Positions 1 through 64,000 of a DNA stretch of 64,000 nucleotides are shown piece by piece (the first letter of the stretch is position 1; each line of letters begins with the position of its first letter). This DNA comes from Pseudomonas sediminis (GTDB lineage Bacteria; Pseudomonadota; Gammaproteobacteria; Pseudomonadales; Pseudomonadaceae): positions 2,914,001-2,978,000 of the forward strand of contig NZ_CP154631.1 of assembly GCF_039555755.1 (NCBI RefSeq), read 5' to 3'. Under the pieces are notes generated by a model. That model was not told the origin of the DNA and did not search any database. It saw only the letters and a list, made by a program, of their open reading frames with translations. A program made the position numbers and the translations under genes.

Positions 1-49
1 TGGCGGTTTTCAGGGTTTCTGCACGGGTGCTTTTGACGAGGAATTCCAT
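1..49 (-). CDS. pepA: Leucyl aminopeptidase PepA, N-terminal fragment
   Basis: Only the first 16 codons are inside the window; the gene runs off the left edge. The reverse strand reads MEFLVKSTRAETLKTA, which resembles the start of pseudomonad PepA, a cytosolic manganese/zinc M17 aminopeptidase. It is transcribed away from lptF, and pepA divergent from lptF is the usual pseudomonad arrangement, which supports the call. No catalytic residues are visible in the fragment. The 143-bp gap to lptF must hold both promoters, but I could not assign them confidently. Confidence 0.75.
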   Translation of the reverse strand, partial: MEFLVKSTRAETLKTA

Positions 50-192
50 AGTGAGCTGTCCCCAAGACAAAGAGTCGGGTTTGACGGATAATGGCCGCCA
101 TTTTTCGAGGGTCCACCCTGCGGTGGGCCGGCAAGTAGGTGCGGCTAGTGTGAGCGCTCGCGCCTGAGCCTGACAACCCTGGAGCGTCCGGT

Positions 193-1317
193 TTGATCGT
201 CTTCCGTTATCTGTCCCGTGAAGTGCTGGTGACCCTCAGTGCGGTGAGTGCCGTGCTGCTGGTGATCATCATGAGCGGTCGTTTCATCAAATATCTGGGC
301 CAGGCCGCACAGGGTGTACTCGATCCTGGTGTGCTGTTTCTGATCATGGGGTACCGGATTCCCGGCTTCCTGCAACTGATCCTGCCGCTCGGCCTGTTCC
401 TCGGTTTCCTGTTGGCCTACGGGCGCCTGTACCTGGACAGCGAGATGACCGTGTTGTCGGCCACTGGCGTTAGTCAGCAGCGACTCACCGTCTACAGCAT
501 GGCGCCGGCGCTGATCGTCGCGCTGTTGGTGGGCTGGCTAAGCATGGGCCTGGCGCCGCAAGGTGTGGCCAGCGTAGCGCGCATCCTCAACGAGCAGGAT
601 GCCCTGACCGAACTCGATACTCTGGTGCCGGGGCGCTTCCAGTCGTTGCGCGATGGATCGCGGGTGACCTACTCGCAGGAGCTGTCGCCTGATCGCAGCG
701 AGCTGCGCGGCGTGTTCATGTCGGAGAAACGCTTCTCCACCGATGGCACCTCGGAGCGTGGCATTACCGTGCTGGTAGCCGAAAGTGGTCGTCAGGAAAT
801 TCAGGAAGATGGCAGCCGCTATCTGATTCTGGAAAACGGCTATCGCTATGACGGCGAGCCGGGCGAGGCCGATTATCGGGCCATCCAGTACGACACCTAT
901 GGTGTGTTGCTGCCCAAGCCGGAGGTCGCCATCGAAGCCAGTGAGCGTGAGGCGACGCCGACCCGTGAGCTGTTCGGCAGCGACGACCCGCGCATGCAGG
1001 CCGAGCTGCAATGGCGCCTGTCACTGCCGTTGCTGGTGTTCATCGTCACCCTGCTGGCCGTGCCGCTGTCGAAGGTCAATCCGCGTCAGGGGCGCTTCCT
1101 CAAACTGTTGCCGGCTATCTTCCTCTATATGGCTTACCTTGGCCTGCTGATCGCCGCTCGTGGTGCGCTGGACAAGGGCCGTTTGCCGGCGGCGCTGGGG
1201 TTGTGGTGGGTGCATGGCATCTTCTTCGCCATCGGCATGCTGTTGTTGTATTGGGAGCGTCTGAGTCTGTGGTGGGCCAGTCGTCGTGCGCCGGTGTCGG
1301 AGGTGGCTCATGGCTAA
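193..1317 (+). CDS. lptF: LPS export ABC transporter permease LptF
   Basis: LptF is an inner-membrane permease half of LptB2FG, which extracts lipopolysaccharide from the inner membrane and drives it along the LptA bridge. The 374-residue protein has the family layout: three hydrophobic segments in roughly the first 120 residues, a periplasmic beta-rich domain of about 130-260, and three C-terminal membrane segments. The start is a TTG preceded by GGAGCG, giving MIVFRYLSREVL, the typical N terminus. The last codons overlap the lptG start by 8 bp, so the two are translationally coupled. Confidence 0.95.
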   Translation: MIVFRYLSREVLVTLSAVSAVLLVIIMSGRFIKYLGQAAQGVLDPGVLFLIMGYRIPGFLQLILPLGLFLGFLLAYGRLYLDSEMTVLSATGVSQQRLTVYSMAPALIVALLVGWLSMGLAPQGVASVARILNEQDALTELDTLVPGRFQSLRDGSRVTYSQELSPDRSELRGVFMSEKRFSTDGTSERGITVLVAESGRQEIQEDGSRYLILENGYRYDGEPGEADYRAIQYDTYGVLLPKPEVAIEASEREATPTRELFGSDDPRMQAELQWRLSLPLLVFIVTLLAVPLSKVNPRQGRFLKLLPAIFLYMAYLGLLIAARGALDKGRLPAALGLWWVHGIFFAIGMLLLYWERLSLWWASRRAPVSEVAHG

Positions 1318-2374
1318 GTTGGATCGCTACATTGGCACCCAGGTGTTCTTCGCCATTCTGGCGGTGCTGGGCATCATTCTCGGCCTGGCACTGCTGTTCG
1401 CTTTCATCGACGAGTTGGGCGACCTGAACAAGGGCGATTACGGTCTTGGTCAGGCGCTCTGGTACGTCTTGCTGACCGCGCCGCGTCGCGCCTACGAGAT
1501 GCTGCCGATGGCGGCGCTGATCGGTTGCCTGATCGGTCTCGGCACGCTCGCCAGCAACAGCGAGCTGACCATCATGCGTGCGGCCGGTGTTTCCATCGGG
1601 CGCATCGTTTGGGCGGTAATGAAGCCCATGCTGGTGCTGATGCTGGCCGGCATTCTGATCGGTGAATACGTTGCGCCGCTGACCGAAAACCAGGCGCAGG
1701 CGGATCGCGCCCTGGCTCAGGGGGGCGGTGCGGCGCAGAGCTCCAAGCGCGGTATGTGGCACCGTCAGGGGCAGGAATACGTGCACATCAACGCCGTGCA
1801 GCCCAGTGGCGTCCTGCTCGGGGTGACGCGTTATCGCTTCGATGACGAGCGTCGTCTGCTTTCCTCCAGTTTCGCCCGTCGCGCCGAATACCGTGATAAC
1901 CACTGGATGCTGCGCAACGTGCAGACCACGCTGCTGCATGAGGACCGTTCCGAGGTGATCAACCAGCCGGAAGATCGCTGGGAGATCGAGCTCAATCCGG
2001 AGCTGCTCGGTACCGTGGTGATGGAGCCTGAGGCGCTGTCGGTCACCGGGCTGTGGCAGTACATCCATTACCTGGGTGAGCAGGGTCTGAACAACGCACG
2101 CTACTGGCTGGCATTTTGGACCAAGGTGCTGCAGCCACTGGTAACCGGCGCGCTGGTCTTGATGGCGATTTCCTTCATCTTCGGCCCGCTGCGCTCGGTG
2201 ACCCTGGGGCAACGCGTATTCACCGGTGTGCTGGTGGGCTTCATCTTCCGTATCGCCCAGGACCTGCTGGGCCCATCGAGCCTGGTATTCGGTTTCTCGC
2301 CGCTGCTGGCGGTGTTGGTGCCGGCCGGTATCTGTGCGCTGGCCGGGGTTTGGCTGTTGCGCCGAGCTGGATGA
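1310..2374 (+). CDS. lptG: LPS export ABC transporter permease LptG
   Basis: Second permease subunit of LptB2FG; it pairs with LptF to form the membrane cavity for lipopolysaccharide. The 354-residue protein starts MAKLDRYIGTQVF at an ATG overlapping the last 8 bases of lptF. I preferred it to an upstream in-frame start that would run deeper into lptF. The topology mirrors LptF: three N-terminal and three C-terminal hydrophobic segments around a periplasmic domain. A Rho-independent terminator follows within 20 bp of the stop, so the lptFG unit ends here. Confidence 0.95.
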   Translation: MAKLDRYIGTQVFFAILAVLGIILGLALLFAFIDELGDLNKGDYGLGQALWYVLLTAPRRAYEMLPMAALIGCLIGLGTLASNSELTIMRAAGVSIGRIVWAVMKPMLVLMLAGILIGEYVAPLTENQAQADRALAQGGGAAQSSKRGMWHRQGQEYVHINAVQPSGVLLGVTRYRFDDERRLLSSSFARRAEYRDNHWMLRNVQTTLLHEDRSEVINQPEDRWEIELNPELLGTVVMEPEALSVTGLWQYIHYLGEQGLNNARYWLAFWTKVLQPLVTGALVLMAISFIFGPLRSVTLGQRVFTGVLVGFIFRIAQDLLGPSSLVFGFSPLLAVLVPAGICALAGVWLLRRAG

Positions 2375-2390
2375 GTCGTTTGCACGCATG

Positions 2391-2420
2391 AAAAAGCCGG
2401 TTCATTGAACCGGCTTTTTT
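2391..2420 (+). terminator. Rho-independent terminator after lptG
   Basis: AAAGCCGGTTC pairs with GAACCGGCTTT around a 3-4 nt loop and is followed by a run of T. It sits 16 bp past the lptG stop. The A-run on its left side lets it also serve the convergent RDD gene. Confidence 0.85.
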
Positions 2421-2434
2421 GCATCTGCTCTGGG

Positions 2435-2932
2435 CTATTTTTTGTGAATGTTCTTCGGCAACTGCACCATGCGGCTGTCGGAGTAGATGTCGTGCCAGGT
2501 GCGGCCCTGCTTGTCCCACAGTAGCCAGAGGAATCCCAGGCCAGCGAACAGCCACGAGCCGATGGCGACCACGAAACGCAGCAGTGCCTGCCACAGGTCG
2601 ATGGCGCTGCCATCGGCATTCTGGATGCGTAGCCCCCAGGCCTGCATGCCCAGTGTCTGGCCATTGTGCGTCCAGAACTTGGCGAAGAAGGCGAACAGCG
2701 ACAGCAGCACCAGGCTGGCGAGAATCGGATCATGATCCAGGGCGCCGGCCTCGGCCATGGCCATCAGTGCATCGCCGCCGTGAATCAGGCGCAGGATGCC
2801 CTGTTGATAGATCAGGGTGACCACCATGATCAGTGCCACGCAGAGCAGGAAGTCGTAGAAGAGGGCCGCCAGGCGACGAATCAGCCCGGCAGTGGGGAAG
2901 TCTCCCTGCGGACGTAATTGGTGTTTCGGCAT
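2435..2932 (-). CDS. RDD family membrane protein
   Basis: A 165-residue integral membrane protein of the RDD family. Near the N terminus an Arg-Arg pair (about residues 19-20) and an Asp (about 27) begin the first hydrophobic helix, LFYDFLLCVALIMVV. Two more hydrophobic stretches follow at about 90-105 and 130-150, separated by the conserved GQTLGMQAWGLRI segment. RDD proteins are widespread and mostly uncharacterised; some have been linked to ion transport, but nothing here fixes a substrate. It is convergent with lptG and probably monocistronic. Confidence 0.85.
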   Translation of the reverse strand: MPKHQLRPQGDFPTAGLIRRLAALFYDFLLCVALIMVVTLIYQQGILRLIHGGDALMAMAEAGALDHDPILASLVLLSLFAFFAKFWTHNGQTLGMQAWGLRIQNADGSAIDLWQALLRFVVAIGSWLFAGLGFLWLLWDKQGRTWHDIYSDSRMVQLPKNIHKK

Positions 2933-3064
2933 GATGGGCTCGCTGAGACGAAAGTGCGCGCCATTCTAACAGCCTGCTAACCGCGACTTTGCGATCGATA
3001 TAAAGATGTGCTTGGGCTATCTGTAACCTGGCGCTGCGAAAGGTGGGTTAAAGAAATGACAGGC

Positions 3065-3092
3065 AAAAAAAACCCCTGACGGAAATCAGGGG
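3065..3092 (-). terminator. Rho-independent terminator of the cold-shock gene
   Basis: Read on the minus strand, AACCCCTGA and TCAGGGGTT form a 9-bp stem around a 4-5 nt loop, followed by a run of T. It lies about 20 bp beyond the stop of the cold-shock gene. Confidence 0.85.
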
Positions 3093-3111
3093 TTCTTCAA
3101 AGCAGCGGCGA

Positions 3112-3324
3112 TTAGCCCAGGACTTGAACCTGGTCAGCCTGCATGCCTTTTTGACCTTGCACAGCTACGAAGCTGACTTTCTGGCCTTCTTTCAGGCTCT
3201 TGAAGCCGTTACCTTCGATCGCGCGGAAGTGCACGAACAGATCCGGACCGCTTTCGGGAGTGATAAAACCAAAACCTTTCTCGTCGTTAAACCACTTGAC
3301 GGTACCGTTCTGACGATTCGACAT
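3112..3324 (-). CDS. Cold-shock protein, CspA family
   Basis: A 70-residue single-domain cold-shock protein that binds single-stranded RNA or DNA and acts as an RNA chaperone in the cytoplasm. RNP1 (KGFGFI, residues 16-21) and RNP2 (LFVHF, 29-33) are intact, as are the aromatic residues W11, F12, F18, F20, F30 and F33. The ATG is preceded by AAGGAA at good spacing. Strong promoter-like hexamers lie about 40 bp upstream and a terminator follows, so it is a monocistronic gene. Which paralogue it is (cold-inducible or constitutive) cannot be told from sequence alone. Confidence 0.95.
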
Positions 3325-3362
3325 GTCTTTTTCCTTGAAACTAGAGTTGATGACAGCCTCCG

Positions 3363-3389
3363 AGTATAGAGGGCTGAGACTGGTTGCAA
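3363..3389 (-). promoter_or_regulatory. Probable sigma-70 promoter of the cold-shock gene
   Basis: On the minus strand a TTGCAA hexamer (3384-3389) is followed after 15 bp by TATACT (3363-3368), about 38 bp upstream of the ATG. The spacing is slightly short but the hexamers are good. The remaining sequence from 3390 to the tRNA terminator at 3621 holds no gene or motif that I can support. Confidence 0.55.
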
Positions 3390-3620
3390 GGAGTTATAGA
3401 AGTCGAGCGGGATGTAGCGGATCTAGATGATCTGCTGCACCAGAGTCACGATTCACAGCGACCCATGCAAACAGTTGGCTCACTCTACGCTAACTTTTGC
3501 GCAATTGCCAACCCCCGCCAGCAAGGTCGCCGGCCAGGTTTTGCGGGGCTTGCCGGGGTGTCGGAAAAGTTTTTCGGCAACATGCTTGCAACAATTGCCC
3601 AAGTTGTTCGTGCAGATACG

Positions 3621-3650
3621 AAAAAGCCCGCAAGACAATGTCTTGCGGGC
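3621..3650 (-). terminator. Rho-independent terminator of tRNA-Leu
   Basis: On the minus strand an 11-bp stem GCCCGCAAGAC / GTCTTGCGGGC with a short loop is followed by five T. It starts 9 bp past the encoded CCA end of the tRNA. Confidence 0.9.
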
Positions 3651-3659
3651 TTCGAATCG

Positions 3660-3744
3660 TGGTGCCCCGGGGGAGACTCGAACTCCCACTCCTTTCGAAA
3701 ACGGATTTTGAATCCGCCGCGTCTACCGATTCCGCCACCGGGGC
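3660..3744 (-). tRNA. tRNA-Leu (anticodon CAA)
   Basis: The 85-nt minus-strand sequence folds as a class II tRNA. The acceptor stem is GCCCCGG / CCGGGGC with discriminator A and an encoded CCA. The anticodon stem GCGGA / TCCGT (one G-T pair) encloses the loop TTCAAAA, giving anticodon CAA, which reads UUG codons. There is a long variable arm as expected for leucine, and a T arm with GTTCGAGTC. It is flanked by its own promoter and terminator, so it is an independent transcription unit. Confidence 0.97.
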
Positions 3745-3758
3745 ACAATGGCGGCGCA

Positions 3759-3786
3759 GTATAGGGATGCGCCTGGCGTCGGTCAA
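3759..3786 (-). promoter_or_regulatory. Sigma-70 promoter of tRNA-Leu with GC-rich discriminator
   Basis: On the minus strand TTGACC (3781-3786) and TATACT (3759-3764) are separated by 16 bp. They are followed by a GC-rich discriminator (GCGCCGCC), the arrangement expected for a stringently controlled stable-RNA promoter. The tRNA 5' end lies 14 bp downstream of the -10 hexamer. Confidence 0.75.
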
Positions 3787-3949
3787 TCGGCGTTAGTGCA
3801 GTGGTTGGTTGATCTACTAACGGCCGATGGCGCAGCTAGTGGCATCCGGCTTTGATTGCGTCGTTGCTGCTAGAATCGTCAGCTGTCATCAAGGGCGCTG
3901 GGTGTGGCGTATATAAAGGTGTCGGGGCAGTCCAATGTTGGGAGGGGGA

Positions 3950-4723
3950 GTGATCAACGTCTTGCGCGGTGCACTTGTTGCCGGTCTGCTATTTGCCTCT
4001 GTTGCGCAGGCCGGAACGCTGACCTATGTCGTGAACGATGAAAGCTGGATGCCGTACTGGATTGTCGAGGATCAGCAGGTCAGCGGCATCTTCCATGAGT
4101 TAATGCTCGCGCTGGATGAGCGTTTGCCTGAACAACTGCAAGCCAGTCATCCGCAGCCGTCTTTGCGTACGCAGAAGCTGTTCCGTGAGGGGTATCTGCA
4201 GATCGAGTGCTGTGTGAGCAAGAGTTGGCGCAGCGACGCTGATCAGGCCGAAGTCTCACTGTGGACAGTGCCGGTTCTGCAGGCCGAGGAAATGCTGATC
4301 TTCGCGCCTGGCAGGCGCTTTGCCTATGAGCGTCTGCAGGACCTGCAGGGGCGTTAGATTGCCACGGTGCGTGGTTATGGTTACGTCGGTAGCGAGTATT
4401 TCCAGCGCAACGATGGGGCCGATGTGCGGGCGCTGATCTATCTGGTGGCGCAGGGGCGCAGTGAAGCCGGGATTCTGGATCGCCTGGAGTGGCGTTATCT
4501 TCAGCATGAAGACGCGCAACTGCAGGCGTCACGCTGGCAGGTCGAGAAGGGGCCGACGGTCAATCGCTCTCAGCTGCGCTTGCGTTTGCATCGGGATTTT
4601 GCGGGCCGGCTCGATGCATTCAATGCTGCCATCCTGTCCTTGCAGGCCGATGGCACGCTGGCTCGTATCGTCGCCAGGTATGCGCCGCAGGCTCACGTGG
4701 CCGGCCAAGTGGAAATCCGGTAA
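3950..4723 (+). pseudogene. Solute-binding protein (SBP_bac_3-like) interrupted by an in-frame TAG
   Basis: The reading frame would encode a secreted amino-acid-type solute-binding protein of about 257 residues. A GTG start is preceded by GGAGGGGG, then a signal peptide (MINVLRGALVAGLLFASVAQAG) and a mature domain. A TAG at 4355-4357 stops translation after about 135 codons. The same frame continues immediately with IATVRGYGYVGSEYF, the hinge region expected in this family, and stays open to 4723. No indel is needed, only one changed codon. No permease or ATPase gene is adjacent. An ATG at 3935 is an alternative start. Recent nonsense inactivation or a base-call error are both possible. Confidence 0.8.
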
Positions 4724-4757
4724 GCTCTGCCACCCTGCAAAATTACCCCTCCGAATC

Positions 4758-6937
<2,180 letters not shown>

Positions 6938-6977
6938 TTCCTGAACGATTCAAGATCCTTTCCATTAGGAGTGTTAC

Positions 6978-7307
6978 ATGAGTTTTTTCATCCCCGCCGC
7001 TTACGCTGGCACCGCCGCTGCTGGCCCTGCCGGCAGCGGTTTCGAGTGGGTTTTCCTGATTGGCTTTCTGGTCATCTTCTATCTGATGATCTGGCGTCCG
7101 CAGGCCAAGCGCGCCAAGGAGCACAAGAACCTGCTCGGCGGCCTGCAGAAGGGCGACGAAGTGGTCACCAGCGGTGGTATCGCTGGCAAGGTATCCAAGG
7201 TTGCCGACGATTTCGTGGTTATCGAAGTGTCTGACACTGTCGAGCTGAAATTCCAGAAGCAGGCCATCGCTGCCACTCTGCCCAAGGGCACGCTGAAAGC
7301 CATCTGA
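6978..7307 (+). CDS. yajC: Sec translocon accessory protein YajC
   Basis: A 109-residue single-span membrane protein that associates with SecD and SecF and supports preprotein translocation. One hydrophobic helix (about 22-40, VFLIGFLVIFYLMIW) is followed by the signature RPQAKRAKEHKNLLGGLQKGDEV and a small cytoplasmic beta-rich domain. A good Shine-Dalgarno (TAGGAG) precedes the ATG. It sits 40 bp after tgt and upstream of secD, but a 160-bp palindromic element separates it from secD. Confidence 0.95.
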   Translation: MSFFIPAAYAGTAAAGPAGSGFEWVFLIGFLVIFYLMIWRPQAKRAKEHKNLLGGLQKGDEVVTSGGIAGKVSKVADDFVVIEVSDTVELKFQKQAIAATLPKGTLKAI

Positions 7308-7332
7308 TTCGGTTCTTAGTTTCCATTCGACG

Positions 7333-7492
7333 GGGCGCTTTAGGGCACTTCTAAAAACGTAGGCGAGGCAGCCAGCGCAAGGCAAAAACAGGCGAAAAAG
7401 CGGAATTTACGTGTTGTAAATGAGCATTTTGAGCCTGTTTTTAACGCAGCGATGGCAACGCAGGTAGTTTTTAGAGGTGCACTTTAGCGCCC
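7333..7492. repeat. 160-bp palindromic (MITE-like) element between yajC and secD
   Basis: The whole stretch is one imperfect inverted repeat. Outer arms are GGGCGCTTTAGGGCAC at the left against the reverse of GTGCACTTTAGCGCCC at the right. Next inside, GCACTTCTAAAAAC faces GTTTTTAGAGGTGC, then AAAAACAGGC faces GCCTGTTTTT. At the centre ATTTAC-GTGTT-GTAAAT pairs perfectly. It has no ORF of its own and ends 26 bp before the secD start. The structure fits a non-autonomous miniature element; I do not recognise a family name. Confidence 0.75.
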
Positions 7493-7518
7493 TGCGTCAT
7501 AAAGCGGGCGGCTCGTTC

Positions 7519-9387
7519 ATGCTCAATAAATACCCTCTGTGGAAATACCTGCTGATTTTGTCCGTTCTGGCAATCGGCCTGGTGTACTCCATTCCCAACC
7601 TTTATCCAGATGATCCTGCTGTGCAGATCAGTGGCGCCAGTTCGGCGCTGAGCATCGAGCAGACCGATGTCGACCGTGCCAGCAAAGCGCTGCAGGACGC
7701 CGGTATTGCCGTCAAGGCTGCCAGCATCGACGAGCGTGGCCGTGGCGGTCTGATTCGTCTGACCAAGCAGGATGACCAGTTGCCGGCCAAGGACATCGTC
7801 CGCCGCGCGCTGGGTGATGATTACGTCGTGGCGCTGAACCTGGCGCAAACCACCCCCGACTGGCTGCGTAGCCTGGGTGCGAGCCCGATGAAGCTCGGCC
7901 TGGACCTGTCCGGCGGTGTGCACTTCCTGCTGGAAGTCGACATGGACAAGGCGCTGGATGTGCGCCGCAAGGTCTATGAAGGAGAGATCAAGAGCCTGTT
8001 GCGCAAGGAGCGTATTCGCTACCGCAGCATGCCGGAGAGCAATAGCCGGATTCAACTCGGCTTCGCCGACAGCGATACGCTGGACCAGGCGCAGCGCCTG
8101 ATTCGCAAGGATTACAGCGATTTCGAACTGACCACTGTCGAGCGTGGTGGCCAGCAGATTCTGCAGTTGGGGCTGACTCAAGCGAAAATCGCCGAGATTC
8201 GTGAATATTCCATTCGCCAGAACCTCACCACTGTACGTAACCGCGTCAATGAGCTGGGCGTAGCCGAGCCGCTGGTGCAGCGTCAGGGCGCCAACCGCAT
8301 CGTGGTCGAGCTGCCGGGTGTGCAGGACACCGCAGAAGCCAAGCGTATTCTCGGCAAGACCGCCAACCTCGAGTTCCGCCTGCAGGCAGATGTCGATGCG
8401 CCGCGCGGCGCGACCGAGTCCTTCGGCTTCCGCGAGGAAGGTCGTCCGCCGGTGCAGCTCGAGCGTGAACTGATCATCACCGGTGATCAGGTCACCGACG
8501 CCCAGGCCAGTTTCGACGAGAATGGCCGTCCGCAGGTGAACATTCGCCTCGACGGTCATGGCGGCGATCTGATGAACCGCGCCACGCGTAACAACGTCGG
8601 TCGTAGCATGGCGGTGATCTTCATCGAGCAGAGGCCGGTCACTCGCTACGTGCGTCAGAACGTCGACGGCGTCGAGCAGGAAGTGGCTATCTCCTCGTTC
8701 GTCGAAGAGAAGAAGATCATCAGCCTGGCGACTATCCAGTCGGCGCTGGGCAGCCAGTTCCGCATCACCGGCCTGAACGGTCAGGGCGAGTCTTCCGAGC
8801 TTGCGCTGCTGCTGCGTGCTGGTGGTCTGGCAGCGCCGATGTACTTCGCTGAAGAGCGCACCATTGGCCCGAGCCTGGGTGCCGAAAACATTGCCAAGGG
8901 TATCGCCTCCACCGAGTGGGCGATGATCTTCGTGGCTATCTTCATCATCGCCATCTATCGCTTCTTCGGTGTGCTGGCGACCGTTGCCCTGGCGTTCAAC
9001 CTGGTGCTGCTGGTCGGTCTGATGTCGGCCATTGGTGCGACCCTGACCCTGCCCGGTATCGCCGGTATCGTCTTGACTCTGGGTATGGCGGTTGACGCCA
9101 ACGTGCTGATTTTCTCGCGGATACGCGAGGAATTGGCCAATGGACTACCGGTGCAGCGTGCTCTGCACGAGGGCTTCGATCGTGCCTATTCGGCGATTCT
9201 CGACAGTAACCTGACCACCTTGCTGGTGGGCGGCATCCTGTTCGCGATGGGGACCGGTCCGGTGAAAGGCTTCGCGGTGACACTGTCGCTGGGCATCATT
9301 ACGTCGATGTTCACCGCCATCATGTTCACTCGTGGCCTGGTCAACCTGATCTTCGGTGGCCGTAACTTCAAGAAGCTGTGGATCTGA
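7519..9387 (+). CDS. secD: Protein translocase subunit SecD
   Basis: SecD with SecF uses the proton motive force to pull preproteins through SecYEG on the periplasmic side. The 622-residue protein starts MLNKYPLWKYLLILSVLAIG with the first membrane helix. It has the LGLDLSGGVHFLLEVD segment near residue 130, a large periplasmic P1 region, and five C-terminal helices including the GIVLTLGMAVDANVLIFSRIREEL motif. I rejected an in-frame start at 7477 because it lies inside the palindromic element. No strong Shine-Dalgarno is visible, perhaps because the element sits so close. Confidence 0.96.
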   Translation: MLNKYPLWKYLLILSVLAIGLVYSIPNLYPDDPAVQISGASSALSIEQTDVDRASKALQDAGIAVKAASIDERGRGGLIRLTKQDDQLPAKDIVRRALGDDYVVALNLAQTTPDWLRSLGASPMKLGLDLSGGVHFLLEVDMDKALDVRRKVYEGEIKSLLRKERIRYRSMPESNSRIQLGFADSDTLDQAQRLIRKDYSDFELTTVERGGQQILQLGLTQAKIAEIREYSIRQNLTTVRNRVNELGVAEPLVQRQGANRIVVELPGVQDTAEAKRILGKTANLEFRLQADVDAPRGATESFGFREEGRPPVQLERELIITGDQVTDAQASFDENGRPQVNIRLDGHGGDLMNRATRNNVGRSMAVIFIEQRPVTRYVRQNVDGVEQEVAISSFVEEKKIISLATIQSALGSQFRITGLNGQGESSELALLLRAGGLAAPMYFAEERTIGPSLGAENIAKGIASTEWAMIFVAIFIIAIYRFFGVLATVALAFNLVLLVGLMSAIGATLTLPGIAGIVLTLGMAVDANVLIFSRIREELANGLPVQRALHEGFDRAYSAILDSNLTTLLVGGILFAMGTGPVKGFAVTLSLGIITSMFTAIMFTRGLVNLIFGGRNFKKLWI

Positions 9388-9396
9388 GGTGCAGCC

Positions 9397-10314
9397 ATGA
9401 TCAAGTCAACCATTCGTTTCATGGCGATCCGCAACATCGCCTTCTCCATTACGGTCGTGCTGACGCTGATCGGTCTCGGCGCGCTGTTTGCCAAGGGGCT
9501 GAATTTCGGCCTGGATTTCACCGGCGGTACGTTGATCGAACTGCAGTATGAGCAGCCGGCCAATCTCGATCTGATCAAGACCGAGTTGGGCCAGGCTGGC
9601 TATGCCGATGCCGTGGTGCAGAGCTTCGGTGCCAGTACCGATGTGCTGGTGCGTCTGGCTGGCGATTCTCCTGACTTGGGTAATGAGGTCGCAGCTGCGC
9701 TGCGCAAGGTCGATGAGGCGGCACGCTTCGAGGTCAAGCGCGTCGAGTTCGTCGGCCCGCAGGTGGGCGAGGAGCTGCGCGACCAGGGCGGCATTGCCAT
9801 GCTCCTGGCACTGGGCGGGATCATGCTCTACCTGGCTTTCCGCTTTCAGTGGAAGTTTGGTGTCGGTGCGATCGCGTCGCTGGTGCACGACGTGGTGATC
9901 ACCCTGGGTGTGCTGGCGTTCTTCCAGATTCCATTCGACTTGACGGTGCTGGCGGCGGTACTGGCGATGATCGGTTACTCGCTCAACGACACCATCATCA
10001 TCTACGACCGAATTCGTGAGAACTTCCGTGTACTGCGCAAGACCTCGTTGATCGAGAACATCGACGTTTCGATCACCCAGACCCTTTTGCGTACGATCGC
10101 GACTTCGTTGTCTACTGCGCTGGCCTTGTTGGCGCTGCTGTTCTTCGGCGGTGACGTATTGGCGGCCTTTGCTCTGACCCTGCTGGTCGGTGTAGTGGTA
10201 GGCACCTACTCGTCGGTCTACATCGGCGCCACGGTGCTGGTGTGGCTGAAGCTCAGCGTGGAGGATTTGATTCCTCCTGTGGCCGAGGCTGAGGCTGACG
10301 ACGGTCGTCCATGA
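9397..10314 (+). CDS. secF: Protein translocase subunit SecF
   Basis: Partner of SecD in the SecDF complex of the inner membrane. The 305-residue protein has an N-terminal helix, the FGLDFTGGTLIEL segment near residue 35, and five C-terminal helices with the family motif AVLAMIGYSLNDTIIIYDRIREN. It starts 9 bp after secD, so the two are co-transcribed. A strong terminator 30 bp beyond the stop ends the queA-tgt-yajC-secDF run. Confidence 0.97.
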   Translation: MIKSTIRFMAIRNIAFSITVVLTLIGLGALFAKGLNFGLDFTGGTLIELQYEQPANLDLIKTELGQAGYADAVVQSFGASTDVLVRLAGDSPDLGNEVAAALRKVDEAARFEVKRVEFVGPQVGEELRDQGGIAMLLALGGIMLYLAFRFQWKFGVGAIASLVHDVVITLGVLAFFQIPFDLTVLAAVLAMIGYSLNDTIIIYDRIRENFRVLRKTSLIENIDVSITQTLLRTIATSLSTALALLALLFFGGDVLAAFALTLLVGVVVGTYSSVYIGATVLVWLKLSVEDLIPPVAEAEADDGRP

Positions 10315-10345
10315 TGTTGTGATGGGCTTCATGAAAGTCAGCGAA

Positions 10346-10378
10346 AGCCGCGACAAGTCGAACTTGTCGCGGCTTTTT
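10346..10378 (+). terminator. Rho-independent terminator after secF
   Basis: AGCCGCGACAAG pairs with CTTGTCGCGGCT around a 5-nt loop and is followed by TTTT. It ends the sec operon. Confidence 0.92.
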
Positions 10379-10382
10379 GCTG

Positions 10383-10422
10383 TCCTAGGCAGGGAGAAGG
10401 GCGCGAGTCGCCGAGCCTAGGA
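10383..10422 (+). promoter_or_regulatory. Stem-loop covering the Shine-Dalgarno of the glycine-zipper gene
   Basis: TCCTAGGC (10383-10390) is perfectly complementary to GCCTAGGA (10415-10422), and the right arm contains most of the AGGAG ribosome-binding site for the ATG at 10433. An inner GGCG / CGCC pair strengthens the fold. If formed in the mRNA it would hide the ribosome-binding site. Confidence 0.4.
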
Positions 10423-10432
10423 GACACAAAAA

Positions 10433-10975
10433 ATGAATAAATCACTGTTGGTAGGTGCCGTACTGGGTGCTGTGGGTGTGACCGCTGGTGGTGCTGTTGC
10501 CACGTACAGTCTGGTTGATCGTGGTCCGGACTACGCCGAGGTGCTGGCCGTAACCCCGATCAATGAAACCGTGAAAACGCCGCGCGAAGTGTGCAAGGAC
10601 GTGGCGGTTACCCGTCAGCGTCCGGTACAGGATCAGCACCAGATTGCCGGTACTGCCATCGGCGCCATCGCGGGTGGTCTGCTGGGTAACCAGATCGGCG
10701 GCGGCACTGGCAAGAAGATCGCTACAGTAGCCGGTGCAGTTGGCGGCGGTTATGCCGGCAACAAGGTTCAGGAGGGCATGCAGCAGCGTGACACCTACAC
10801 CACCACTGAAACCCGCTGCAACACTGTGACCGATACCAGCGAGAAACTGGTGGGCTACGACGTGAAGTACCAGCTGGGTGAAAAGGTCGGCAACGTGCGC
10901 ATGGATCGTGATCCGGGCAGCCGTATCCCGGTCAACAAACAGGGTGAGCTGGTACTGGTGCAGCAGGCCCAGTAA
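10433..10975 (+). CDS. Glycine-zipper 2TM domain envelope protein
   Basis: A 180-residue envelope protein. An N-terminal hydrophobic signal or anchor (residues 5-27) is rich in Gly and Ala. A glycine-zipper block follows at about 72-118, with repeated GxxxG spacing (GTAIGAIAGGLLGNQIGGGTGKK and AGAVGGGYAGNK). A C-terminal region contains a Cys pair separated from the zipper. There is no lipobox Cys at a normal signal-peptide site, unlike SlyB or Pal-type lipoproteins of this superfamily. Related proteins are cell-envelope integrity or outer-membrane proteins, but the function is unknown. It is a single gene between two terminators. Confidence 0.75.
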   Translation: MNKSLLVGAVLGAVGVTAGGAVATYSLVDRGPDYAEVLAVTPINETVKTPREVCKDVAVTRQRPVQDQHQIAGTAIGAIAGGLLGNQIGGGTGKKIATVAGAVGGGYAGNKVQEGMQQRDTYTTTETRCNTVTDTSEKLVGYDVKYQLGEKVGNVRMDRDPGSRIPVNKQGELVLVQQAQ

Positions 10976-10985
10976 GAATCTGGAG

Positions 10986-11019
10986 CAATAAAAAACGCCC
11001 CTCGGGGCGTTTTTTATTG
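10986..11019. terminator. Bidirectional terminator between the glycine-zipper gene and suhB
   Basis: A near-perfect palindrome, AAAAAACGCCCC-TC-GGGGCGTTTTTT, has A/T tails on both sides and lies between two convergent genes. It can stop transcription from either strand. Confidence 0.9.
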
Positions 11020-11031
11020 CTCGACGGAAGC

Positions 11032-11847
11032 TCAGCGCTTCATCGAGGGCGCCAGGTGTGGCTGGATCGCAGTCAGTACGGCCTTGAAGCATTTGGTGTT
11101 GCCGGCAACGATCTGGCCTTTCTCGAGGAATTCATGACCACCGGTGAAATCGCTGACCAGGCCGCCTGCTTCCTGAATCAGCAGGGCGCCAGCTGCCATG
11201 TCCCACTCGGACAGGCCGAACTCCCAGAAGGCGTCGTAGCGGCCGGCTGCGACATAAGCCAGATCCAGGCTGGCGGCACCGGCACGGCGTAAGCCGGCGG
11301 TCTGGCCGACCAGGCTACGGAACATGCCCAGGTAGTTCTCGAGGTTATCCAGCTGCTCGTTGCGGAACGGGAAGCCAGTGCCCAGCAGTGCGCCGTCCAG
11401 GCTCTTGCGGTTGCTCACGCGCAGGCGGCGGCCATTGAGGGCGGCGCCACGGCCACGGCTGGCGGTGAATTCTTCCTGGCGCACCGGGTCGAGGACGATG
11501 GCGTGCTCGAGGCGGCCGCGGTATTTGCAGGCGATGCTGATGGCGAAGTGCGGAACACCGCGGATGAAGTTGGTGGTGCCGTCCAGCGGATCGATGATCC
11601 ACTGATAGTCGGCGCCATCGCCGCTACCCTCAAGCACGCCACCTTCTTCGCCCAGGAAACTGTGGGTCGGGTAGGCCTTGCGAATGGCTTGGACGATCAT
11701 CAGCTCGGCGGCCTTGTCGACCTCGGTGACGTAATCCTTGGCATCCTTCTCGTCTACCGAGATGACATCCAGGCGCTCGATGGAGCGAAAGATCATTTCA
11801 CCGGCGCTGCGAGCGGCGCGCAGGGCGATATTCAGCATGGGCTGCAT
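11032..11847 (-). CDS. suhB: Inositol-1-monophosphatase family protein SuhB
   Basis: A magnesium-dependent phosphatase of the inositol monophosphatase family; in gammaproteobacteria SuhB also binds RNA polymerase in rRNA antitermination complexes. The 271-residue protein has the metal-site motifs FLGEEGG (about 64-70), DPLDGTTNF (about 84-92) and the C-terminal WDMAAGALLIQEAGG. The start MQPMLNIALRAARSAGEM is the usual family N terminus; the frame stays open upstream but runs into the trmJ promoter region. It is divergent from trmJ. Confidence 0.95.
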   Translation of the reverse strand: MQPMLNIALRAARSAGEMIFRSIERLDVISVDEKDAKDYVTEVDKAAELMIVQAIRKAYPTHSFLGEEGGVLEGSGDGADYQWIIDPLDGTTNFIRGVPHFAISIACKYRGRLEHAIVLDPVRQEEFTASRGRGAALNGRRLRVSNRKSLDGALLGTGFPFRNEQLDNLENYLGMFRSLVGQTAGLRRAGAASLDLAYVAAGRYDAFWEFGLSEWDMAAGALLIQEAGGLVSDFTGGHEFLEKGQIVAGNTKCFKAVLTAIQPHLAPSMKR

Positions 11848-11981
11848 GGGAGGTTCACCTGGGGCGTTAAAGAAAGCCGGCCATGTTAGCAGAAAACCGT
11901 TGCCGATGAAGCGCCGTCTGTACCCCGCATGGCAATCACACAAGGGCTTGGGTAAGATCGTTGCCCTAATCGTTTCTGAGA

Positions 11982-12770
11982 GTGTCTGCGTTGCTGGACA
12001 ATATTCGCGTCGTTTTGGTGGGCACCAGTCATCCGGGCAATATCGGCGGTGCTGCGCGGGCGATGAAAAACATGGGCTTGTCGCGTCTGGTGCTGGTCGC
12101 GCCGGAGGATTTTCCCAGTGCTGACGCCGTGGCGCGCGCGTCCGGTGCGACCGATGTGCTGGATGCTGCGCAGGTCGTTGGTAGTCTTGAAGAGGCGCTG
12201 GTCGGTTGCACTCTGGTGATTGGTACCAGTGCACGTGATCGGCGTATTCCCTGGCCGCTGCTGGATCCGCGCGAGTGCGGCGTGGCCAGTTGTGAGCAGG
12301 CCGCTGCTGGTAGCGAAGTGGCGTTGGTCTTCGGTCGTGAATACGCCGGTTTGACCAACGAGGAACTGCAGCGATGTCAATACCACGTGCATATCCCGTC
12401 CAACCCTGAGTTCAGTTCGCTGAACCTGGCGGCGGCGGTGCAGGTGCTGGCCTATGAGGTGCGCATGGCCTGGTTGGCGGCTTCGAGTCTGCCGACCAAG
12501 GCGGAGAAGCTTGAGGCGACCACGATGCGCAATTCGCAGGCGGCGACGGCAGATGAGCTGGAGTCCTTCTACGGACATTTGCGTCGAGTTCTGGTGATGA
12601 TCGGTTTTCTCGATCCACAGAGGCCGCGGCACCTGATGACTCGCTTGCGTCGGCTATATGGGCGCAGTGCGGTGAGCAAGTTGGAGATGAATATCCTGCG
12701 CGGCATCCTTACCGAGACAGAGAAGGCCGTGCGTGGAGAGCCTCATAAACAGGGGAAGTCTGATGTTTGA
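11982..12770 (+). CDS. trmJ: tRNA (cytidine/uridine-2'-O-)-methyltransferase TrmJ
   Basis: TrmJ is a SPOUT-class enzyme that 2'-O-methylates position 32 of several tRNAs using SAM. The 262-residue protein uses a GTG start and shows the SPOUT motifs [19 protein letters not shown] at about 17-35, [14 protein letters not shown] near 120, and the knot motif [23 protein letters not shown] near 140-162. It overlaps cysE by 8 bp. trmJ upstream of cysE and iscR is the normal order in pseudomonads. Confidence 0.94.
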
Positions 12771-13542
12771 ACGCATTCGAGAGGATATACAGAGCGTTTT
12801 TCACCGTGACCCGGCGGCGCGCAATGCCTTCGAGGTGGTGACCTGCTATCCGGGACTGCATGCGGTATGGCTGCATCGTGTGGCGCATGCATTGTGGCGT
12901 TCGGGCTGGAAGTGGCTGGCGCGCGTGGTGTCCAACTTCGGGCGCTGGATGACCGGTATCGAAATTCACCCGGGGGCGAAGATCGGGCGACGCTTCTTCA
13001 TCGACCATGGCATGGGCATTGTCATCGGCGAGACTGCCGAGATCGGTAATGACGTCACGCTCTATCAGGGCGTGACTCTGGGTGGCACCAGTTGGAACAA
13101 GGGCAAGCGCCATCCCACTCTGGAGGATGGTGTTGTGGTTGGCGCTGGCGCCAAGGTGCTGGGGCCGTTCACGGTCGGTGCCGGGGCCAAGATCGGTTCC
13201 AATGCGGTGGTGACCAAGGCTGTGCCGGCGGGGGCGACTGCGGTCGGCATTCCCGGCAAGATCATCGTCAAGTCCGATGACGAGCAGGAAGCCAAGCGTC
13301 AGGCCATGGCCGAGAAGATCGGTTTCGATGCTTATGGTGTCGGTCAGGACATGCCCGACCCGGTAGCGCGCGCCATCGGCCAGTTGCTCGATCATCTGCA
13401 TGCTGTCGACGGGCGGCTCGAGGATGTCAACAAGGCGCTGGACTCGATGGATTGCGACTACCGCGCCAAGGCGCTGCCTGCACTGCGTGACGAAGACTTC
13501 GCCGAGGTGTGCAAGGGGCAGGGCGACAAGCCTGCTGCCTGA
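12763..13542 (+). CDS. cysE: Serine O-acetyltransferase CysE
   Basis: CysE acetylates L-serine with acetyl-CoA, the first step of cysteine synthesis; cysteine then supplies sulfur to IscS encoded downstream. The 259-residue protein starts [13 protein letters not shown], with an N-terminal helical region followed by hexapeptide repeats of the left-handed beta-helix fold ([32 protein letters not shown]). The ATG lies within the last codons of trmJ. The C-terminal extension past the beta-helix is longer than in the enteric enzyme's core. A terminator separates it from iscR. Confidence 0.93.
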
Positions 13543-13552
13543 TGCGCGCAGG

Positions 13553-13583
13553 GGCGGCATTTGCTATGATGCCGCCTCTTTTT
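13553..13583 (+). terminator. Terminator after cysE
   Basis: GGCGGCAT and ATGCCGCC form an 8-bp stem with an 8-nt loop followed by TCTTTTT. It lies 11 bp past the cysE stop and separates cysE from the iron-sulfur operon. Confidence 0.8.
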
Positions 13584-13614
13584 GCGGTCAATCCTGAGTA
13601 AATCAATCGGTCTT

Positions 13615-13647
13615 ATAGTTGACTTAAATACTCGGGAATCGCATACT
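13615..13647 (+). promoter_or_regulatory. iscR promoter with IscR type 1-like operator
   Basis: Positions 13615-13639 match 22 of 25 bases of the type 1 IscR consensus as I remember it (ATASYYGACTRWWWYAGTCRRSTAT). The differences are at bases 11, 17 and 23. The site overlaps a -35 hexamer TTGACT (13619-13624), which with CATACT (13642-13647) makes a 17-bp-spaced promoter. Repressor bound there would block RNA polymerase, fitting autorepression of the operon by [2Fe-2S]-IscR. Confidence 0.8.
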
Positions 13648-13679
13648 TCGTCGCAATTCAGTGATTCCGTGGTAGAGCC

Positions 13680-14171
13680 ATGCGACTGACCACCAAAGGC
13701 CGTTACGCCGTTACCGCCATGCTAGATCTGGCGTTGCACGCACAGCACGGTCCCGTTTCCCTGGCCGATATATCCGAGCGGCAGGGCATCTCCCTGTCTT
13801 ATCTCGAGCAACTGTTCGCCAAGCTGCGCCGTGGCAGTCTGGTTTCCAGTGTTCGCGGGCCGGGTGGCGGCTATCAGCTTTCGCGTGACATGCGCGGCAT
13901 TCAGGTGGCTCAGGTGATCGATGCGGTCAACGAGTCGGTAGATGCCACGCGTTGCCAGGGGCAAGGTGATTGCCACTCTGGTGACACCTGTCTGACCCAT
14001 CACCTGTGGTGCGATCTCAGTCAGCAGATTCATGAGTTCCTCAGTGGCATCAGCCTGGCTGATCTGGTTGCGCGCCATGAGGTTCAAGAGGTCGCGTTGC
14101 GCCAGGACCAGCGCCGCTGCAATGGCAGGACGCCGCGCCTGGATAAGATTGAAGCGTCTGCCATCGACTGA
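13680..14171 (+). CDS. iscR: Iron-sulfur cluster-responsive transcriptional regulator IscR
   Basis: An Rrf2-family winged-helix regulator that senses cellular Fe-S status and represses the isc operon when it holds a [2Fe-2S] cluster. The 163-residue protein has the DNA-binding segment [29 protein letters not shown] at about 38-66. The three cluster cysteines are at 92, 98 and 104 ([14 protein letters not shown]), with a following His. It is the first gene of the operon and lies behind an IscR-like operator. Confidence 0.97.
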
Positions 14172-14201
14172 GCAGGGCGTTTGCCTGATAGGAGAAACCC
14201 A

Positions 14202-15416
14202 ATGAAATTGCCCATTTATCTCGATTATTCCGCCACCACGCCGGTAGATCCGCGTGTTGCGCAGAAGATGAGTGAATGCCTGCTGGTCGACGGTAACTTT
14301 GGCAACCCGGCTTCGCGCTCCCACGTGTTCGGCTGGAAGGCCGAAGAGGCGGTGGAAAATTCCCGTCGCCAGGTCGCCGAACTGGTCAATGCTGATCCGC
14401 GTGAGATCGTCTGGACCAGCGGTGCTACCGAGTCCGACAACCTGGCGATCAAGGGCGTAGCGCATTTCTATGCCAGCAAGGGCAAGCACATCATTACCTC
14501 GAAGATCGAGCACAAGGCGGTACTGGATACCACTCGCCAGCTCGAGCGTGAAGGTTTCGAAGTGACCTATCTGGAGCCGGGCGAAGACGGCCTGATTACA
14601 CCAGCTATGGTCGAGGCGGTGCTGCGCGATGACACCACCCTGGTGTCGCTCATGCACGTCAACAACGAAATTGGCACCATCAACGACATCGCTGCCATCG
14701 GCGAGCTGACCCGATCGCGCGGTGTGCTGCTGCACGTCGATGCCGCGCAGTCCACCGGCAAGGTCGAAATCGATCTGGAAAAGATGAAGGTCGATCTGAT
14801 GTCCTTCTCCGCGCACAAGACCTACGGCCCCAAGGGCGTCGGTGCCCTTTACGTGCGCCGCAAGCCGCGTGTGCGTCTGGAAGCGCAGACTCACGGCGGC
14901 GGTCACGAGCGCGGTATGCGCTCGGGCACCCTGGCCACTCACCAGTGCGTAGGTATGGGTGAAGCATTCCGTATCGCCAAGGAAGAGATGGCGGCAGAGA
15001 ACCAGCGTATCGCGGCTCTGCGTGATCGTTTCTACCGCCAGTTGGAAGATATGGAAGAGCTGTACGTAAATGGCAGTCTGACTGCTCGCGTGCCGCACAA
15101 CCTTAACCTGAGTTTCAACTACGTCGAGGGTGAGTCGCTGATCATGGCGCTCAAGGATCTCGCTGTATCGTCCGGTTCGGCTTGCACCTCGGCTTCCCTG
15201 GAGCCGTCCTACGTGCTGCGCGCCCTGGGCCGCAATGATGAACTGGCACACAGCTCGATCCGCTTCACCTTCGGTCGTTTCACCACCGAAGAAGAGGTCG
15301 ACTACGCCGCTGCCAAGGTCCGTGAGGCCGTGGACAAGCTGCGCGAGCTGTCGCCCCTGTGGGATATGTTCAAAGAAGGTGTCGACATTTCTTCCGTGGA
15401 ATGGGCAGCACACTAA
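14202..15416 (+). CDS. iscS: Cysteine desulfurase IscS
   Basis: A PLP enzyme that removes sulfur from cysteine and passes it as persulfide to IscU, to tRNA thiolation and to other acceptors. The 404-residue length is standard. The PLP lysine is K206 in [12 protein letters not shown] and the persulfide cysteine is C328 in [15 protein letters not shown]. The ATG is preceded by AGGAGA. A shorter protein is chosen over an in-frame upstream start because [19 protein letters not shown] is the conserved N terminus. Confidence 0.98.
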
Positions 15417-15426
15417 AAGCTGCCGA

Positions 15427-15456
15427 GGCGAATCGCTTGGTTTCAAGCGGTTCGCC
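15427..15456 (+). promoter_or_regulatory. Stem-loop between iscS and iscU
   Basis: GGCGAATCGCTTG pairs with CAAGCGGTTCGCC (one G-T pair) around a GTTT loop, with no T-run after it. It therefore looks like an mRNA-processing or stability structure in the isc transcript rather than a terminator. Confidence 0.5.
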
Positions 15457-15490
15457 GGAGAGCGGCACCTGATGAGAGAGGAAGTACAAC

Positions 15491-15877
15491 ATGGCTTACA
15501 GTGACAAGGTCATCGACCACTACGAAAATCCGCGTAACGTCGGCAAGCTTAACGCCGAAGATCCTGACGTTGGTACCGGCATGGTCGGTGCGCCGGCCTG
15601 TGGCGACGTGATGCGCCTGCAGATCAAGGTCAGCGAAAGTGGCGTTATCGAAGACGCCAAGTTCAAGACCTACGGCTGCGGCTCGGCTATCGCCTCCAGC
15701 TCCCTCGCGACCGAGTGGATGAAGGGCAAGACCCTCGATGAGGCCGAAAGCATCAAGAACACCCAGCTCGCCGAAGAACTGGCCCTGCCGCCCGTGAAAA
15801 TCCACTGCTCTGTACTCGCTGAAGATGCCATCAAGGCTGCTGTGCGCGACTACAAGCAGAAGAAAGGCTTGCTCTGA
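15491..15877 (+). CDS. iscU: Fe-S cluster assembly scaffold IscU
   Basis: The scaffold on which IscS-derived sulfur and iron are built into [2Fe-2S] clusters before chaperone-driven transfer. The 128-residue protein has the three ligand cysteines C37 (GAPACGDV), C63 (TYGCGSA) and C106 ([10 protein letters not shown]), the Asp next to C37, and the LPPVK motif bound by HscA just before C106. It has a strong Shine-Dalgarno (GAGAGGAAG). A stem-loop separates it from iscS. Confidence 0.98.
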
Positions 15878-15890
15878 TACGAGGTTTGTA

Positions 15891-16214
15891 ATGGCCATCA
15901 CCATGTCTGAAGCAGCTGCCCGCCACGTGCAACGCTCTCTTGAAGGGCGCGGCAAGGGCGAGGGCATTCGCCTCGGGGTGCGCACTACCGGTTGCTCCGG
16001 CCTGGCCTACGTGCTCGAGTTCGTCGATGAGCTGGCGGCAGAGGATCAGGTATTCGAGAGCCATGGCGTCAAGGTGATCATCGATCCCAAGAGCCTGGTC
16101 TATCTCGATGGCACCGAGTTGGACTTCGTCAAGGAAGGCCTCAACGAGGGCTTCAAGTTCATCAACCCTAACGTGCGCGGCGAATGCGGTTGCGGCGAAA
16201 GCTTCAACGTTTGA
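15891..16214 (+). CDS. iscA: Iron-sulfur cluster assembly protein IscA
   Basis: An A-type carrier that receives clusters from the scaffold and delivers them, especially for [4Fe-4S] maturation. The 107-residue protein has the ligand cysteines C35 (TTGCSGLAY), C99 and C101 (ECGCGESF). It begins 13 bp after iscU. I took [13 protein letters not shown] as the start because the frame upstream lies in iscU. Confidence 0.97.
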
Positions 16215-16223
16215 GGCGCTCGC

Positions 16224-16745
16224 GTGGGTAATCCTTGTCATTTCGCCCTATTCGACCTGCAGCCGAGCTTTCGTCTGGATCTGGATCAACTGGCTGCTCG
16301 CTACCGCGAGCTGGCGCGCCAGGTTCATCCGGATCGTTTCGCCGATGCCGGTGAGCGTGAGCAGCGCCTGGCGCTTGAGCGCTCGGCCTGCCTCAACGAG
16401 GCGTATCAGGTTCTGAAAACGCCGTCTCAGCGTGCCCGCTACCTGCTGGCCATGCGTGGCCCCGAGTTGCCGCTGGAAGTGACGGTGCAGGATCCGGATT
16501 TTCTCCTGCAGCAGATGCAGCTGCGCGAAGAGCTGGAAGAGCTGCAGGACGACGCCGACCTGGCTGGTGTCGCGGTCTTCAAGCGTCGTCTGAAGACCGC
16601 TCAGGAGGCGCTCAATGAGTGCTTCGCGGCATGCTGGGACGACGATGCTCGTCGCGAAGAGGCTGAGCGTCTGATGCGCCGCATGCAGTTCCTCGACAAG
16701 CTCTCCCATGAAGTGCGCCAACTAGAAGAGCGCCTCGACGATTAA
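16224..16745 (+). CDS. hscB: Fe-S co-chaperone HscB
   Basis: A J-domain co-chaperone that brings IscU to HscA and stimulates its ATPase. The 173-residue protein has the HPD motif at about 35-37 (ARQVHPDRF) and a C-terminal three-helix IscU-binding domain. It starts with GTG 9 bp after iscA. The length and N-terminal [15 protein letters not shown] match the family. Confidence 0.96.
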
Positions 16746-16790
16746 CCTGTGGGTTGCCTCGGCAGCCTGCCTGATGATTTCAAGAAGACC

Positions 16791-18656
16791 ATGGCCTTAT
16801 TGCAGATCGCCGAGCCAGGACAGAGCCCGCAACCGCACCAGCGTCGGCTGGCAGTGGGCATTGACCTTGGCACCACCAATTCACTGGTCGCTGCTGTGCG
16901 CAGTGGTCTGGCCGAGCCTCTGGCCGATGCTGCCGGCGAGGTCATCCTGCCTTCGGCGGTGCGTTATCACGCCACCAGCATCGAGGTCGGCGAGTCGGCC
17001 AAACTGGCGGCCGCCAGCGATCCGCTCAATACCGTGCTGTCGGTCAAGCGCCTGATGGGGCGGGGTATCGCCGACGTGCATCAGCTCGGCGAACAAATGC
17101 CTTATCGCTTCGCTGCAGGCGAGTCGCACATGCCCTTCATCGAGACGGTGCAGGGGGCGAAAAGCCCGGTCGAAGTCTCGGCGGAAATTCTCAAGACCCT
17201 GCGCTTGCGCGCTGAACAGACCTTGGGCGGTGAGTTGGTCGGTGCGGTGATTACCGTTCCGGCTTATTTCGATGACGCTCAGCGTCAGGCCACCAAGGAT
17301 GCTGCGCGTCTGGCTGGCCTGACCGTTCTGCGTCTGCTCAATGAGCCTACTGCCGCTGCAGTCGCCTATGGTCTGGATCAGAAAGCCGAGGGCGTGGTTG
17401 CTATTTATGACCTCGGCGGTGGCACTTTCGACATTTCCATCCTGCGCCTGACCGGAGGTGTATTCGAGGTGCTGGCTACCGGCGGCGACAGTGCGCTGGG
17501 CGGTGACGACTTCGATCATGCCGTAGCCGACTGGATCATCCAGCAGGCCGGTATTTCCAGTGATCTCGATCCGTCGACCCAGCGTAGCCTGCTGCAGACT
17601 GCCTGTGCGGCCAAAGAGGGACTGACGGACGCTGATAGCGTCGAGCTGAGCCATGGTGAGTGGCGAGGTTCGTTGTCGCGCACGCAGTTCGAGGCGCTGA
17701 TCGAGCCGATGCTGGCGCGCAGTCTCAAGGCTTGTCGTCGTGCTGTGCGTGATTCCGGCGTCGAGCTGGAAGAGGTGGGTGCAGTCGTCATGGTCGGTGG
17801 CTCCACCCGTGTCCCGGGTGTGCGTGAGGCCGTCGGCGAGCTGTTCGGTCGGGCGCCGCTGACCAATATCGATCCGGATCAGGTGGTGGCTATTGGTGCT
17901 GCGATCCAGGCCGACGCCCTGGCGGGCAATCAGCGTGATGACGGCGAGGAGTTGCTCCTGCTGGACGTGATCCCCCTGTCGCTCGGCCTGGAAACCATGG
18001 GCGGGCTGATGGAGAAGGTGATCCCGCGTAATACCACCATCCCGGTGGCGCGTGCGCAGGAGTTCACCACCTACAAGGATGGCCAGACGGCCATGATGAT
18101 TCACGTGCTGCAGGGTGAGCGCGAACTGATCGCTGATTGCCGCTCCCTGGCACGTTTCGAGTTGCGCGGTATTCCGCCGATGGTGGCGGGGGCTGCGAAG
18201 ATCCGCGTGACCTTCCAGGTCGATGCCGACGGCCTGCTTAGTGTCGCAGCGCGTGAGCTGAGCTCTGGGATTGAGGCGAGTATTCAGGTCAAGCCGTCTT
18301 ATGGCCTGACCGATGGCGAAATTGCACGCATGCTGCAGGACTCCTTCCAGAATGCTGGAGGCGACAAGGCTGCCCGCGTGCTGCGTGAGCAGCTGGTCGA
18401 TGGTCAGCGCCTGGTCGAGGCCGTCGAGGCGGCGCTGCAGGCCGATGGCGAGCGTTTGCTGGATGCCGAGGAGCGCGAGGTCATCGAGCTGCAGGTGCAG
18501 GAATTACGCGATTTGCTGGCGGGCAATGATGGCCTGGCGATCGAGCGGCAGACCAAGCGGCTGTCGCAGGTCACTGATGCTTTCGCGGCTCGCCGCCTGG
18601 ATTCGACGGTAAAAGCCGCGCTGGCAGGGCGCAATCTGAATGAGATCGAGGAATAA
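16791..18656 (+). CDS. hscA: Fe-S protein assembly chaperone HscA
   Basis: A specialised Hsp70 that uses ATP to release clusters from IscU. The 621-residue protein has the phosphate-1 motif [12 protein letters not shown] near residue 22, phosphate-2 [14 protein letters not shown] near 205, and [14 protein letters not shown] in the nucleotide-binding domain, then a substrate-binding domain. I used [11 protein letters not shown] as the start, the form usual in pseudomonads; an in-frame GTG at 16749 abuts hscB. The gene lies between hscB and fdx as expected. Confidence 0.97.
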
Positions 18657-18659
18657 TTG

Positions 18660-19001
18660 ATGCCGCAGGTAATTTTTCTGCCTCACGAGCGATTCTGCCC
18701 GGATGGTCTGGTGGTAGAGGCTGAGCCTGGTGTTTCCATCCTCGAGCTGGCGCACGAGCACCATATCGAGATGGAAAGCGCTTGTGGCGGTGTGTGTGCC
18801 TGCACCACCTGTCACTGCATCGTGCGCGAAGGTTTCGATTCGCTGAACGAGGCGGATGAGTTGGAAGAGGATTATCTGGACAAGGCTTGGGGGCTCGAGG
18901 CTCAGTCGCGCCTGGCCTGTCAGGCTATCGTTGGTGAGGAAGATATCACCGTCGAGATTCCCAAATATTCGCTTAACCACGCAGCCGAAGCGCCGCACTG
19001 A
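18660..19001 (+). CDS. fdx: ISC-type [2Fe-2S] ferredoxin Fdx
   Basis: A small electron carrier that donates electrons during cluster assembly. The 113-residue protein has the ligands C42, C48 and C51 in SACGGVCACTTCHC and C87 in RLACQAI, plus the acidic region LNEADELEED. The ATG is 3 bp after the hscA stop, so translation is coupled. Confidence 0.97.
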   Translation: MPQVIFLPHERFCPDGLVVEAEPGVSILELAHEHHIEMESACGGVCACTTCHCIVREGFDSLNEADELEEDYLDKAWGLEAQSRLACQAIVGEEDITVEIPKYSLNHAAEAPH

Positions 19002-19009
19002 CAGGCAGC

Positions 19010-19056
19010 TCCCTCATCCGGCGCTTCGCGCCACCTTCTCCCAAAGGGAGAAGGGC
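19010..19056. repeat. Intergenic repeat fragment between fdx and iscX
   Basis: The stretch contains CCGGCGCTTCGCGCCACC and then CTTCTCCC-AAA-GGGAGAAG, two short hairpins of a kind often scattered between proteobacterial genes. It lengthens the fdx-iscX gap to about 106 bp, longer than the usual spacing. I see no gene in it. Confidence 0.5.
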
Positions 19057-19107
19057 CCAGATAAAGTTGTCGCTACGCGACTTTCACGTTAAGCAGGAAG
19101 CATGATC

Positions 19108-19308
19108 ATGAGTCTGAAATGGGCCGATGTACTGGACATTGCCATCGAGCTGAGCGAGCAGAAGCCGGATGTCGATCCGCGCTACGTGAACTTCGTCGAT
19201 CTGCACCGTTGGGTCGTGTCCTTGCCGCAGTTTTCCGATGACCCGCAACGCGGGGGGGAGAAAGTGCTGGAGGCAATACAGGCCGCCTGGATCGAAGAGC
19301 TCGATTGA
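19108..19308 (+). CDS. iscX: Fe-S assembly protein IscX
   Basis: A small acidic protein that binds IscS and iron and modulates cluster assembly. The 66-residue protein MSLKWADVLDIAIELSEQKP carries the conserved DPRYVNFVDLHRWV and the C-terminal LEAIQAAWIEEL. The ATG at 19108 is spaced 7 bp from AGGAAG; a closer in-frame ATG at 19102 is less likely. It ends the isc operon. Confidence 0.93.
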   Translation: MSLKWADVLDIAIELSEQKPDVDPRYVNFVDLHRWVVSLPQFSDDPQRGGEKVLEAIQAAWIEELD

Positions 19309-19347
19309 AACAGGCGCTTACGGCGCCCGCCCTACGCTTTTAACTGG

Positions 19348-19377
19348 AACCCGCGTATAATTCGCGGGTTTAATTTT
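19348..19377 (+). promoter_or_regulatory. Palindrome between iscX and ndk with TATAAT in its loop
   Basis: AACCCGCG and CGCGGGTT form an 8-bp stem whose loop is TATAATT, followed by TAATTTTT. It can act as the terminator of the isc operon, while the loop sequence is a perfect -10 hexamer at a suitable distance (about 50 bp) from the ndk start. I did not find a convincing -35 hexamer. Confidence 0.5.
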
Positions 19378-19409
19378 TCGCTTTAACCCTAAAGTTTCTG
19401 GAGCTTCAC

Positions 19410-19841
19410 ATGGCTGTTCAACGTACTTTCTCCATCATCAAGCCTGACGCCGTTGCCAAGAACGTCATCGGTGAGATCACCACCCGTTTCGAAAAAGCCG
19501 GCCTGCGCGTTGTCGCTTCGAAGATGGTGCAACTGTCCGAGCGCGAAGCCGCTGGTTTCTACGCTGAGCACAGCGAGCGTGGCTTCTTCAAGGATCTGGT
19601 TGCCTTCATGACTTCCGGCCCGGTCATCGTTCAGGTTCTGGAAGGCGAAAACGCCGTTGCCAAGAACCGTGAACTGATGGGTGCCACCAACCCGAAAGAA
19701 GCCGCTGCCGGCACCATCCGTGCTGACTTCGCCGTTTCCATCGACGAAAACGCTGTTCACGGTTCGGATTCCGAAGCCTCCGCAGCTCGCGAGATCGCTT
19801 ACTTCTTCTCCGCTACCGAGCAGTGCGCGCGCATTCGCTGA
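19410..19841 (+). CDS. ndk: Nucleoside diphosphate kinase
   Basis: Ndk transfers the gamma phosphate of ATP to NDPs through a phospho-histidine, keeping the NTP pools balanced. The 143-residue protein has the N-terminal [14 protein letters not shown] and the active-site His117 in NAVHGSDS. A Shine-Dalgarno-like CTGGAG precedes the ATG. Codon use looks like that of a highly expressed gene. Confidence 0.98.
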
Positions 19842-19867
19842 TTGGCGATTGAAGCGAGGGTGAAGCC

Positions 19868-21016
19868 ATGACCAATACCACCGGCAAGATCAACCTGCTG
19901 GGCCTGACCCAGCCGGAAATGGAACAGTTCTTCGAGTCCATCGGCGAGAAGCGCTTCCGTGCCGGCCAGGTAATGAAGTGGATTCACCACTTTGGCGTCG
20001 ATGATTTCGCCGCCATGACCAATGTCGGCAAGGCCTTGCGCGAAAAGCTCGAGGCCTCTGCCGAGATTCGCGGCCCGGAAGTGGTCAGCGAAAATATTTC
20101 TGCCGATGGCACGCGCAAGTGGGTGGTGCGTGTGGCGTCGGGTAGCTGTGTGGAAACCGTTTATATTCCGCAGAACGGTCGCGGCACGCTTTGTGTTTCG
20201 TCCCAGGCCGGTTGTGCCCTGGATTGCAGCTTCTGCTCCACCGGCAAACAAGGCTTCAATAGCGACCTGACCAGTGCCGAGATCATCGGCCAGGTGTGGA
20301 TCGCCAACAAATCCTTCGGCAGCGTGCCGGCGAAGATCGATCGCGCCATCACCAACGTGGTGATGATGGGCATGGGCGAACCGCTGCTGAACTTCGACAA
20401 CGTCGTTTCCGCCATGCAGATCATGATGGACGACCTCGGTTATGGCATTTCCAAGCGCAAGGTGACCCTGTCCACCTCCGGCGTGGTACCGATGATCGAC
20501 AAGCTGGCCGAAGTCATCGACGTGTCCCTGGCGCTGTCGCTGCACGCGCCCAATGACGAGTTGCGCAATCAGTTGGTGCCGATCAACAAGAAGTACCCGC
20601 TGGACATGCTGCTGGCGGCCTGCAAGCGCTACGTCTCCAAGCTGGGCGAGAAACGCGTGCTGACCATCGAGTACACCCTGCTCAAAGGCGTCAACGATCA
20701 GCCTGAGCACGCTGAGCAGATGATCGCACTTCTGGCCGATGTACCTTGCAAGATCAACCTGATTCCGTTTAATCCCTTCCCCTTCTCGGGGTACGAGCGG
20801 CCGAGCAATAACGCCATTCGCCGCTTCCAGGACCTGTTGCACAAGGCTGGTCATAACGTCACGGTGCGCACGACGCGTGGTGACGATATCGATGCGGCCT
20901 GCGGCCAATTGGTTGGCCAGGTCATGGACCGTACTCGGCGCAGTGAGCGTTACATCGCAGTGCGTCAGCTGGGCAACGAGGCGCAAGAGCCTCGCACTGC
21001 CGCCAATCGAAATTGA
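19868..21016 (+). CDS. rlmN: 23S rRNA (A2503)/tRNA (A37) C2-methyltransferase RlmN
   Basis: A radical-SAM enzyme that methylates A2503 of 23S rRNA and A37 of some tRNAs. The 382-residue protein has the Cx3Cx2C cluster motif at C116, C120 and C123 ([15 protein letters not shown]), [14 protein letters not shown], and a C-terminal catalytic Cys near 345 (DIDAACGQL). It starts 26 bp after ndk and begins the conserved run rlmN-pilF-rodZ-ispG-hisS-yfgM-bamB-der. Confidence 0.97.
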
Positions 21017-21029
21017 AGAGAGGATGCCT

Positions 21030-21791
21030 ATGACCTTGCGCCCTGCGCTGTTATTGCTCGTTGTCAGCCTGCTTGCTGGTTGTGTGACCACCGGCGATGT
21101 TGACCCTATGCGTACGGCTGAAGGACGTGAGAAGGCACGTGATGCCTACGTACAACTGGGGATTGCCTATATCCAGCAAGGTGATACCCAGCGCGCCAAG
21201 GTGCCGCTGAAGAACGCACTCGATCTGGACTCCTCCAATGCGGATGCGCATGCCGCGCTGGCCATGGCGTTCCAGCTGGAAATGGAGCCGAAGCTGGCCG
21301 ATGAGCATTTTCGCAAAGCGTTGTCCCAGCGCCCGAAGGACGCCCGTCTGCTCAATAACTACGGTGGCTTTCTGTTCGAGCAGAAACGCTACGACGAGGC
21401 GATGAGCACGTATCTCAAGGCCGCTGAAGATAACCTCTACCCAGAGCGTTCGCGGGTGTTCGAGAACCTCGGGATGACTGCTTTGCAACTCGGTCAGCGC
21501 GAGCAGACCAAGGAATACCTCCAGCGTGCCTTGCGCCTGAGCAGCCGCCAGCCGCGCGCTTTGTTGGAAATGGCGGCGCTGTCCTATGAAGACAAAGAAT
21601 ATGTGCCAGCGCGCCGTTACTACGACAGCTACAGCGAAATAGCGCCACAGAATGCGCGTAGCCTGTTGCTTGGCGCGCGTCTAGCCGAAGTGTTTGAGGA
21701 TCGTGACCGTGCTGCCAGCCTTGGCTTGCAGTTGCGTCGTCTGTATCCGGCCTCTCAGGAATATCAGCAATTTGTTTCGGGGCAACAATGA
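21030..21791 (+). CDS. pilF: Type IV pilus biogenesis/stability lipoprotein PilF (PilW)
   Basis: An outer-membrane pilotin needed for assembly of the PilQ secretin and hence type IV pili. The 253-residue protein has a lipoprotein signal ending LLAGC (Cys18) and tandem TPR helices from about residue 35 to 240. I chose the ATG at 21030 because it is spaced 6 bp from GAGAGG; an ATG at 21024 is too close. Its stop overlaps the next start (ATGA). Confidence 0.92.
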   Translation: MTLRPALLLLVVSLLAGCVTTGDVDPMRTAEGREKARDAYVQLGIAYIQQGDTQRAKVPLKNALDLDSSNADAHAALAMAFQLEMEPKLADEHFRKALSQRPKDARLLNNYGGFLFEQKRYDEAMSTYLKAAEDNLYPERSRVFENLGMTALQLGQREQTKEYLQRALRLSSRQPRALLEMAALSYEDKEYVPARRYYDSYSEIAPQNARSLLLGARLAEVFEDRDRAASLGLQLRRLYPASQEYQQFVSGQQ

Positions 21792-22771
21792 ACGCGGCAC
21801 ATAGCGAAGTGGCTCAGCCGATGCCGACAAATCCAGGTGAAACCCTGCGCCAGGCCAGAGAAATCAAGGGCTGGAGTGTTGCCGAAGTGGCAACTCAGCT
21901 TAACCTGACGCCACAACGTCTGGCCCAGATCGAAGCCGGTGCTTTCGACAAGCTGCCGGGCACCACCTTTGCGCGTGGCTATATCCGGGCCTACGCCAAG
22001 CTGCTCGAAATGGACCAGAACCGGCTGGTAATGGAGTTCGACCAGTTCACCGGCACCGACGCCACTGGCAGCAGTGTGCATGCCCTTGGTCGTATCGAAG
22101 AGCCTGTGCGTTATTCGCAGAGCATCCTGCGCCTGGTGAGTTTCCTGTTGTTGCTGGCGTTGATCGGCGGCGGTTTTGTCTGGTGGCAGGATCAGGGGCG
22201 CCCAGGTGCCAGCCTGGCTGACCTGGGCCTGGAACATGTAGAAGTCGAGGGGGCCGACGGTACCACCCAGGTTCATTCGCTTGCCGAGCCGGAAGACCAG
22301 GCGGTAGTCGATGCTCAGGGCGGCGAGCAGGGCAGCCCTCTGCTGTTGCCAGTCGAGCCGGGTGAGGCACCGGAAGAGTCCTCGGTCGCAGAACAGCCTG
22401 CAGCTTCAGATGCTGCGCCGGAAAGCGCGCCAGAAACTCCGGCAGCCGCCGTGGCGAATGAGCCAGCAGCTGCTGCCAGTACAACAGCGCCTGCCACGGA
22501 GCCTGCCGCCCCTGTTGCCGTTCCAGCCGGGCAGGCTGCGCTGAACGTACAGTTCACTGCTGATTGCTGGACACAAGTGACCGATGCCGATGGAAAGGTC
22601 CTGGTCAGCGCGCTCAAGCGCAGTGGCGAAAGCATCGAACTGACCGGCAAAGCACCGATGGAGCTGCGCCTGGGCTTTGCCCGTGGCGCCCAGGTGACCT
22701 ACAACGGCCAAAGCGTGGACGTTGCGCCGCATATGACCGGCGAAACCGCGCGCCTGAAACTGGGGTTGTAA
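21788..22771 (+). CDS. rodZ: RodZ-like cytoskeletal/helix-turn-helix membrane protein
   Basis: RodZ links MreB filaments to the cell-wall elongation machinery. The 327-residue protein has an N-terminal Cro-type helix-turn-helix (about 18-85, TLRQAREIKGWSVAEVA), one membrane helix near 115-135 (LRLVSFLLLLALIGGGFVW), an Ala/Pro/Glu-rich periplasmic linker (about 170-245) and a C-terminal DUF4115 beta domain. It overlaps pilF by 4 bp and precedes ispG, as is usual in gammaproteobacteria. Confidence 0.88.
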   Translation: MNAAHSEVAQPMPTNPGETLRQAREIKGWSVAEVATQLNLTPQRLAQIEAGAFDKLPGTTFARGYIRAYAKLLEMDQNRLVMEFDQFTGTDATGSSVHALGRIEEPVRYSQSILRLVSFLLLLALIGGGFVWWQDQGRPGASLADLGLEHVEVEGADGTTQVHSLAEPEDQAVVDAQGGEQGSPLLLPVEPGEAPEESSVAEQPAASDAAPESAPETPAAAVANEPAAAASTTAPATEPAAPVAVPAGQAALNVQFTADCWTQVTDADGKVLVSALKRSGESIELTGKAPMELRLGFARGAQVTYNGQSVDVAPHMTGETARLKLGL

Positions 22772-22774
22772 AGC

Positions 22775-23887
22775 ATGCATTGCGAATCGCCGATCAAGCG
22801 CCGACTGTCGCGCAAGATCTGGGTTGGCTCGGTACCGGTGGGCGGCGATGCGCCGATCACCGTGCAGAGCATGACCAATACCGACACCAACGATGTGGCC
22901 GCTACCGTGGCACAGATCCGTCGCCTGGAAGATGCCGGCGCCGATATCGTGCGCGTTTCCGTGCCGGACATGGATGCGGCCGAAGCCTTCGGCCGGATCA
23001 AGCAGCAGGTACGTGTACCGCTGGTAGCCGACATCCACTTCGATTACCAGATCGCCCTGCGCGTGGCCGAGCTGGGCGTCGATTGCCTGCGGATCAACCC
23101 GGGCAACATCGGTCGCGAGGATCGCGTCAGGGCGGTGGTTGAGGCTGCCCGTGACAAAGGCATTCCGATTCGTATCGGCGTCAATGCCGGTTCGCTGGAA
23201 AAGGATCTGCAGAAGAAATATGGCGAGCCGACCCCGGAAGCTCTGGTGGAGTCGGCGCTGCGTCATGTCGAACACCTTGACCGCCTGAACTTCCCCGACT
23301 TCAAGGTCAGTGTGAAGGCCTCCGACGTCTTCATGGCTGTAGAAGCCTACCGCCTGCTGGCCAAGCAGATCGAGCAGCCGCTGCACCTGGGTATCACCGA
23401 AGCGGGTGGCCTGCGCTCCGGCACGGTCAAGTCGGCAGTCGGTCTGGGCATGCTGCTGGCCGACGGCATTGGCGATACCATCCGTATCTCTCTGGCTGCC
23501 GATCCGGTGGAGGAGATCAAGGTTGGTTTCGATATCCTCAAATCCCTGCGTCTGCGTTCTCGCGGTATCAACTTCATCGCCTGCCCGAGCTGTTCGCGGC
23601 AGAACTTCGATGTGGTCAAGACCATGAACGAGCTGGAAACGCGTGTCGAGGACCTGCTGGTGCCGCTGGACGTGGCCGTGATCGGCTGCGTGGTCAACGG
23701 GCCCGGCGAAGCCAAGGAGGCGCATATCGGCCTCACCGGCGGTAGCCCGAACAACTTGGTCTATATCGACGGCAAGCCCGCCTCGAAGCTGACCAACGAA
23801 AACCTGGTGGACGAGCTGGAAAAGCTCATCCGCGACAAGGCGGCCGAAAAGCTCGCCGCCGATGCGGCCGTGATCGTGCGCGGCTGA
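22775..23887 (+). CDS. ispG: (E)-4-hydroxy-3-methylbut-2-enyl-diphosphate synthase IspG
   Basis: A [4Fe-4S] enzyme that converts MEcPP to HMBPP in the MEP isoprenoid pathway, and so depends on the isc system encoded upstream. The 370-residue protein has the cluster ligands C270 and C273 (ACPSCSRQ) and C305 ([10 protein letters not shown]), with the fourth ligand Glu nearby. The N-terminal barrel includes [18 protein letters not shown]. It starts 3 bp after rodZ. Confidence 0.97.
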
Positions 23888-23907
23888 TCCGTGCGTAAGG
23901 AATACAC

Positions 23908-25194
23908 TTGAGCAAGTCCCTGCAAGCCATTCGTGGCATGAACGATATCCTGCCGGAGCAGACGCCTGCCTGGCGCTACCTGGAAAGTACCCTGGTCAGC
24001 CTGCTCGATGGCTACGGCTACAAGGAAATCCGCCTGCCCATCGTCGAGTACACCGAGCTGTTCGCTCGCGGTATCGGTGAAGGCACCGACGTGGTCGACA
24101 AGGAGATGTACACCTTCCTTGATCGCAACGAAGAATCCCTGACTCTGCGTCCCGAAGGCACTGCCGGTTGCGTGCGTGCCGTGCTCGAACATGGTCTTTC
24201 CGGCGGCGGCCAGGTGCAGAAACTGTGGTACGCCGGCCCCATGTTCCGCTACGAGAAGCCGCAGAAAGGTCGCTATCGCCAGTTCCATCAGGTCGGCGTG
24301 GAAGCCTTCAACCTGCCGGGGCCGGACGTCGATGCCGAGCTGATCGTGCTCACCTGGCGTTTGTGGAAAAAGCTCGGTTTGTCTGATGCCGTGACCCTGC
24401 AGCTCAACAGCCTGGGTTCCAGCGAGGCGCGTGCGGCTTATCGCGACGCACTGGTAGCCTACTTGCAGGAGCGTTTCGATCAGCTCGATGAAGACAGCCA
24501 GCGTCGCCTGACCACCAATCCGCTGCGCATCCTCGACAGCAAGAACGAAGCGACCCAGGCCGCGCTGGTAGGCGCACCGACCTTGGGCGATTACCTCGAT
24601 GAGGAATCGCGCCTGCACTTCGAGGGCGTCAAGGCGCGCCTGGATGCAGCCGGCATTCGCTACCAGATCAATCACAAACTGGTGCGCGGTCTGGATTACT
24701 ACAATCGCACCGTGTTCGAGTGGGTCACCGACAAGCTCGGCTCCCAGGGCACTGTATGTGCTGGTGGCCGCTACGATGGCCTGGTTTCCATGTTGGGTGG
24801 CAAGGCTACGCCAGGCGTCGGTTTCGCCATGGGTGTCGAGCGTCTGGTGCTGCTGCTGGAGACCCTGCAGTTGCTACCGGCTGACCTCAATCGCGCCGCC
24901 GATGTTTACATCTGTGCCTTTGGCGAGGCTGCCGAGCTGGCTGCTCTGGCGCTGGTCGAGCGCCTGCGTGACGAATTGCCGGGACTGCGCCTGTTGCTCA
25001 ACTCCGGTGGTGGCAGTTTCAAGAGCCAGTTCAAGAAGGCCGACAAGAGTGGCGCACGCTATGCGCTGATTCTGGGGGACGACGAATTGGCAGGGCGCGT
25101 GGTAGGTTGCAAACCGCTGCGTGACGACAGTGAACAACAAAGTGTTGCCTGGGATGCTCTGGCTGAGCATCTGGCTGCCTGCCAGCAGGCCTGA
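23908..25194 (+). CDS. hisS: Histidine--tRNA ligase
   Basis: A class II aminoacyl-tRNA synthetase that charges tRNA-His. The 428-residue protein starts at TTG with AAGGAA 6 bp upstream, giving [18 protein letters not shown]. It shows motif 2 ([17 protein letters not shown]), the histidine motif [13 protein letters not shown] and motif 3 ([16 protein letters not shown]), then an anticodon-binding domain. It lies between ispG and yfgM. Confidence 0.97.
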
Positions 25195-25226
25195 GCAGGC
25201 TCTCGATTAGGAGTACGGGGTTAGAC

Positions 25227-25865
25227 ATGCAGACCGAAGACGAACAGATCGCACAAATGAAGGACTGGTGGGATCGTAACGGCAAGCCTTTGCTGGCCGG
25301 CGGCGTATTGGCGCTGGTAGCTGTATTCGGCTGGCAGGGCTGGCAGAAGTATCAGGACAATCAGGCGCAAAGCGCCTCCGTGCTTTATCAGCAGTTGCTG
25401 GAAACGGCACTGGACCCAGCCGGTAAGCCCGATGCTGCTAAAGTCGCCGAACTGGCCGGCAAGCTCGACAGTGAGTTTGGCGGTAGCCACTACGCCCAGT
25501 ACGGCAACCTGTTCGTCGCCAAGGTCGCCGTCGAAGCCGACCGTCTCGACGATGCCGCTGCCGCGCTGCAGCGCGTGCTCGACAAGCCGGCCGACGCCAC
25601 GCTCGGTGAGCTGGCGCGTCAGCGTCTGGCCCGTGTTCTGGCAGCCCAGGACAAGACTGACGATGCGTTGAAACTGCTCGATGCCAAGGTCGAGGACGCT
25701 TTCCTCGCCAGCCGCGAAGAACTCAAGGGCGATCTGCTGGTACAACTGGGTCGCAGCGATGACGCGCACGCCGCCTATCAGAAGGCCAAGGATGCGCTGG
25801 CCGAAGACGCCGCTGTTGGCGGTCTGCAGATGAAGCTGGACGACCTGGCAAAAGGGGATGCGTGA
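25227..25865 (+). CDS. yfgM: YfgM-like ancillary translocon subunit (TPR, tail in periplasm)
   Basis: A 212-residue inner-membrane protein with a short cytoplasmic N terminus (MQTEDEQIAQMKDWWDRNG), one membrane helix near 22-40 and a periplasmic TPR-like domain. In enterics YfgM associates with SecYEG and the chaperone PpiD. The position between hisS and bamB and the N-terminal motif support the assignment. Its stop lies a few bases before the bamB start. Confidence 0.9.
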   Translation: MQTEDEQIAQMKDWWDRNGKPLLAGGVLALVAVFGWQGWQKYQDNQAQSASVLYQQLLETALDPAGKPDAAKVAELAGKLDSEFGGSHYAQYGNLFVAKVAVEADRLDDAAAALQRVLDKPADATLGELARQRLARVLAAQDKTDDALKLLDAKVEDAFLASREELKGDLLVQLGRSDDAHAAYQKAKDALAEDAAVGGLQMKLDDLAKGDA

Positions 25866-25869
25866 CGTG

Positions 25870-27009
25870 ATGCGTTGGAAGAATGCCGCACTGCTGGCTC
25901 TGGCCGTTCTGGCCGTGGGTTGCAGCAGCAATAGCAAGAAGGAACTGCCGCCCGCCGAACTGACCAAGTTCGACGCCGAAGTCGAGCTGCGTACCGAGTG
26001 GAGCCGCTCCGTTGGTGATGGTCAGGGCGATACCTTCAACATGCTGGTGCCGGCCATCGACGGTGATGTGATATACGCCGCTGATGTCGAAGGTCTGGTC
26101 ATGGCCATGGACCGCACCAGCGGCAAGGTCATCTGGCGCAAGAAGCTTGAAATCCCGGTATCCGGCGCCATCGGTGTAGGCTACGGCCAGGTATTGTTGG
26201 GTACCCTCAAGGGTGAAGTGATCGCCCTGGACTCCAGTGACGGTGAAGAACAATGGCGTTCGCGCGTGACCAGCGAAGTGCTGGCTGCGCCGGCTAGCAA
26301 CGGCGATATCGTCGTGGTGCAGACCCAGGACGACCGTCTGATTGCCTTCGATGCCAGCACCGGCAGCCAGCGCTGGATCGTCGAGAACACCCCGGCCGTA
26401 CTGACCCTGCGCGGCACTGGCGCTCCGCTGGTGACCAACCGCCTGGTGGTCGCCGGTCTGTCCAGCGGCAAGGTGATTGCGGTCGACGCCCAGCGCGGCC
26501 TGCCGGTCTGGGAGCAGCGTATCGCCATCCCGCAGGGTCGTTCCGAACTGGAGCGTGTTGTCGACATCGACGGCGGCCTGCTGTTGTCCGGCGGCACCGT
26601 CTACGCGGTGAGCTACCAGGGCCGTGTCGCGGCCATGGATCTGGAGTCCGGTCGCGTACTCTGGCAGCGCGAGGCATCCAGCTCGGTTGGCGTCGCTCAA
26701 GGTTTCGGTAACGTCTATGTCAGCATGGCCAACGGCACCGTCGAAGGTATCGACGAGCGCAGCGCTTCGGCCCTGTGGAGCAACGATTCGATGGCGCGTC
26801 GCCAGCTGTCGGGCCCGGCAGTGTTCTCGAGTTATGTCGCCGTGGGTGACTACGAAGGCTATCTGCACCTGCTGAGCCAGGTCGATGGTCGCTTCGTCGG
26901 CCGTACCCGCATCGACAGCGACGGCCTGCGTGCCCAGCCGTTGGTGGTGGGTGACTGGTTGTACGTCTACGGTAATAGCGGCAAGTTGGTGGCACTGACC
27001 ATCAAGTAA
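25870..27009 (+). CDS. bamB: Outer-membrane protein assembly factor BamB
   Basis: A lipoprotein of the BAM complex that helps insert outer-membrane beta-barrels. The 379-residue protein has a lipoprotein signal ending LAVGC (Cys18 from this start) and an eight-bladed beta-propeller of PQQ-like repeats, for example AMDRTSGKVIWRKKL and AVDAQRGLPVWEQRI. Possible alternative starts lie at 25858 and 25867; I preferred the ATG with an AGGGG at workable spacing. Confidence 0.94.
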   Translation: MRWKNAALLALAVLAVGCSSNSKKELPPAELTKFDAEVELRTEWSRSVGDGQGDTFNMLVPAIDGDVIYAADVEGLVMAMDRTSGKVIWRKKLEIPVSGAIGVGYGQVLLGTLKGEVIALDSSDGEEQWRSRVTSEVLAAPASNGDIVVVQTQDDRLIAFDASTGSQRWIVENTPAVLTLRGTGAPLVTNRLVVAGLSSGKVIAVDAQRGLPVWEQRIAIPQGRSELERVVDIDGGLLLSGGTVYAVSYQGRVAAMDLESGRVLWQREASSSVGVAQGFGNVYVSMANGTVEGIDERSASALWSNDSMARRQLSGPAVFSSYVAVGDYEGYLHLLSQVDGRFVGRTRIDSDGLRAQPLVVGDWLYVYGNSGKLVALTIK

Positions 27010-27049
27010 CACGCTATGCTGCCGGTAACCCGACAGCATGAAACACCCT

Positions 27050-27077
27050 GGCCGCTGCCCTTGCAGCGGCCTTTGCA
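27050..27077 (+). terminator. Probable terminator after bamB
   Basis: GGCCGCTGC and GCAGCGGCC form a 9-bp stem with a 4-nt loop, followed by TTTGCATTTT. It lies about 40 bp past the bamB stop and 30 bp before der, so der may be partly uncoupled from the upstream operon. Confidence 0.65.
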
Positions 27078-27106
27078 TTTTCTGAATTAACCGAGTGGAG
27101 AGCCTG

Positions 27107-28582
27107 ATGGTTCCCGTAATTGCCCTGGTGGGCCGGCCGAATGTCGGCAAGTCCACGCTCTTCAACCGCCTGACCCGCAGCCGCGACGCTATCGTCGGCG
27201 ACCTGTCCGGTCTGACCCGCGACCGCCAGTATGGCGAGGCGAAGTGGCAGGGGCGCACCTATATCGTGATCGACACCGGTGGTATTTCCGGTGACGAGGA
27301 AGGCATCGACGCGAAGATGGCCGAGCAGTCGCTGCAGGCCATCGAAGAGGCCGATGCCGTGCTGTTCCTGGTGGACGCGCGCGCTGGCATGACCGCCTCC
27401 GACCAGATGATCGGCGAGCACCTGCGCCGTCGTAACAAGCAGAGCTTCCTCGTGGTGAACAAGGTCGACAACCTCGATGTCGACCTGGCTCGCGCCGAAT
27501 TCAGCCCCATGGGCCTGGGTGAACCACTGGCGATTGCCGGTGCTCACGGCCGCGGTATCACCCAGATGCTGGAAGTGGTTCTCGGCGCGTTCCCCAAGGA
27601 CGCCGGCGAGCCGGAGGAGGGTGCCGAAGACGAGGAGGTGCTGGAAGGCCAGGAGGCCAAGCGCATTCCCGGCCCGAGCGAGAAGGACGGCATCAAGCTG
27701 GCCATCATCGGTCGCCCCAACGTCGGCAAGTCCACCCTGGTCAACCGCATGCTCGGTGAAGAGCGGGTCATCGTCTATGACCAGGCGGGAACCACGCGCG
27801 ACAGCATCTACATTCCGTTCGAGCGCGACGACGAGAAGTACACGCTGATCGACACTGCCGGCGTGCGCCGTCGCGGCAAGATCTTCGAGGCTGTGGAGAA
27901 ATTCTCCGTGGTCAAGACGCTGCAGGCCATTCAGGACTCCAACGTCGTGGTGTTCGTCATGGACGCCCGCGAAGGTGTGGTCGACCACGACCTCAACCTG
28001 CTCGGCTTCGTGCTGGAAAGCGGCCGCGCTCTGGTCATTGCCCTGAACAAATGGGACGGCATGGACCAGGGGCAGAAGGATTATGTGAAGACCGAGCTGG
28101 AGCGCCGGCTGTTCTTCGTCGACTTCGCCGATATCCACTTCATTTCCGCCCTGCACGGCACTGGCGTGGGCCATCTGTACAAGTCGGTGCAGGCCTCGTT
28201 CAAGTCGGCGATCACCCGTTGGCCGACCAGCCGCCTGACGCAGATTCTCGAAGATGCCGTCAGCGACCACGCGCCGCCTCTGGTCAACGGTCGCCGCATC
28301 AAGCTGCGCTATGCCCACCTGGGCGGTGCCAACCCGCCGCTGATCGTAATCCACGGTAACCAGGTCGACGCCGTGCCGCGCGCCTACACCCGTTACCTGG
28401 AAAACACCTTCCGCCGTGTGCTGAAGCTGGTCGGTACGCCGATTCGCATCGAGTACAAGGGCGGTGAAAACCCCTACGAGGGCAACAAGAACAAGCTCAC
28501 CGACCGTCAGGTGAACAAGAAGCGCCGCCTGATGAGCCACCACAAGAAGGCCGAGAAAAAGCGCAAGGACAAGCGCAAGTAA
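27107..28582 (+). CDS. der: Ribosome biogenesis GTPase Der (EngA)
   Basis: An essential double GTPase in 50S subunit assembly. The 491-residue protein has two G domains, each with a [10 protein letters not shown]-loop (about 8-16 and 203-211), DTAG/DTGG switch motifs and NKxD specificity motifs (NKVD and NKWD). An acidic linker lies between them, with a C-terminal KH-like domain and a Lys-rich tail. I chose [16 protein letters not shown] rather than an in-frame GTG 12 bp upstream that forms part of the ribosome-binding region. Confidence 0.97.
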
Positions 28583-28724
28583 TCGCCTTTGGCCCCTGCA
28601 CGCCGGGTATCGCCCGGCGTGTACGGCATAAGCTTCCAACGCTTTTTCATAAGCAGCGCAGGTGCCGCCTGCTGCGCCCTTCGGCTATCCTCGCGGCTTG
28701 CCTTGTTCTTCGTAGGAAGTCGCG

Positions 28725-29873
28725 ATGCTCGCCAGTAAACTGCCCAACGTCGGCACCACCATCTTCACGCGCATGTCCCAGCTCGCTGCCGATGTTGGCG
28801 CGATCAACCTGTCTCAGGGCTTTCCCGACTTCGATGGGCCGCAGGCACTGCGTGAGGCCGTGGCGCGGCACGTCATGGAAGGGCGCAACCAGTATTCGCC
28901 AATGACCGGCTTGCCCGCGCTACGTCAGCAGGTGGCGGCCAAGCTCGCCCGCAGCTATGGCGTGCAGCGCGATGCCGATAGCGAGATCACCATCACGCCT
29001 GGGGCCACCGAGGCGATCTTCTGCGCGGTGCAGGCGCTGATTCACCCGGGGGATGAAGCCATCGTGCTCGACCCTTGCTACGACAGTTACGAGCCGTCGG
29101 TGGAGCTGGCCGGTGGGCGTTGTGTGCATGTGCCGTTGGCATTGCCGGACTTCGCTGTCGATTGGCAGCGTCTGGCCGATGTGATCACTCCGCGCACCCG
29201 ACTGATCTTCCTCAACTCCCCGCATAATCCCAGCGGTGCGCTGCTGACCCGCGCTGACCTGGATAAGCTGGCCGAGCTGATTCGTGGGCGCAATATCCAT
29301 GTGATCAGCGACGAGGTCTACGAGCACCTGATCTATGACGGCCAGCGGCATGCCAGCGTGCTGGCCCACGACGAGCTGTATCAGCGCGCCTTCGTGGTCA
29401 GCTCCTTCGGCAAGACCTATCACGTCACCGGCTGGAAGACCGGCTACGTGGTGGCGCCACCGGCACTGACCGCCGAGCTGCGCAAGATCCACCAATACGT
29501 CAACTTTTGCGGGGTGACGCCGCTGCAGTTCGCGCTGGCTGACTTCATGGCCGCGCACCCCGAGCATGTCGAAGAACTGCCGGCCTTTTACCAGGCCAAG
29601 CGCGACCTGTTCTGCGACCTGCTGGCTGGCTCGCGCTTCACCTTCACCCGCGCGCCGGGCACCTATTTCCAACTGGCCGACTATTCGGCGATTCGCCCTG
29701 ATCTGGATGACGTGGCCATGGCCGAGTGGCTGACCCGCGAGCATGGTGTGGCGGCTATTCCGGTGTCGGTGTTCTATCAGTCGGCACCTCAGGGTATGCG
29801 CCTGGTGCGTTTCTGCTTCGCCAAGCGTGAGGAAACCCTGCGCCAGGCGGCAGAGAAGCTCAGCGCGGTATGA
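28725..29873 (+). CDS. PLP-dependent aminotransferase (methionine/glutamine transaminase type, YbdL-like)
   Basis: A class I aminotransferase of 382 residues. The N-terminal NLSQGFPDF, the central NSPHNPSGALL and the PLP-lysine motif SSFGKTYHVTGWKTGY (Lys about 230) place it with YbdL/kynurenine-glutamine transaminases, which use methionine or glutamine as amino donor and 2-oxo acids as acceptor. It is followed by an omega-amidase-type nitrilase. That pairing is known from the methionine-salvage transamination route, where the amidase hydrolyses 2-oxoglutaramate left from glutamine. The exact substrate is inferred. Confidence 0.85.
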   Translation: MLASKLPNVGTTIFTRMSQLAADVGAINLSQGFPDFDGPQALREAVARHVMEGRNQYSPMTGLPALRQQVAAKLARSYGVQRDADSEITITPGATEAIFCAVQALIHPGDEAIVLDPCYDSYEPSVELAGGRCVHVPLALPDFAVDWQRLADVITPRTRLIFLNSPHNPSGALLTRADLDKLAELIRGRNIHVISDEVYEHLIYDGQRHASVLAHDELYQRAFVVSSFGKTYHVTGWKTGYVVAPPALTAELRKIHQYVNFCGVTPLQFALADFMAAHPEHVEELPAFYQAKRDLFCDLLAGSRFTFTRAPGTYFQLADYSAIRPDLDDVAMAEWLTREHGVAAIPVSVFYQSAPQGMRLVRFCFAKREETLRQAAEKLSAV

Positions 29874-29876
29874 GGG

Positions 29877-29929
29877 GTAGGGCGGGTGTAACCCGCCTCT
29901 GAGGTGTTGGCGGGTTTCACCCGCCCTAC
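29877..29929. repeat. Inverted pair of 21-bp GTAGGGCGGGTG repeats
   Basis: Positions 29877-29897 and the reverse complement of 29909-29929 agree at 20 of 21 bases (GTAGGGCGGGTG then T or A, AACCCGCC), and each arm is itself partly palindromic. The pair fills the gap between the aminotransferase and amidase genes. A related hairpin with GTAGGGTGGGCGCC lies at 50704-50737. Confidence 0.7.
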
Positions 29930-29947
29930 GGTGAGCGAGGCCTACAA

Positions 29948-30730
29948 ATGAGCAACAAACCCGATCTCGAACTGGCGCTGATCCAGACCACGTTGGCCTG
30001 GCACGATCCGGCCGCCAACCGCGAGCACTTCCAGACCTTGCTGGAACAGGCCCGTGGCGCTGACCTGGTGATCCTGCCGGAGATGTTCACCACCGGTTTT
30101 TCCATGGAGTCGGCCGAATTGGCTGAGCCTGGGGATGGACCCAGCAGCATCTGGCTAAGCGAGCAGGCGCAGCGTATCGGCGCGGTGATCTGCGGCAGTC
30201 TGATCATTCAGGCCGCTGACGGCAGCTACCGTAATCGCCTGCTTTGGGCGCGCCCGGATGGCTCTTTCGCGTATTACGACAAACGCCACCTGTTCCGCAT
30301 GGCCGGTGAGCACAAGCATTACAGCGCTGGCAATCAGCAGGTGGTGTTCGACCTCAAGGGCTGGCGCGTGCGCCCGTTGATCTGCTACGACCTGCGCTTC
30401 CCCGTCTGGAGCCGTGACGCCGGCGGTACCGATCTGCTGCTGTATACCGCCAACTGGCCGGGCGCGCGTCGTCAACACTGGAACCGCCTGCTGCCGGCGC
30501 GAGCCATCGAGAACCTGTGCTATGTCGCGGCTGTGAACCGCGTCGGCGAGGACGGCAAGGGTCACGGTTATACTGGCGATTCTCAGGTGCTGGATTTCCA
30601 GGGCGAGGCGCTGCTGACGGCAGGCGAGGGCGATGGCGTGTTCCGCACTCGGCTGTCGCATGACGCTCTGAGTACCTATCGCGAGCGCTTCCCGGCGCAC
30701 CTGGACGCGGACGCTTTCACATTCAACTGA
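29948..30730 (+). CDS. Omega-amidase, nitrilase superfamily (YafV-like)
   Basis: A carbon-nitrogen hydrolase of 260 residues with the catalytic triad E45 (ILPEMFTTGF), K112 (YYDKRHLF) and C146 (LICYDLRFPVWSRD). YafV-type enzymes hydrolyse 2-oxoglutaramate and 2-oxosuccinamate to 2-oxo acids and ammonia, pulling glutamine-dependent transamination forward. The neighbouring upstream transaminase supplies that product, so a two-gene metabolic unit is likely. Confidence 0.85.
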   Translation: MSNKPDLELALIQTTLAWHDPAANREHFQTLLEQARGADLVILPEMFTTGFSMESAELAEPGDGPSSIWLSEQAQRIGAVICGSLIIQAADGSYRNRLLWARPDGSFAYYDKRHLFRMAGEHKHYSAGNQQVVFDLKGWRVRPLICYDLRFPVWSRDAGGTDLLLYTANWPGARRQHWNRLLPARAIENLCYVAAVNRVGEDGKGHGYTGDSQVLDFQGEALLTAGEGDGVFRTRLSHDALSTYRERFPAHLDADAFTFN

Positions 30731-30747
30731 ACAAGGAGCTACATGAC

Positions 30748-31203
30748 ATGGACGTGCAACAGAGCAATCCCTTCCAGACGCCGCAGGCCGATCTGCAGCC
30801 GAGCACCACCACTCAGTTGCCGCTCTACAGCATCGCAGGCGTTGGCCTGGCTACCTTCATTGGTACGCCGCTGGCCGGTGCATGGCTGCTGGCGCATAAC
30901 CTGCAATTGCTCGGCAAGGCAGATCGAGTAGCGATGGTCTGGGGCATTTCCGTCGTGCTTCTGATCGTCACCTTGGTCTTGGCTTTCGTGTTGCCCGAGG
31001 AGGTACCCGCCCTGCCTTTCGCCATCGCGCAACTGATGGCGATGATCATGTTGGCCAAGAACCTGCTCGAGGCCGATCTCAAGCAGCATGCCGAGGCGGG
31101 TGGTGCGTACCTCTCCAATTGGCGGGCGGCGGGTATTGGCCTGATGTTCACCATTGGCCTGGCCGCACTGATGTTCGCGGTGCTGATGATTTTCGATATT
31201 TGA
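30748..31203 (+). CDS. Small membrane protein of unknown function
   Basis: A 151-residue protein with a polar N-terminal tail rich in Gln, Ser and Thr (about 1-25) and four predicted membrane segments, at about 28-48, 62-82, 88-105 and 128-150. I do not recognise a characterised family. The NPFQTPQADLQP tail is reminiscent of uncharacterised small membrane proteins. AAGGAG lies 9 bp before the ATG and 17 bp separate it from the amidase stop, so it may be the third gene of that unit. A terminator follows. Confidence 0.65.
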   Translation: MDVQQSNPFQTPQADLQPSTTTQLPLYSIAGVGLATFIGTPLAGAWLLAHNLQLLGKADRVAMVWGISVVLLIVTLVLAFVLPEEVPALPFAIAQLMAMIMLAKNLLEADLKQHAEAGGAYLSNWRAAGIGLMFTIGLAALMFAVLMIFDI

Positions 31204-31240
31204 GTGTCAAGTTCCCGGATTTCATCCGGGTTACGCATAC

Positions 31241-31269
31241 AAAAACGCCGGGCAATGCCCGGCGTTTTT
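31241..31269. terminator. Bidirectional terminator between the membrane-protein gene and leuA
   Basis: AAAAACGCCGGGC-AAT-GCCCGGCGTTTTT is a perfect palindrome with A/T tails on both sides, between convergent genes. A second small hairpin (CCCGGAT-TTC-ATCCGGG, 31214-31230) lies just before it. Confidence 0.92.
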
Positions 31270-31287
31270 GTGAGTGGCGCTGAAGGC

Positions 31288-32958
31288 TCAGGCCGCTTGC
31301 GACTCGGCCTGGCTCAGGGCGCGGTTCAAGGCGCTGAACAGGGCGCGGAAGCTTGCGGTGGTCAGGTTCTCGTCGATGCCGATGCCGTGCAGGGCACGAC
31401 CGCCATTGACGCGCAGTTCGATGTAGGCAGCCGCCTTGGCGTTGGTGCCGGCACCGATGGCGTGCTCGCTGTAGTCCATGACTTCAACGGCGACCGGCAG
31501 CGCGGCAGCCAGCGCTTCCAGTGGACCTTTACCGATGCCACGCCAATGGTGGTTCTCACTCCCTTCGATGACTTCCACATCCACCGCGCTGGTGCCGTTT
31601 TCTTCCTGCAGGCGATGGCCTTTCAGGGCGTAGGGGCTGCGCGCTTGCAGGTACTCGGTCTCGAGCAATTGGTAGATCTGTGTGGCAGTCATTTCCAGGC
31701 CGAGGCGGTCGGTTTCACGCTGCACCACCTGGCTGAACTCGATCTGCATGCGACGCGGCAGGCTGATGCCGTATTCCTGCTCGAGCAGGAAGGTGATGCC
31801 GCCTTTGCCGGACTGGCTGTTCACACGAATCACCGCCTCGTAGTCACGGCCGATGTCGGCCGGATCGATAGGCAGGTACGGCACTTCCCACAGGGCATCG
31901 TCCTTCTGCTGGGCGAAGCCCTTGCGGATGGCGTCCTGGTGCGAGCCGGAGAAGGCGGTGTGCACCAGGTCGCCGACGTACGGGTGGCGCGGGTGCACCG
32001 GAATCTGGTTGCAGTCCTCGACCACCTTGCGCACGGCGTCGATGTCGGAGAAGTCCAGCTCCGGGTCGACGCCCTGGGTGTAGAGGTTCAGCGCCAGGGT
32101 CACCAGGCAGACGTTGCCGGTGCGCTCGCCATTGCCGAACAGGCAACCTTCGACGCGGTCGGCGCCGGCCATGACGGCCAGCTCGGAAGCGGCGACGCCG
32201 GTGCCACGGTCATTGTGGGTGTGTACGCTGATCAGCACGCTGTCACGGCGGTCGACGTGACGACCGAACCACTCGATCTGGTCGGCGTAGTTATTCGGCG
32301 TGGCGCACTCGATGGTGGCGGGCAGGTTGAGGATCAGCTTGTTCGCCGGGGTCGGCTGGAACACGCCGATCACTGCGTTGCACACCTCGACGGCGAAGTC
32401 GATTTCGGTGCTGCTGAACACTTCCGGCGAATACTCGAAGCCCCACTGGGTTTCCGGCGCGGCATCGGCCAGGCGCTTGATGGTGGTGCCAGCGGCCACG
32501 GCGATAGCTTTGACGCCGGCCTTGTCCTGGTTGAAGACGATCTTGCGGAAGCTCGGTGCGCAGGCGTTGTAGTAGTGGACGATGGCCTTCTTGGCGCCTT
32601 TGAGCGACTCGAAGGTGCGCTCGATGAGGTCGTCACGGGCCTGGGTCAGCACCTGGATGGTCACATCGTCCGGAATGTGGCCGCCTTCGATCAGCTCACG
32701 CACGAAGTCGAAATCGGTCTGCGAGGCGGACGGGAAGCCCACTTCGATTTCCTTCAGACCCACGGCCACCAGGCACTTGAAGAAGCGCATCTTCTTCTCG
32801 GCATCCATCGGCTCGATCAGCGACTGGTTGCCATCGCGCAGGTCGGTGGACAGCCAGATCGGCGCCTTGTCGATGATCTTGTCCGGCCAGGTACGGTCCG
32901 GAATCTGGATCTGAGTGAACGGGCGGTACTTCTTCGACGGGTCTTTGAGCATGGTCAT
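31288..32958 (-). CDS. leuA: 2-isopropylmalate synthase LeuA
   Basis: LeuA condenses acetyl-CoA with 2-oxoisovalerate, the committed step of leucine synthesis, and is normally feedback-inhibited by leucine. The 556-residue protein is the long LeuA2-type form. It has the barrel motif [15 protein letters not shown] near residues 37-51, the metal/catalytic motif [15 protein letters not shown], and a C-terminal regulatory domain. The ATG follows CAGGACC. Upstream on the same strand lies a short Leu-rich ORF that could be a leader peptide. Confidence 0.97.
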
Positions 32959-33016
32959 GAGCGGGTCCTGCGAAATGGGAGTCGAACACGAGGCCGGGCG
33001 GCCATGAAACGGGGTT

Positions 33017-33091
33017 TCAGGCGGGGCTTCGCAGTCGCGGGCTGACCAGTCGCAGGCATGCGAGCTGGCGGACGAGAAAGATGTTTTTCAT
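33017..33091 (-). CDS. Candidate leuA leader peptide (24 aa, Leu-rich)
   Basis: A short ORF 58 bp upstream of leuA on the same strand encodes [20 protein letters not shown] followed by RSPA and TGA. It contains five Leu, two Val and one Ile among 24 residues, and a GGGTG-type ribosome site lies 6 bp before the ATG. Between its stop and leuA are small stem-loops (TGAAAC/GTTTCA and GGCC/GGCC). A leader peptide coupling leucine-tRNA supply to leuA expression would fit. No classical attenuator with a U-run is visible, so this is an inference. The rest of the leuA-GST gap (33092-33263) holds nothing else I can support. Confidence 0.4.
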
Positions 33092-33263
33092 GTGGGCACC
33101 CTATCCATAGCAGGTGGATATGGCAATGCTTGCTTAAAAAACGCCGATTTATTGCCGGATAGCTTTTGTTGGCGGATTTTATTGCTTTGAAAGTGATTTT
33201 TTCGGCGAATCGTGTTTCCAGGGGGCGTGCACAGGCTCGCCCCCGTCCCTCGATGATCCGTCT

Positions 33264-33929
33264 TCAGTCGGCGTAGTCGTAGGCGCCGCCTTTTTCCAGG
33301 GCACGGCGATAGGCTGGCCTGGCATGGATGCGTTGCAGGAAATCGCTCAGGCGCGGGTGGTTGTTGAGTACGCCACGGGCGGCAGCTGCTTCAAGTGGGA
33401 AACTGAGCTGAATATCGGCAGCGCTGAACGCATCGCCTGCGAACCAGTCGTGCTCGCTCAGTTGGCCCTCCAGGTAGTCGAAATGCAGTTTCAACTGCGG
33501 CGAGATGAACGCCTGACTGACCTTGTTCGCGATGCCGCGGGCGATTGGCTTCATGAAGAACGGCATTGGCGCGCTGCGCAGCTTGTCGAACACCAGCTTG
33601 AGCAGCAGTGGCGGCATCGCCGATCCTTCGGCGTAATGCAGCCAGTAGCGGCAGCGCAAGCGTTCCGCGCTGCCAGCGGCAGGCAGTAACCAATCGCCAT
33701 AGCGCTCGGCCAGGTATTCGATGATGGCGCCGGACTCGGCAAGGGTCAGTTCGCCATCGGTGATCAGCGGCGACTTGCCCAGAGGATGCACCTGGCGCAA
33801 TTCGGCAGGGGCGAGCATGGTCTGCGGGTCGCGCTGGTAATGCTTGACCTGATAGTCGATACCAATCTCTTCGAGCATCCATAGGATGCGTTGCGAGCGC
33901 GAGTTGTTCAGGTGATGCAGAGTGATCAT
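33264..33929 (-). CDS. Glutathione S-transferase family protein
   Basis: A 221-residue cytosolic GST-like protein. The thioredoxin-fold N-terminal domain carries HHLNNSRSQRILWMLEEIGIDYQ, a cis-Pro region (GKSPLITDGE) and the gamma-glutamyl-binding LAESGAIIEYLAERYG. An all-helical C-terminal domain follows. The Ser in LNNSRSQR is the likely catalytic or glutathione-contacting residue. The start MITLHHLN was chosen because the longer frame upstream has no GST features. The substrate is unknown. Confidence 0.88.
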   Translation of the reverse strand: MITLHHLNNSRSQRILWMLEEIGIDYQVKHYQRDPQTMLAPAELRQVHPLGKSPLITDGELTLAESGAIIEYLAERYGDWLLPAAGSAERLRCRYWLHYAEGSAMPPLLLKLVFDKLRSAPMPFFMKPIARGIANKVSQAFISPQLKLHFDYLEGQLSEHDWFAGDAFSAADIQLSFPLEAAAARGVLNNHPRLSDFLQRIHARPAYRRALEKGGAYDYAD

Positions 33930-33996
33930 GGCAAGCTCCGGCCGATTCTGGGGCAGGGTTCTGTAATACGTCGTTCCGGGACGCACCACTAGCGTT

Positions 33997-35259
33997 CTAT
34001 TGCACCGCCCTTGGCTGCTCGGCGATGGTGGGTCGCAATTCGCGCATGTCCGCACCGCTCGGGTGCTGGAACACGCGCAGGCCGAACTCGGGGAGGATGG
34101 CCAGCAGGTGGTCGAAGATGTCCGACTGGATGCCTTCGTAGGCATTCCAGGCGATGGTGTTGGTGAAACAGTAGATTTCCAGCGGCAGGCCGTCGGCAGT
34201 CGGGCTGAGCTGGCGCACCAGCAGGGTCATGTTCTGGTGGATGTTCGGGTTGTGCCGCAGGTAGTGCTCGACGTAGGCGCGGAAGCTGCCGATGTTGGTG
34301 ATACGGCGGGTGTTCACCGCCTCCTTGCCGTGTTCGGCCAGCCTGGTGTTCCAGTCCTGCAGCTCCTGATCCTTGCGGTCGAGGTATTCGTCGAGGAGCA
34401 TGAAGCGGCGTAGCCGTGCGATTTCTTCGTCGCTGAGGAAGTGAACGCTGGTCTGGTCCAGAAACATCGCGCGCTTGATCCGACGTCCGCCGGACTCCTG
34501 CATGCCACGCCAGTTCTTGAACGGGTCGGTGATGAAGCGCTTGGTCGGGATGGTGGTGATGGTCTTGTCCCAGTTCTGCACCTTGACCGTGTGCAGGGCG
34601 ATGTCGATCACATCGCCGTCGGCGTTGAGCTGCGGCATTTCCACCCAGTCGCCGACGCGGATGATATCGCTGGAGGAGATCTGCACGCTGGCCACCAGCG
34701 ATAGCAGAGTGTCCTGGAAGATCAACATCAGCACCGCAGCCATGGCGCCGAGGCCGGACAGCAGAATCAGCGGAGAGCGGTCGATCAGGGCGGCCACCAT
34801 CAGGATCGCGGCGATGGCGAAGATGGCAATCTTGATCACCTGCAGATAGCCCTTGATCGGCTTCAGGTGCGCATTCGGGCGGCGCTGGTAGAGGGTGTTG
34901 AGAATATCCAGCAGCGCGCCAATGGCCATGGCGATGGTCAGCACCACGAAGGCACCACAGACGTTGCGCGTCACTTCCACCACGGCAGCAGGCATGCCGG
35001 GTACCAAGACCACGCCGCTGGACAGCACCAGCGCCGGCACGATGTTGGACAGGCGCTTGATGATACCGCTTTCCTTGATCTGGCCATGGCGGCCCAGGGC
35101 GGTCGCGCCGACCAGTCGGTAGATGGCGCGGACCAGAATGCGTTTGACCACCCAGTTCGACAGCCAGGCGGCGACGATCAGGACGAGGGTAGCGGTGAGG
35201 GTGAGCAGTTCCGGCTGAGTGTTCAGCCAGTTCATCCAGGTAGTGAGCTCATTCGGCAT
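33997..35259 (-). CDS. Mechanosensitive ion channel, YbdG-type MscS family
   Basis: A 420-residue inner-membrane channel. It has five hydrophobic segments, with the pore-lining helix and MscS core at about 165-230 (LLSGLGAMAAVLMLIFQDTLLSLVAS), then a beta domain (IIRVGDWVEMPQLNADGDVIDI, WDKTITTIPTKRF). The long C-terminal region with FKNWRGMQESGGRRIKRA is typical of the YbdG/MscM group. Such channels relieve osmotic pressure or sense mild hyperosmotic stress. It is downstream of the M23 peptidase gene with a 120-bp gap. Confidence 0.9.
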   Translation of the reverse strand: MPNELTTWMNWLNTQPELLTLTATLVLIVAAWLSNWVVKRILVRAIYRLVGATALGRHGQIKESGIIKRLSNIVPALVLSSGVVLVPGMPAAVVEVTRNVCGAFVVLTIAMAIGALLDILNTLYQRRPNAHLKPIKGYLQVIKIAIFAIAAILMVAALIDRSPLILLSGLGAMAAVLMLIFQDTLLSLVASVQISSSDIIRVGDWVEMPQLNADGDVIDIALHTVKVQNWDKTITTIPTKRFITDPFKNWRGMQESGGRRIKRAMFLDQTSVHFLSDEEIARLRRFMLLDEYLDRKDQELQDWNTRLAEHGKEAVNTRRITNIGSFRAYVEHYLRHNPNIHQNMTLLVRQLSPTADGLPLEIYCFTNTIAWNAYEGIQSDIFDHLLAILPEFGLRVFQHPSGADMRELRPTIAEQPRAVQ

Positions 35260-35379
35260 TTCCGGCTCCGAAGCAGGCAGGAGGAAAGGCCGACGCTACA
35301 CGGCCGGCCATCTGAGCCGCCGTACCCTAGCAAAAATGTGTCGTTAACCCAAACGGCAGGTGTTGCACGCTGCGTCGGT

Positions 35380-36285
35380 TCAGGGCTTGAACGCACCAAT
35401 GAAGATCGCCGGATCAACCCGCGCATCGTTGAGGCTGACGTTCCAATGCAGGTGCGGGCCGGTGGCGCGTCCGGTGGCGCCGACCTTGCCGACATGGCCG
35501 CCTCGGGCGATTTCGTCGCCTAGCTTCACATCGATCTCGGACAGGTGGCAGAACATGCTGATCAGCCCCTGGCCGTGATCAAGGAACACCGTCTTGCCAT
35601 TGAAGAAGTAGTCGCCGATGAGGATCACCTTGCCGGCCGCGGGGGCCTTGATCGGCGTGCCGCGGTTGGCGGCGAAGTCCAGGCCCGAATGCGGGTTGCG
35701 CTCCTCGCCGTTGAAGACGCGGCGCAGGCCGAACGGGCTGGACAGCGGGCCGTTGACCGGTTTGTCGAACATCAGGTTGCTCGGCTGGCGCGCGCTGAAC
35801 TGCTGGTAGGCACGGGTCTGCTCGGCCAGCTCGCGCTCGATGCGTTTCAGGTTGGCGGCGTTGGGGGTGACCTGCTGCTGGTTCTTGATGGTGATGCGCT
35901 GCTCGGCGTAGTGCTTGGCGCCGACCTGGAAGGTCAAGTGGCCACCGCCCTCGATCTCGGCCTGTTGAGTCCCTGGCTTGACGCTGAGCGGGATGCCGAC
36001 AACGGCGATCCAGCGTTGGCCATCTTCGTGAACGGTCAGCACCGGCTTACCCTGATAGCGCACTTTGGGTGCCTGCGCCGGGTTGCCCAGATCGACCACC
36101 GCCACACCGCCCGGCACCGGCTTGTTCAGCAGGCGAGTGATAAAACCTTCGGCATGGGCGGGTAGGGTAAGACACAGAGCCAGTACGAACAGACACAACT
36201 TGTGTAGGAGCGAGCTCTGCTCGCGAAAAGAGGGACTGAAAAAGCTTCGCGAGCAGAGCTCGCTCCTACGCAGAGATGCTGGCAT
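35380..36285 (-). CDS. M23 family metallopeptidase (LytM domain), 5' end within a REP
   Basis: A secreted peptidase or amidase activator of the LytM type, 301 residues from the ATG at 36285. A signal-like helix (LCLFVLALCLTLPAHA) ends near residue 45. The C-terminal M23 domain has the zinc-site motifs NPHSGLDFAA and GPHLHWNV plus a central HLSEIDVKLGD, so it appears catalytically complete. The first 30 codons are translated through a REP palindrome, making an unusual Arg/Ser-rich N extension. A TTG after the REP would give a near-normal signal peptide but has no visible ribosome site. It starts 4 bp after xseA. Confidence 0.85.
   Translation of the reverse strand: MPASLRRSELCSRSFFSPSFREQSSLLHKLCLFVLALCLTLPAHAEGFITRLLNKPVPGGVAVVDLGNPAQAPKVRYQGKPVLTVHEDGQRWIAVVGIPLSVKPGTQQAEIEGGGHLTFQVGAKHYAEQRITIKNQQQVTPNAANLKRIERELAEQTRAYQQFSARQPSNLMFDKPVNGPLSSPFGLRRVFNGEERNPHSGLDFAANRGTPIKAPAAGKVILIGDYFFNGKTVFLDHGQGLISMFCHLSEIDVKLGDEIARGGHVGKVGATGRATGPHLHWNVSLNDARVDPAIFIGAFKP
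36203..36270. repeat. Pseudomonas REP pair (inverted GTAGGAGCGAGCTCTGCTCGCGAA arms)
   Basis: TGTAGGAGCGAGCTCTGCTC plus GCGAA (36203-36227) and its near-perfect inverse (36246-36270) are separated by 18 bp. This is the classical Pseudomonas extragenic palindrome arranged as an inverted pair. It lies not between genes but inside the 5' coding end of the M23 peptidase gene. Confidence 0.9.
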
Positions 36286-36289
36286 TGGC

Positions 36290-37669
36290 TCAATCCAGTA
36301 GCGACAAGGTCGCCGGTTGTATGTGGTTGTCTTCGACGCGCACGTCCAGTTCGCCTTCGCTCAGGCGCGCCTTGAGGCGTTGGCCCGGGCGGGTCTGCGC
36401 GGCGCTGCGCACGGCCTGACCGCGTTCGTCGAGGAGGATGCTGTAGCCACGACCGAGGGTGGCCAGGGGGCTGACGATCTGCAGTTGCGCGGCCAGTGCG
36501 CCCAGTTGCTGGCGCTGGCTACGTAGCTGGCCTTGCATGGCGCGTGGCAGGCGCGTAGCCAGGCCATCCAGACGCTGTCGCAGCAGTGCCAGGTTGCGGC
36601 CCGGATGCTGGGAGGCGAGGCGCGCGTCGAGACGGGCCAGGCGTTCGCGCTGATTGGCCAGTTGCTGGTTGAAGGCGCGGCGCAGGCGCATGTCCAGGTC
36701 ATCCAGGCGCTGGACTTGCTGGCGCAGGCGCTCGCCAGGGTGACGCAGGCGTTTGCTCACGCCTTCCAGACGCAGACGTTCGCGGGCCAGACGGCCCTGC
36801 ATCTGCAGCACCAAGCGTCGTTGCAGATTGTGCAGGCGCTGCACCAGCTCACTGCTGTCCGGGGCCAGCAGTTCGGCGGCGGCCGACGGGGTTGGCGCGC
36901 GCACGTCAGCGACGAAGTCGGCGATGGAAACGTCCGTCTCGTGGCCCACGGCGCTGACTATGGGTGTTACGCATGCGGCTACGGCACGGGCCACGGCCTC
37001 CTCGTTGAAGCACCAGAGGTCTTCCAGTGAGCCGCCGCCACGGGCCAGGATCAGCGCATCGAAACCCTGCGTGTCGGCGCGTTGCAGGGCGCGCACGATC
37101 TGTGCGGTGGCCTCGCGCCCCTGTACGGCAGTGGGGATCAGGTTCAGCTCCACCTGCGGCGCGCGGCGGCGAAAGACGCTGATGATGTCGCGGATCACCG
37201 CGCCGGTGGGTGAGGTGACGATGCCGATGCGCTTGGGATGCGCGGGTAGGGCGATCTTGCGTTCGGTGGCGAACAGGCCTTCGGTGCCGAGCTTTTCCTT
37301 CAGCGCCTCGAAAGCCAGGCGCAGCGCGCCGTCACCGGCAGGCTCGACAGCTTCGAGAATCAGCTGATAATCGCCGCGCCCCTCGAACAGCGAGACCTTG
37401 CCGCGTACCTTCACCGCCAATCCGTCGCGCAGCGCCTGGCGTACGCGCGCAGCGTTCTGCCGGAACAGCGCGCAGCGCACCTGGGCCTGACTGTCTTTCA
37501 GGGTGAAGTAGATGTGGCCGGACGCTGGACGGGCGAGGTTGGAAATTTCCCCCTCGACCCAGATGCCGGCGAACACGTCTTCCAGCAGCAGCCGGGCGCG
37601 GTTGTTGAGCTGGCTGACGCTGAGCACCTCGCGGTCGAGGTTCAGGCGTGCAAAGGGATCATTGATCAT
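36290..37669 (-). CDS. xseA: Exodeoxyribonuclease VII large subunit XseA
   Basis: The catalytic subunit of exonuclease VII, which degrades single-stranded DNA from both ends. The 459-residue protein starts MINDPFARLNLDREVLSVSQ, with an N-terminal OB fold (VEGEISNLARPASGHIYFTLKD), the catalytic domain with GIVTSPTGAVIRDI, LILARGGGSLEDLWCFNEE and SAVGHETDVSIADFVAD, and a long coiled coil. The upstream frame is open but lacks family features. The M23 gene follows almost directly. Confidence 0.96.
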   Translation of the reverse strand: MINDPFARLNLDREVLSVSQLNNRARLLLEDVFAGIWVEGEISNLARPASGHIYFTLKDSQAQVRCALFRQNAARVRQALRDGLAVKVRGKVSLFEGRGDYQLILEAVEPAGDGALRLAFEALKEKLGTEGLFATERKIALPAHPKRIGIVTSPTGAVIRDIISVFRRRAPQVELNLIPTAVQGREATAQIVRALQRADTQGFDALILARGGGSLEDLWCFNEEAVARAVAACVTPIVSAVGHETDVSIADFVADVRAPTPSAAAELLAPDSSELVQRLHNLQRRLVLQMQGRLARERLRLEGVSKRLRHPGERLRQQVQRLDDLDMRLRRAFNQQLANQRERLARLDARLASQHPGRNLALLRQRLDGLATRLPRAMQGQLRSQRQQLGALAAQLQIVSPLATLGRGYSILLDERGQAVRSAAQTRPGQRLKARLSEGELDVRVEDNHIQPATLSLLD

Positions 37670-37712
37670 GGGGCGGCATGATAAGCCGAGAGGCCCGCAG
37701 GTGCGACCTTCA

Positions 37713-38591
37713 TCAGGTGTCCTGCAGCAGACGCTCGAGCAACCAGGCTGCGACCGGGCCGAGTTCGCGCTGGCGTGACCAGATGGCGTCCACCGTGACC
37801 CGCCGTGGCCAACCACTGCAGGGCAGTTCATGCAGGCTGTCGAAGCCGTAGGCATCGACCAGTTGTCGTGGCAGTTCGGCCCAGCCGAAGCCCAGGCGCG
37901 CCATTTCCAGCAGCATCAGGTAGTCCGGCGCGGCCCAGCAACGTCCGCCGCTGCCGGGCAGGTCATCGGTATTGGCATCGTCATGGGCGACGCTGCTCAG
38001 GCGCAGCAAGCGCCAGCGCGACAAGTCGTCCTGGCGTACCTGGGCCAGCCTGCTCAGCGGATGATCCTTGGCCACGAACAGGCCGAACTCGCTGCTCATT
38101 TCCAGGCGGGCGTGGGCGATATGCGGCGGGTAGGTCGGTTGCGCGCCTAGCAGCCCCAATTGCGCACGGCCCTGGGTGACCAAGTCGAGCACATCGGCTT
38201 GTTCGGCGATCAGGCTTTCGAACTGCAAGTCGGGGAAGCGCTGATCCAGCTCCTGCAGGCGAACCTCGTATTGTTTCGGCTGATACGCATCGGACAGAGC
38301 CAGGGTCAGGCGCGCTTCCTGGCCTCTGGCCAAACCTGCCGCGTGTCGCGCCAGGCGGTCGCTGGCACATAGCACCTCTTCTGCATGGGCCAGCAGGCTG
38401 GCCCCGGCGTCGGTCAGTTGCAATGTGCGTGGGCCGCGCTCGAATAGCGTCACGCCCAGGTCGATTTCCAGGCGCGCGACGGCCTCGCTGATGGTCGACT
38501 GACTCTTGCCCAGGCGCCGCGCCGCAGCGCTGAGCGAGCCGCAGTTGGCGGCTTGAGCGAAAGCTTGCAGCGATTCAGGTGAAATATTCAT
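37713..38591 (-). CDS. LysR-family transcriptional regulator
   Basis: A 292-residue LysR regulator. The winged helix is at about residues 3-62 (FAQAANCGSLSAAARRLGKSQSTISEAVARLE), followed by a periplasmic-binding-type effector domain. I chose MNISPESLQAFAQ; the frame extends upstream but into the divergent promoter. It is divergent from a PACE-family exporter, and this pairing is typical of PACE genes, so it probably controls that exporter. The inducer is unknown. Confidence 0.9.
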   Translation of the reverse strand: MNISPESLQAFAQAANCGSLSAAARRLGKSQSTISEAVARLEIDLGVTLFERGPRTLQLTDAGASLLAHAEEVLCASDRLARHAAGLARGQEARLTLALSDAYQPKQYEVRLQELDQRFPDLQFESLIAEQADVLDLVTQGRAQLGLLGAQPTYPPHIAHARLEMSSEFGLFVAKDHPLSRLAQVRQDDLSRWRLLRLSSVAHDDANTDDLPGSGGRCWAAPDYLMLLEMARLGFGWAELPRQLVDAYGFDSLHELPCSGWPRRVTVDAIWSRQRELGPVAAWLLERLLQDT

Positions 38592-38606
38592 ATCGGTTTT
38601 GTCGAT
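38592..38606. promoter_or_regulatory. Candidate LysR-type operator between regulator and PACE gene
   Basis: In the 88-bp divergent gap, ATCG-N7-CGAT forms a dyad containing the LysR-type T-N11-A spacing, next to the regulator's own ATG. It is weak evidence because the motif is short. Confidence 0.3.
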
Positions 38607-38679
38607 GGCAGCTGCCTTTGGGTTGGCTGATATTCCGATGATCATAGCGCTCGTCGTCACTTATCACGAGGTTCGCTTC

Positions 38680-39147
38680 ATGACTCAGCCCTTGCCGCGC
38701 TCTCTGCGTGAACGCATCGGTCACGCCCTGGCCTTCGAAGGTATTGCCGTGCTTATCTGTGCGCCGGCCATGGCCTGGTTCATGGATAAACCGCTGCTGC
38801 ATCTGGGTGTGCTGACTCTGATGTTCTCCACCGTGGCGATGTTGTGGAACATGCTGTTCAACTACCTCTTCGACCGCGCACAGAGTCGTCTGGGCTTCGA
38901 GCGCGGTTTTCGAGCGCGGGTCAGCCATGCGCTGCTGTTCGAGGTGGGCTTGATCGTCGTGCTGGTACCGCTGGCGGCCTGGTGGTTGTCGATCGGTCTG
39001 CTCGAGGCGCTGCTCTTGGATATCGTGCTGATCCTATTTTTCCTGCCGTACACCATGGCGTTCAACTGGATCTACGACGTGCTGCGTGCTCGCTGGGTGG
39101 CCCGTCGTGAAGCGCAGCAGGCTGCTGTGATCTGTCGTGGGGCTTGA
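38680..39147 (+). CDS. PACE-family efflux transporter (AceI-like)
   Basis: A 155-residue inner-membrane exporter of the proteobacterial antimicrobial compound efflux family, whose members export chlorhexidine and other biocides or polyamines using the proton gradient. It has four membrane helices as two tandem bacterial transmembrane pair domains (about 12-75 and 85-145). The conserved Glu in the first helix is present (HALAFEGIAVLI), and FEVGLIVVLVPLAAW is its repeat equivalent. The N-terminal RSLRERIGHALAFE is characteristic. The divergent LysR regulator supports the call. Confidence 0.88.
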   Translation: MTQPLPRSLRERIGHALAFEGIAVLICAPAMAWFMDKPLLHLGVLTLMFSTVAMLWNMLFNYLFDRAQSRLGFERGFRARVSHALLFEVGLIVVLVPLAAWWLSIGLLEALLLDIVLILFFLPYTMAFNWIYDVLRARWVARREAQQAAVICRGA

Positions 39148-39203
39148 TTTGCCGGCGGTAGCGCCTAAGCTGCCGCCCTTTCCTTGCCAGCCGTTCGAAC
39201 ACC

Positions 39204-39758
39204 ATGACCGCGCAACTGATCCTCGTCCCGCAGATATCCACGCTTCCCGCTCACGAGCAAAAGGCCCAGGCCATGCTGCGCTGGCTGGTCAAACGGGAAA
39301 TCGTCGAGGCATTGCCGACCACCTGCGGCCAGGGTGGTAACGGTATGGCCTACGCCATCGGACCAGGCGCGCGGCGTATCGCCCAGCGTCCCGATTTGCT
39401 GCCTTATGGCCAGGCGCACAATGGTCTGGAGATCATTACCCACCGCTGCATCTATGTACCGACGCGCGGCTTTCTCGAAGAGGCGGGCTGCGCCGAATGC
39501 CGAAGGGAAGTGGGTGTGCCGCTGTTCGACAGCCTGGAGGTGTGGTGGCCGGGGGAAACCGACAACTTCACCTGCCCGGAATGCGGGCATGAAGATGACA
39601 TCAACGGTTTCCTGTTCCTGCAGCCGTGCGGCTTTTCCAACCTGGGCTTCATCTTCAACGGCTGGGCTGAAGCCGGCCTGCGCCCGGCGTTCGTCGAAGA
39701 GTTCGGCGAGCGTCTGGGCTTTGCCGTGAGCCAGGTGCGGGTCGACGATCCGGCTTGA
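39204..39758 (+). CDS. Zinc-ribbon hypothetical protein
   Basis: A 184-residue soluble protein that I cannot assign to a characterised family. The C-terminal half has two CxxC pairs, CAEC (about 95-98) and CPEC (about 124-127), spaced as a zinc ribbon and surrounded by acidic residues (ECGHEDDING). The N-terminal half has no signal peptide or membrane segment. It is next to the PACE gene but separately spaced by 57 bp. A REP follows. Binding of zinc is inferred from the cysteine pattern only. Confidence 0.7.
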   Translation: MTAQLILVPQISTLPAHEQKAQAMLRWLVKREIVEALPTTCGQGGNGMAYAIGPGARRIAQRPDLLPYGQAHNGLEIITHRCIYVPTRGFLEEAGCAECRREVGVPLFDSLEVWWPGETDNFTCPECGHEDDINGFLFLQPCGFSNLGFIFNGWAEAGLRPAFVEEFGERLGFAVSQVRVDDPA

Positions 39759-39778
39759 GCGCGGCTTGCTCTCGCGCT

Positions 39779-39839
39779 TGTGGGAGGGGCTTTAGCCGCG
39801 ATGTTCTCGAATCCCTTCGCGGCTGAAGCCGCTCCTACA
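39779..39839. repeat. Pseudomonas REP pair (GTGGGAGGGGCTTTAGCCGCGA type)
   Basis: TGTGGGAGGGGCTTTAGCCG on the left faces CGGCTGAAGCCGCTCCTACA on the right across a short spacer, the common second class of Pseudomonas REP. It lies between convergent genes, the zinc-ribbon gene and the TonB receptor. Confidence 0.85.
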
Positions 39840-39847
39840 AAGGCTTT

Positions 39848-41940
39848 TTAGAACTCGACACTGGCCGACAGGCGCAGCTCGCCTACGGCAACGCGTAGAT
39901 TGCCGCCGCTGGAGGGGTAGTAGCGCTCGTTGAACAGGTTACGTACGTTCAATTGCAGGCGCGTCTTTTCTCCAAGCAATTGGCTGTCCCAAGTGACGAA
40001 GGCATCGGCCACGGTGTAGCTATCCAGCCAGAATGTGTTGGCGTTGTCGCCAGCACGCTCGCCGACGTAGCGGGCGCCACCACCCAGTTTCCACTGACCC
40101 AGCTCCAGGGGTAGATGCAGGTGATGGACGAGGTAGAGACTGCCGACATTGCGTGCGGCGTTGACCAGCTCGTTGCCTTCGTTGCTCGGGTCATCGAGGA
40201 TTTCCGTATCGGTGTAGGCGTAGCTGCCGAGCAGCTCCCAGCGCTCGCTCAGGCGGCCACTGATATCCAGTTCCACGCCGCGCGAACCGACCTTGCCTGC
40301 TGCTTCCGATACGGAGTTGTTGGTGACCACGACGTTTTTCTTCTCGATATCGAACAGCGCCAGGCTGGCGCCGATGCCTTGAGGCAGATCGAGTTTCACC
40401 CCAGCTCGTAGCTGCGGCCCTCTTCGGGATCGAATGCCTGGCCAGTATTGGTATCGGAGGCATTGGGCACGAAGGAGCGGCTGTAATTGCCATAGAACGC
40501 CACCTGGTCGCTCAGCTGGAATACCAGGCCACCGAAGGGCAGGAAGGTGGTATCGGTACGGTCGGTGGTGCGGGTATAGGTAGCGCCGCGGCCCTGTTCC
40601 ACGAGTTGCTCGAAGCGCTGGTAGCGGCCGCCCAGTACCAAAATCCATTGATCGCTCAGGTGCCAGTTGTCCTTGGCGTAGATCGAGCGCGAGTGCAGTT
40701 CGTCGCTGCGGTCACTGTCTTTGAGGCTCAGCGTCGAGGGCGCGGCGAGATTACCGTACACGGGGTTGTAGATATTGAAGCCGCCGATTGCCGGGCCGCG
40801 CCAAGTATCGCCACGGAAGTTGTCGACGCGCTCGTTGTCGGCGCCGATCAGCAGGTCATGACGTTGGTCGAACAACGTGGCGTTGCCGATCCAGTCCCAG
40901 GCCAGGTACTGGGTCTGGTTGTCATGCTCGCTACCGTCAGAACGGCGGCTTAGCGCGCCTGTAGTGGCATTCAGCTCGTTGGGGCGAGCTTCGGCATAGT
41001 CGTAGCGCTCGTTGTTCCAGCCATAAGTGACGCGGGTTGACCAGTCGTCGCTCAGCTGATATTCGGCGGTGGCGGTGAGCAGTTCGTCGATACCTTCAGC
41101 CTTGGACCAGCTTTCACCGAAGCGGTCGTTGTAGGACACCTTGGCCGGCTTGCCGTTGATGATCACCGTGCCGCGATCCACCGGGCTGCTGTATTCCTTG
41201 TATTCGTAGGCGATGTTGAGGCGCAGGCGTTCGCCTTCCCAGCTCAGCGAGGGTGCGATCAAACTGTGTTCTTCCTCGCCGAAATTGCGCCAGTAGTCTT
41301 CGTGCTGGCGCTCGGCAACAAGACGGAAGGCCAGGCCGCTGTCGGCAATGGGGCCGGTAACGTCGACTGCCAGGCTGCCTCCGCCGAAGCTGGAGCTGTC
41401 CGCGCTCAGTTGCGTGCCCCATTGGTACTGCGGCTTCTTGCTGATGACGTTGATCAGGCCGCCTGGCTCCAGCGCGCCATATAACAGCGAGGCCGGCCCT
41501 TTGAGCACTTCCACGCGTTCAGTGGTGGCGCTGAAGTTGCGCGACAGGCTGGATCGAATGCCGTCGCGCAGGATGGAGCCATCGGCGTTGCTACCAAAAC
41601 CGCGTTTGACGAAGCCATCCTGCGTGCCAGCCAGGGTGTTGCTCTGGGTCATGCCACTGACGAACTTCATCGCATCGTCCAGCGATCTGACCTGAAAGTC
41701 CTCGATGGTCTGTGGCGTTACCACCTGTACCGACTGGGCTTCATCCTTGAGTGCCACTGAAGATTTGCTCGCCGTACTGGCACGCTTGGCCTGGTAGCCA
41801 TTCTCGTCAGCCACGGGCGCCGCGACGACTTCCTGGCTGGGCAGCTCCAGCTCCTGGGCCAGCAGGTGGCCTGCTGGAAGCAGGCAAAAAGTGAGAAGGG
41901 CGGCGCCTTGGCCACTCAAGGAAAAGCGGTTGATTTTCAT
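39848..41940 (-). pseudogene. TonB-dependent siderophore receptor, frameshifted
   Basis: The combined frames encode a siderophore receptor of about 697 residues: signal peptide (MKINRFSLSGQGAALLTFCL), plug domain (SLDDAMKFVSGMTQSNTLAG, RVEVLKGPASLLYGALEPGG) and a 22-strand barrel ending in Phe. No N-terminal signalling domain precedes the plug. After EEGRSYELG the frame runs into TGA. The continuation VKLDLPQGIGASLALFD is in another frame, entered by one base lost from the G run at 40399-40402 (CCCC on the plus strand). Total length, 2093 bp, is one short of a multiple of three. A Fur-like box lies upstream. Confidence 0.88.
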
Positions 41941-41959
41941 TTGGAACTCAAGTGCAAGA

Positions 41960-41978
41960 GTTTCTGAGAATCATTATT
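41960..41978 (-). promoter_or_regulatory. Fur-box-like site upstream of the siderophore receptor
   Basis: AATCATTATT at 41969-41978 matches nine of ten bases of one half of the Fur consensus, and the other half is weaker (14 of 19 overall). It lies 20 bp upstream of the receptor ATG, where iron repression would be expected. Confidence 0.55.
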
Positions 41979-42020
41979 TTATGTGTTTCGAGGTATGACT
42001 GCCTAGAGACACACTTTGCA

Positions 42021-43553
<1,533 letters not shown>

Positions 43554-43554
<1 letters not shown>

Positions 43555-43750
43555 AAAAATCGATTTGACGCTGCTGCGCTTGGGCATGCTGCGTTGGAGA
43601 AAAACTTGACACTGGCTAGCCAGTGAACGTCCGAAAGGACGGCCCGGAGGGCGAACGTAGTGAGTAAATGCTTGCTTCAGCAAACTCCGCTTTCTCGTTT
43701 CTCTCCGCCTTGCCTGTTCGTCGCTCGCGACGCGGCAAATCGATTTTTGC
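43554..43750. repeat. 197-bp inverted-repeat element between guaB and guaA
   Basis: AAAAAATCGATTTGACGC at the left end matches the reverse complement of GCGGCAAATCGATTTTTGC at the right at about 16 positions. Inside are a perfect 16-bp palindrome CACTGGCTAGCCAGTG (43610-43625) and smaller stems (CGTCC/GGACG, GTCGC/GCGAC). No plausible ORF is present. It lies directly at the guaB stop. The form fits a miniature mobile element or a structured RNA; I do not recognise it. Confidence 0.6.
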
Positions 43751-43762
43751 AATGTATGAATA

Positions 43763-43786
43763 ACGGGGCTGTTCGATCAGCCCCGT
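43763..43786 (+). promoter_or_regulatory. Stem-loop upstream of guaA
   Basis: ACGGGGCTG and CAGCCCCGT form a 9-bp stem with a 6-nt loop, 30 bp before the guaA start. There is no proper T-run, so it could be a weak terminator of guaB or an mRNA structure. Confidence 0.4.
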
Positions 43787-43816
43787 GTCATTTGTGAACA
43801 CCTACGAGAGACGGCC

Positions 43817-45394
43817 ATGGCCCACGACATTCACGCCCACCGCATCCTCATTCTGGACTTCGGTTCCCAGTACACCCAGTTGATCGCCCGCCGCGTTCGC
43901 GAGATCGGCGTCTATTGCGAACTGCACCCCTGGGACATGAGCGACGAGGACATCCGTGCCTTCGCTCCGCGCGGCATCATCCTCGCCGGTGGCCCGGAGT
44001 CGGTGCACGAAGCCAATAGCCCGCGCGCGCCGCAAGCGGTGTTCGACCTGAATGTGCCGGTACTGGGCATCTGCTACGGCATGCAGACCATGGCCGAGCA
44101 GCTCGGTGGCAAGGTGGAAGGTTCCGACCTGCGTGAATTCGGCTACGCCCGTGTCGACGTGGTCGGCAAGAGCCAGCTGCTGGCTGGTATCGAAGATCAT
44201 GTCGACGCCGACGGCGTGCTGGGCCTCGACGTGTGGATGAGCCACGGCGACAAGGTCACCCGCCTGCCGGAAGGCTTCCACATCCTCGCCAGCACCCCGA
44301 GCTGCCCGATCGCCGCCATGTGCGACGACACTCGCCACTACTATGGCGTGCAGTTCCACCCGGAAGTGACCCATACCAAGCAGGGTGGCCGTATCCTCTC
44401 GCGCTTCGTGCTGGAAATCAGCGGCTGTGAAGCCCTGTGGACCCCGGCCAATATCGTCGAAGACGCCATTGCCGCCGTGCGTGCCCAGGTTGGCGACGCC
44501 AATGTGCTGCTCGGCCTGTCTGGCGGTGTGGACAGCTCGGTGGTCGCGGCGCTGCTGCACAAGGCCATCGGCGACCAACTGACCTGCGTGTTCGTCGACA
44601 ACGGCCTGCTGCGCCTGCACGAAGGTGACCAGGTCATGGCCATGTTCGCCGAGAACATGGGCGTCAAGGTGATCCGCGCCAACGCCGAAGAGCAGTTCCT
44701 CGGCAACCTGGCCGGCGAGTCCGAGCCGGAGAAGAAGCGCAAGATCATCGGCCGTACCTTCATCGACGTGTTCGATGCCGAGGCCAGCAAGCTGGACAAC
44801 ATCCAGTTCCTCGCCCAAGGCACCATCTACCCGGATGTGATCGAGTCGGCTGGCGCCAAGAGCGGCAAGGCTCACGTGATCAAATCGCACCACAACGTTG
44901 GCGGCCTGCCGGAGGAAATGAACCTCAAACTGGTCGAGCCGCTGCGCGAACTGTTCAAGGACGAAGTGCGCAAGATCGGTCTGGAACTGGGCCTGCCCTA
45001 CGACATGGTCTACCGCCACCCATTCCCGGGGCCTGGCCTGGGCGTGCGCATCCTCGGCGAAGTGAAGAAGGAATACGCCGACCTGCTGCGCCGCGCCGAC
45101 CACATCTTCATCGAAGAGCTGCGCAAGGCCGACTGGTACCACAAGACCAGCCAGGCATTCGTTGTATTCCAGCCGGTGAAGTCGGTTGGCGTCGTTGGTG
45201 ACGGCCGTCGCTACGCCTGGGTCGTTGCCCTGCGCGCCGTGGAAACCGTCGACTTCATGACTGCTCGCTGGGCGCACCTGCCTTACGAGCTGCTGGAAAC
45301 CGTCAGCGGCCGCATCATCAACGAAATCGAAGGCATCTCCCGCGTCACCTACGACGTGTCGAGCAAGCCGCCAGCGACGATTGAGTGGGAATGA
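43817..45394 (+). CDS. guaA: GMP synthase (glutamine-hydrolysing)
   Basis: GuaA aminates XMP to GMP using glutamine and ATP. The 525-residue protein has an N-terminal class I amidotransferase domain with the nucleophile Cys in [10 protein letters not shown] (about 86) and HPEVTHT, an ATP-pyrophosphatase domain with LSGGVDSSV (about 235), and a C-terminal dimerisation domain ending PPATIEWE. The last codons and the stop (GAGTGGGAATGATC) are repeated at 49167, marking it as the attachment site of a genomic island. Confidence 0.98.
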
Positions 45395-45396
45395 TC
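45383..45396 (+). other. Putative attL of the guaA-integrated island
   Basis: GAGTGGGAATGATC covers the guaA stop codon and recurs as GAGTGGGAGTGATC at 49167-49180 (13 of 14 bases; 15 of 17 if extended left). The truncated integrase gene begins 300 bp inside this copy. Confidence 0.7.
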
Positions 45397-45441
45397 GGAC
45401 GTCTGGAACGAACCGGCACCGATTAGCAATAAATGCCCTGA

Positions 45442-45465
45442 AGCCCGCGTAATTGCGGGCTTTTT
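45442..45465 (+). terminator. Rho-independent terminator after guaA, inside the island
   Basis: AGCCCGCG-TAATT-CGCGGGCT-type stem (AGCCCGCGTAATTGCGGGCT) is followed by TTTTT. It lies 50 bp past the guaA stop and just inside attL, so it may have come with the island. Confidence 0.85.
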
Positions 45466-45525
45466 GGTTTCTGCGTCTGGCAATCACTGGCAGCTTTTTG
45501 CATCGCCAAGCAACGATTTTGTATG

Positions 45526-45703
45526 GCATGGTACAGGGCATTGATCGAGCCCAATGCCATGCTCCGGCCGAGTACCATGCTGCGTTTTTCTCGCGCGGCA
45601 TGGTATCAAAAACTTATATCCTGCTAATTTTAAAGCATTTTATGTATATGGAAGATTGGTTTTTGAGCATGGTATTTTTGCAGGAGGATTCTGGCGACCA
45701 TGC
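45526..45703. repeat. Cluster of GCATGGTA repeats upstream of the integrase gene
   Basis: Exact GCATGGTA copies lie at 45526-45533, 45598-45605 and 45667-45674, with one exact inverted copy at 45573-45580. One-mismatch inverted copies lie at 45555-45562 and 45696-45703, the last covering the integrase start codon. Related ATGGTA/CATGGT sequences recur near attR (49087-49092, 49098-49103). The arrangement suits arm-type integrase sites or autoregulation. Confidence 0.6.
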
Positions 45704-46324
45704 TGACCGATACCAAGCTGCGACACCTCAAACCGAAGGACAAGCTCTACAAAGTGAATGACCGTGACGGCCTCTATGTAGCCGTTACGCCTGCTGGTTC
45801 GATCTCGTTCCGGTACAACTACTCGATTCACGGCAGGCAGGAGACCATCACTTTCGGGCGTTATGGCGTTGGCGGAATAAGCTTGGCTGAAGCCCGTGAA
45901 CGACTGGGCGAGGCGAAGAAATTGATCGCCGCCGGTAAGTCTCCAGCGAAGGAAAAAGCGCGAGATAAGGCGCGTATCAAGGGCGCAGAAACCTTTGGCA
46001 CCTGGGCTGATAAGTGGCTGCGCGGTTACCAGATGGCCGATAGCACCCGCGATATGCGTCGTTCGGTCTACGAACGCGAGCTGAAGCCTAGATTCGGCAA
46101 CCAAAAGTTGGTCGAAATTACGCACGAGGACTTAAGAACCCTCACAGACGCAATTGTTGAGCGTGGGGCACCCGCCACGGCAGTGCACTCACGGGAGATT
46201 GTGTTGCAGGTATACCGCTGGGCAATCGAACGTGGCCAGAAGGTAGAGAACCCGGCCGATTTGGTGCGCCCTGCGACGATCGCTAGATTCGAGCCGCGTG
46301 ATCGAGCGCTGACGCCTGACGAAA
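45700..46324 (+). pseudogene. P4-type tyrosine integrase, truncated by an IS3-family element
   Basis: About 208 residues of a phage/island integrase remain. The N-terminal DUF4102 arm-binding domain has LTDTKLRHLKPKDKLYKVND and ITFGRYGVGGISLAEARERL, and the SAM-like core-binding domain has FGTWADKWL and LKPRFGNQKLVEITHEDL. The reading frame breaks after RDRALTPDE at the left end of the IS element and ends a few codons into it, so the whole catalytic domain (Arg, His, Tyr) is missing. An AGGAGG precedes the ATG. Its location directly after guaA identifies the origin of the island. Confidence 0.88.
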
Positions 46325-46329
46325 GGGTT

Positions 46330-47190
46330 CTACCCCATTTCCACGGACGGCTTGAAAAGGGCTGAAAACTTCAGATCTTGCCGGGCGACTCTACGACGCA
46401 TACGTGGGTTATGAAACCGCTCGATGTAATCGAATAAATCCGCCCGGGCCTCATCGCGAGTCCGATACGACTGGTGAGCAACACGCTCCCGTTTGAGCTG
46501 ACCGAAGAAGCCCTCACAGGCGGCGTTGTCGCCGCAATGACCGACGGCACTCATGCTGCAGATCAGCGTGTTGCGATTCAAAAAGCGCTGATAGTCCGCA
46601 CTGGTGAATTGGCTACCGCGATCCGAATGCAGGATCACTGACCAGTCACCTTGGCGCTGCCAGATCGCCATCTCCACCGCTCGAATCACCATCAGCCGAT
46701 CTTGGCGGTGGTGCATCGACCAACCGATCACCAGCTTGCTGTACAAGTCGAGCACCACGCATAGGAAGAGTTTGCCTTCCAGTGTGGCTATTTCCGTGAT
46801 GTCCGTGACCCACTTGCGCTCCGGCTCCTGCGCAGTGAAATCGCGCTCCAGCAGATTTTTCACACCTGCTGGACGGCCGCTGGCGGCTCTTCCAAACCCA
46901 CGCCTCTTCCGGCGTGGCCAGCCTTGAATTCGCTCAGCCGCCATCAGGCGAGCAACGCGGTTCAGGCTCACAGTTTCGCCCTCGTCGAGCAGATCCTCGT
47001 GCATACGTGGCGCTCCGATCACACCACGACTGTCCTCGTGAATCTCTCGAATGCGCTTCACCAAGCGCGCATTCTCTCGAGCGCGGGGGCTTGGATCACG
47101 ATCCTGCCAGGCGTAATAGCCACTGGCAGAAACCTTAAGGCAACGGCACATCAGGCGTACCGGGTACTCGTTGCGGCAGCGCTGGATCAC
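46330..47190 (-). CDS. IS3-family transposase OrfB (DDE)
   Basis: The catalytic half of an IS3-family transposase, 286 residues from a GTG start. An HTH_21 segment ([18 protein letters not shown]) is followed by an rve integrase core with Asp in KWVTDITEI, Asp in [15 protein letters not shown] and Glu in [14 protein letters not shown]. It is probably made as an OrfAB fusion by -1 frameshifting: a T TTT TTA heptamer lies at 47238-47244 (minus strand) in orfA, and the orfB frame is open from there. Confidence 0.93.
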
Positions 47191-47489
47191 CGTGTACCGC
47201 TCGATGACTCCCTGGCAAAGTACGCTGCCGCGTCTCTTAAAAAATCACGTTCCTTGGTCACTCGGGCCAGCTCGCGCTTGAGGCGGGCAAGCTCCTCATC
47301 CCGCGGACTTCCCGTTCCTGGGAAGGCTTTCTCCATACCCGGTTGTGCTTCCCGAACCCAGCGGTTTAGCAAGCTCGGGGCCACTCCAATCTCTTGGGCA
47401 ATTTGGCGGCAACTGGTCTCTGAACGACGAGCCAGTTCAACGGCTTCCCGCTTGAATTCGGGACTGTATTTCTTGCGTTTCATGAACAC
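47187..47489 (-). CDS. IS3-family transposase OrfA (helix-turn-helix)
   Basis: A 100-residue DNA-binding protein: helix-turn-helix [20 protein letters not shown] and [21 protein letters not shown], then a leucine-zipper-like stretch ([20 protein letters not shown]). It overlaps orfB by 4 bp and contains the slippery heptamer. It binds the terminal repeats and regulates transposition. Confidence 0.93.
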
Positions 47490-47546
47490 TCCTTCTGCTC
47501 AATATGAGCTTACTCGAAAGTGTCCGTGTTAACGGGGTAGAACCCC

Positions 47547-48660
47547 GATCCAGCAAGCGGACATGGCTGGCGATCAGCGCGTCGTCAGCCACCACCTCGA
47601 TTCGCGTCGGATACAAACGGCTGCTGACCCACTTACCCGCGTACTCACACGGCACCGAGTAGCGGTTGCGCCCGACGCTGACCAGGCAGGTGCTGGAGAC
47701 CCGCGCAGGCCGCTCGACGTAACCGTCGAATGGCGCTGGCACAGGCATCAGTTCAGCGCGCTCCAACTCAAGCACTTCGGCCACACTCAGCCCGCTGTAT
47801 TGAGGGTGCGTCAGCTCGTTCCAAAGCGCGCGGCAGCGCTGGCCCAGCCAGGCATTGAGTTCCTCGAAGGAGTGAAACTGACAGTCCTGGGCGTCTAGCC
47901 AGATACGCCTGCGGCTGTCTTGCACGTTCTTTTCAACGATGCCCTTTTCCCAACCAGCGGCGACGTTGCAGAAGTCCGGATCGAACAGGTAATGCGCGCA
48001 CATCACCGCAAAGCGTGCATTCACCGCCCGGCCTTTGCCCTTATTGACCTTGTCGACGGCGGTCTTCATGTTGTCGTAGATGCCCCGGCGCGGCACGCCG
48101 CCCAAGGCGCCGAACGAGCGTGTATGGGCGTCAAATAACATCTCATGGCCCTGGCTCGGATACGCCACAAGCCAGAACGCACGGCTGGCACACAGCTTCA
48201 GATGTGCCACCTGCATACGCCGGTAAATGCCGCCGACCAGCAAGCCTTCCTCGCTCCAGTCAAACTGAAACGCCTCGCCAAGAGCAAAGGTCAGCGGCAC
48301 AAAGGCCTGCGACGCCTTGCCCTGTCCCCCTCGCCAGGCACGGATAAACGCGGTGAGCTGGCTGTAGCCACCGTCATAACCATCGGCTTTGATTTGCGCC
48401 AACAGCGCCTTGGCACTGCGCCGCTGTTGCTTGGGGCGCAGCGAATCGGCTTTTAGCGCCTGCTCTAGCGTGGCGTGAAAAGGGCTGAGTTTGTTAAAGA
48501 TCGCGCGGCGTTGGTACACCGGCTGCTTGGCCTCAGGTGCTCTGACCCACTTGCGAATCGTGTTGCGCGCCAGCCCGGTGCGCTTGGCTATCTCATGCAG
48601 CGACAGCTTGTCGCGGAAATACATCCGCCGAATTTTGCCCATCATTTCCATACTGATCAC
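47547..48660 (-). pseudogene. istA: IS21-family transposase IstA, 3'-truncated
   Basis: About 371 residues of IstA remain: helix-turn-helix (MMGKIRRMYFRDKLSLHEIAKRT), the integrase core beginning GEAFQFDWSEEGLLVGG and continuing through GVPRRGIYDNMKTAVDKV, and the C-terminal SVGRNRYSVPCEYAGKWV domain. After HVRLLDRG the frame enters the IS3 end and adds about 36 foreign codons before a stop, so roughly the last quarter and the istB ATPase gene are lost. The element can no longer transpose by itself. Confidence 0.85.
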
Positions 48661-48766
48661 CCTGTGTTCTCCTGCTCAAAAATTGAGCAGAAGCAGTTGA
48701 ACACCTGGGTCAGTTTTCAGTCGGCAGAACAGCCTCTACTGGGTCAGTTTTCGGTCAGCGGCAACA
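47547..48766 (-). mobile_element. IS21-family element remnant (5' part)
   Basis: The right boundary reads on the minus strand TGTTGCCGCTGACCGAAAAC, and an 18-bp repeat CTGGGTCAGTTTTC(A/G)GTC occurs at 48705-48722 and 48739-48756. Multiple terminal repeats of this kind are typical of IS21-family ends. The other end and istB are missing, cut off at the IS3 junction. Confidence 0.75.
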
Positions 48767-48885
48767 TCTTAGCCAATGCAGCGAAGCCCGATCATCGTTT
48801 GCGCACTCCAGGTGAACCTATGAGATGCGAATGATTCTCCTAGGTACCAATTTGGTTTGTTTCCAGCTAGGCAACGAGGTGGGGA

Positions 48886-49074
48886 ATGAGAGATCGCAGT
48901 CACGATGAGGCAATGGCAGAGCTTTTCCTGGCTAATCCGGCTTATGCTGCTGAATTGGTTGCCGAAGTCTGTGCCGAAGGGGCGGTTGATGAGCTTGTGG
49001 TGTTGATGCGTCAGTTTTCTACTGGCGTCGCTTATAGAGATGTGGCTTCTGGCGACACAAACTCTCAAAAGTGA
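48886..49074 (+). CDS. Small island ORF, antitoxin-like N-terminal motif
   Basis: A 62-residue acidic protein, MRDRSHDEAMAELFLANPAY and on, with an excellent ribosome site (GAGGTGGGG). The RSHDEAMAELF start and the later VDELVVLMRQFSTG resemble, from memory, small regulators found beside RelE/HigB-like toxins. No toxin gene is adjacent. It ends in a short polar tail and has no recognisable helix-turn-helix. It lies inside the island between the IS21 remnant and attR, so it may be the last surviving cargo gene. Function is unknown. Confidence 0.5.
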   Translation: MRDRSHDEAMAELFLANPAYAAELVAEVCAEGAVDELVVLMRQFSTGVAYRDVASGDTNSQK

Positions 49075-49166
49075 TTTTGATCCTTTATGGTATTTCTCAT
49101 GGTTTTAGAATTCTGCGTGCCTTATGGGCTAAGGATTTACTGGCCTGTGCGTGACTGTTGATAATA

Positions 49167-49180
49167 GAGTGGGAGTGATC
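49167..49180 (+). other. Putative attR of the guaA-integrated island
   Basis: GAGTGGGAGTGATC matches the guaA-end copy at 45383-45396 except at one base. Immediately after it begins sequence that fits the native downstream flank: a terminator and the multicopper oxidase gene that normally follows guaA in pseudomonads. No gene or motif beyond the ATGGTA repeats is seen between 49075 and this site. Confidence 0.7.
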
Positions 49181-49190
49181 CCGAAGCGCT

Positions 49191-49226
49191 GCATGAAAAG
49201 ACCGGCTTAGGCCGGTTTTTTCATGC
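49191..49226 (+). terminator. Strong terminator after attR, probably the ancestral guaA terminator
   Basis: GCATGAAAA and ACCGGC pair with GCCGGT and TTTTCATGC across a TTAG loop, with an internal T-run. No gene immediately upstream needs it except guaA before island insertion. Confidence 0.7.
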
Positions 49227-49336
49227 CCGCAGGTTGGAGCTGCGGCAACCCGACTCTGCTAGTGGGGTCGTTTTCCATTCGTTGAAAATGAGAAGATACC
49301 GCAATTGAGTATGCGCGCAGATTGCCGAGGATGAAG

Positions 49337-50707
49337 ATGTCGTTTACCCGCAGACAAGTGCTTGCCGGCCTGGCTGGCCTGGGTGTGGCCGGCCTGGGCG
49401 CAGGTGGTGTGCGTTATTGGCTGGGGCGCCCGGCGAACGTGGCGAGCCATGACTATGAGCTGATCGCCGCGCCGCTTGATCTTGAGTTGGTGCCGGGGCA
49501 CAAGACGCCGGCCTGGGGCTATGGAGGTCAGGCCCCAGGGTTGGAGTTGCGTTGCCGCCAGGGCGAGCGTTTGCGGGTGCGCTTCATCAACAAGCTCGAT
49601 GTGCAAAGCACTATTCACTGGCATGGCATTCGTCTGCCGCTGGAGATGGACGGCGTGCCCTACGTTTCCCAGGCACCGGTGCTGCCGGGTGAATACTTCG
49701 ACTATGACTTCATCTGTCACGACGCTGGCAGCTTCTGGTACCACCCGCACACCGCCAGTGCCGAGCAATTGGGGCGCGGCCTTGTCGGCCCGCTGATCGT
49801 CGAGGAGCGCGAGCCGACGGGGTTCCGTCATGAGCGTACGCTGAGCCTGAAAACCTGGCACATCGACGAGCAGGGCGCGTTCACCGAGTTTCTGGTGCCG
49901 CGCCAGGCCGCGCGCGAGGGCACGCGTGGGCGCCTGACCACCATCAACGGCGAGCCTAACCCGACACTGGAGTTGCCGGCCGGGCAGGTGGTGCGCCTGC
50001 GACTGATCAACGTCGACAACACCATCACCTACCGTCTCAACCTGCCGGGCGGCGACGCGCGTATCTATGCGCTGGACGGCAACCCCGTGCAGCCGCGCCC
50101 TTTGGGCAAGGAATACTGGCTCGGCCCCGGCATGCGCCTTGACCTGGCGCTCAAGGTTCCGGCTGCTGGAGAGGAGTTATCCCTGCGCAACGGGCCGCTG
50201 CGCCTGGCGACCGTGAAGGGCATCTCCAGCGCCGAAGCTGCCGGAGATTGGCCGCCGCCACTGCCGGCCAATCCGATTGCCGAGCCGGATCTGGCGCGCG
50301 CCGAGACGCTACGCTTCAACTTCGAGTGGGCGGCCATGCTGTCGGGGAATGTCGAGCGTGGCGGCAGCTACAAGTACTGGCAGATCAACGGTCAGGCCTG
50401 GGACATCAACGACAAGACCTGTGCGGACCGTCCGATCGCCACGCTGAAGAAGGACGGCCACTACGTTTTCGTGCTGCGCAACATGGCGCAGTACCAGCAC
50501 CCGATCCACCTGCACGGCATGACTTTCAAGGTGCTGGGCTCGGACCGGCGCAAGATCATTCCGTATTTCACCGACACCTATCTGCTGGGCAAGAACGAGA
50601 CGGCGCGCATCGCCTTTGTCGCCGATAATCCCGGTGTGTGGATGTTCCACTGCCACGTCATCGACCATATGGAAACGGGGCTGATGGCGGCGATCGAAGT
50701 GGTGTAG
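49337..50707 (+). CDS. Multicopper oxidase, Tat-exported
   Basis: A periplasmic laccase-like oxidase of 456 residues. The N terminus MSFTRRQVLAGLAGLGVAGL is a twin-arginine signal. All four copper-ligand motifs are present: HWHG (about 95), WYHPHT (about 134), HPIHLHGM (about 390) and HCHVIDHMETGLM (about 437). The His-Cys-His-Met set gives a type 1 site with an axial Met. Related enzymes oxidise Cu(I), Mn(II) or phenolics; the substrate here is unknown. I chose the ATG 6 bp after CGAGG over in-frame starts at 49322 and 49331. Confidence 0.92.
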   Translation: MSFTRRQVLAGLAGLGVAGLGAGGVRYWLGRPANVASHDYELIAAPLDLELVPGHKTPAWGYGGQAPGLELRCRQGERLRVRFINKLDVQSTIHWHGIRLPLEMDGVPYVSQAPVLPGEYFDYDFICHDAGSFWYHPHTASAEQLGRGLVGPLIVEEREPTGFRHERTLSLKTWHIDEQGAFTEFLVPRQAAREGTRGRLTTINGEPNPTLELPAGQVVRLRLINVDNTITYRLNLPGGDARIYALDGNPVQPRPLGKEYWLGPGMRLDLALKVPAAGEELSLRNGPLRLATVKGISSAEAAGDWPPPLPANPIAEPDLARAETLRFNFEWAAMLSGNVERGGSYKYWQINGQAWDINDKTCADRPIATLKKDGHYVFVLRNMAQYQHPIHLHGMTFKVLGSDRRKIIPYFTDTYLLGKNETARIAFVADNPGVWMFHCHVIDHMETGLMAAIEVV

Positions 50708-50737
50708 GGTGGGCGCCGTTTTTCGCCGGCGCCCTAC
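50704..50737. repeat. GTAGGG-type hairpin repeat between the oxidase gene and tadA
   Basis: GTAGGGTGGGCGCC and GGCGCCCTAC are inverted around a short spacer. It resembles the pair at 29877-29929 and is a small dispersed intergenic repeat. Confidence 0.6.
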
Positions 50738-50748
50738 GGATTGATGCA

Positions 50749-51225
50749 ATGAAAAGACCGCAGATCATCGACCGCTCGCGTGACGAGCACTTCATGCGCC
50801 TGGCGCTGGCGCAGGCGCGCCTGGGCGCGGAGCAGGGCGAGGTGCCGGTCGGCGCTGTGCTGGTGCAAGACGGCGAAGTGGTCGGGCAGGGCTTCAATTG
50901 CCCGATTCTACGTCACGACCCCAGTGCCCATGCCGAGATGGTGGCGATCCGCGCGGCAGCGGAAAGCGTGCAGAACTACCGACTGCCCGGCAGCACCCTG
51001 TATGTCACGCTGGAGCCCTGCAGCATGTGCGCCGGCCTGATCGTGCATGCGCGCATCGCTCGGGTGGTGTTCGCCGCCAGCGAGCCGCGTGCCGGGGTAG
51101 CGATCAGCCAGGGGCAGTTCTTCGACCAGGGCTTTCTCAATCACCGCGTGTTGGTGGAGGGCGGGTTGCTGGCCGAGGACAGCGGGGCGCTGCTGAAAGA
51201 TTTCTTCAAGGCTCGGCGAGGCTGA
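50749..51225 (+). CDS. tadA: tRNA adenosine(34) deaminase TadA
   Basis: TadA converts A34 to inosine in tRNA-Arg(ACG). The 158-residue protein has the zinc-deaminase motifs HAEMVAIR (H61, E63) and PCSMCAGL (C91, C94), plus the N-terminal GEVPVGAVLV. The MKRPQIIDRSRDEHFMRLAL start was chosen because the longer frame overlaps the oxidase gene. tadA after the oxidase and before mltF/purL is the usual pseudomonad order. Confidence 0.95.
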   Translation: MKRPQIIDRSRDEHFMRLALAQARLGAEQGEVPVGAVLVQDGEVVGQGFNCPILRHDPSAHAEMVAIRAAAESVQNYRLPGSTLYVTLEPCSMCAGLIVHARIARVVFAASEPRAGVAISQGQFFDQGFLNHRVLVEGGLLAEDSGALLKDFFKARRG

Positions 51226-51246
51226 GCGTTCTTACAGGGAATAGGC

Positions 51247-51714
51247 ATGAACAAACGGATCTTGAGTCTGCTGACGCTCCTGGCTGCGCCAGCGTTCGCG
51301 GAGCAGCCCGAGGTGTACCTGGTCGCTAGCGTGCAGTTGGGTGGCTCCAACCTGGCGCAAAGTATTTTCCTGCACGAGCCGCAGATCACCACGCTTGAAG
51401 AGTGTCAGGAGGCCGTGCGCGTCGGCCAGCGCGATCGCGACTGGCAGCGCTATCACCACATCTTCATGCGTGATCGCTTTCAGGGCTTTACCGGCCACCT
51501 GGACTACCGCTGCGTGTTCAGTGCTCAGCGGTTCAGCGCCTGGAACGATCGCGCGCGTTATAACCATCCCTACCTAATCAGCATCGATGCGCAGGCCAAT
51601 CTGCAGGTTGAGCGGATATCGAGTCAGGCGCAGTGCGCCACGCGCCTCAAAGGCTTGCCACCGGCCAGGCAGGCAATCAGTCGCTGTGCGGTGGGCAATC
51701 AGGAGTTGCTCTGA
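51247..51714 (+). CDS. Hypothetical secreted protein
   Basis: A 155-residue protein with a clear signal peptide (MNKRILSLLTLLAAPAFAEQ, cleavage near 18-19) and a mature region with four Cys (about 53, 88, 127 and 147), which could form two disulfides in the periplasm. I do not recognise a family. It follows tadA at 21 bp with AGGGAATAGG as ribosome site, so it is probably co-transcribed. It is convergent with mltF and ends 4 bp from it. Confidence 0.65.
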   Translation: MNKRILSLLTLLAAPAFAEQPEVYLVASVQLGGSNLAQSIFLHEPQITTLEECQEAVRVGQRDRDWQRYHHIFMRDRFQGFTGHLDYRCVFSAQRFSAWNDRARYNHPYLISIDAQANLQVERISSQAQCATRLKGLPPARQAISRCAVGNQELL

Positions 51715-51718
51715 GTGT

Positions 51719-57249
<5,531 letters not shown>

Positions 57250-57278
57250 TAACGGCCGCGTAGCGGCCTTCTGCTGAC

Positions 57279-57332
57279 CCTCTCCCGCTCACGGGAGAGG
57301 GGGCAGGGCCGGTAGCCCGGGTGCAATCCGGG
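57279..57332. repeat. Hairpin-rich intergenic repeat after purL
   Basis: CCTCTCCCG-CTCA-CGGGAGAGG is a perfect stem-loop, followed by GCCCGGGTGCAATCCGGG, another short inverted repeat. Both are of dispersed-repeat type and lie between purL and the CDGSH gene. The first may also terminate purL, though the T-run is lacking. Confidence 0.55.
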
Positions 57333-57386
57333 AAGCCGTTGCCAAACCCTCTGCTCGGATTCCATCCGAACCACACAGGCCCAACC

Positions 57387-57656
57387 ATGGCCGATGATCC
57401 TCTGCCCATCCTTCCCGAAGTCCGCCTGGTCAAAGCCGGCGAAACTCATCATCTATGCCGCTGCGGGCATTCGCCCGAGATGCCTGACTGCCCACCCGAC
57501 TGCGCACAATCCCTGATTCTGCAACCCGAGCGCGAGCAGCGTCTGCTGTTGTGCCGCTGTAGCCGATCCGCAGACCTGCCCTACTGCGATGGTAGCCACA
57601 GCCCGCCGACCAGCGGTCTGGCCGACAGATGGCGGCGCTTTTTCGGCGCTCGTTGA
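57387..57656 (+). CDS. CDGSH iron-sulfur domain protein with a degenerate first module
   Basis: An 89-residue protein with two tandem CDGSH-like modules. The second is a perfect consensus, CRCSRSADLPYCDGSH (C56, C58, C67, H71), expected to bind a redox-active [2Fe-2S] cluster. The first begins the same way (CRCGHSPEMPDC: C24, C26, C35) but has CPPDC where CDGSH is expected, losing the His ligand. Small bacterial CDGSH proteins are poorly understood. The ATG was chosen over an in-frame GTG at 57321, which lies in repeat sequence. Confidence 0.85.
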   Translation: MADDPLPILPEVRLVKAGETHHLCRCGHSPEMPDCPPDCAQSLILQPEREQRLLLCRCSRSADLPYCDGSHSPPTSGLADRWRRFFGAR

Positions 57657-57812
57657 GAACGCCATGCCCGTCGCCTGAGTCGAAAGCAGCGAATCGTTTT
57701 AATGCTGCGTGTGGATTTGTGTGGGCGATCTCAAGACAACTCCATGGCGAAATGACATCATGTTGGCGTCATGGCTTGTCTGTTGTTCGGTTGCCCATCT
57801 GCGGAGAACTTG

Positions 57813-58130
57813 ATGTACAAACTGTGTTTCTACGTGCCGGAAACCCATCTGGAACCGGTAAAAAAGGCGGTGTTCGCAGCCGGCGGCGGGCGCATAGGTC
57901 TTTACGACAGCTGCTGCTGGCAGGTGCTGGGCCAAGGTCAGTTCCGCGCTTTGGACGGCAGCCAGCCGTTCATCGGTCAGGTCGGCAGCGTCGAGCAGGT
58001 TGCCGAGTGGAAAGTGGAAATGGTCGTTGCCGACGAGTTGATCCACGACGCCGTCAAGGCGCTGAAGAAGACCCATCCCTACGAAACGCCGGCCTTCGAC
58101 GTCTGGCGCTTGTCCGACCTGCAGTTTTGA
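57813..58130 (+). CDS. YqfO/NIF3-like PII-fold protein
   Basis: A 105-residue protein equivalent to the extra domain inserted in YqfO-type NIF3 proteins, here free-standing. The hallmarks are KLCFYVPETHLEPVKKAVFAAG at the start, GQFRALDGSQPFIG in the middle and KKTHPYETPAFDVWRL at the end. Members are often annotated NGG1p-interacting factor 3. A ligand or partner is not known to me. CGGAGA precedes the ATG. It is single, with a terminator 10 bp after. Confidence 0.85.
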   Translation: MYKLCFYVPETHLEPVKKAVFAAGGGRIGLYDSCCWQVLGQGQFRALDGSQPFIGQVGSVEQVAEWKVEMVVADELIHDAVKALKKTHPYETPAFDVWRLSDLQF

Positions 58131-58139
58131 GTCGATATG

Positions 58140-58163
58140 AAAAAGGCGCCGATGGCGCCTTTT
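58140..58163. terminator. Bidirectional terminator between the YqfO-like and L,D-transpeptidase genes
   Basis: AAAAAGGCGCC-GAT-GGCGCCTTTT is palindromic with A/T tails and lies between convergent genes. Confidence 0.9.
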
Positions 58164-58175
58164 CAATGCAGTGGC

Positions 58176-58679
58176 TCAAGGCCTGATTTCGATCAGCGTA
58201 CCGTCCTTGACCAGGCTCCAGACCTCGCGCATGTCGTCGTTCTTCATGGCGATGCAGCCCTCGGTCCAGTCGAGGGTGTGGAAGAACCACTCCGGGTATT
58301 CCTCATCCAGCGGCGTGCCGTGGATCATGATCATGCTACCCGGCGGCACCCCGGCGTCATTGGCCTTGGCCAGGTCGCGCGCGTTGGGGTAGGAAATGTG
58401 CAGCGACAATTGGTACTTGTCGCTCGGCTTGCGCCAGTCGATCCAGTAGAAGCCTTCCGGCGTGCGCAGGTCGCCTTCGCGTTGCTTGGCGCCATTGGGC
58501 TGTTTGCCCAGGGAAATACGGTACGACTTGATGGTCTCGCCGCGCTGCTGCAGGTGCAGTTTGCGCTCGGATTTGAGTACCAGCACCTTGTCCACGGTGC
58601 GGCTGCTGGTCGCTGGCGTGGTGCTGGCCAGGACGTTGAAGCTGAGGGTCAGGCAAAGCAGGGGCAACAACCAGCGCAT
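58176..58679 (-). CDS. L,D-transpeptidase family protein (YkuD domain)
   Basis: A periplasmic enzyme of 167 residues. After a signal peptide (MRWLLPLLCLTLSFNVLAS) comes a YkuD domain (KVLVLKSERKLHLQQRG at its start) with MIHGTPLDEE and the catalytic WTEGCIAMKNDDM (Cys near 145). YkuD enzymes crosslink peptidoglycan or attach lipoproteins to it. The His usual before Gly-Cys is Glu here (TEGC), a known variation of this subfamily. An in-frame TTG at 58694 is the alternative start. Confidence 0.88.
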   Translation of the reverse strand: MRWLLPLLCLTLSFNVLASTTPATSSRTVDKVLVLKSERKLHLQQRGETIKSYRISLGKQPNGAKQREGDLRTPEGFYWIDWRKPSDKYQLSLHISYPNARDLAKANDAGVPPGSMIMIHGTPLDEEYPEWFFHTLDWTEGCIAMKNDDMREVWSLVKDGTLIEIRP

Positions 58680-58697
58680 CGGGAACGTCCGCAAGGG

Positions 58698-59252
58698 TCA
58701 ACGGGGTGTGTAGTGGGCACGCAGCGCTTCGAGTGGCTCATTGCGTACCGGAAAGAGATTCTGCCGACGGTCGGCGAAGAAGCATTCTAAGGTACGGCCT
58801 ATGGTCGGGAAAGCCAGCTCTGACCAAGGGATTTCGCTCTCTGCAAACAACCGCACCTCCAGGCTTTCCTCGCCGACGGCAAAATCCAGGTCGACCAGTT
58901 CGGCGCGAAACAGCATGTACACCTGGCTGATGTGCGGCAGATCGAAGAGGGTATAGAGGCTCAGGTCGCGTACGCGGGCGCAGGCTTCTTCGAGGGTCTC
59001 ACGGGCGGCGGCCTGTTCGGTTGTTTCGCCGTTCTCCATGAAGCCGGCCGGTAACGTCCAGTAGCCGCGGCGCGGCTCGATGGCGCGGCGGCACAGCAGC
59101 ACCTGGTCGTCCCACACAGGCAGGCAGCCGGCAACGATACGCGGGTTTTCGTAATGCACGGTGGCGCAGTTGCCGCAGACATGGCGCATGCGATTGTCGC
59201 CCGCGGGGATCATGCGGGTGACCGGGTTGCCGCACTGGCTGCAGAACTTCAT
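58698..59252 (-). CDS. Zinc-ribbon Nudix hydrolase (NudC-like)
   Basis: A 184-residue Nudix hydrolase with an N-terminal zinc ribbon (C4, C7, C26, C29) and the Nudix box GFMENGETTEQAAARETLEE (about 78-97), in which the late Gly is replaced by Cys (EEACA). Related proteins hydrolyse NADH, FAD or other nucleoside diphosphate compounds, but the substrate is not readable. It starts MKFCSQCGNPVTRM; the upstream open frame overlaps the divergent promoter region. It is 18 bp upstream of the transpeptidase gene, so the two are likely co-transcribed. Confidence 0.87.
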   Translation of the reverse strand: MKFCSQCGNPVTRMIPAGDNRMRHVCGNCATVHYENPRIVAGCLPVWDDQVLLCRRAIEPRRGYWTLPAGFMENGETTEQAAARETLEEACARVRDLSLYTLFDLPHISQVYMLFRAELVDLDFAVGEESLEVRLFAESEIPWSELAFPTIGRTLECFFADRRQNLFPVRNEPLEALRAHYTPR

Positions 59253-59401
59253 GCCCGTTCCTCTATTTCTGGCGCTATCTTGGCCGGCTGAGAGGTGGCC
59301 GGCAAGCCCGCTATTGCGGCCGGCCTGTCCTGTCGTCGGGGTTGGGCGGCCGCGTGCTTTCATGCCATGATGCCTGGCAAAACAAGACTCCGAGTATGCC
59401 C

Positions 59402-60007
59402 ATGCTGGACGAGTTGCTCCATCGTGTGCGCGGTTACAGTCCGCGCTCTCTGGAGACCGAGCGCAGCTTCCCCGAGGCGGCGGTGCTGGTCCCGATTACC
59501 CGCAGTGACGAACCTGAGCTGGTGCTGACCCTGCGCGCCAGTGGTTTGTCGACCCACAGTGGCGAGGTCGCCTTTCCCGGTGGCCGGCGCGACCCGGAAG
59601 ATCGCGATCTGGTGGACACCGCGCTGCGCGAGGCCGAGGAGGAAATTGGCCTGCCACCTGGTTTGGTCGAGATGGTTGGGCCGCTCAGCAGCCTGGTGTC
59701 GCGTCACGGCATTCAGGTCACGCCCTATGTCGGGCTGGTGCCGGATTACGTCGAGTACAAGCCCAACGACGCCGAGATCGCCTCGGTATTCTCGGTGCCG
59801 CTGGAGTTCTTCCGCAGCGACCCGCGCGAAGTCACCCACCGTATCGACTACCTAGGACGGAGCTGGTACGTGCCGTCCTACACCTATGGCGAGTACCGCA
59901 TCTGGGGCCTGACCGCGATCATGGTGGTGGAGTTGGTCAACCTGATCTTCGACGATGCGCAGATCGCTCTGCACCAGCCCCCCGAACACTTCATACACCT
60001 GCGCTGA
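59402..60007 (+). CDS. CoA pyrophosphatase, Nudix family (NudL-like)
   Basis: A 201-residue Nudix hydrolase whose box region is GEVAFPGGRRDPEDRDLVDT followed by ALREAEEEIGL. The FPGGRRDPED and STHSGEV features are those of the CoA diphosphatase NudL group (UPF0035), which cleaves CoA and acyl-CoA to 4'-phosphopantetheine and 3',5'-ADP. The start MLDELLHRVRG is spaced 6 bp from a GAG; an ATG two codons earlier is possible. It starts a run of genes up to the SGNH hydrolase. Confidence 0.85.
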   Translation: MLDELLHRVRGYSPRSLETERSFPEAAVLVPITRSDEPELVLTLRASGLSTHSGEVAFPGGRRDPEDRDLVDTALREAEEEIGLPPGLVEMVGPLSSLVSRHGIQVTPYVGLVPDYVEYKPNDAEIASVFSVPLEFFRSDPREVTHRIDYLGRSWYVPSYTYGEYRIWGLTAIMVVELVNLIFDDAQIALHQPPEHFIHLR

Positions 60008-60028
60008 TAGCGCCGAGGACTGACAAGC

Positions 60029-60556
60029 ATGAAATACCGCCTGGGAAGCTCCCGTGTCGACGCCCATCCCGAGAGCTGGGTCGCACCAAGCGCCGACCTG
60101 ATCGGCAAGGTTCGCCTGGAGGCCGGTGCCAGTGTCTGGTTCGGCGCCGTGTTGCGCGGCGACAACGAACTGATCCATATCGGCGAGAACAGCAACGTGC
60201 AGGACGGTAGCGTCATGCACACCGACATGGGCTTTCCGCTGACGCTGGGCAAGGGCGTCACCGTCGGCCACAACGTGATGATGCACGGCTGCAGCGTGGA
60301 TGATTACAGCCTGATCGGCATCAACTCTGTGATCCTCAACGGCGCCAAGATCGGCAAGTACTGCATCATCGGCGCCAACAGCCTGATTCCCGAGGGCAAG
60401 GTGATTCCCGACGGCAGCCTGGTCATGGGCAGCCCGGGCAAGGTGGTGCGCGAGCTCACCGAGCCGCAGAAGAAGATGCTGGAGGCCAGCGCTGCGCATT
60501 ACGTTCATAATGCGCAGCGTTATTCCCGTGAGCTGGTGCCTGATGACGACGAGTGA
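60029..60556 (+). CDS. Gamma-class carbonic anhydrase-like protein (PaaY/YrdA family)
   Basis: A 175-residue left-handed beta-helix protein of hexapeptide repeats ([20 protein letters not shown]). The metal-binding His residues are present in MHTDMGFP and [12 protein letters not shown], matching the gamma-carbonic anhydrase family. Activity varies in this group (thioesterase in PaaY, weak anhydrase in others). It overlaps the DUF1289 gene by 14 bp and follows the CoA pyrophosphatase by 21 bp. Confidence 0.88.
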
Positions 60557-60749
60557 TATAGAAAAACCGGTGCGTTCACCCTGTGTGCATGTCTGCGCGC
60601 TGGATGAGCAGGATATCTGCATCGGCTGTCAGCGTACCGCCGCCGAAATCACCCGCTGGGGCCGCATGGACAATGCCGAGCGCCGCGAGGTACTGCAACG
60701 CTGCCTGGAGCGCGCCCGCGCTTCCGGTCTTTTACTGACTCCGTCCTGA
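60543..60749 (+). CDS. DUF1289 protein
   Basis: A 68-residue protein with four Cys in the pattern [19 protein letters not shown] (Cys14, 18, 26 and 29, approximately), a putative metal or Fe-S site, followed by a basic helix ([20 protein letters not shown]) characteristic of DUF1289. Function is unknown. The ATG lies inside the carbonic-anhydrase-like gene, indicating translational coupling. purT follows at 21 bp. Confidence 0.85.
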
Positions 60750-60770
60750 TTCACTGTTCGAGGAACACTC

Positions 60771-61952
60771 ATGCCCCGTATTGGAACCCCTCTGTCGTCT
60801 TCTGCGACCCGTGTACTGCTGTGTGGCTGCGGCGAACTCGGCAAGGAAGTGGTGATCGAACTGCAGCGCCTGGGCTGTGAAGTCATCGGTGTTGATCGTT
60901 ATGCCAATGCGCCGGCCATGCAGGTGGCGCACCGCAGCCACGTCATCGACATGCTCAATGGTGCAGCCCTGCGTGCAGTGATCGAAAAGGAACAGCCGCA
61001 CTACATCGTGCCCGAGATCGAGGCGATCGCCACTGCCACGCTGGTCGAGCTGGAAACCGAAGGCTTCAACGTGGTGCCGACCGCGCGTGCCGCACAGCTG
61101 ACCATGAACCGCGAGGGCATTCGTCGTCTGGCGGCCGAGGAGCTGGGCCTGCCGACCTCGCCGTATCATTTCTCCGACACCTTCGAGGACTACGCCGCAG
61201 CAGTGAAGTCCGTCGGCTACCCCTGCGTGGTCAAGCCGATCATGAGCTCTTCCGGCAAAGGCCAGAGCGTCCTGAAAAGCGACGCCGACCTGCAGCGCGC
61301 CTGGGACTACGCCCAGGAAGGCGGCCGTGCCGGCAAGGGGCGGGTGATCGTCGAGGGGTTCATCGACTTCGACTACGAAATCACCCTGCTTACCGTGCGT
61401 CATGTCGGTGGCACCAGCTTCTGCGCACCGATTGGCCATCGCCAGGAGAACGGTGACTACCAGGAATCCTGGCAGCCGCAACCGATGAGCCCGAAAGCGC
61501 TGGCCGAGTCCGAGCGTGTTGCCCTGGCGGTGACCGAAGCGCTGGGCGGGCGTGGTCTGTTCGGTGTCGAGCTGTTCGTCAAAGGCGATCAGGTGTGGTT
61601 CAGCGAAGTTTCGCCGCGCCCGCACGACACCGGCCTGGTGACGCTGATCTCCCAGGAGCTGTCCGAGTTCGCCCTGCATGCCCGCGCCATTCTTGGTCTG
61701 CCGATTCCGACGATCCGTCAGATGGGGCCGTCTGCTTCTGCGGTGATTCTGGTGGAGGGCAATTCGCAGCAGGCCAGTTTCGCCAACCTTGGCGCTGCGC
61801 TGAGCGAGGAAGACACGGCGCTGCGCCTGTTCGGCAAGCCTGAAGTCAAAGGCCAGCGCCGCATGGGCGTGGCGCTGGCACGTGACGAATCCATCGAGGC
61901 TGCACGTGCCAAGGCACTGCGCAGCGCGCAAGCGGTTCGCGTCCAGCTGTGA
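60771..61952 (+). CDS. purT: Formate-dependent phosphoribosylglycinamide formyltransferase PurT
   Basis: PurT formylates GAR with formate and ATP, the folate-independent route in purine synthesis, and complements purL in the window. The 393-residue ATP-grasp protein has [20 protein letters not shown] at the start, the substrate motif VPEIEAIAT, the nucleotide loop [12 protein letters not shown], and catalytic [25 protein letters not shown]. It overlaps the next gene by 4 bp. Confidence 0.96.
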
Positions 61953-62683
61953 GTCGGCATGCGCTGTGGTGGCTGGCAACTGTGCCATTGCTGCCACTGG
62001 CGCTGCCTCTGGCCCTGAACACCCGGCGTACCGCCTTGCGTCTGCCGGTTGCGCAGGGCGAGCCGATCGGCGTCGCCGCTGCGCATCTTCCTGGTGAGCC
62101 GCTGCACCTGCTGTTGATCGGTGAGTCGACCGTGGCAGGCGTTGGGGTCACCCGCTTCGATCAGTCCCTGGCAAGTTGCCTGGCCGCCGCCCTGGCTGAA
62201 CGTCTGGGGCGACCGGTGCGCTGGCGCGCCTGTGGCGAGAATGGCATCACCGCGCCTGAGGCCCGTGAGCGCCTGTTGCCGCAGGCATTGACGGAGCCCG
62301 CGGACCTGGCGCTGCTGGTGTTCGGCGTCAATGACACCACTCACCTCACACCGAGCAAGCGTTGGCTGCAGTCACTGGCCGGGATGGCCACTGCGCTGGG
62401 CGAGCAGGGCTGTCACGTGGCATTCAGCGGCGTACCGCCGTTGCAGCATTTCAGCGCCTTGCCCTGGTTGCTGCGGCAGTTGATGGGCTGGCGGGCCCGC
62501 TTGCTGGATGCTGAGTTGCAGGGCCTGGCGCAACGCCTTGGCGCATTGCATTGCCGGCTGGACCTGCCGTTCGAGGCGCATTACCTGGCCGAGGATGGCT
62601 ATCACCCGTCGGCACTGGGCTACCGGCGCTGGGCCGATGGCCTGGCCGAGCGCCTCACTCCGTCGCTGCAGCGTCCGGTTTGA
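61949..62683 (+). CDS. SGNH/GDSL-type hydrolase
   Basis: A 244-residue esterase/lipase-like protein anchored or exported by an N-terminal hydrophobic segment ([18 protein letters not shown]). The catalytic pattern is Ser in [10 protein letters not shown] (about 59), GVND in [10 protein letters not shown], and the Asp/His pair in [11 protein letters not shown]. The GTG start lies in the purT stop (GTGA). Substrates of this family range from lipids to acylated sugars. Confidence 0.85.
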
Positions 62684-63941
62684 CCTTTTTCACCTGCCAC
62701 ACGCGGACGCTCTTCACCCGGTTGTCCGCCGCCTGCAGGATCTCCAGGCGATAGGGGCCGATCTTCAGGCAGACGCTGCTGTCAGGGATGGTCTCCAGGG
62801 CTTCGGTGATCAGGCCATTGAGGGTCTTGGGACCATCGCTGGGCAGATGCCAGCCGAGGGTCTTGTTCACTTCGCGAATGTAGGCGGCGCCGTCGATGAC
62901 CAGCGTGCCGTCTTCCTGAGGGTGGATGTCGGGGCTGCGCAGGCTGTCCTGGTTGCTGAAGTCGCCGACTATCTCTTCGAGGATATCTTCCAGGGTGACG
63001 ATGCCGATCACCTCGCCATACTCGTCGACGACGATGCCGATGCGCCGCTTCTGCTTCTGGAAATTGATCAGCTGGGTCGCCAGCGGCGTGTTTTCCGGGA
63101 TGAAATAGGGCTCGTTGCAGGCTGCCAGCAAGCTGTCCTTGGTCAGCTGGTTGTGGCTGAGCAGACGGGCTATCTGGCGCATGTGTACCACGCCTTCGAC
63201 CTGGTTGATGTCGCCACGAAACACCGGCAGGCGCGTATGCGAGGTACTGCGCAACTGGCCGATGATGACTTCCAGGTCGTCGTCGAGATCGATGCCGGTC
63301 ACTTCGTTGCGCGGGATCATGATGTCATCCACCGTGACCCGTTCCAGGTCGAGGATGCCCAACAGCATGCTCTGGCGATTCATCGGCAGTTCCGAGCCGG
63401 ACTCACGCACCACGCTGCGCAGCTCCTCGGTAGACAGGCTGTCGCTGGCGCGCTGTGACGGATCGACGCCGAACAGACGCAGTAGGCCACTGCTGATCGC
63501 GCTGGTCAGCCACACCACCGGGTAGAGCACGCGCAGCAGCAGGCTGAGCACGCGACTGGCGGGGAAGGCCACCAATTCCGGGCGTAGGGCGGCCAGGGTC
63601 TTGGGCGTGATCTCGCCGAAGATCAGTACGATGATGGTCAGGCCTGCGGTGGCGATGGCGATACCTGCCTCACCCCACATGTCCACCGCCAGCACTGTGG
63701 CGATGGAGGCGGCGAGGATGTTGACCACGTTGTTGCCGACCAGAATGGTGCCGAGCAGGCGATCCGGACGGTCAAGCAGGCGGGTGACGCGCTTGGCGCC
63801 GCTGTGTCCTTCTTTGGCCAGGTGCTTGAGCCGATAGCGATTGAGGCTGAGCATGCCGGTCTCGGAGCTGGAGAAGAACGCCGAGCAGAGGATGAGGAAA
63901 ATCAGCAGGCCGAGCAGGTAGCTCGAATGTATGTCGTCCAC
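62655..63941 (-). CDS. CNNM/CorC-type transporter (DUF21, CBS pair, CorC_HlyC)
   Basis: A 428-residue inner-membrane protein. DUF21 membrane domain (about 1-180, with SSSETGMLSLNRYRLKHLA), a CBS pair (about 205-325, MIPRNEVTGIDLDDDLEVII and VDEYGEVIGIVTLEDILEEIVGD) and a CorC_HlyC domain. Family members are linked to magnesium/cobalt efflux or resistance; the name CorC/YfjD reflects that. The start is GTG with TGAGG upstream. Its 3' end overlaps the SGNH gene by 29 bp tail to tail. Confidence 0.9.
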   Translation of the reverse strand: MDDIHSSYLLGLLIFLILCSAFFSSSETGMLSLNRYRLKHLAKEGHSGAKRVTRLLDRPDRLLGTILVGNNVVNILAASIATVLAVDMWGEAGIAIATAGLTIIVLIFGEITPKTLAALRPELVAFPASRVLSLLLRVLYPVVWLTSAISSGLLRLFGVDPSQRASDSLSTEELRSVVRESGSELPMNRQSMLLGILDLERVTVDDIMIPRNEVTGIDLDDDLEVIIGQLRSTSHTRLPVFRGDINQVEGVVHMRQIARLLSHNQLTKDSLLAACNEPYFIPENTPLATQLINFQKQKRRIGIVVDEYGEVIGIVTLEDILEEIVGDFSNQDSLRSPDIHPQEDGTLVIDGAAYIREVNKTLGWHLPSDGPKTLNGLITEALETIPDSSVCLKIGPYRLEILQAADNRVKSVRVWQVKKVKPDAAATE

Positions 63942-63951
63942 GACGTCTGCC

Positions 63952-64000
63952 TCAGATGTGCAGGATGAATTCGCGTACCAGCTTGCTGCCGAAGTAGGCC
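63952..64000 (-). CDS. Cytochrome c assembly family protein (YpjD/CcsA-like), C-terminal fragment
   Basis: Only the last 15 codons are in the window: AYFGSKLVREFILHI then TGA. This resembles the end of the pseudomonad inner-membrane protein YpjD (CcsA/HemX family) that lies upstream of the CorC-type gene. The call rests on the short tail and position alone. Confidence 0.45.
   Translation of the reverse strand, partial: AYFGSKLVREFILHI

Follow-up and report, generated by a model that had tools for sequence, protein, structure and literature searches.

What lies between guaA and the multicopper oxidase gene of Pseudomonas sediminis? In the window analyzed here (the whole stretch of 64,000 nucleotides), a 3,784-bp segment at the 3' end of guaA is flanked by two copies of GAGTGGGA(A/G)TGATC, which raises the question whether this segment is native intergenic DNA or the remainder of a genomic island. 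We consider it very likely that an island with a guaA-specific P4-type integrase was inserted at this site, colonized by IS21 and IS3 elements and then deprived of its interior by deletion, leaving a cis-mobilizable element (CIME). The features of the locus, in window positions, are as follows:

43817..45394, + strand: guaA (GMP synthase), the target gene of the island, with GATase and GMP_synt_C matches
45383..45396, + strand: attL core repeat GAGTGGGAATGATC, of which 45383-45390 is the identical 8-bp exchange region GAGTGGGA
45397..45699, + strand: left end of the island; contains four putative integrase arm sites (CATGGTA/TACCATG) and, at 45440-45463, a terminator-like site
45700..46324, + strand: N-terminal part of the integrase (residues 1-208), with the arm-binding and core-binding domains and without the catalytic domain
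46325..47545, - strand: full-length IS3-family element (orfA 47187-47489, orfB 46330-47190), no target duplication
47546..48766, - strand: truncated IS21-family element that retains a terminal repeat and the larger part of istA, with the opposite side absent
48767..49166, + strand: island right end, parts of which are similar in DNA to the right-end regions of other guaA islands
48886..49074, + strand: 62-aa ORF, recurrent inside attR of guaA islands, apparently related to the HI1420-type antidote protein but without its HTH
49158..49180, + strand: attR, TTGATAATA plus GAGTGGGAGTGATC (the latter at 49167-49180), the common right boundary with other islands
49181..49321, + strand: resumed native guaA 3' flank, 99.3% identical over 141 bp to the same-species genome G064, where it directly follows guaA

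The recurrence of the guaA end some 3.8 kb away, on which the preliminary description was based, is real: the att core pattern, with at most one mismatch, matches twice in the window, at 45383-45396 and 49167-49180, compared to 0.03 times on average in 100 shuffles, none of which reaches two. The longest identical stretch of the two copies is the 8 bases GAGTGGGA. Insertion of an island is demonstrated by the empty site in G064, the kind of site that had been proposed as a check in close relatives: there guaA is directly joined to the bases that follow the right copy in the window, and the locus is shorter by exactly 3,784 bp. Joined at GAGTGGGA, the two flanks in the window align with G064 without a gap along 717 bp, differing at 14 scattered positions. 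The empty site reads GGGAGTGATCCC and the corresponding window sequence GGGAATGATCGG; most simply, the guaA bases from 45391 onward are island-derived. Given that the base following GAGTGGGA can be A or G at guaA ends, whether or not an island is present, this single base cannot fix the exchange point. The island parts have a G+C content of 0.54 and 0.48, lower than that of guaA and the oxidase (0.64). Beyond the right copy, in agreement with the gene order that had been described as far as mltF, the multicopper oxidase is followed by a deaminase and a protein with SBP_bac_3 and SLT domains, which we take to be TadA and MltF, respectively.

Just inside the left copy, starting at 45700 (305 bp past the guaA stop), the predicted N terminus of a P4-type integrase was recovered with Arm-DNA-bind_3 (1.4e-20) and Phage_int_M (4.8e-13) matches. 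The integrase coding sequence stops at codon 208, base 46323, and the frame then continues for 13 codons into the IS3 element. Full-length relatives consist of 395-403 aa, with the Phage_integrase domain beginning at residue 203 in the two that were scanned. Because the integrase is cut at residue 208 and a search of the entire genome for the missing half yielded 41% as the best match, the locus is a remnant and not a working island; relocation of the C-terminal half within the genome was rejected on the same grounds. The catalytic domain, which a complete integrase of such an island would carry, is accordingly lacking. No AlpA match was detected among the six scanned ORFs of the interval; in the G270 island, AlpA (PF05930) adjoins the integrase.

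The claim that the guaA 3' end is a preferred island site was borne out across the genus, and the second check that had been proposed, a search for islands with matching integrases, also came out in its favor. Among relatives drawn from 298 Pseudomonas genomes, integrases with 59-91% identity are located directly 3' of guaA in all 25 fetched loci, and two partial matches (G129, residues 1-42, and G150, residues 3-71) lie, by coordinates, about 0.3 kb after guaA. For 14 of these integrase islands, the ends were compared. The right end TTGATAATA-GAGTGGGA is the same as in the window in 11 of the 14 (with one-base variants allowed; the core of G066 is degenerate), and the GATAATA right end is absent in three; in G270 and G051, the att core is present with other bases before it, and in G117, there is no second att core within two mismatches. 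The exact attR pattern occurs in 67 stretches of one-per-species genomes. The island left end in the window matches 13 of the 14 islands (76-86% over 122-287 bases), and CATGGTA is present in 14 of 15 left ends. The four CATGGTA/TACCATG sites in this island left end, against a mean of 0.04 in 5000 resamplings, are putative conserved arm sites of the integrase, judging by their sequence. The terminator-like sites in the left-end region (six) do not exceed the number in shuffles (mean 4.2).

The IS3 element, which joins the integrase fragment to the truncated IS21, is flanked by AAA and CGA, that is, lacks a target duplication. Among the other IS3 copies, L087 has the 3-bp target duplication ATC and L086 has none, like the copy in the window; because of the latter, the missing duplication alone is no proof of deletion. 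Reciprocal exchange among the three IS3 copies was left aside as the source of the missing duplication given that the flanks fail to pair up. All nine other IS21 copies in the genome have the right end ...GGCAACA in common and the same continuation leftward. Taken together, the integrase stop at residue 208, the lack of a target duplication around IS3 and the truncation of IS21 indicate that the interior of the island was deleted, with IS3 at the breakpoint. The proposed colonization by IS21 and IS3 followed by collapse is supported by the absent IS3 duplication and the truncated IS21.

Two other histories of the interval can be considered. If it were the original DNA between guaA and the oxidase gene, invaded by IS elements only, and the repeat were a coincidence, the large share of IS DNA (2,442 of 3,784 bp) would be readily explained. 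This reading is nevertheless refuted by the empty site in G064 and by the failure of the shuffles to yield the repeat; furthermore, guaA is joined straight to the oxidase-side flank in the relatives G012 and G255 as well, and the integrase half is found at the exact position of the integrase in other islands, and we assign virtually no probability to it. Alternatively, two successive guaA islands might have accreted in tandem and the left end of one might have been joined by deletion to the right end of the other, making the remnant composite. Indeed, G276, G226, G051, G145 and G249 contain an internal att core with left-end-like sequence after it; in the window, however, no internal core is left (only the two flanking ones, at most one mismatch), an absence that deletion would explain equally well. 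We regard such a composite origin as rather improbable.

Under the single-island reading that we favor, an island with a P4-type tyrosine integrase was inserted at the guaA 3' end, as the empty site shows, by site-specific exchange, most simply at a point inside GAGTGGGA. The last bases of guaA would thereby have come from the island, leaving the final codon synonymous and placing a terminator-like site downstream. The IS21 and IS3 elements seen in the interval were then inserted into the island, and a deletion with visible end points, which begins at integrase codon 209 and ends midway through istA, removed the catalytic domain, the cargo and the rest of IS21, presumably either by recombination between two IS3 copies or by an IS3 adjacent deletion. 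The product is a CIME that consists of attL and attR with putative arm sites, one conserved right-end gene and no working integrase. Such a remnant would be unable to leave alone, whereas a related guaA integrase acting in trans could still excise it.

The preliminary description took the ORF near the right end for small cargo. This view had to be abandoned: the ORF is not random cargo and belongs to a protein family that is repeatedly encountered immediately inward of the right end in Pseudomonas guaA islands. No Pfam or NCBIfam model matches the 62-aa protein, which resembles the HI1420-type "addiction module antidote" protein and would be a short relative of it that lacks the HTH. Of four longer relatives, two (103 and 99 aa) were scanned, and these score above the cut-off for PF21716 and below that for TIGR02684. 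The 62-aa protein itself lacks the C-terminal half of the antidote protein, presumably the one with the HTH, and does not reach the family score of PF21716 or TIGR02684. When compared with solved structures, its profile matched three designed repeat proteins (best 1.1e-6, no single stretch passing) and, marginally, a magnesium transporter (0.075), all of which we attribute to chance. Relatives of the protein exist in Serratia and others. The ORF is still open even in the collapsed remnant.

Rather than a leftover, the 62-aa ORF might be a component that the island retains for its function, such as a recombination-control or island-stability factor. The differences by codon position among eight copies (245/195/524) indicate protein-level constraint, and the gene is associated with the guaA-type integrase across the 298 genomes (18/26 against 13/272, Fisher 7e-15, own genome included). 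Of 30 loci with the gene, 16 have an att-like right end (at most two mismatches) downstream, at 250-280 bases from the start codon in 15 cases and at 510 in one; in the other 14, none is found nearby. Conversely, a copy is present at only 12 of the 23 Pseudomonas records bearing the attR pattern and no clear copy adjoins this pattern outside Pseudomonas with a profile built from Pseudomonas copies only, a result on which universality of the gene in guaA islands was rejected. Moreover, the protein that two papers (PMC9376610, PMC7775301) link to control and to excision with these integrases is AlpA. We consider a maintained function possible but somewhat unlikely. A farther-reaching reading would be that guaA islands of Pseudomonas, perhaps Serratia and others, carry a dedicated, antidote-derived HTH-less right-end protein, kept by selection as a stability or recombination-control factor that acts with the att arm sites, and that the remnant is a mobilizable hitch-hiker awaiting a guaA integrase; to this extension we give little credence. 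No paper on an antidote protein in guaA islands of Pseudomonas turned up in our literature search, which is no proof of absence.

The remnant is in itself ordinary biology: a known kind of element, it is a new, decayed member of the guaA P4-integrase islands. It provides a base-resolved case of island decay in place, in which the empty site, the exchange region, the IS-linked deletion and the surviving ends are all visible, and draws attention to a small protein family, recurrent at the right ends of such islands, that is not covered by a Pfam or NCBIfam model and is amenable to testing.

The expectation that the GAGTGGGA repeat belongs to known guaA islands agrees with its publication as their cut site (PMC7775301, citing Song et al. 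2012). Islands of this group include ympGI-guaA of P. mendocina ymp and the 76-kb myrcene locus of Pseudomonas sp. M1 (PMC10386936). The remnant shares with them the 3' guaA site with direct repeats of the GAGTGGGA exchange sequence (PMC7775301) and a P4-type integrase of the guaA-associated group as the first gene after guaA, represented by the N-terminal 208 residues only; it differs in the truncation of the integrase and the loss of the interior, with only the ends, the IS elements and one right-end gene left. ICERspD18B likewise has a repeat (20 bp) containing GAGTGGGA at the guaA 3' end and a P4 integrase, which alpA adjoins, but, unlike the remnant, is active, self-transmissible and 28.5 kb in size (PMC7775301). 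GIsul2 is also integrated at the guaA 3' end, via its own integrase and att cores, and, in contrast to the remnant, is active, with demonstrated excision and integration and sul2 aboard (PMC9376610). CIMEs are decayed ICEs and IMEs that have kept attL and attR and lost the integration genes (PMC5704250). In the remnant, both att sites are retained, with an empty site in a relative, the integrase is truncated and none of the scanned ORFs in the interval is a transfer gene. The definition is framed for decayed ICEs and IMEs (PMC5704250). The survival of the att sites and putative arm sites around a deleted interior identifies it as a CIME of the known guaA P4-integrase islands.

The guaA gene ends in GAG TGG GAA TGA TC, and this 14-base end recurs, with one base changed, at the far side of the integrase remnant and the IS elements. 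The window (2914001-2978000) belongs to a single-contig genome of 4,615,908 bp (G000), and the region comprises:

45383-45396, guaA 3' end (attL)
45440-45463, terminator-like site 3' of guaA
from 45700, integrase remnant, residues 1-208
46325-47545, minus strand, IS3 with 24-base terminal repeats
47546-48766, minus strand, truncated IS21 piece; nine other copies in G000
48886-49074, plus strand, small ORF of 62 aa
49167-49180, second copy of the guaA end (attR core)

At up to one mismatch, the repeat pattern matches the window twice, whereas 100 shuffles gave 0.03 matches on average and never reached two; the attachment-like repeats claimed in the preliminary description are thus still present at both ends. 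The cut site given for guaA islands in a passage of PMC7775301 (citing Song et al. 2012) is GAGTGGGA, the same 8 bases. Terminator-like sites number 6 in the region overall, no excess over the shuffle mean of 4.2.

The anticipated empty site, with guaA joined to the oxidase-side flank, was found in G064, a genome labeled as the same species by the genome tool. Between the matches to the guaA C-terminus and to mltF lie 2,547 bases there vs 6,331 in the window, and the difference of 3,784 bases is exactly the spacing of the two repeats. From guaA on, the G064 sequence reads ...GACGATTGAGTGGGAGTGATCCCGAAGCGC..., that is, as the window left flank through GAGTGGGA and then as the right flank beyond it. 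When the window flanks are fused at GAGTGGGA, they align with G064 along 717 bases; 14 mismatches are scattered through this alignment, none of them within 90 bases of the junction. Fusion after the full 14-base repeat costs one further mismatch, at the variable position. Most simply, the strands were exchanged within the 8-base GAGTGGGA, and the present last codon base and stop of guaA came from the island. Given that the base after GAGTGGGA is A or G at guaA ends, island-bearing and island-free alike, a later mutation of the last codon base is a possible alternative. Short guaA-mltF intervals (2,040-2,547 bases between both matches) are present in G064, G012, G255 and G014, in all of which guaA is followed by other sequence that shows no island end.

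A search of 298 genus genomes with the 208 integrase residues recovered, besides its own locus, 22 loci at 84-91% (including L026, matched in pieces only) and three more at 59%. In all 25 fetched relatives, guaA lies directly upstream, in full agreement with the proposed P4-type integrase island at the guaA 3' end; seven lower matches that were examined, L030-L033 (33-35%) and the three other integrases of G000 (24-30%), have no guaA directly upstream. Short matches in G129 and G150, by coordinates ~0.3 kb past guaA, look like further integrase remnants, and among the 25, where lengths were taken only from plus-orientation loci, three more integrases look broken: L011 with 267 aa, L025 with an internal TAG, and L026, which is split. 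Full-length relatives have 395-403 residues; in both of those scanned, Phage_integrase begins at residue 203. The window integrase shows no similarity past residue 208 and has therefore lost its catalytic domain, and a search of G000 for the missing half (G270 query) gave four matches only, at 25-41% identity.

The IS3 element, present in three identical copies in G000, is flanked by the integrase at left and the istA interior at right, which implies a deletion with IS3 at the breakpoint and the removed sequence between. The window copy has AAA on its left and CGA on its right, with no duplication; copy L087 has the 3-base duplication ATC. The nine other IS21 copies (including L099) have the right end of the window piece and one common continuation on the left. 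The earlier idea of IS21/IS3 colonization followed by collapse is supported, with integrase and istA both cut at IS3 and IS21 incomplete compared with these copies. The island thus entered site-specifically at guaA, as shown by the empty site and the relatives, the IS elements seen in the segment then colonized it, and its interior was deleted between the observed end points, presumably either through recombination of two IS3 copies or through an adjacent deletion made by one. Copy L086 (G000 C1:4101342-4102562) has no target duplication either, a hint of a further rearrangement in G000.

The guaA-mltF interval was taken from 32 genomes, with the integrase in 14 of these (14 of the 25 integrase genomes). 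Across 122-287 bases, the window left end matches all but one of the 14 integrase islands at 76-86%; the match to the remaining one, G270, is weaker (70%). The right end, GATAATA-GAGTGGGA with variants allowed, occurs in 11 (the core is degenerate in G066); in G270 and G051, the core is kept and preceded by other bases, and no second core was found in the G117 island at up to two mismatches. Of 15 left ends (window counted), 14 contain CATGGTA or its reverse complement, at ~130, 176 (inverted), 203 and 273 bases beyond the repeat (positions available for 14 left ends). All four positions are filled in 10 left ends, including the window, and three in G086 and G270; the fourth copy is one base short in G192, and the motif is absent from the shorter left end of G066. 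In 5,000 first-order resamplings, the motif occurred 0.04 times on average and never reached the four copies of the window. At the right side, ATGGTAT is found in 11 of 15, ~80 bases ahead of the core in 8 and ~68 in 3. We interpret these motifs as putative integrase arm sites.

In G276, G226, G051, G145 and G249 (L047-L048, L050-L051, L054-L055, L066-L067, L049), left-end-like sequence stands behind an internal att core, which points to tandem guaA islands or their scars. Left-end-like sequence also follows guaA in L074 (G091), L076 (G176) and L083 (G182), and an internal right att in L072 (G043), in intervals without DNA similarity to the integrase; these are possible further remnants at the site. 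As for cargo, the G104 island (L062, 5655-10168) carries a CBASS-like cluster (oligonucleotide cyclase, HORMA, TRIP13, exonuclease and PN-superfamily effector), and the largest gene of the small G192 island (L052, 4288-7311) encodes a 1,007-aa Type ISP restriction-modification enzyme.

The small ORF had been taken for lone cargo, a view that has to be abandoned because its relatives recur near the right att in guaA islands. ORF-like DNA is present in ten fetched intervals (window counted), mostly near the right att, and of the 14 integrase islands, 12 contain a relative recognized by a nine-copy profile. In 8 islands, this relative sits immediately inside the right att; 7 of these 8 copies had been used in making the profile. 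At 1e-6, the profile matches 31 of 298 genomes, namely 18 of 26 with a guaA-type integrase (own counted) vs 13 of 272 others (Fisher 7e-15, species not being independent). Downstream of the ORF, GATAATAGAGTGGGA occurs at up to two mismatches in 16 of 30 fetched loci, 250-280 bases from the start codon in 15 and 510 in one; the best match among 50 shuffles of each locus had 2 to 5 mismatches. By themselves, the three-mismatch sites of L171 and L187 are within chance, though L187 has the complete GAGTGGGAGTGA core where it would be expected, and no GATAATAGAGTGGGA-like right att was found downstream in the remaining loci of the 30. Four loci without a right att encode longer proteins (99-105 residues), and the two scanned match the HI1420-type antidote family PF21716, with TIGR02684 under cut-off; the right-end proteins, mostly of 57-62 residues, gave no significant match in Pfam and NCBIfam. 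Eight copies (28 pairs) differ 245, 195 and 524 times at codon positions 1, 2 and 3, which indicates present or past protein-level selection on the frame. A large protein collection contains 583 relatives, and among 120 listed, some carry the source name "addiction module antidote protein" or "DNA-binding phage protein". The exact attR pattern is found in 67 stretches of one-per-species genomes, at 72 sites, part of which may be chance matches, mostly from Pseudomonas and other proteobacteria by record title; a clear ORF copy within ~320 bases of it is seen in Pseudomonas records only, 12 of 23.

The search of G000 turned up no further guaA-type integrase; therefore, excision of the remnant would need one from outside. 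A literature search found no report of the recurrent right-end small protein, weak evidence that it may be new. Earlier publications already cover integration at guaA, the P4 integrase, GAGTGGGA and CIME formation by decay and, judged from its sequence, the present state of the segment is that of a CIME, under the definition given in a section of PMC5704250.
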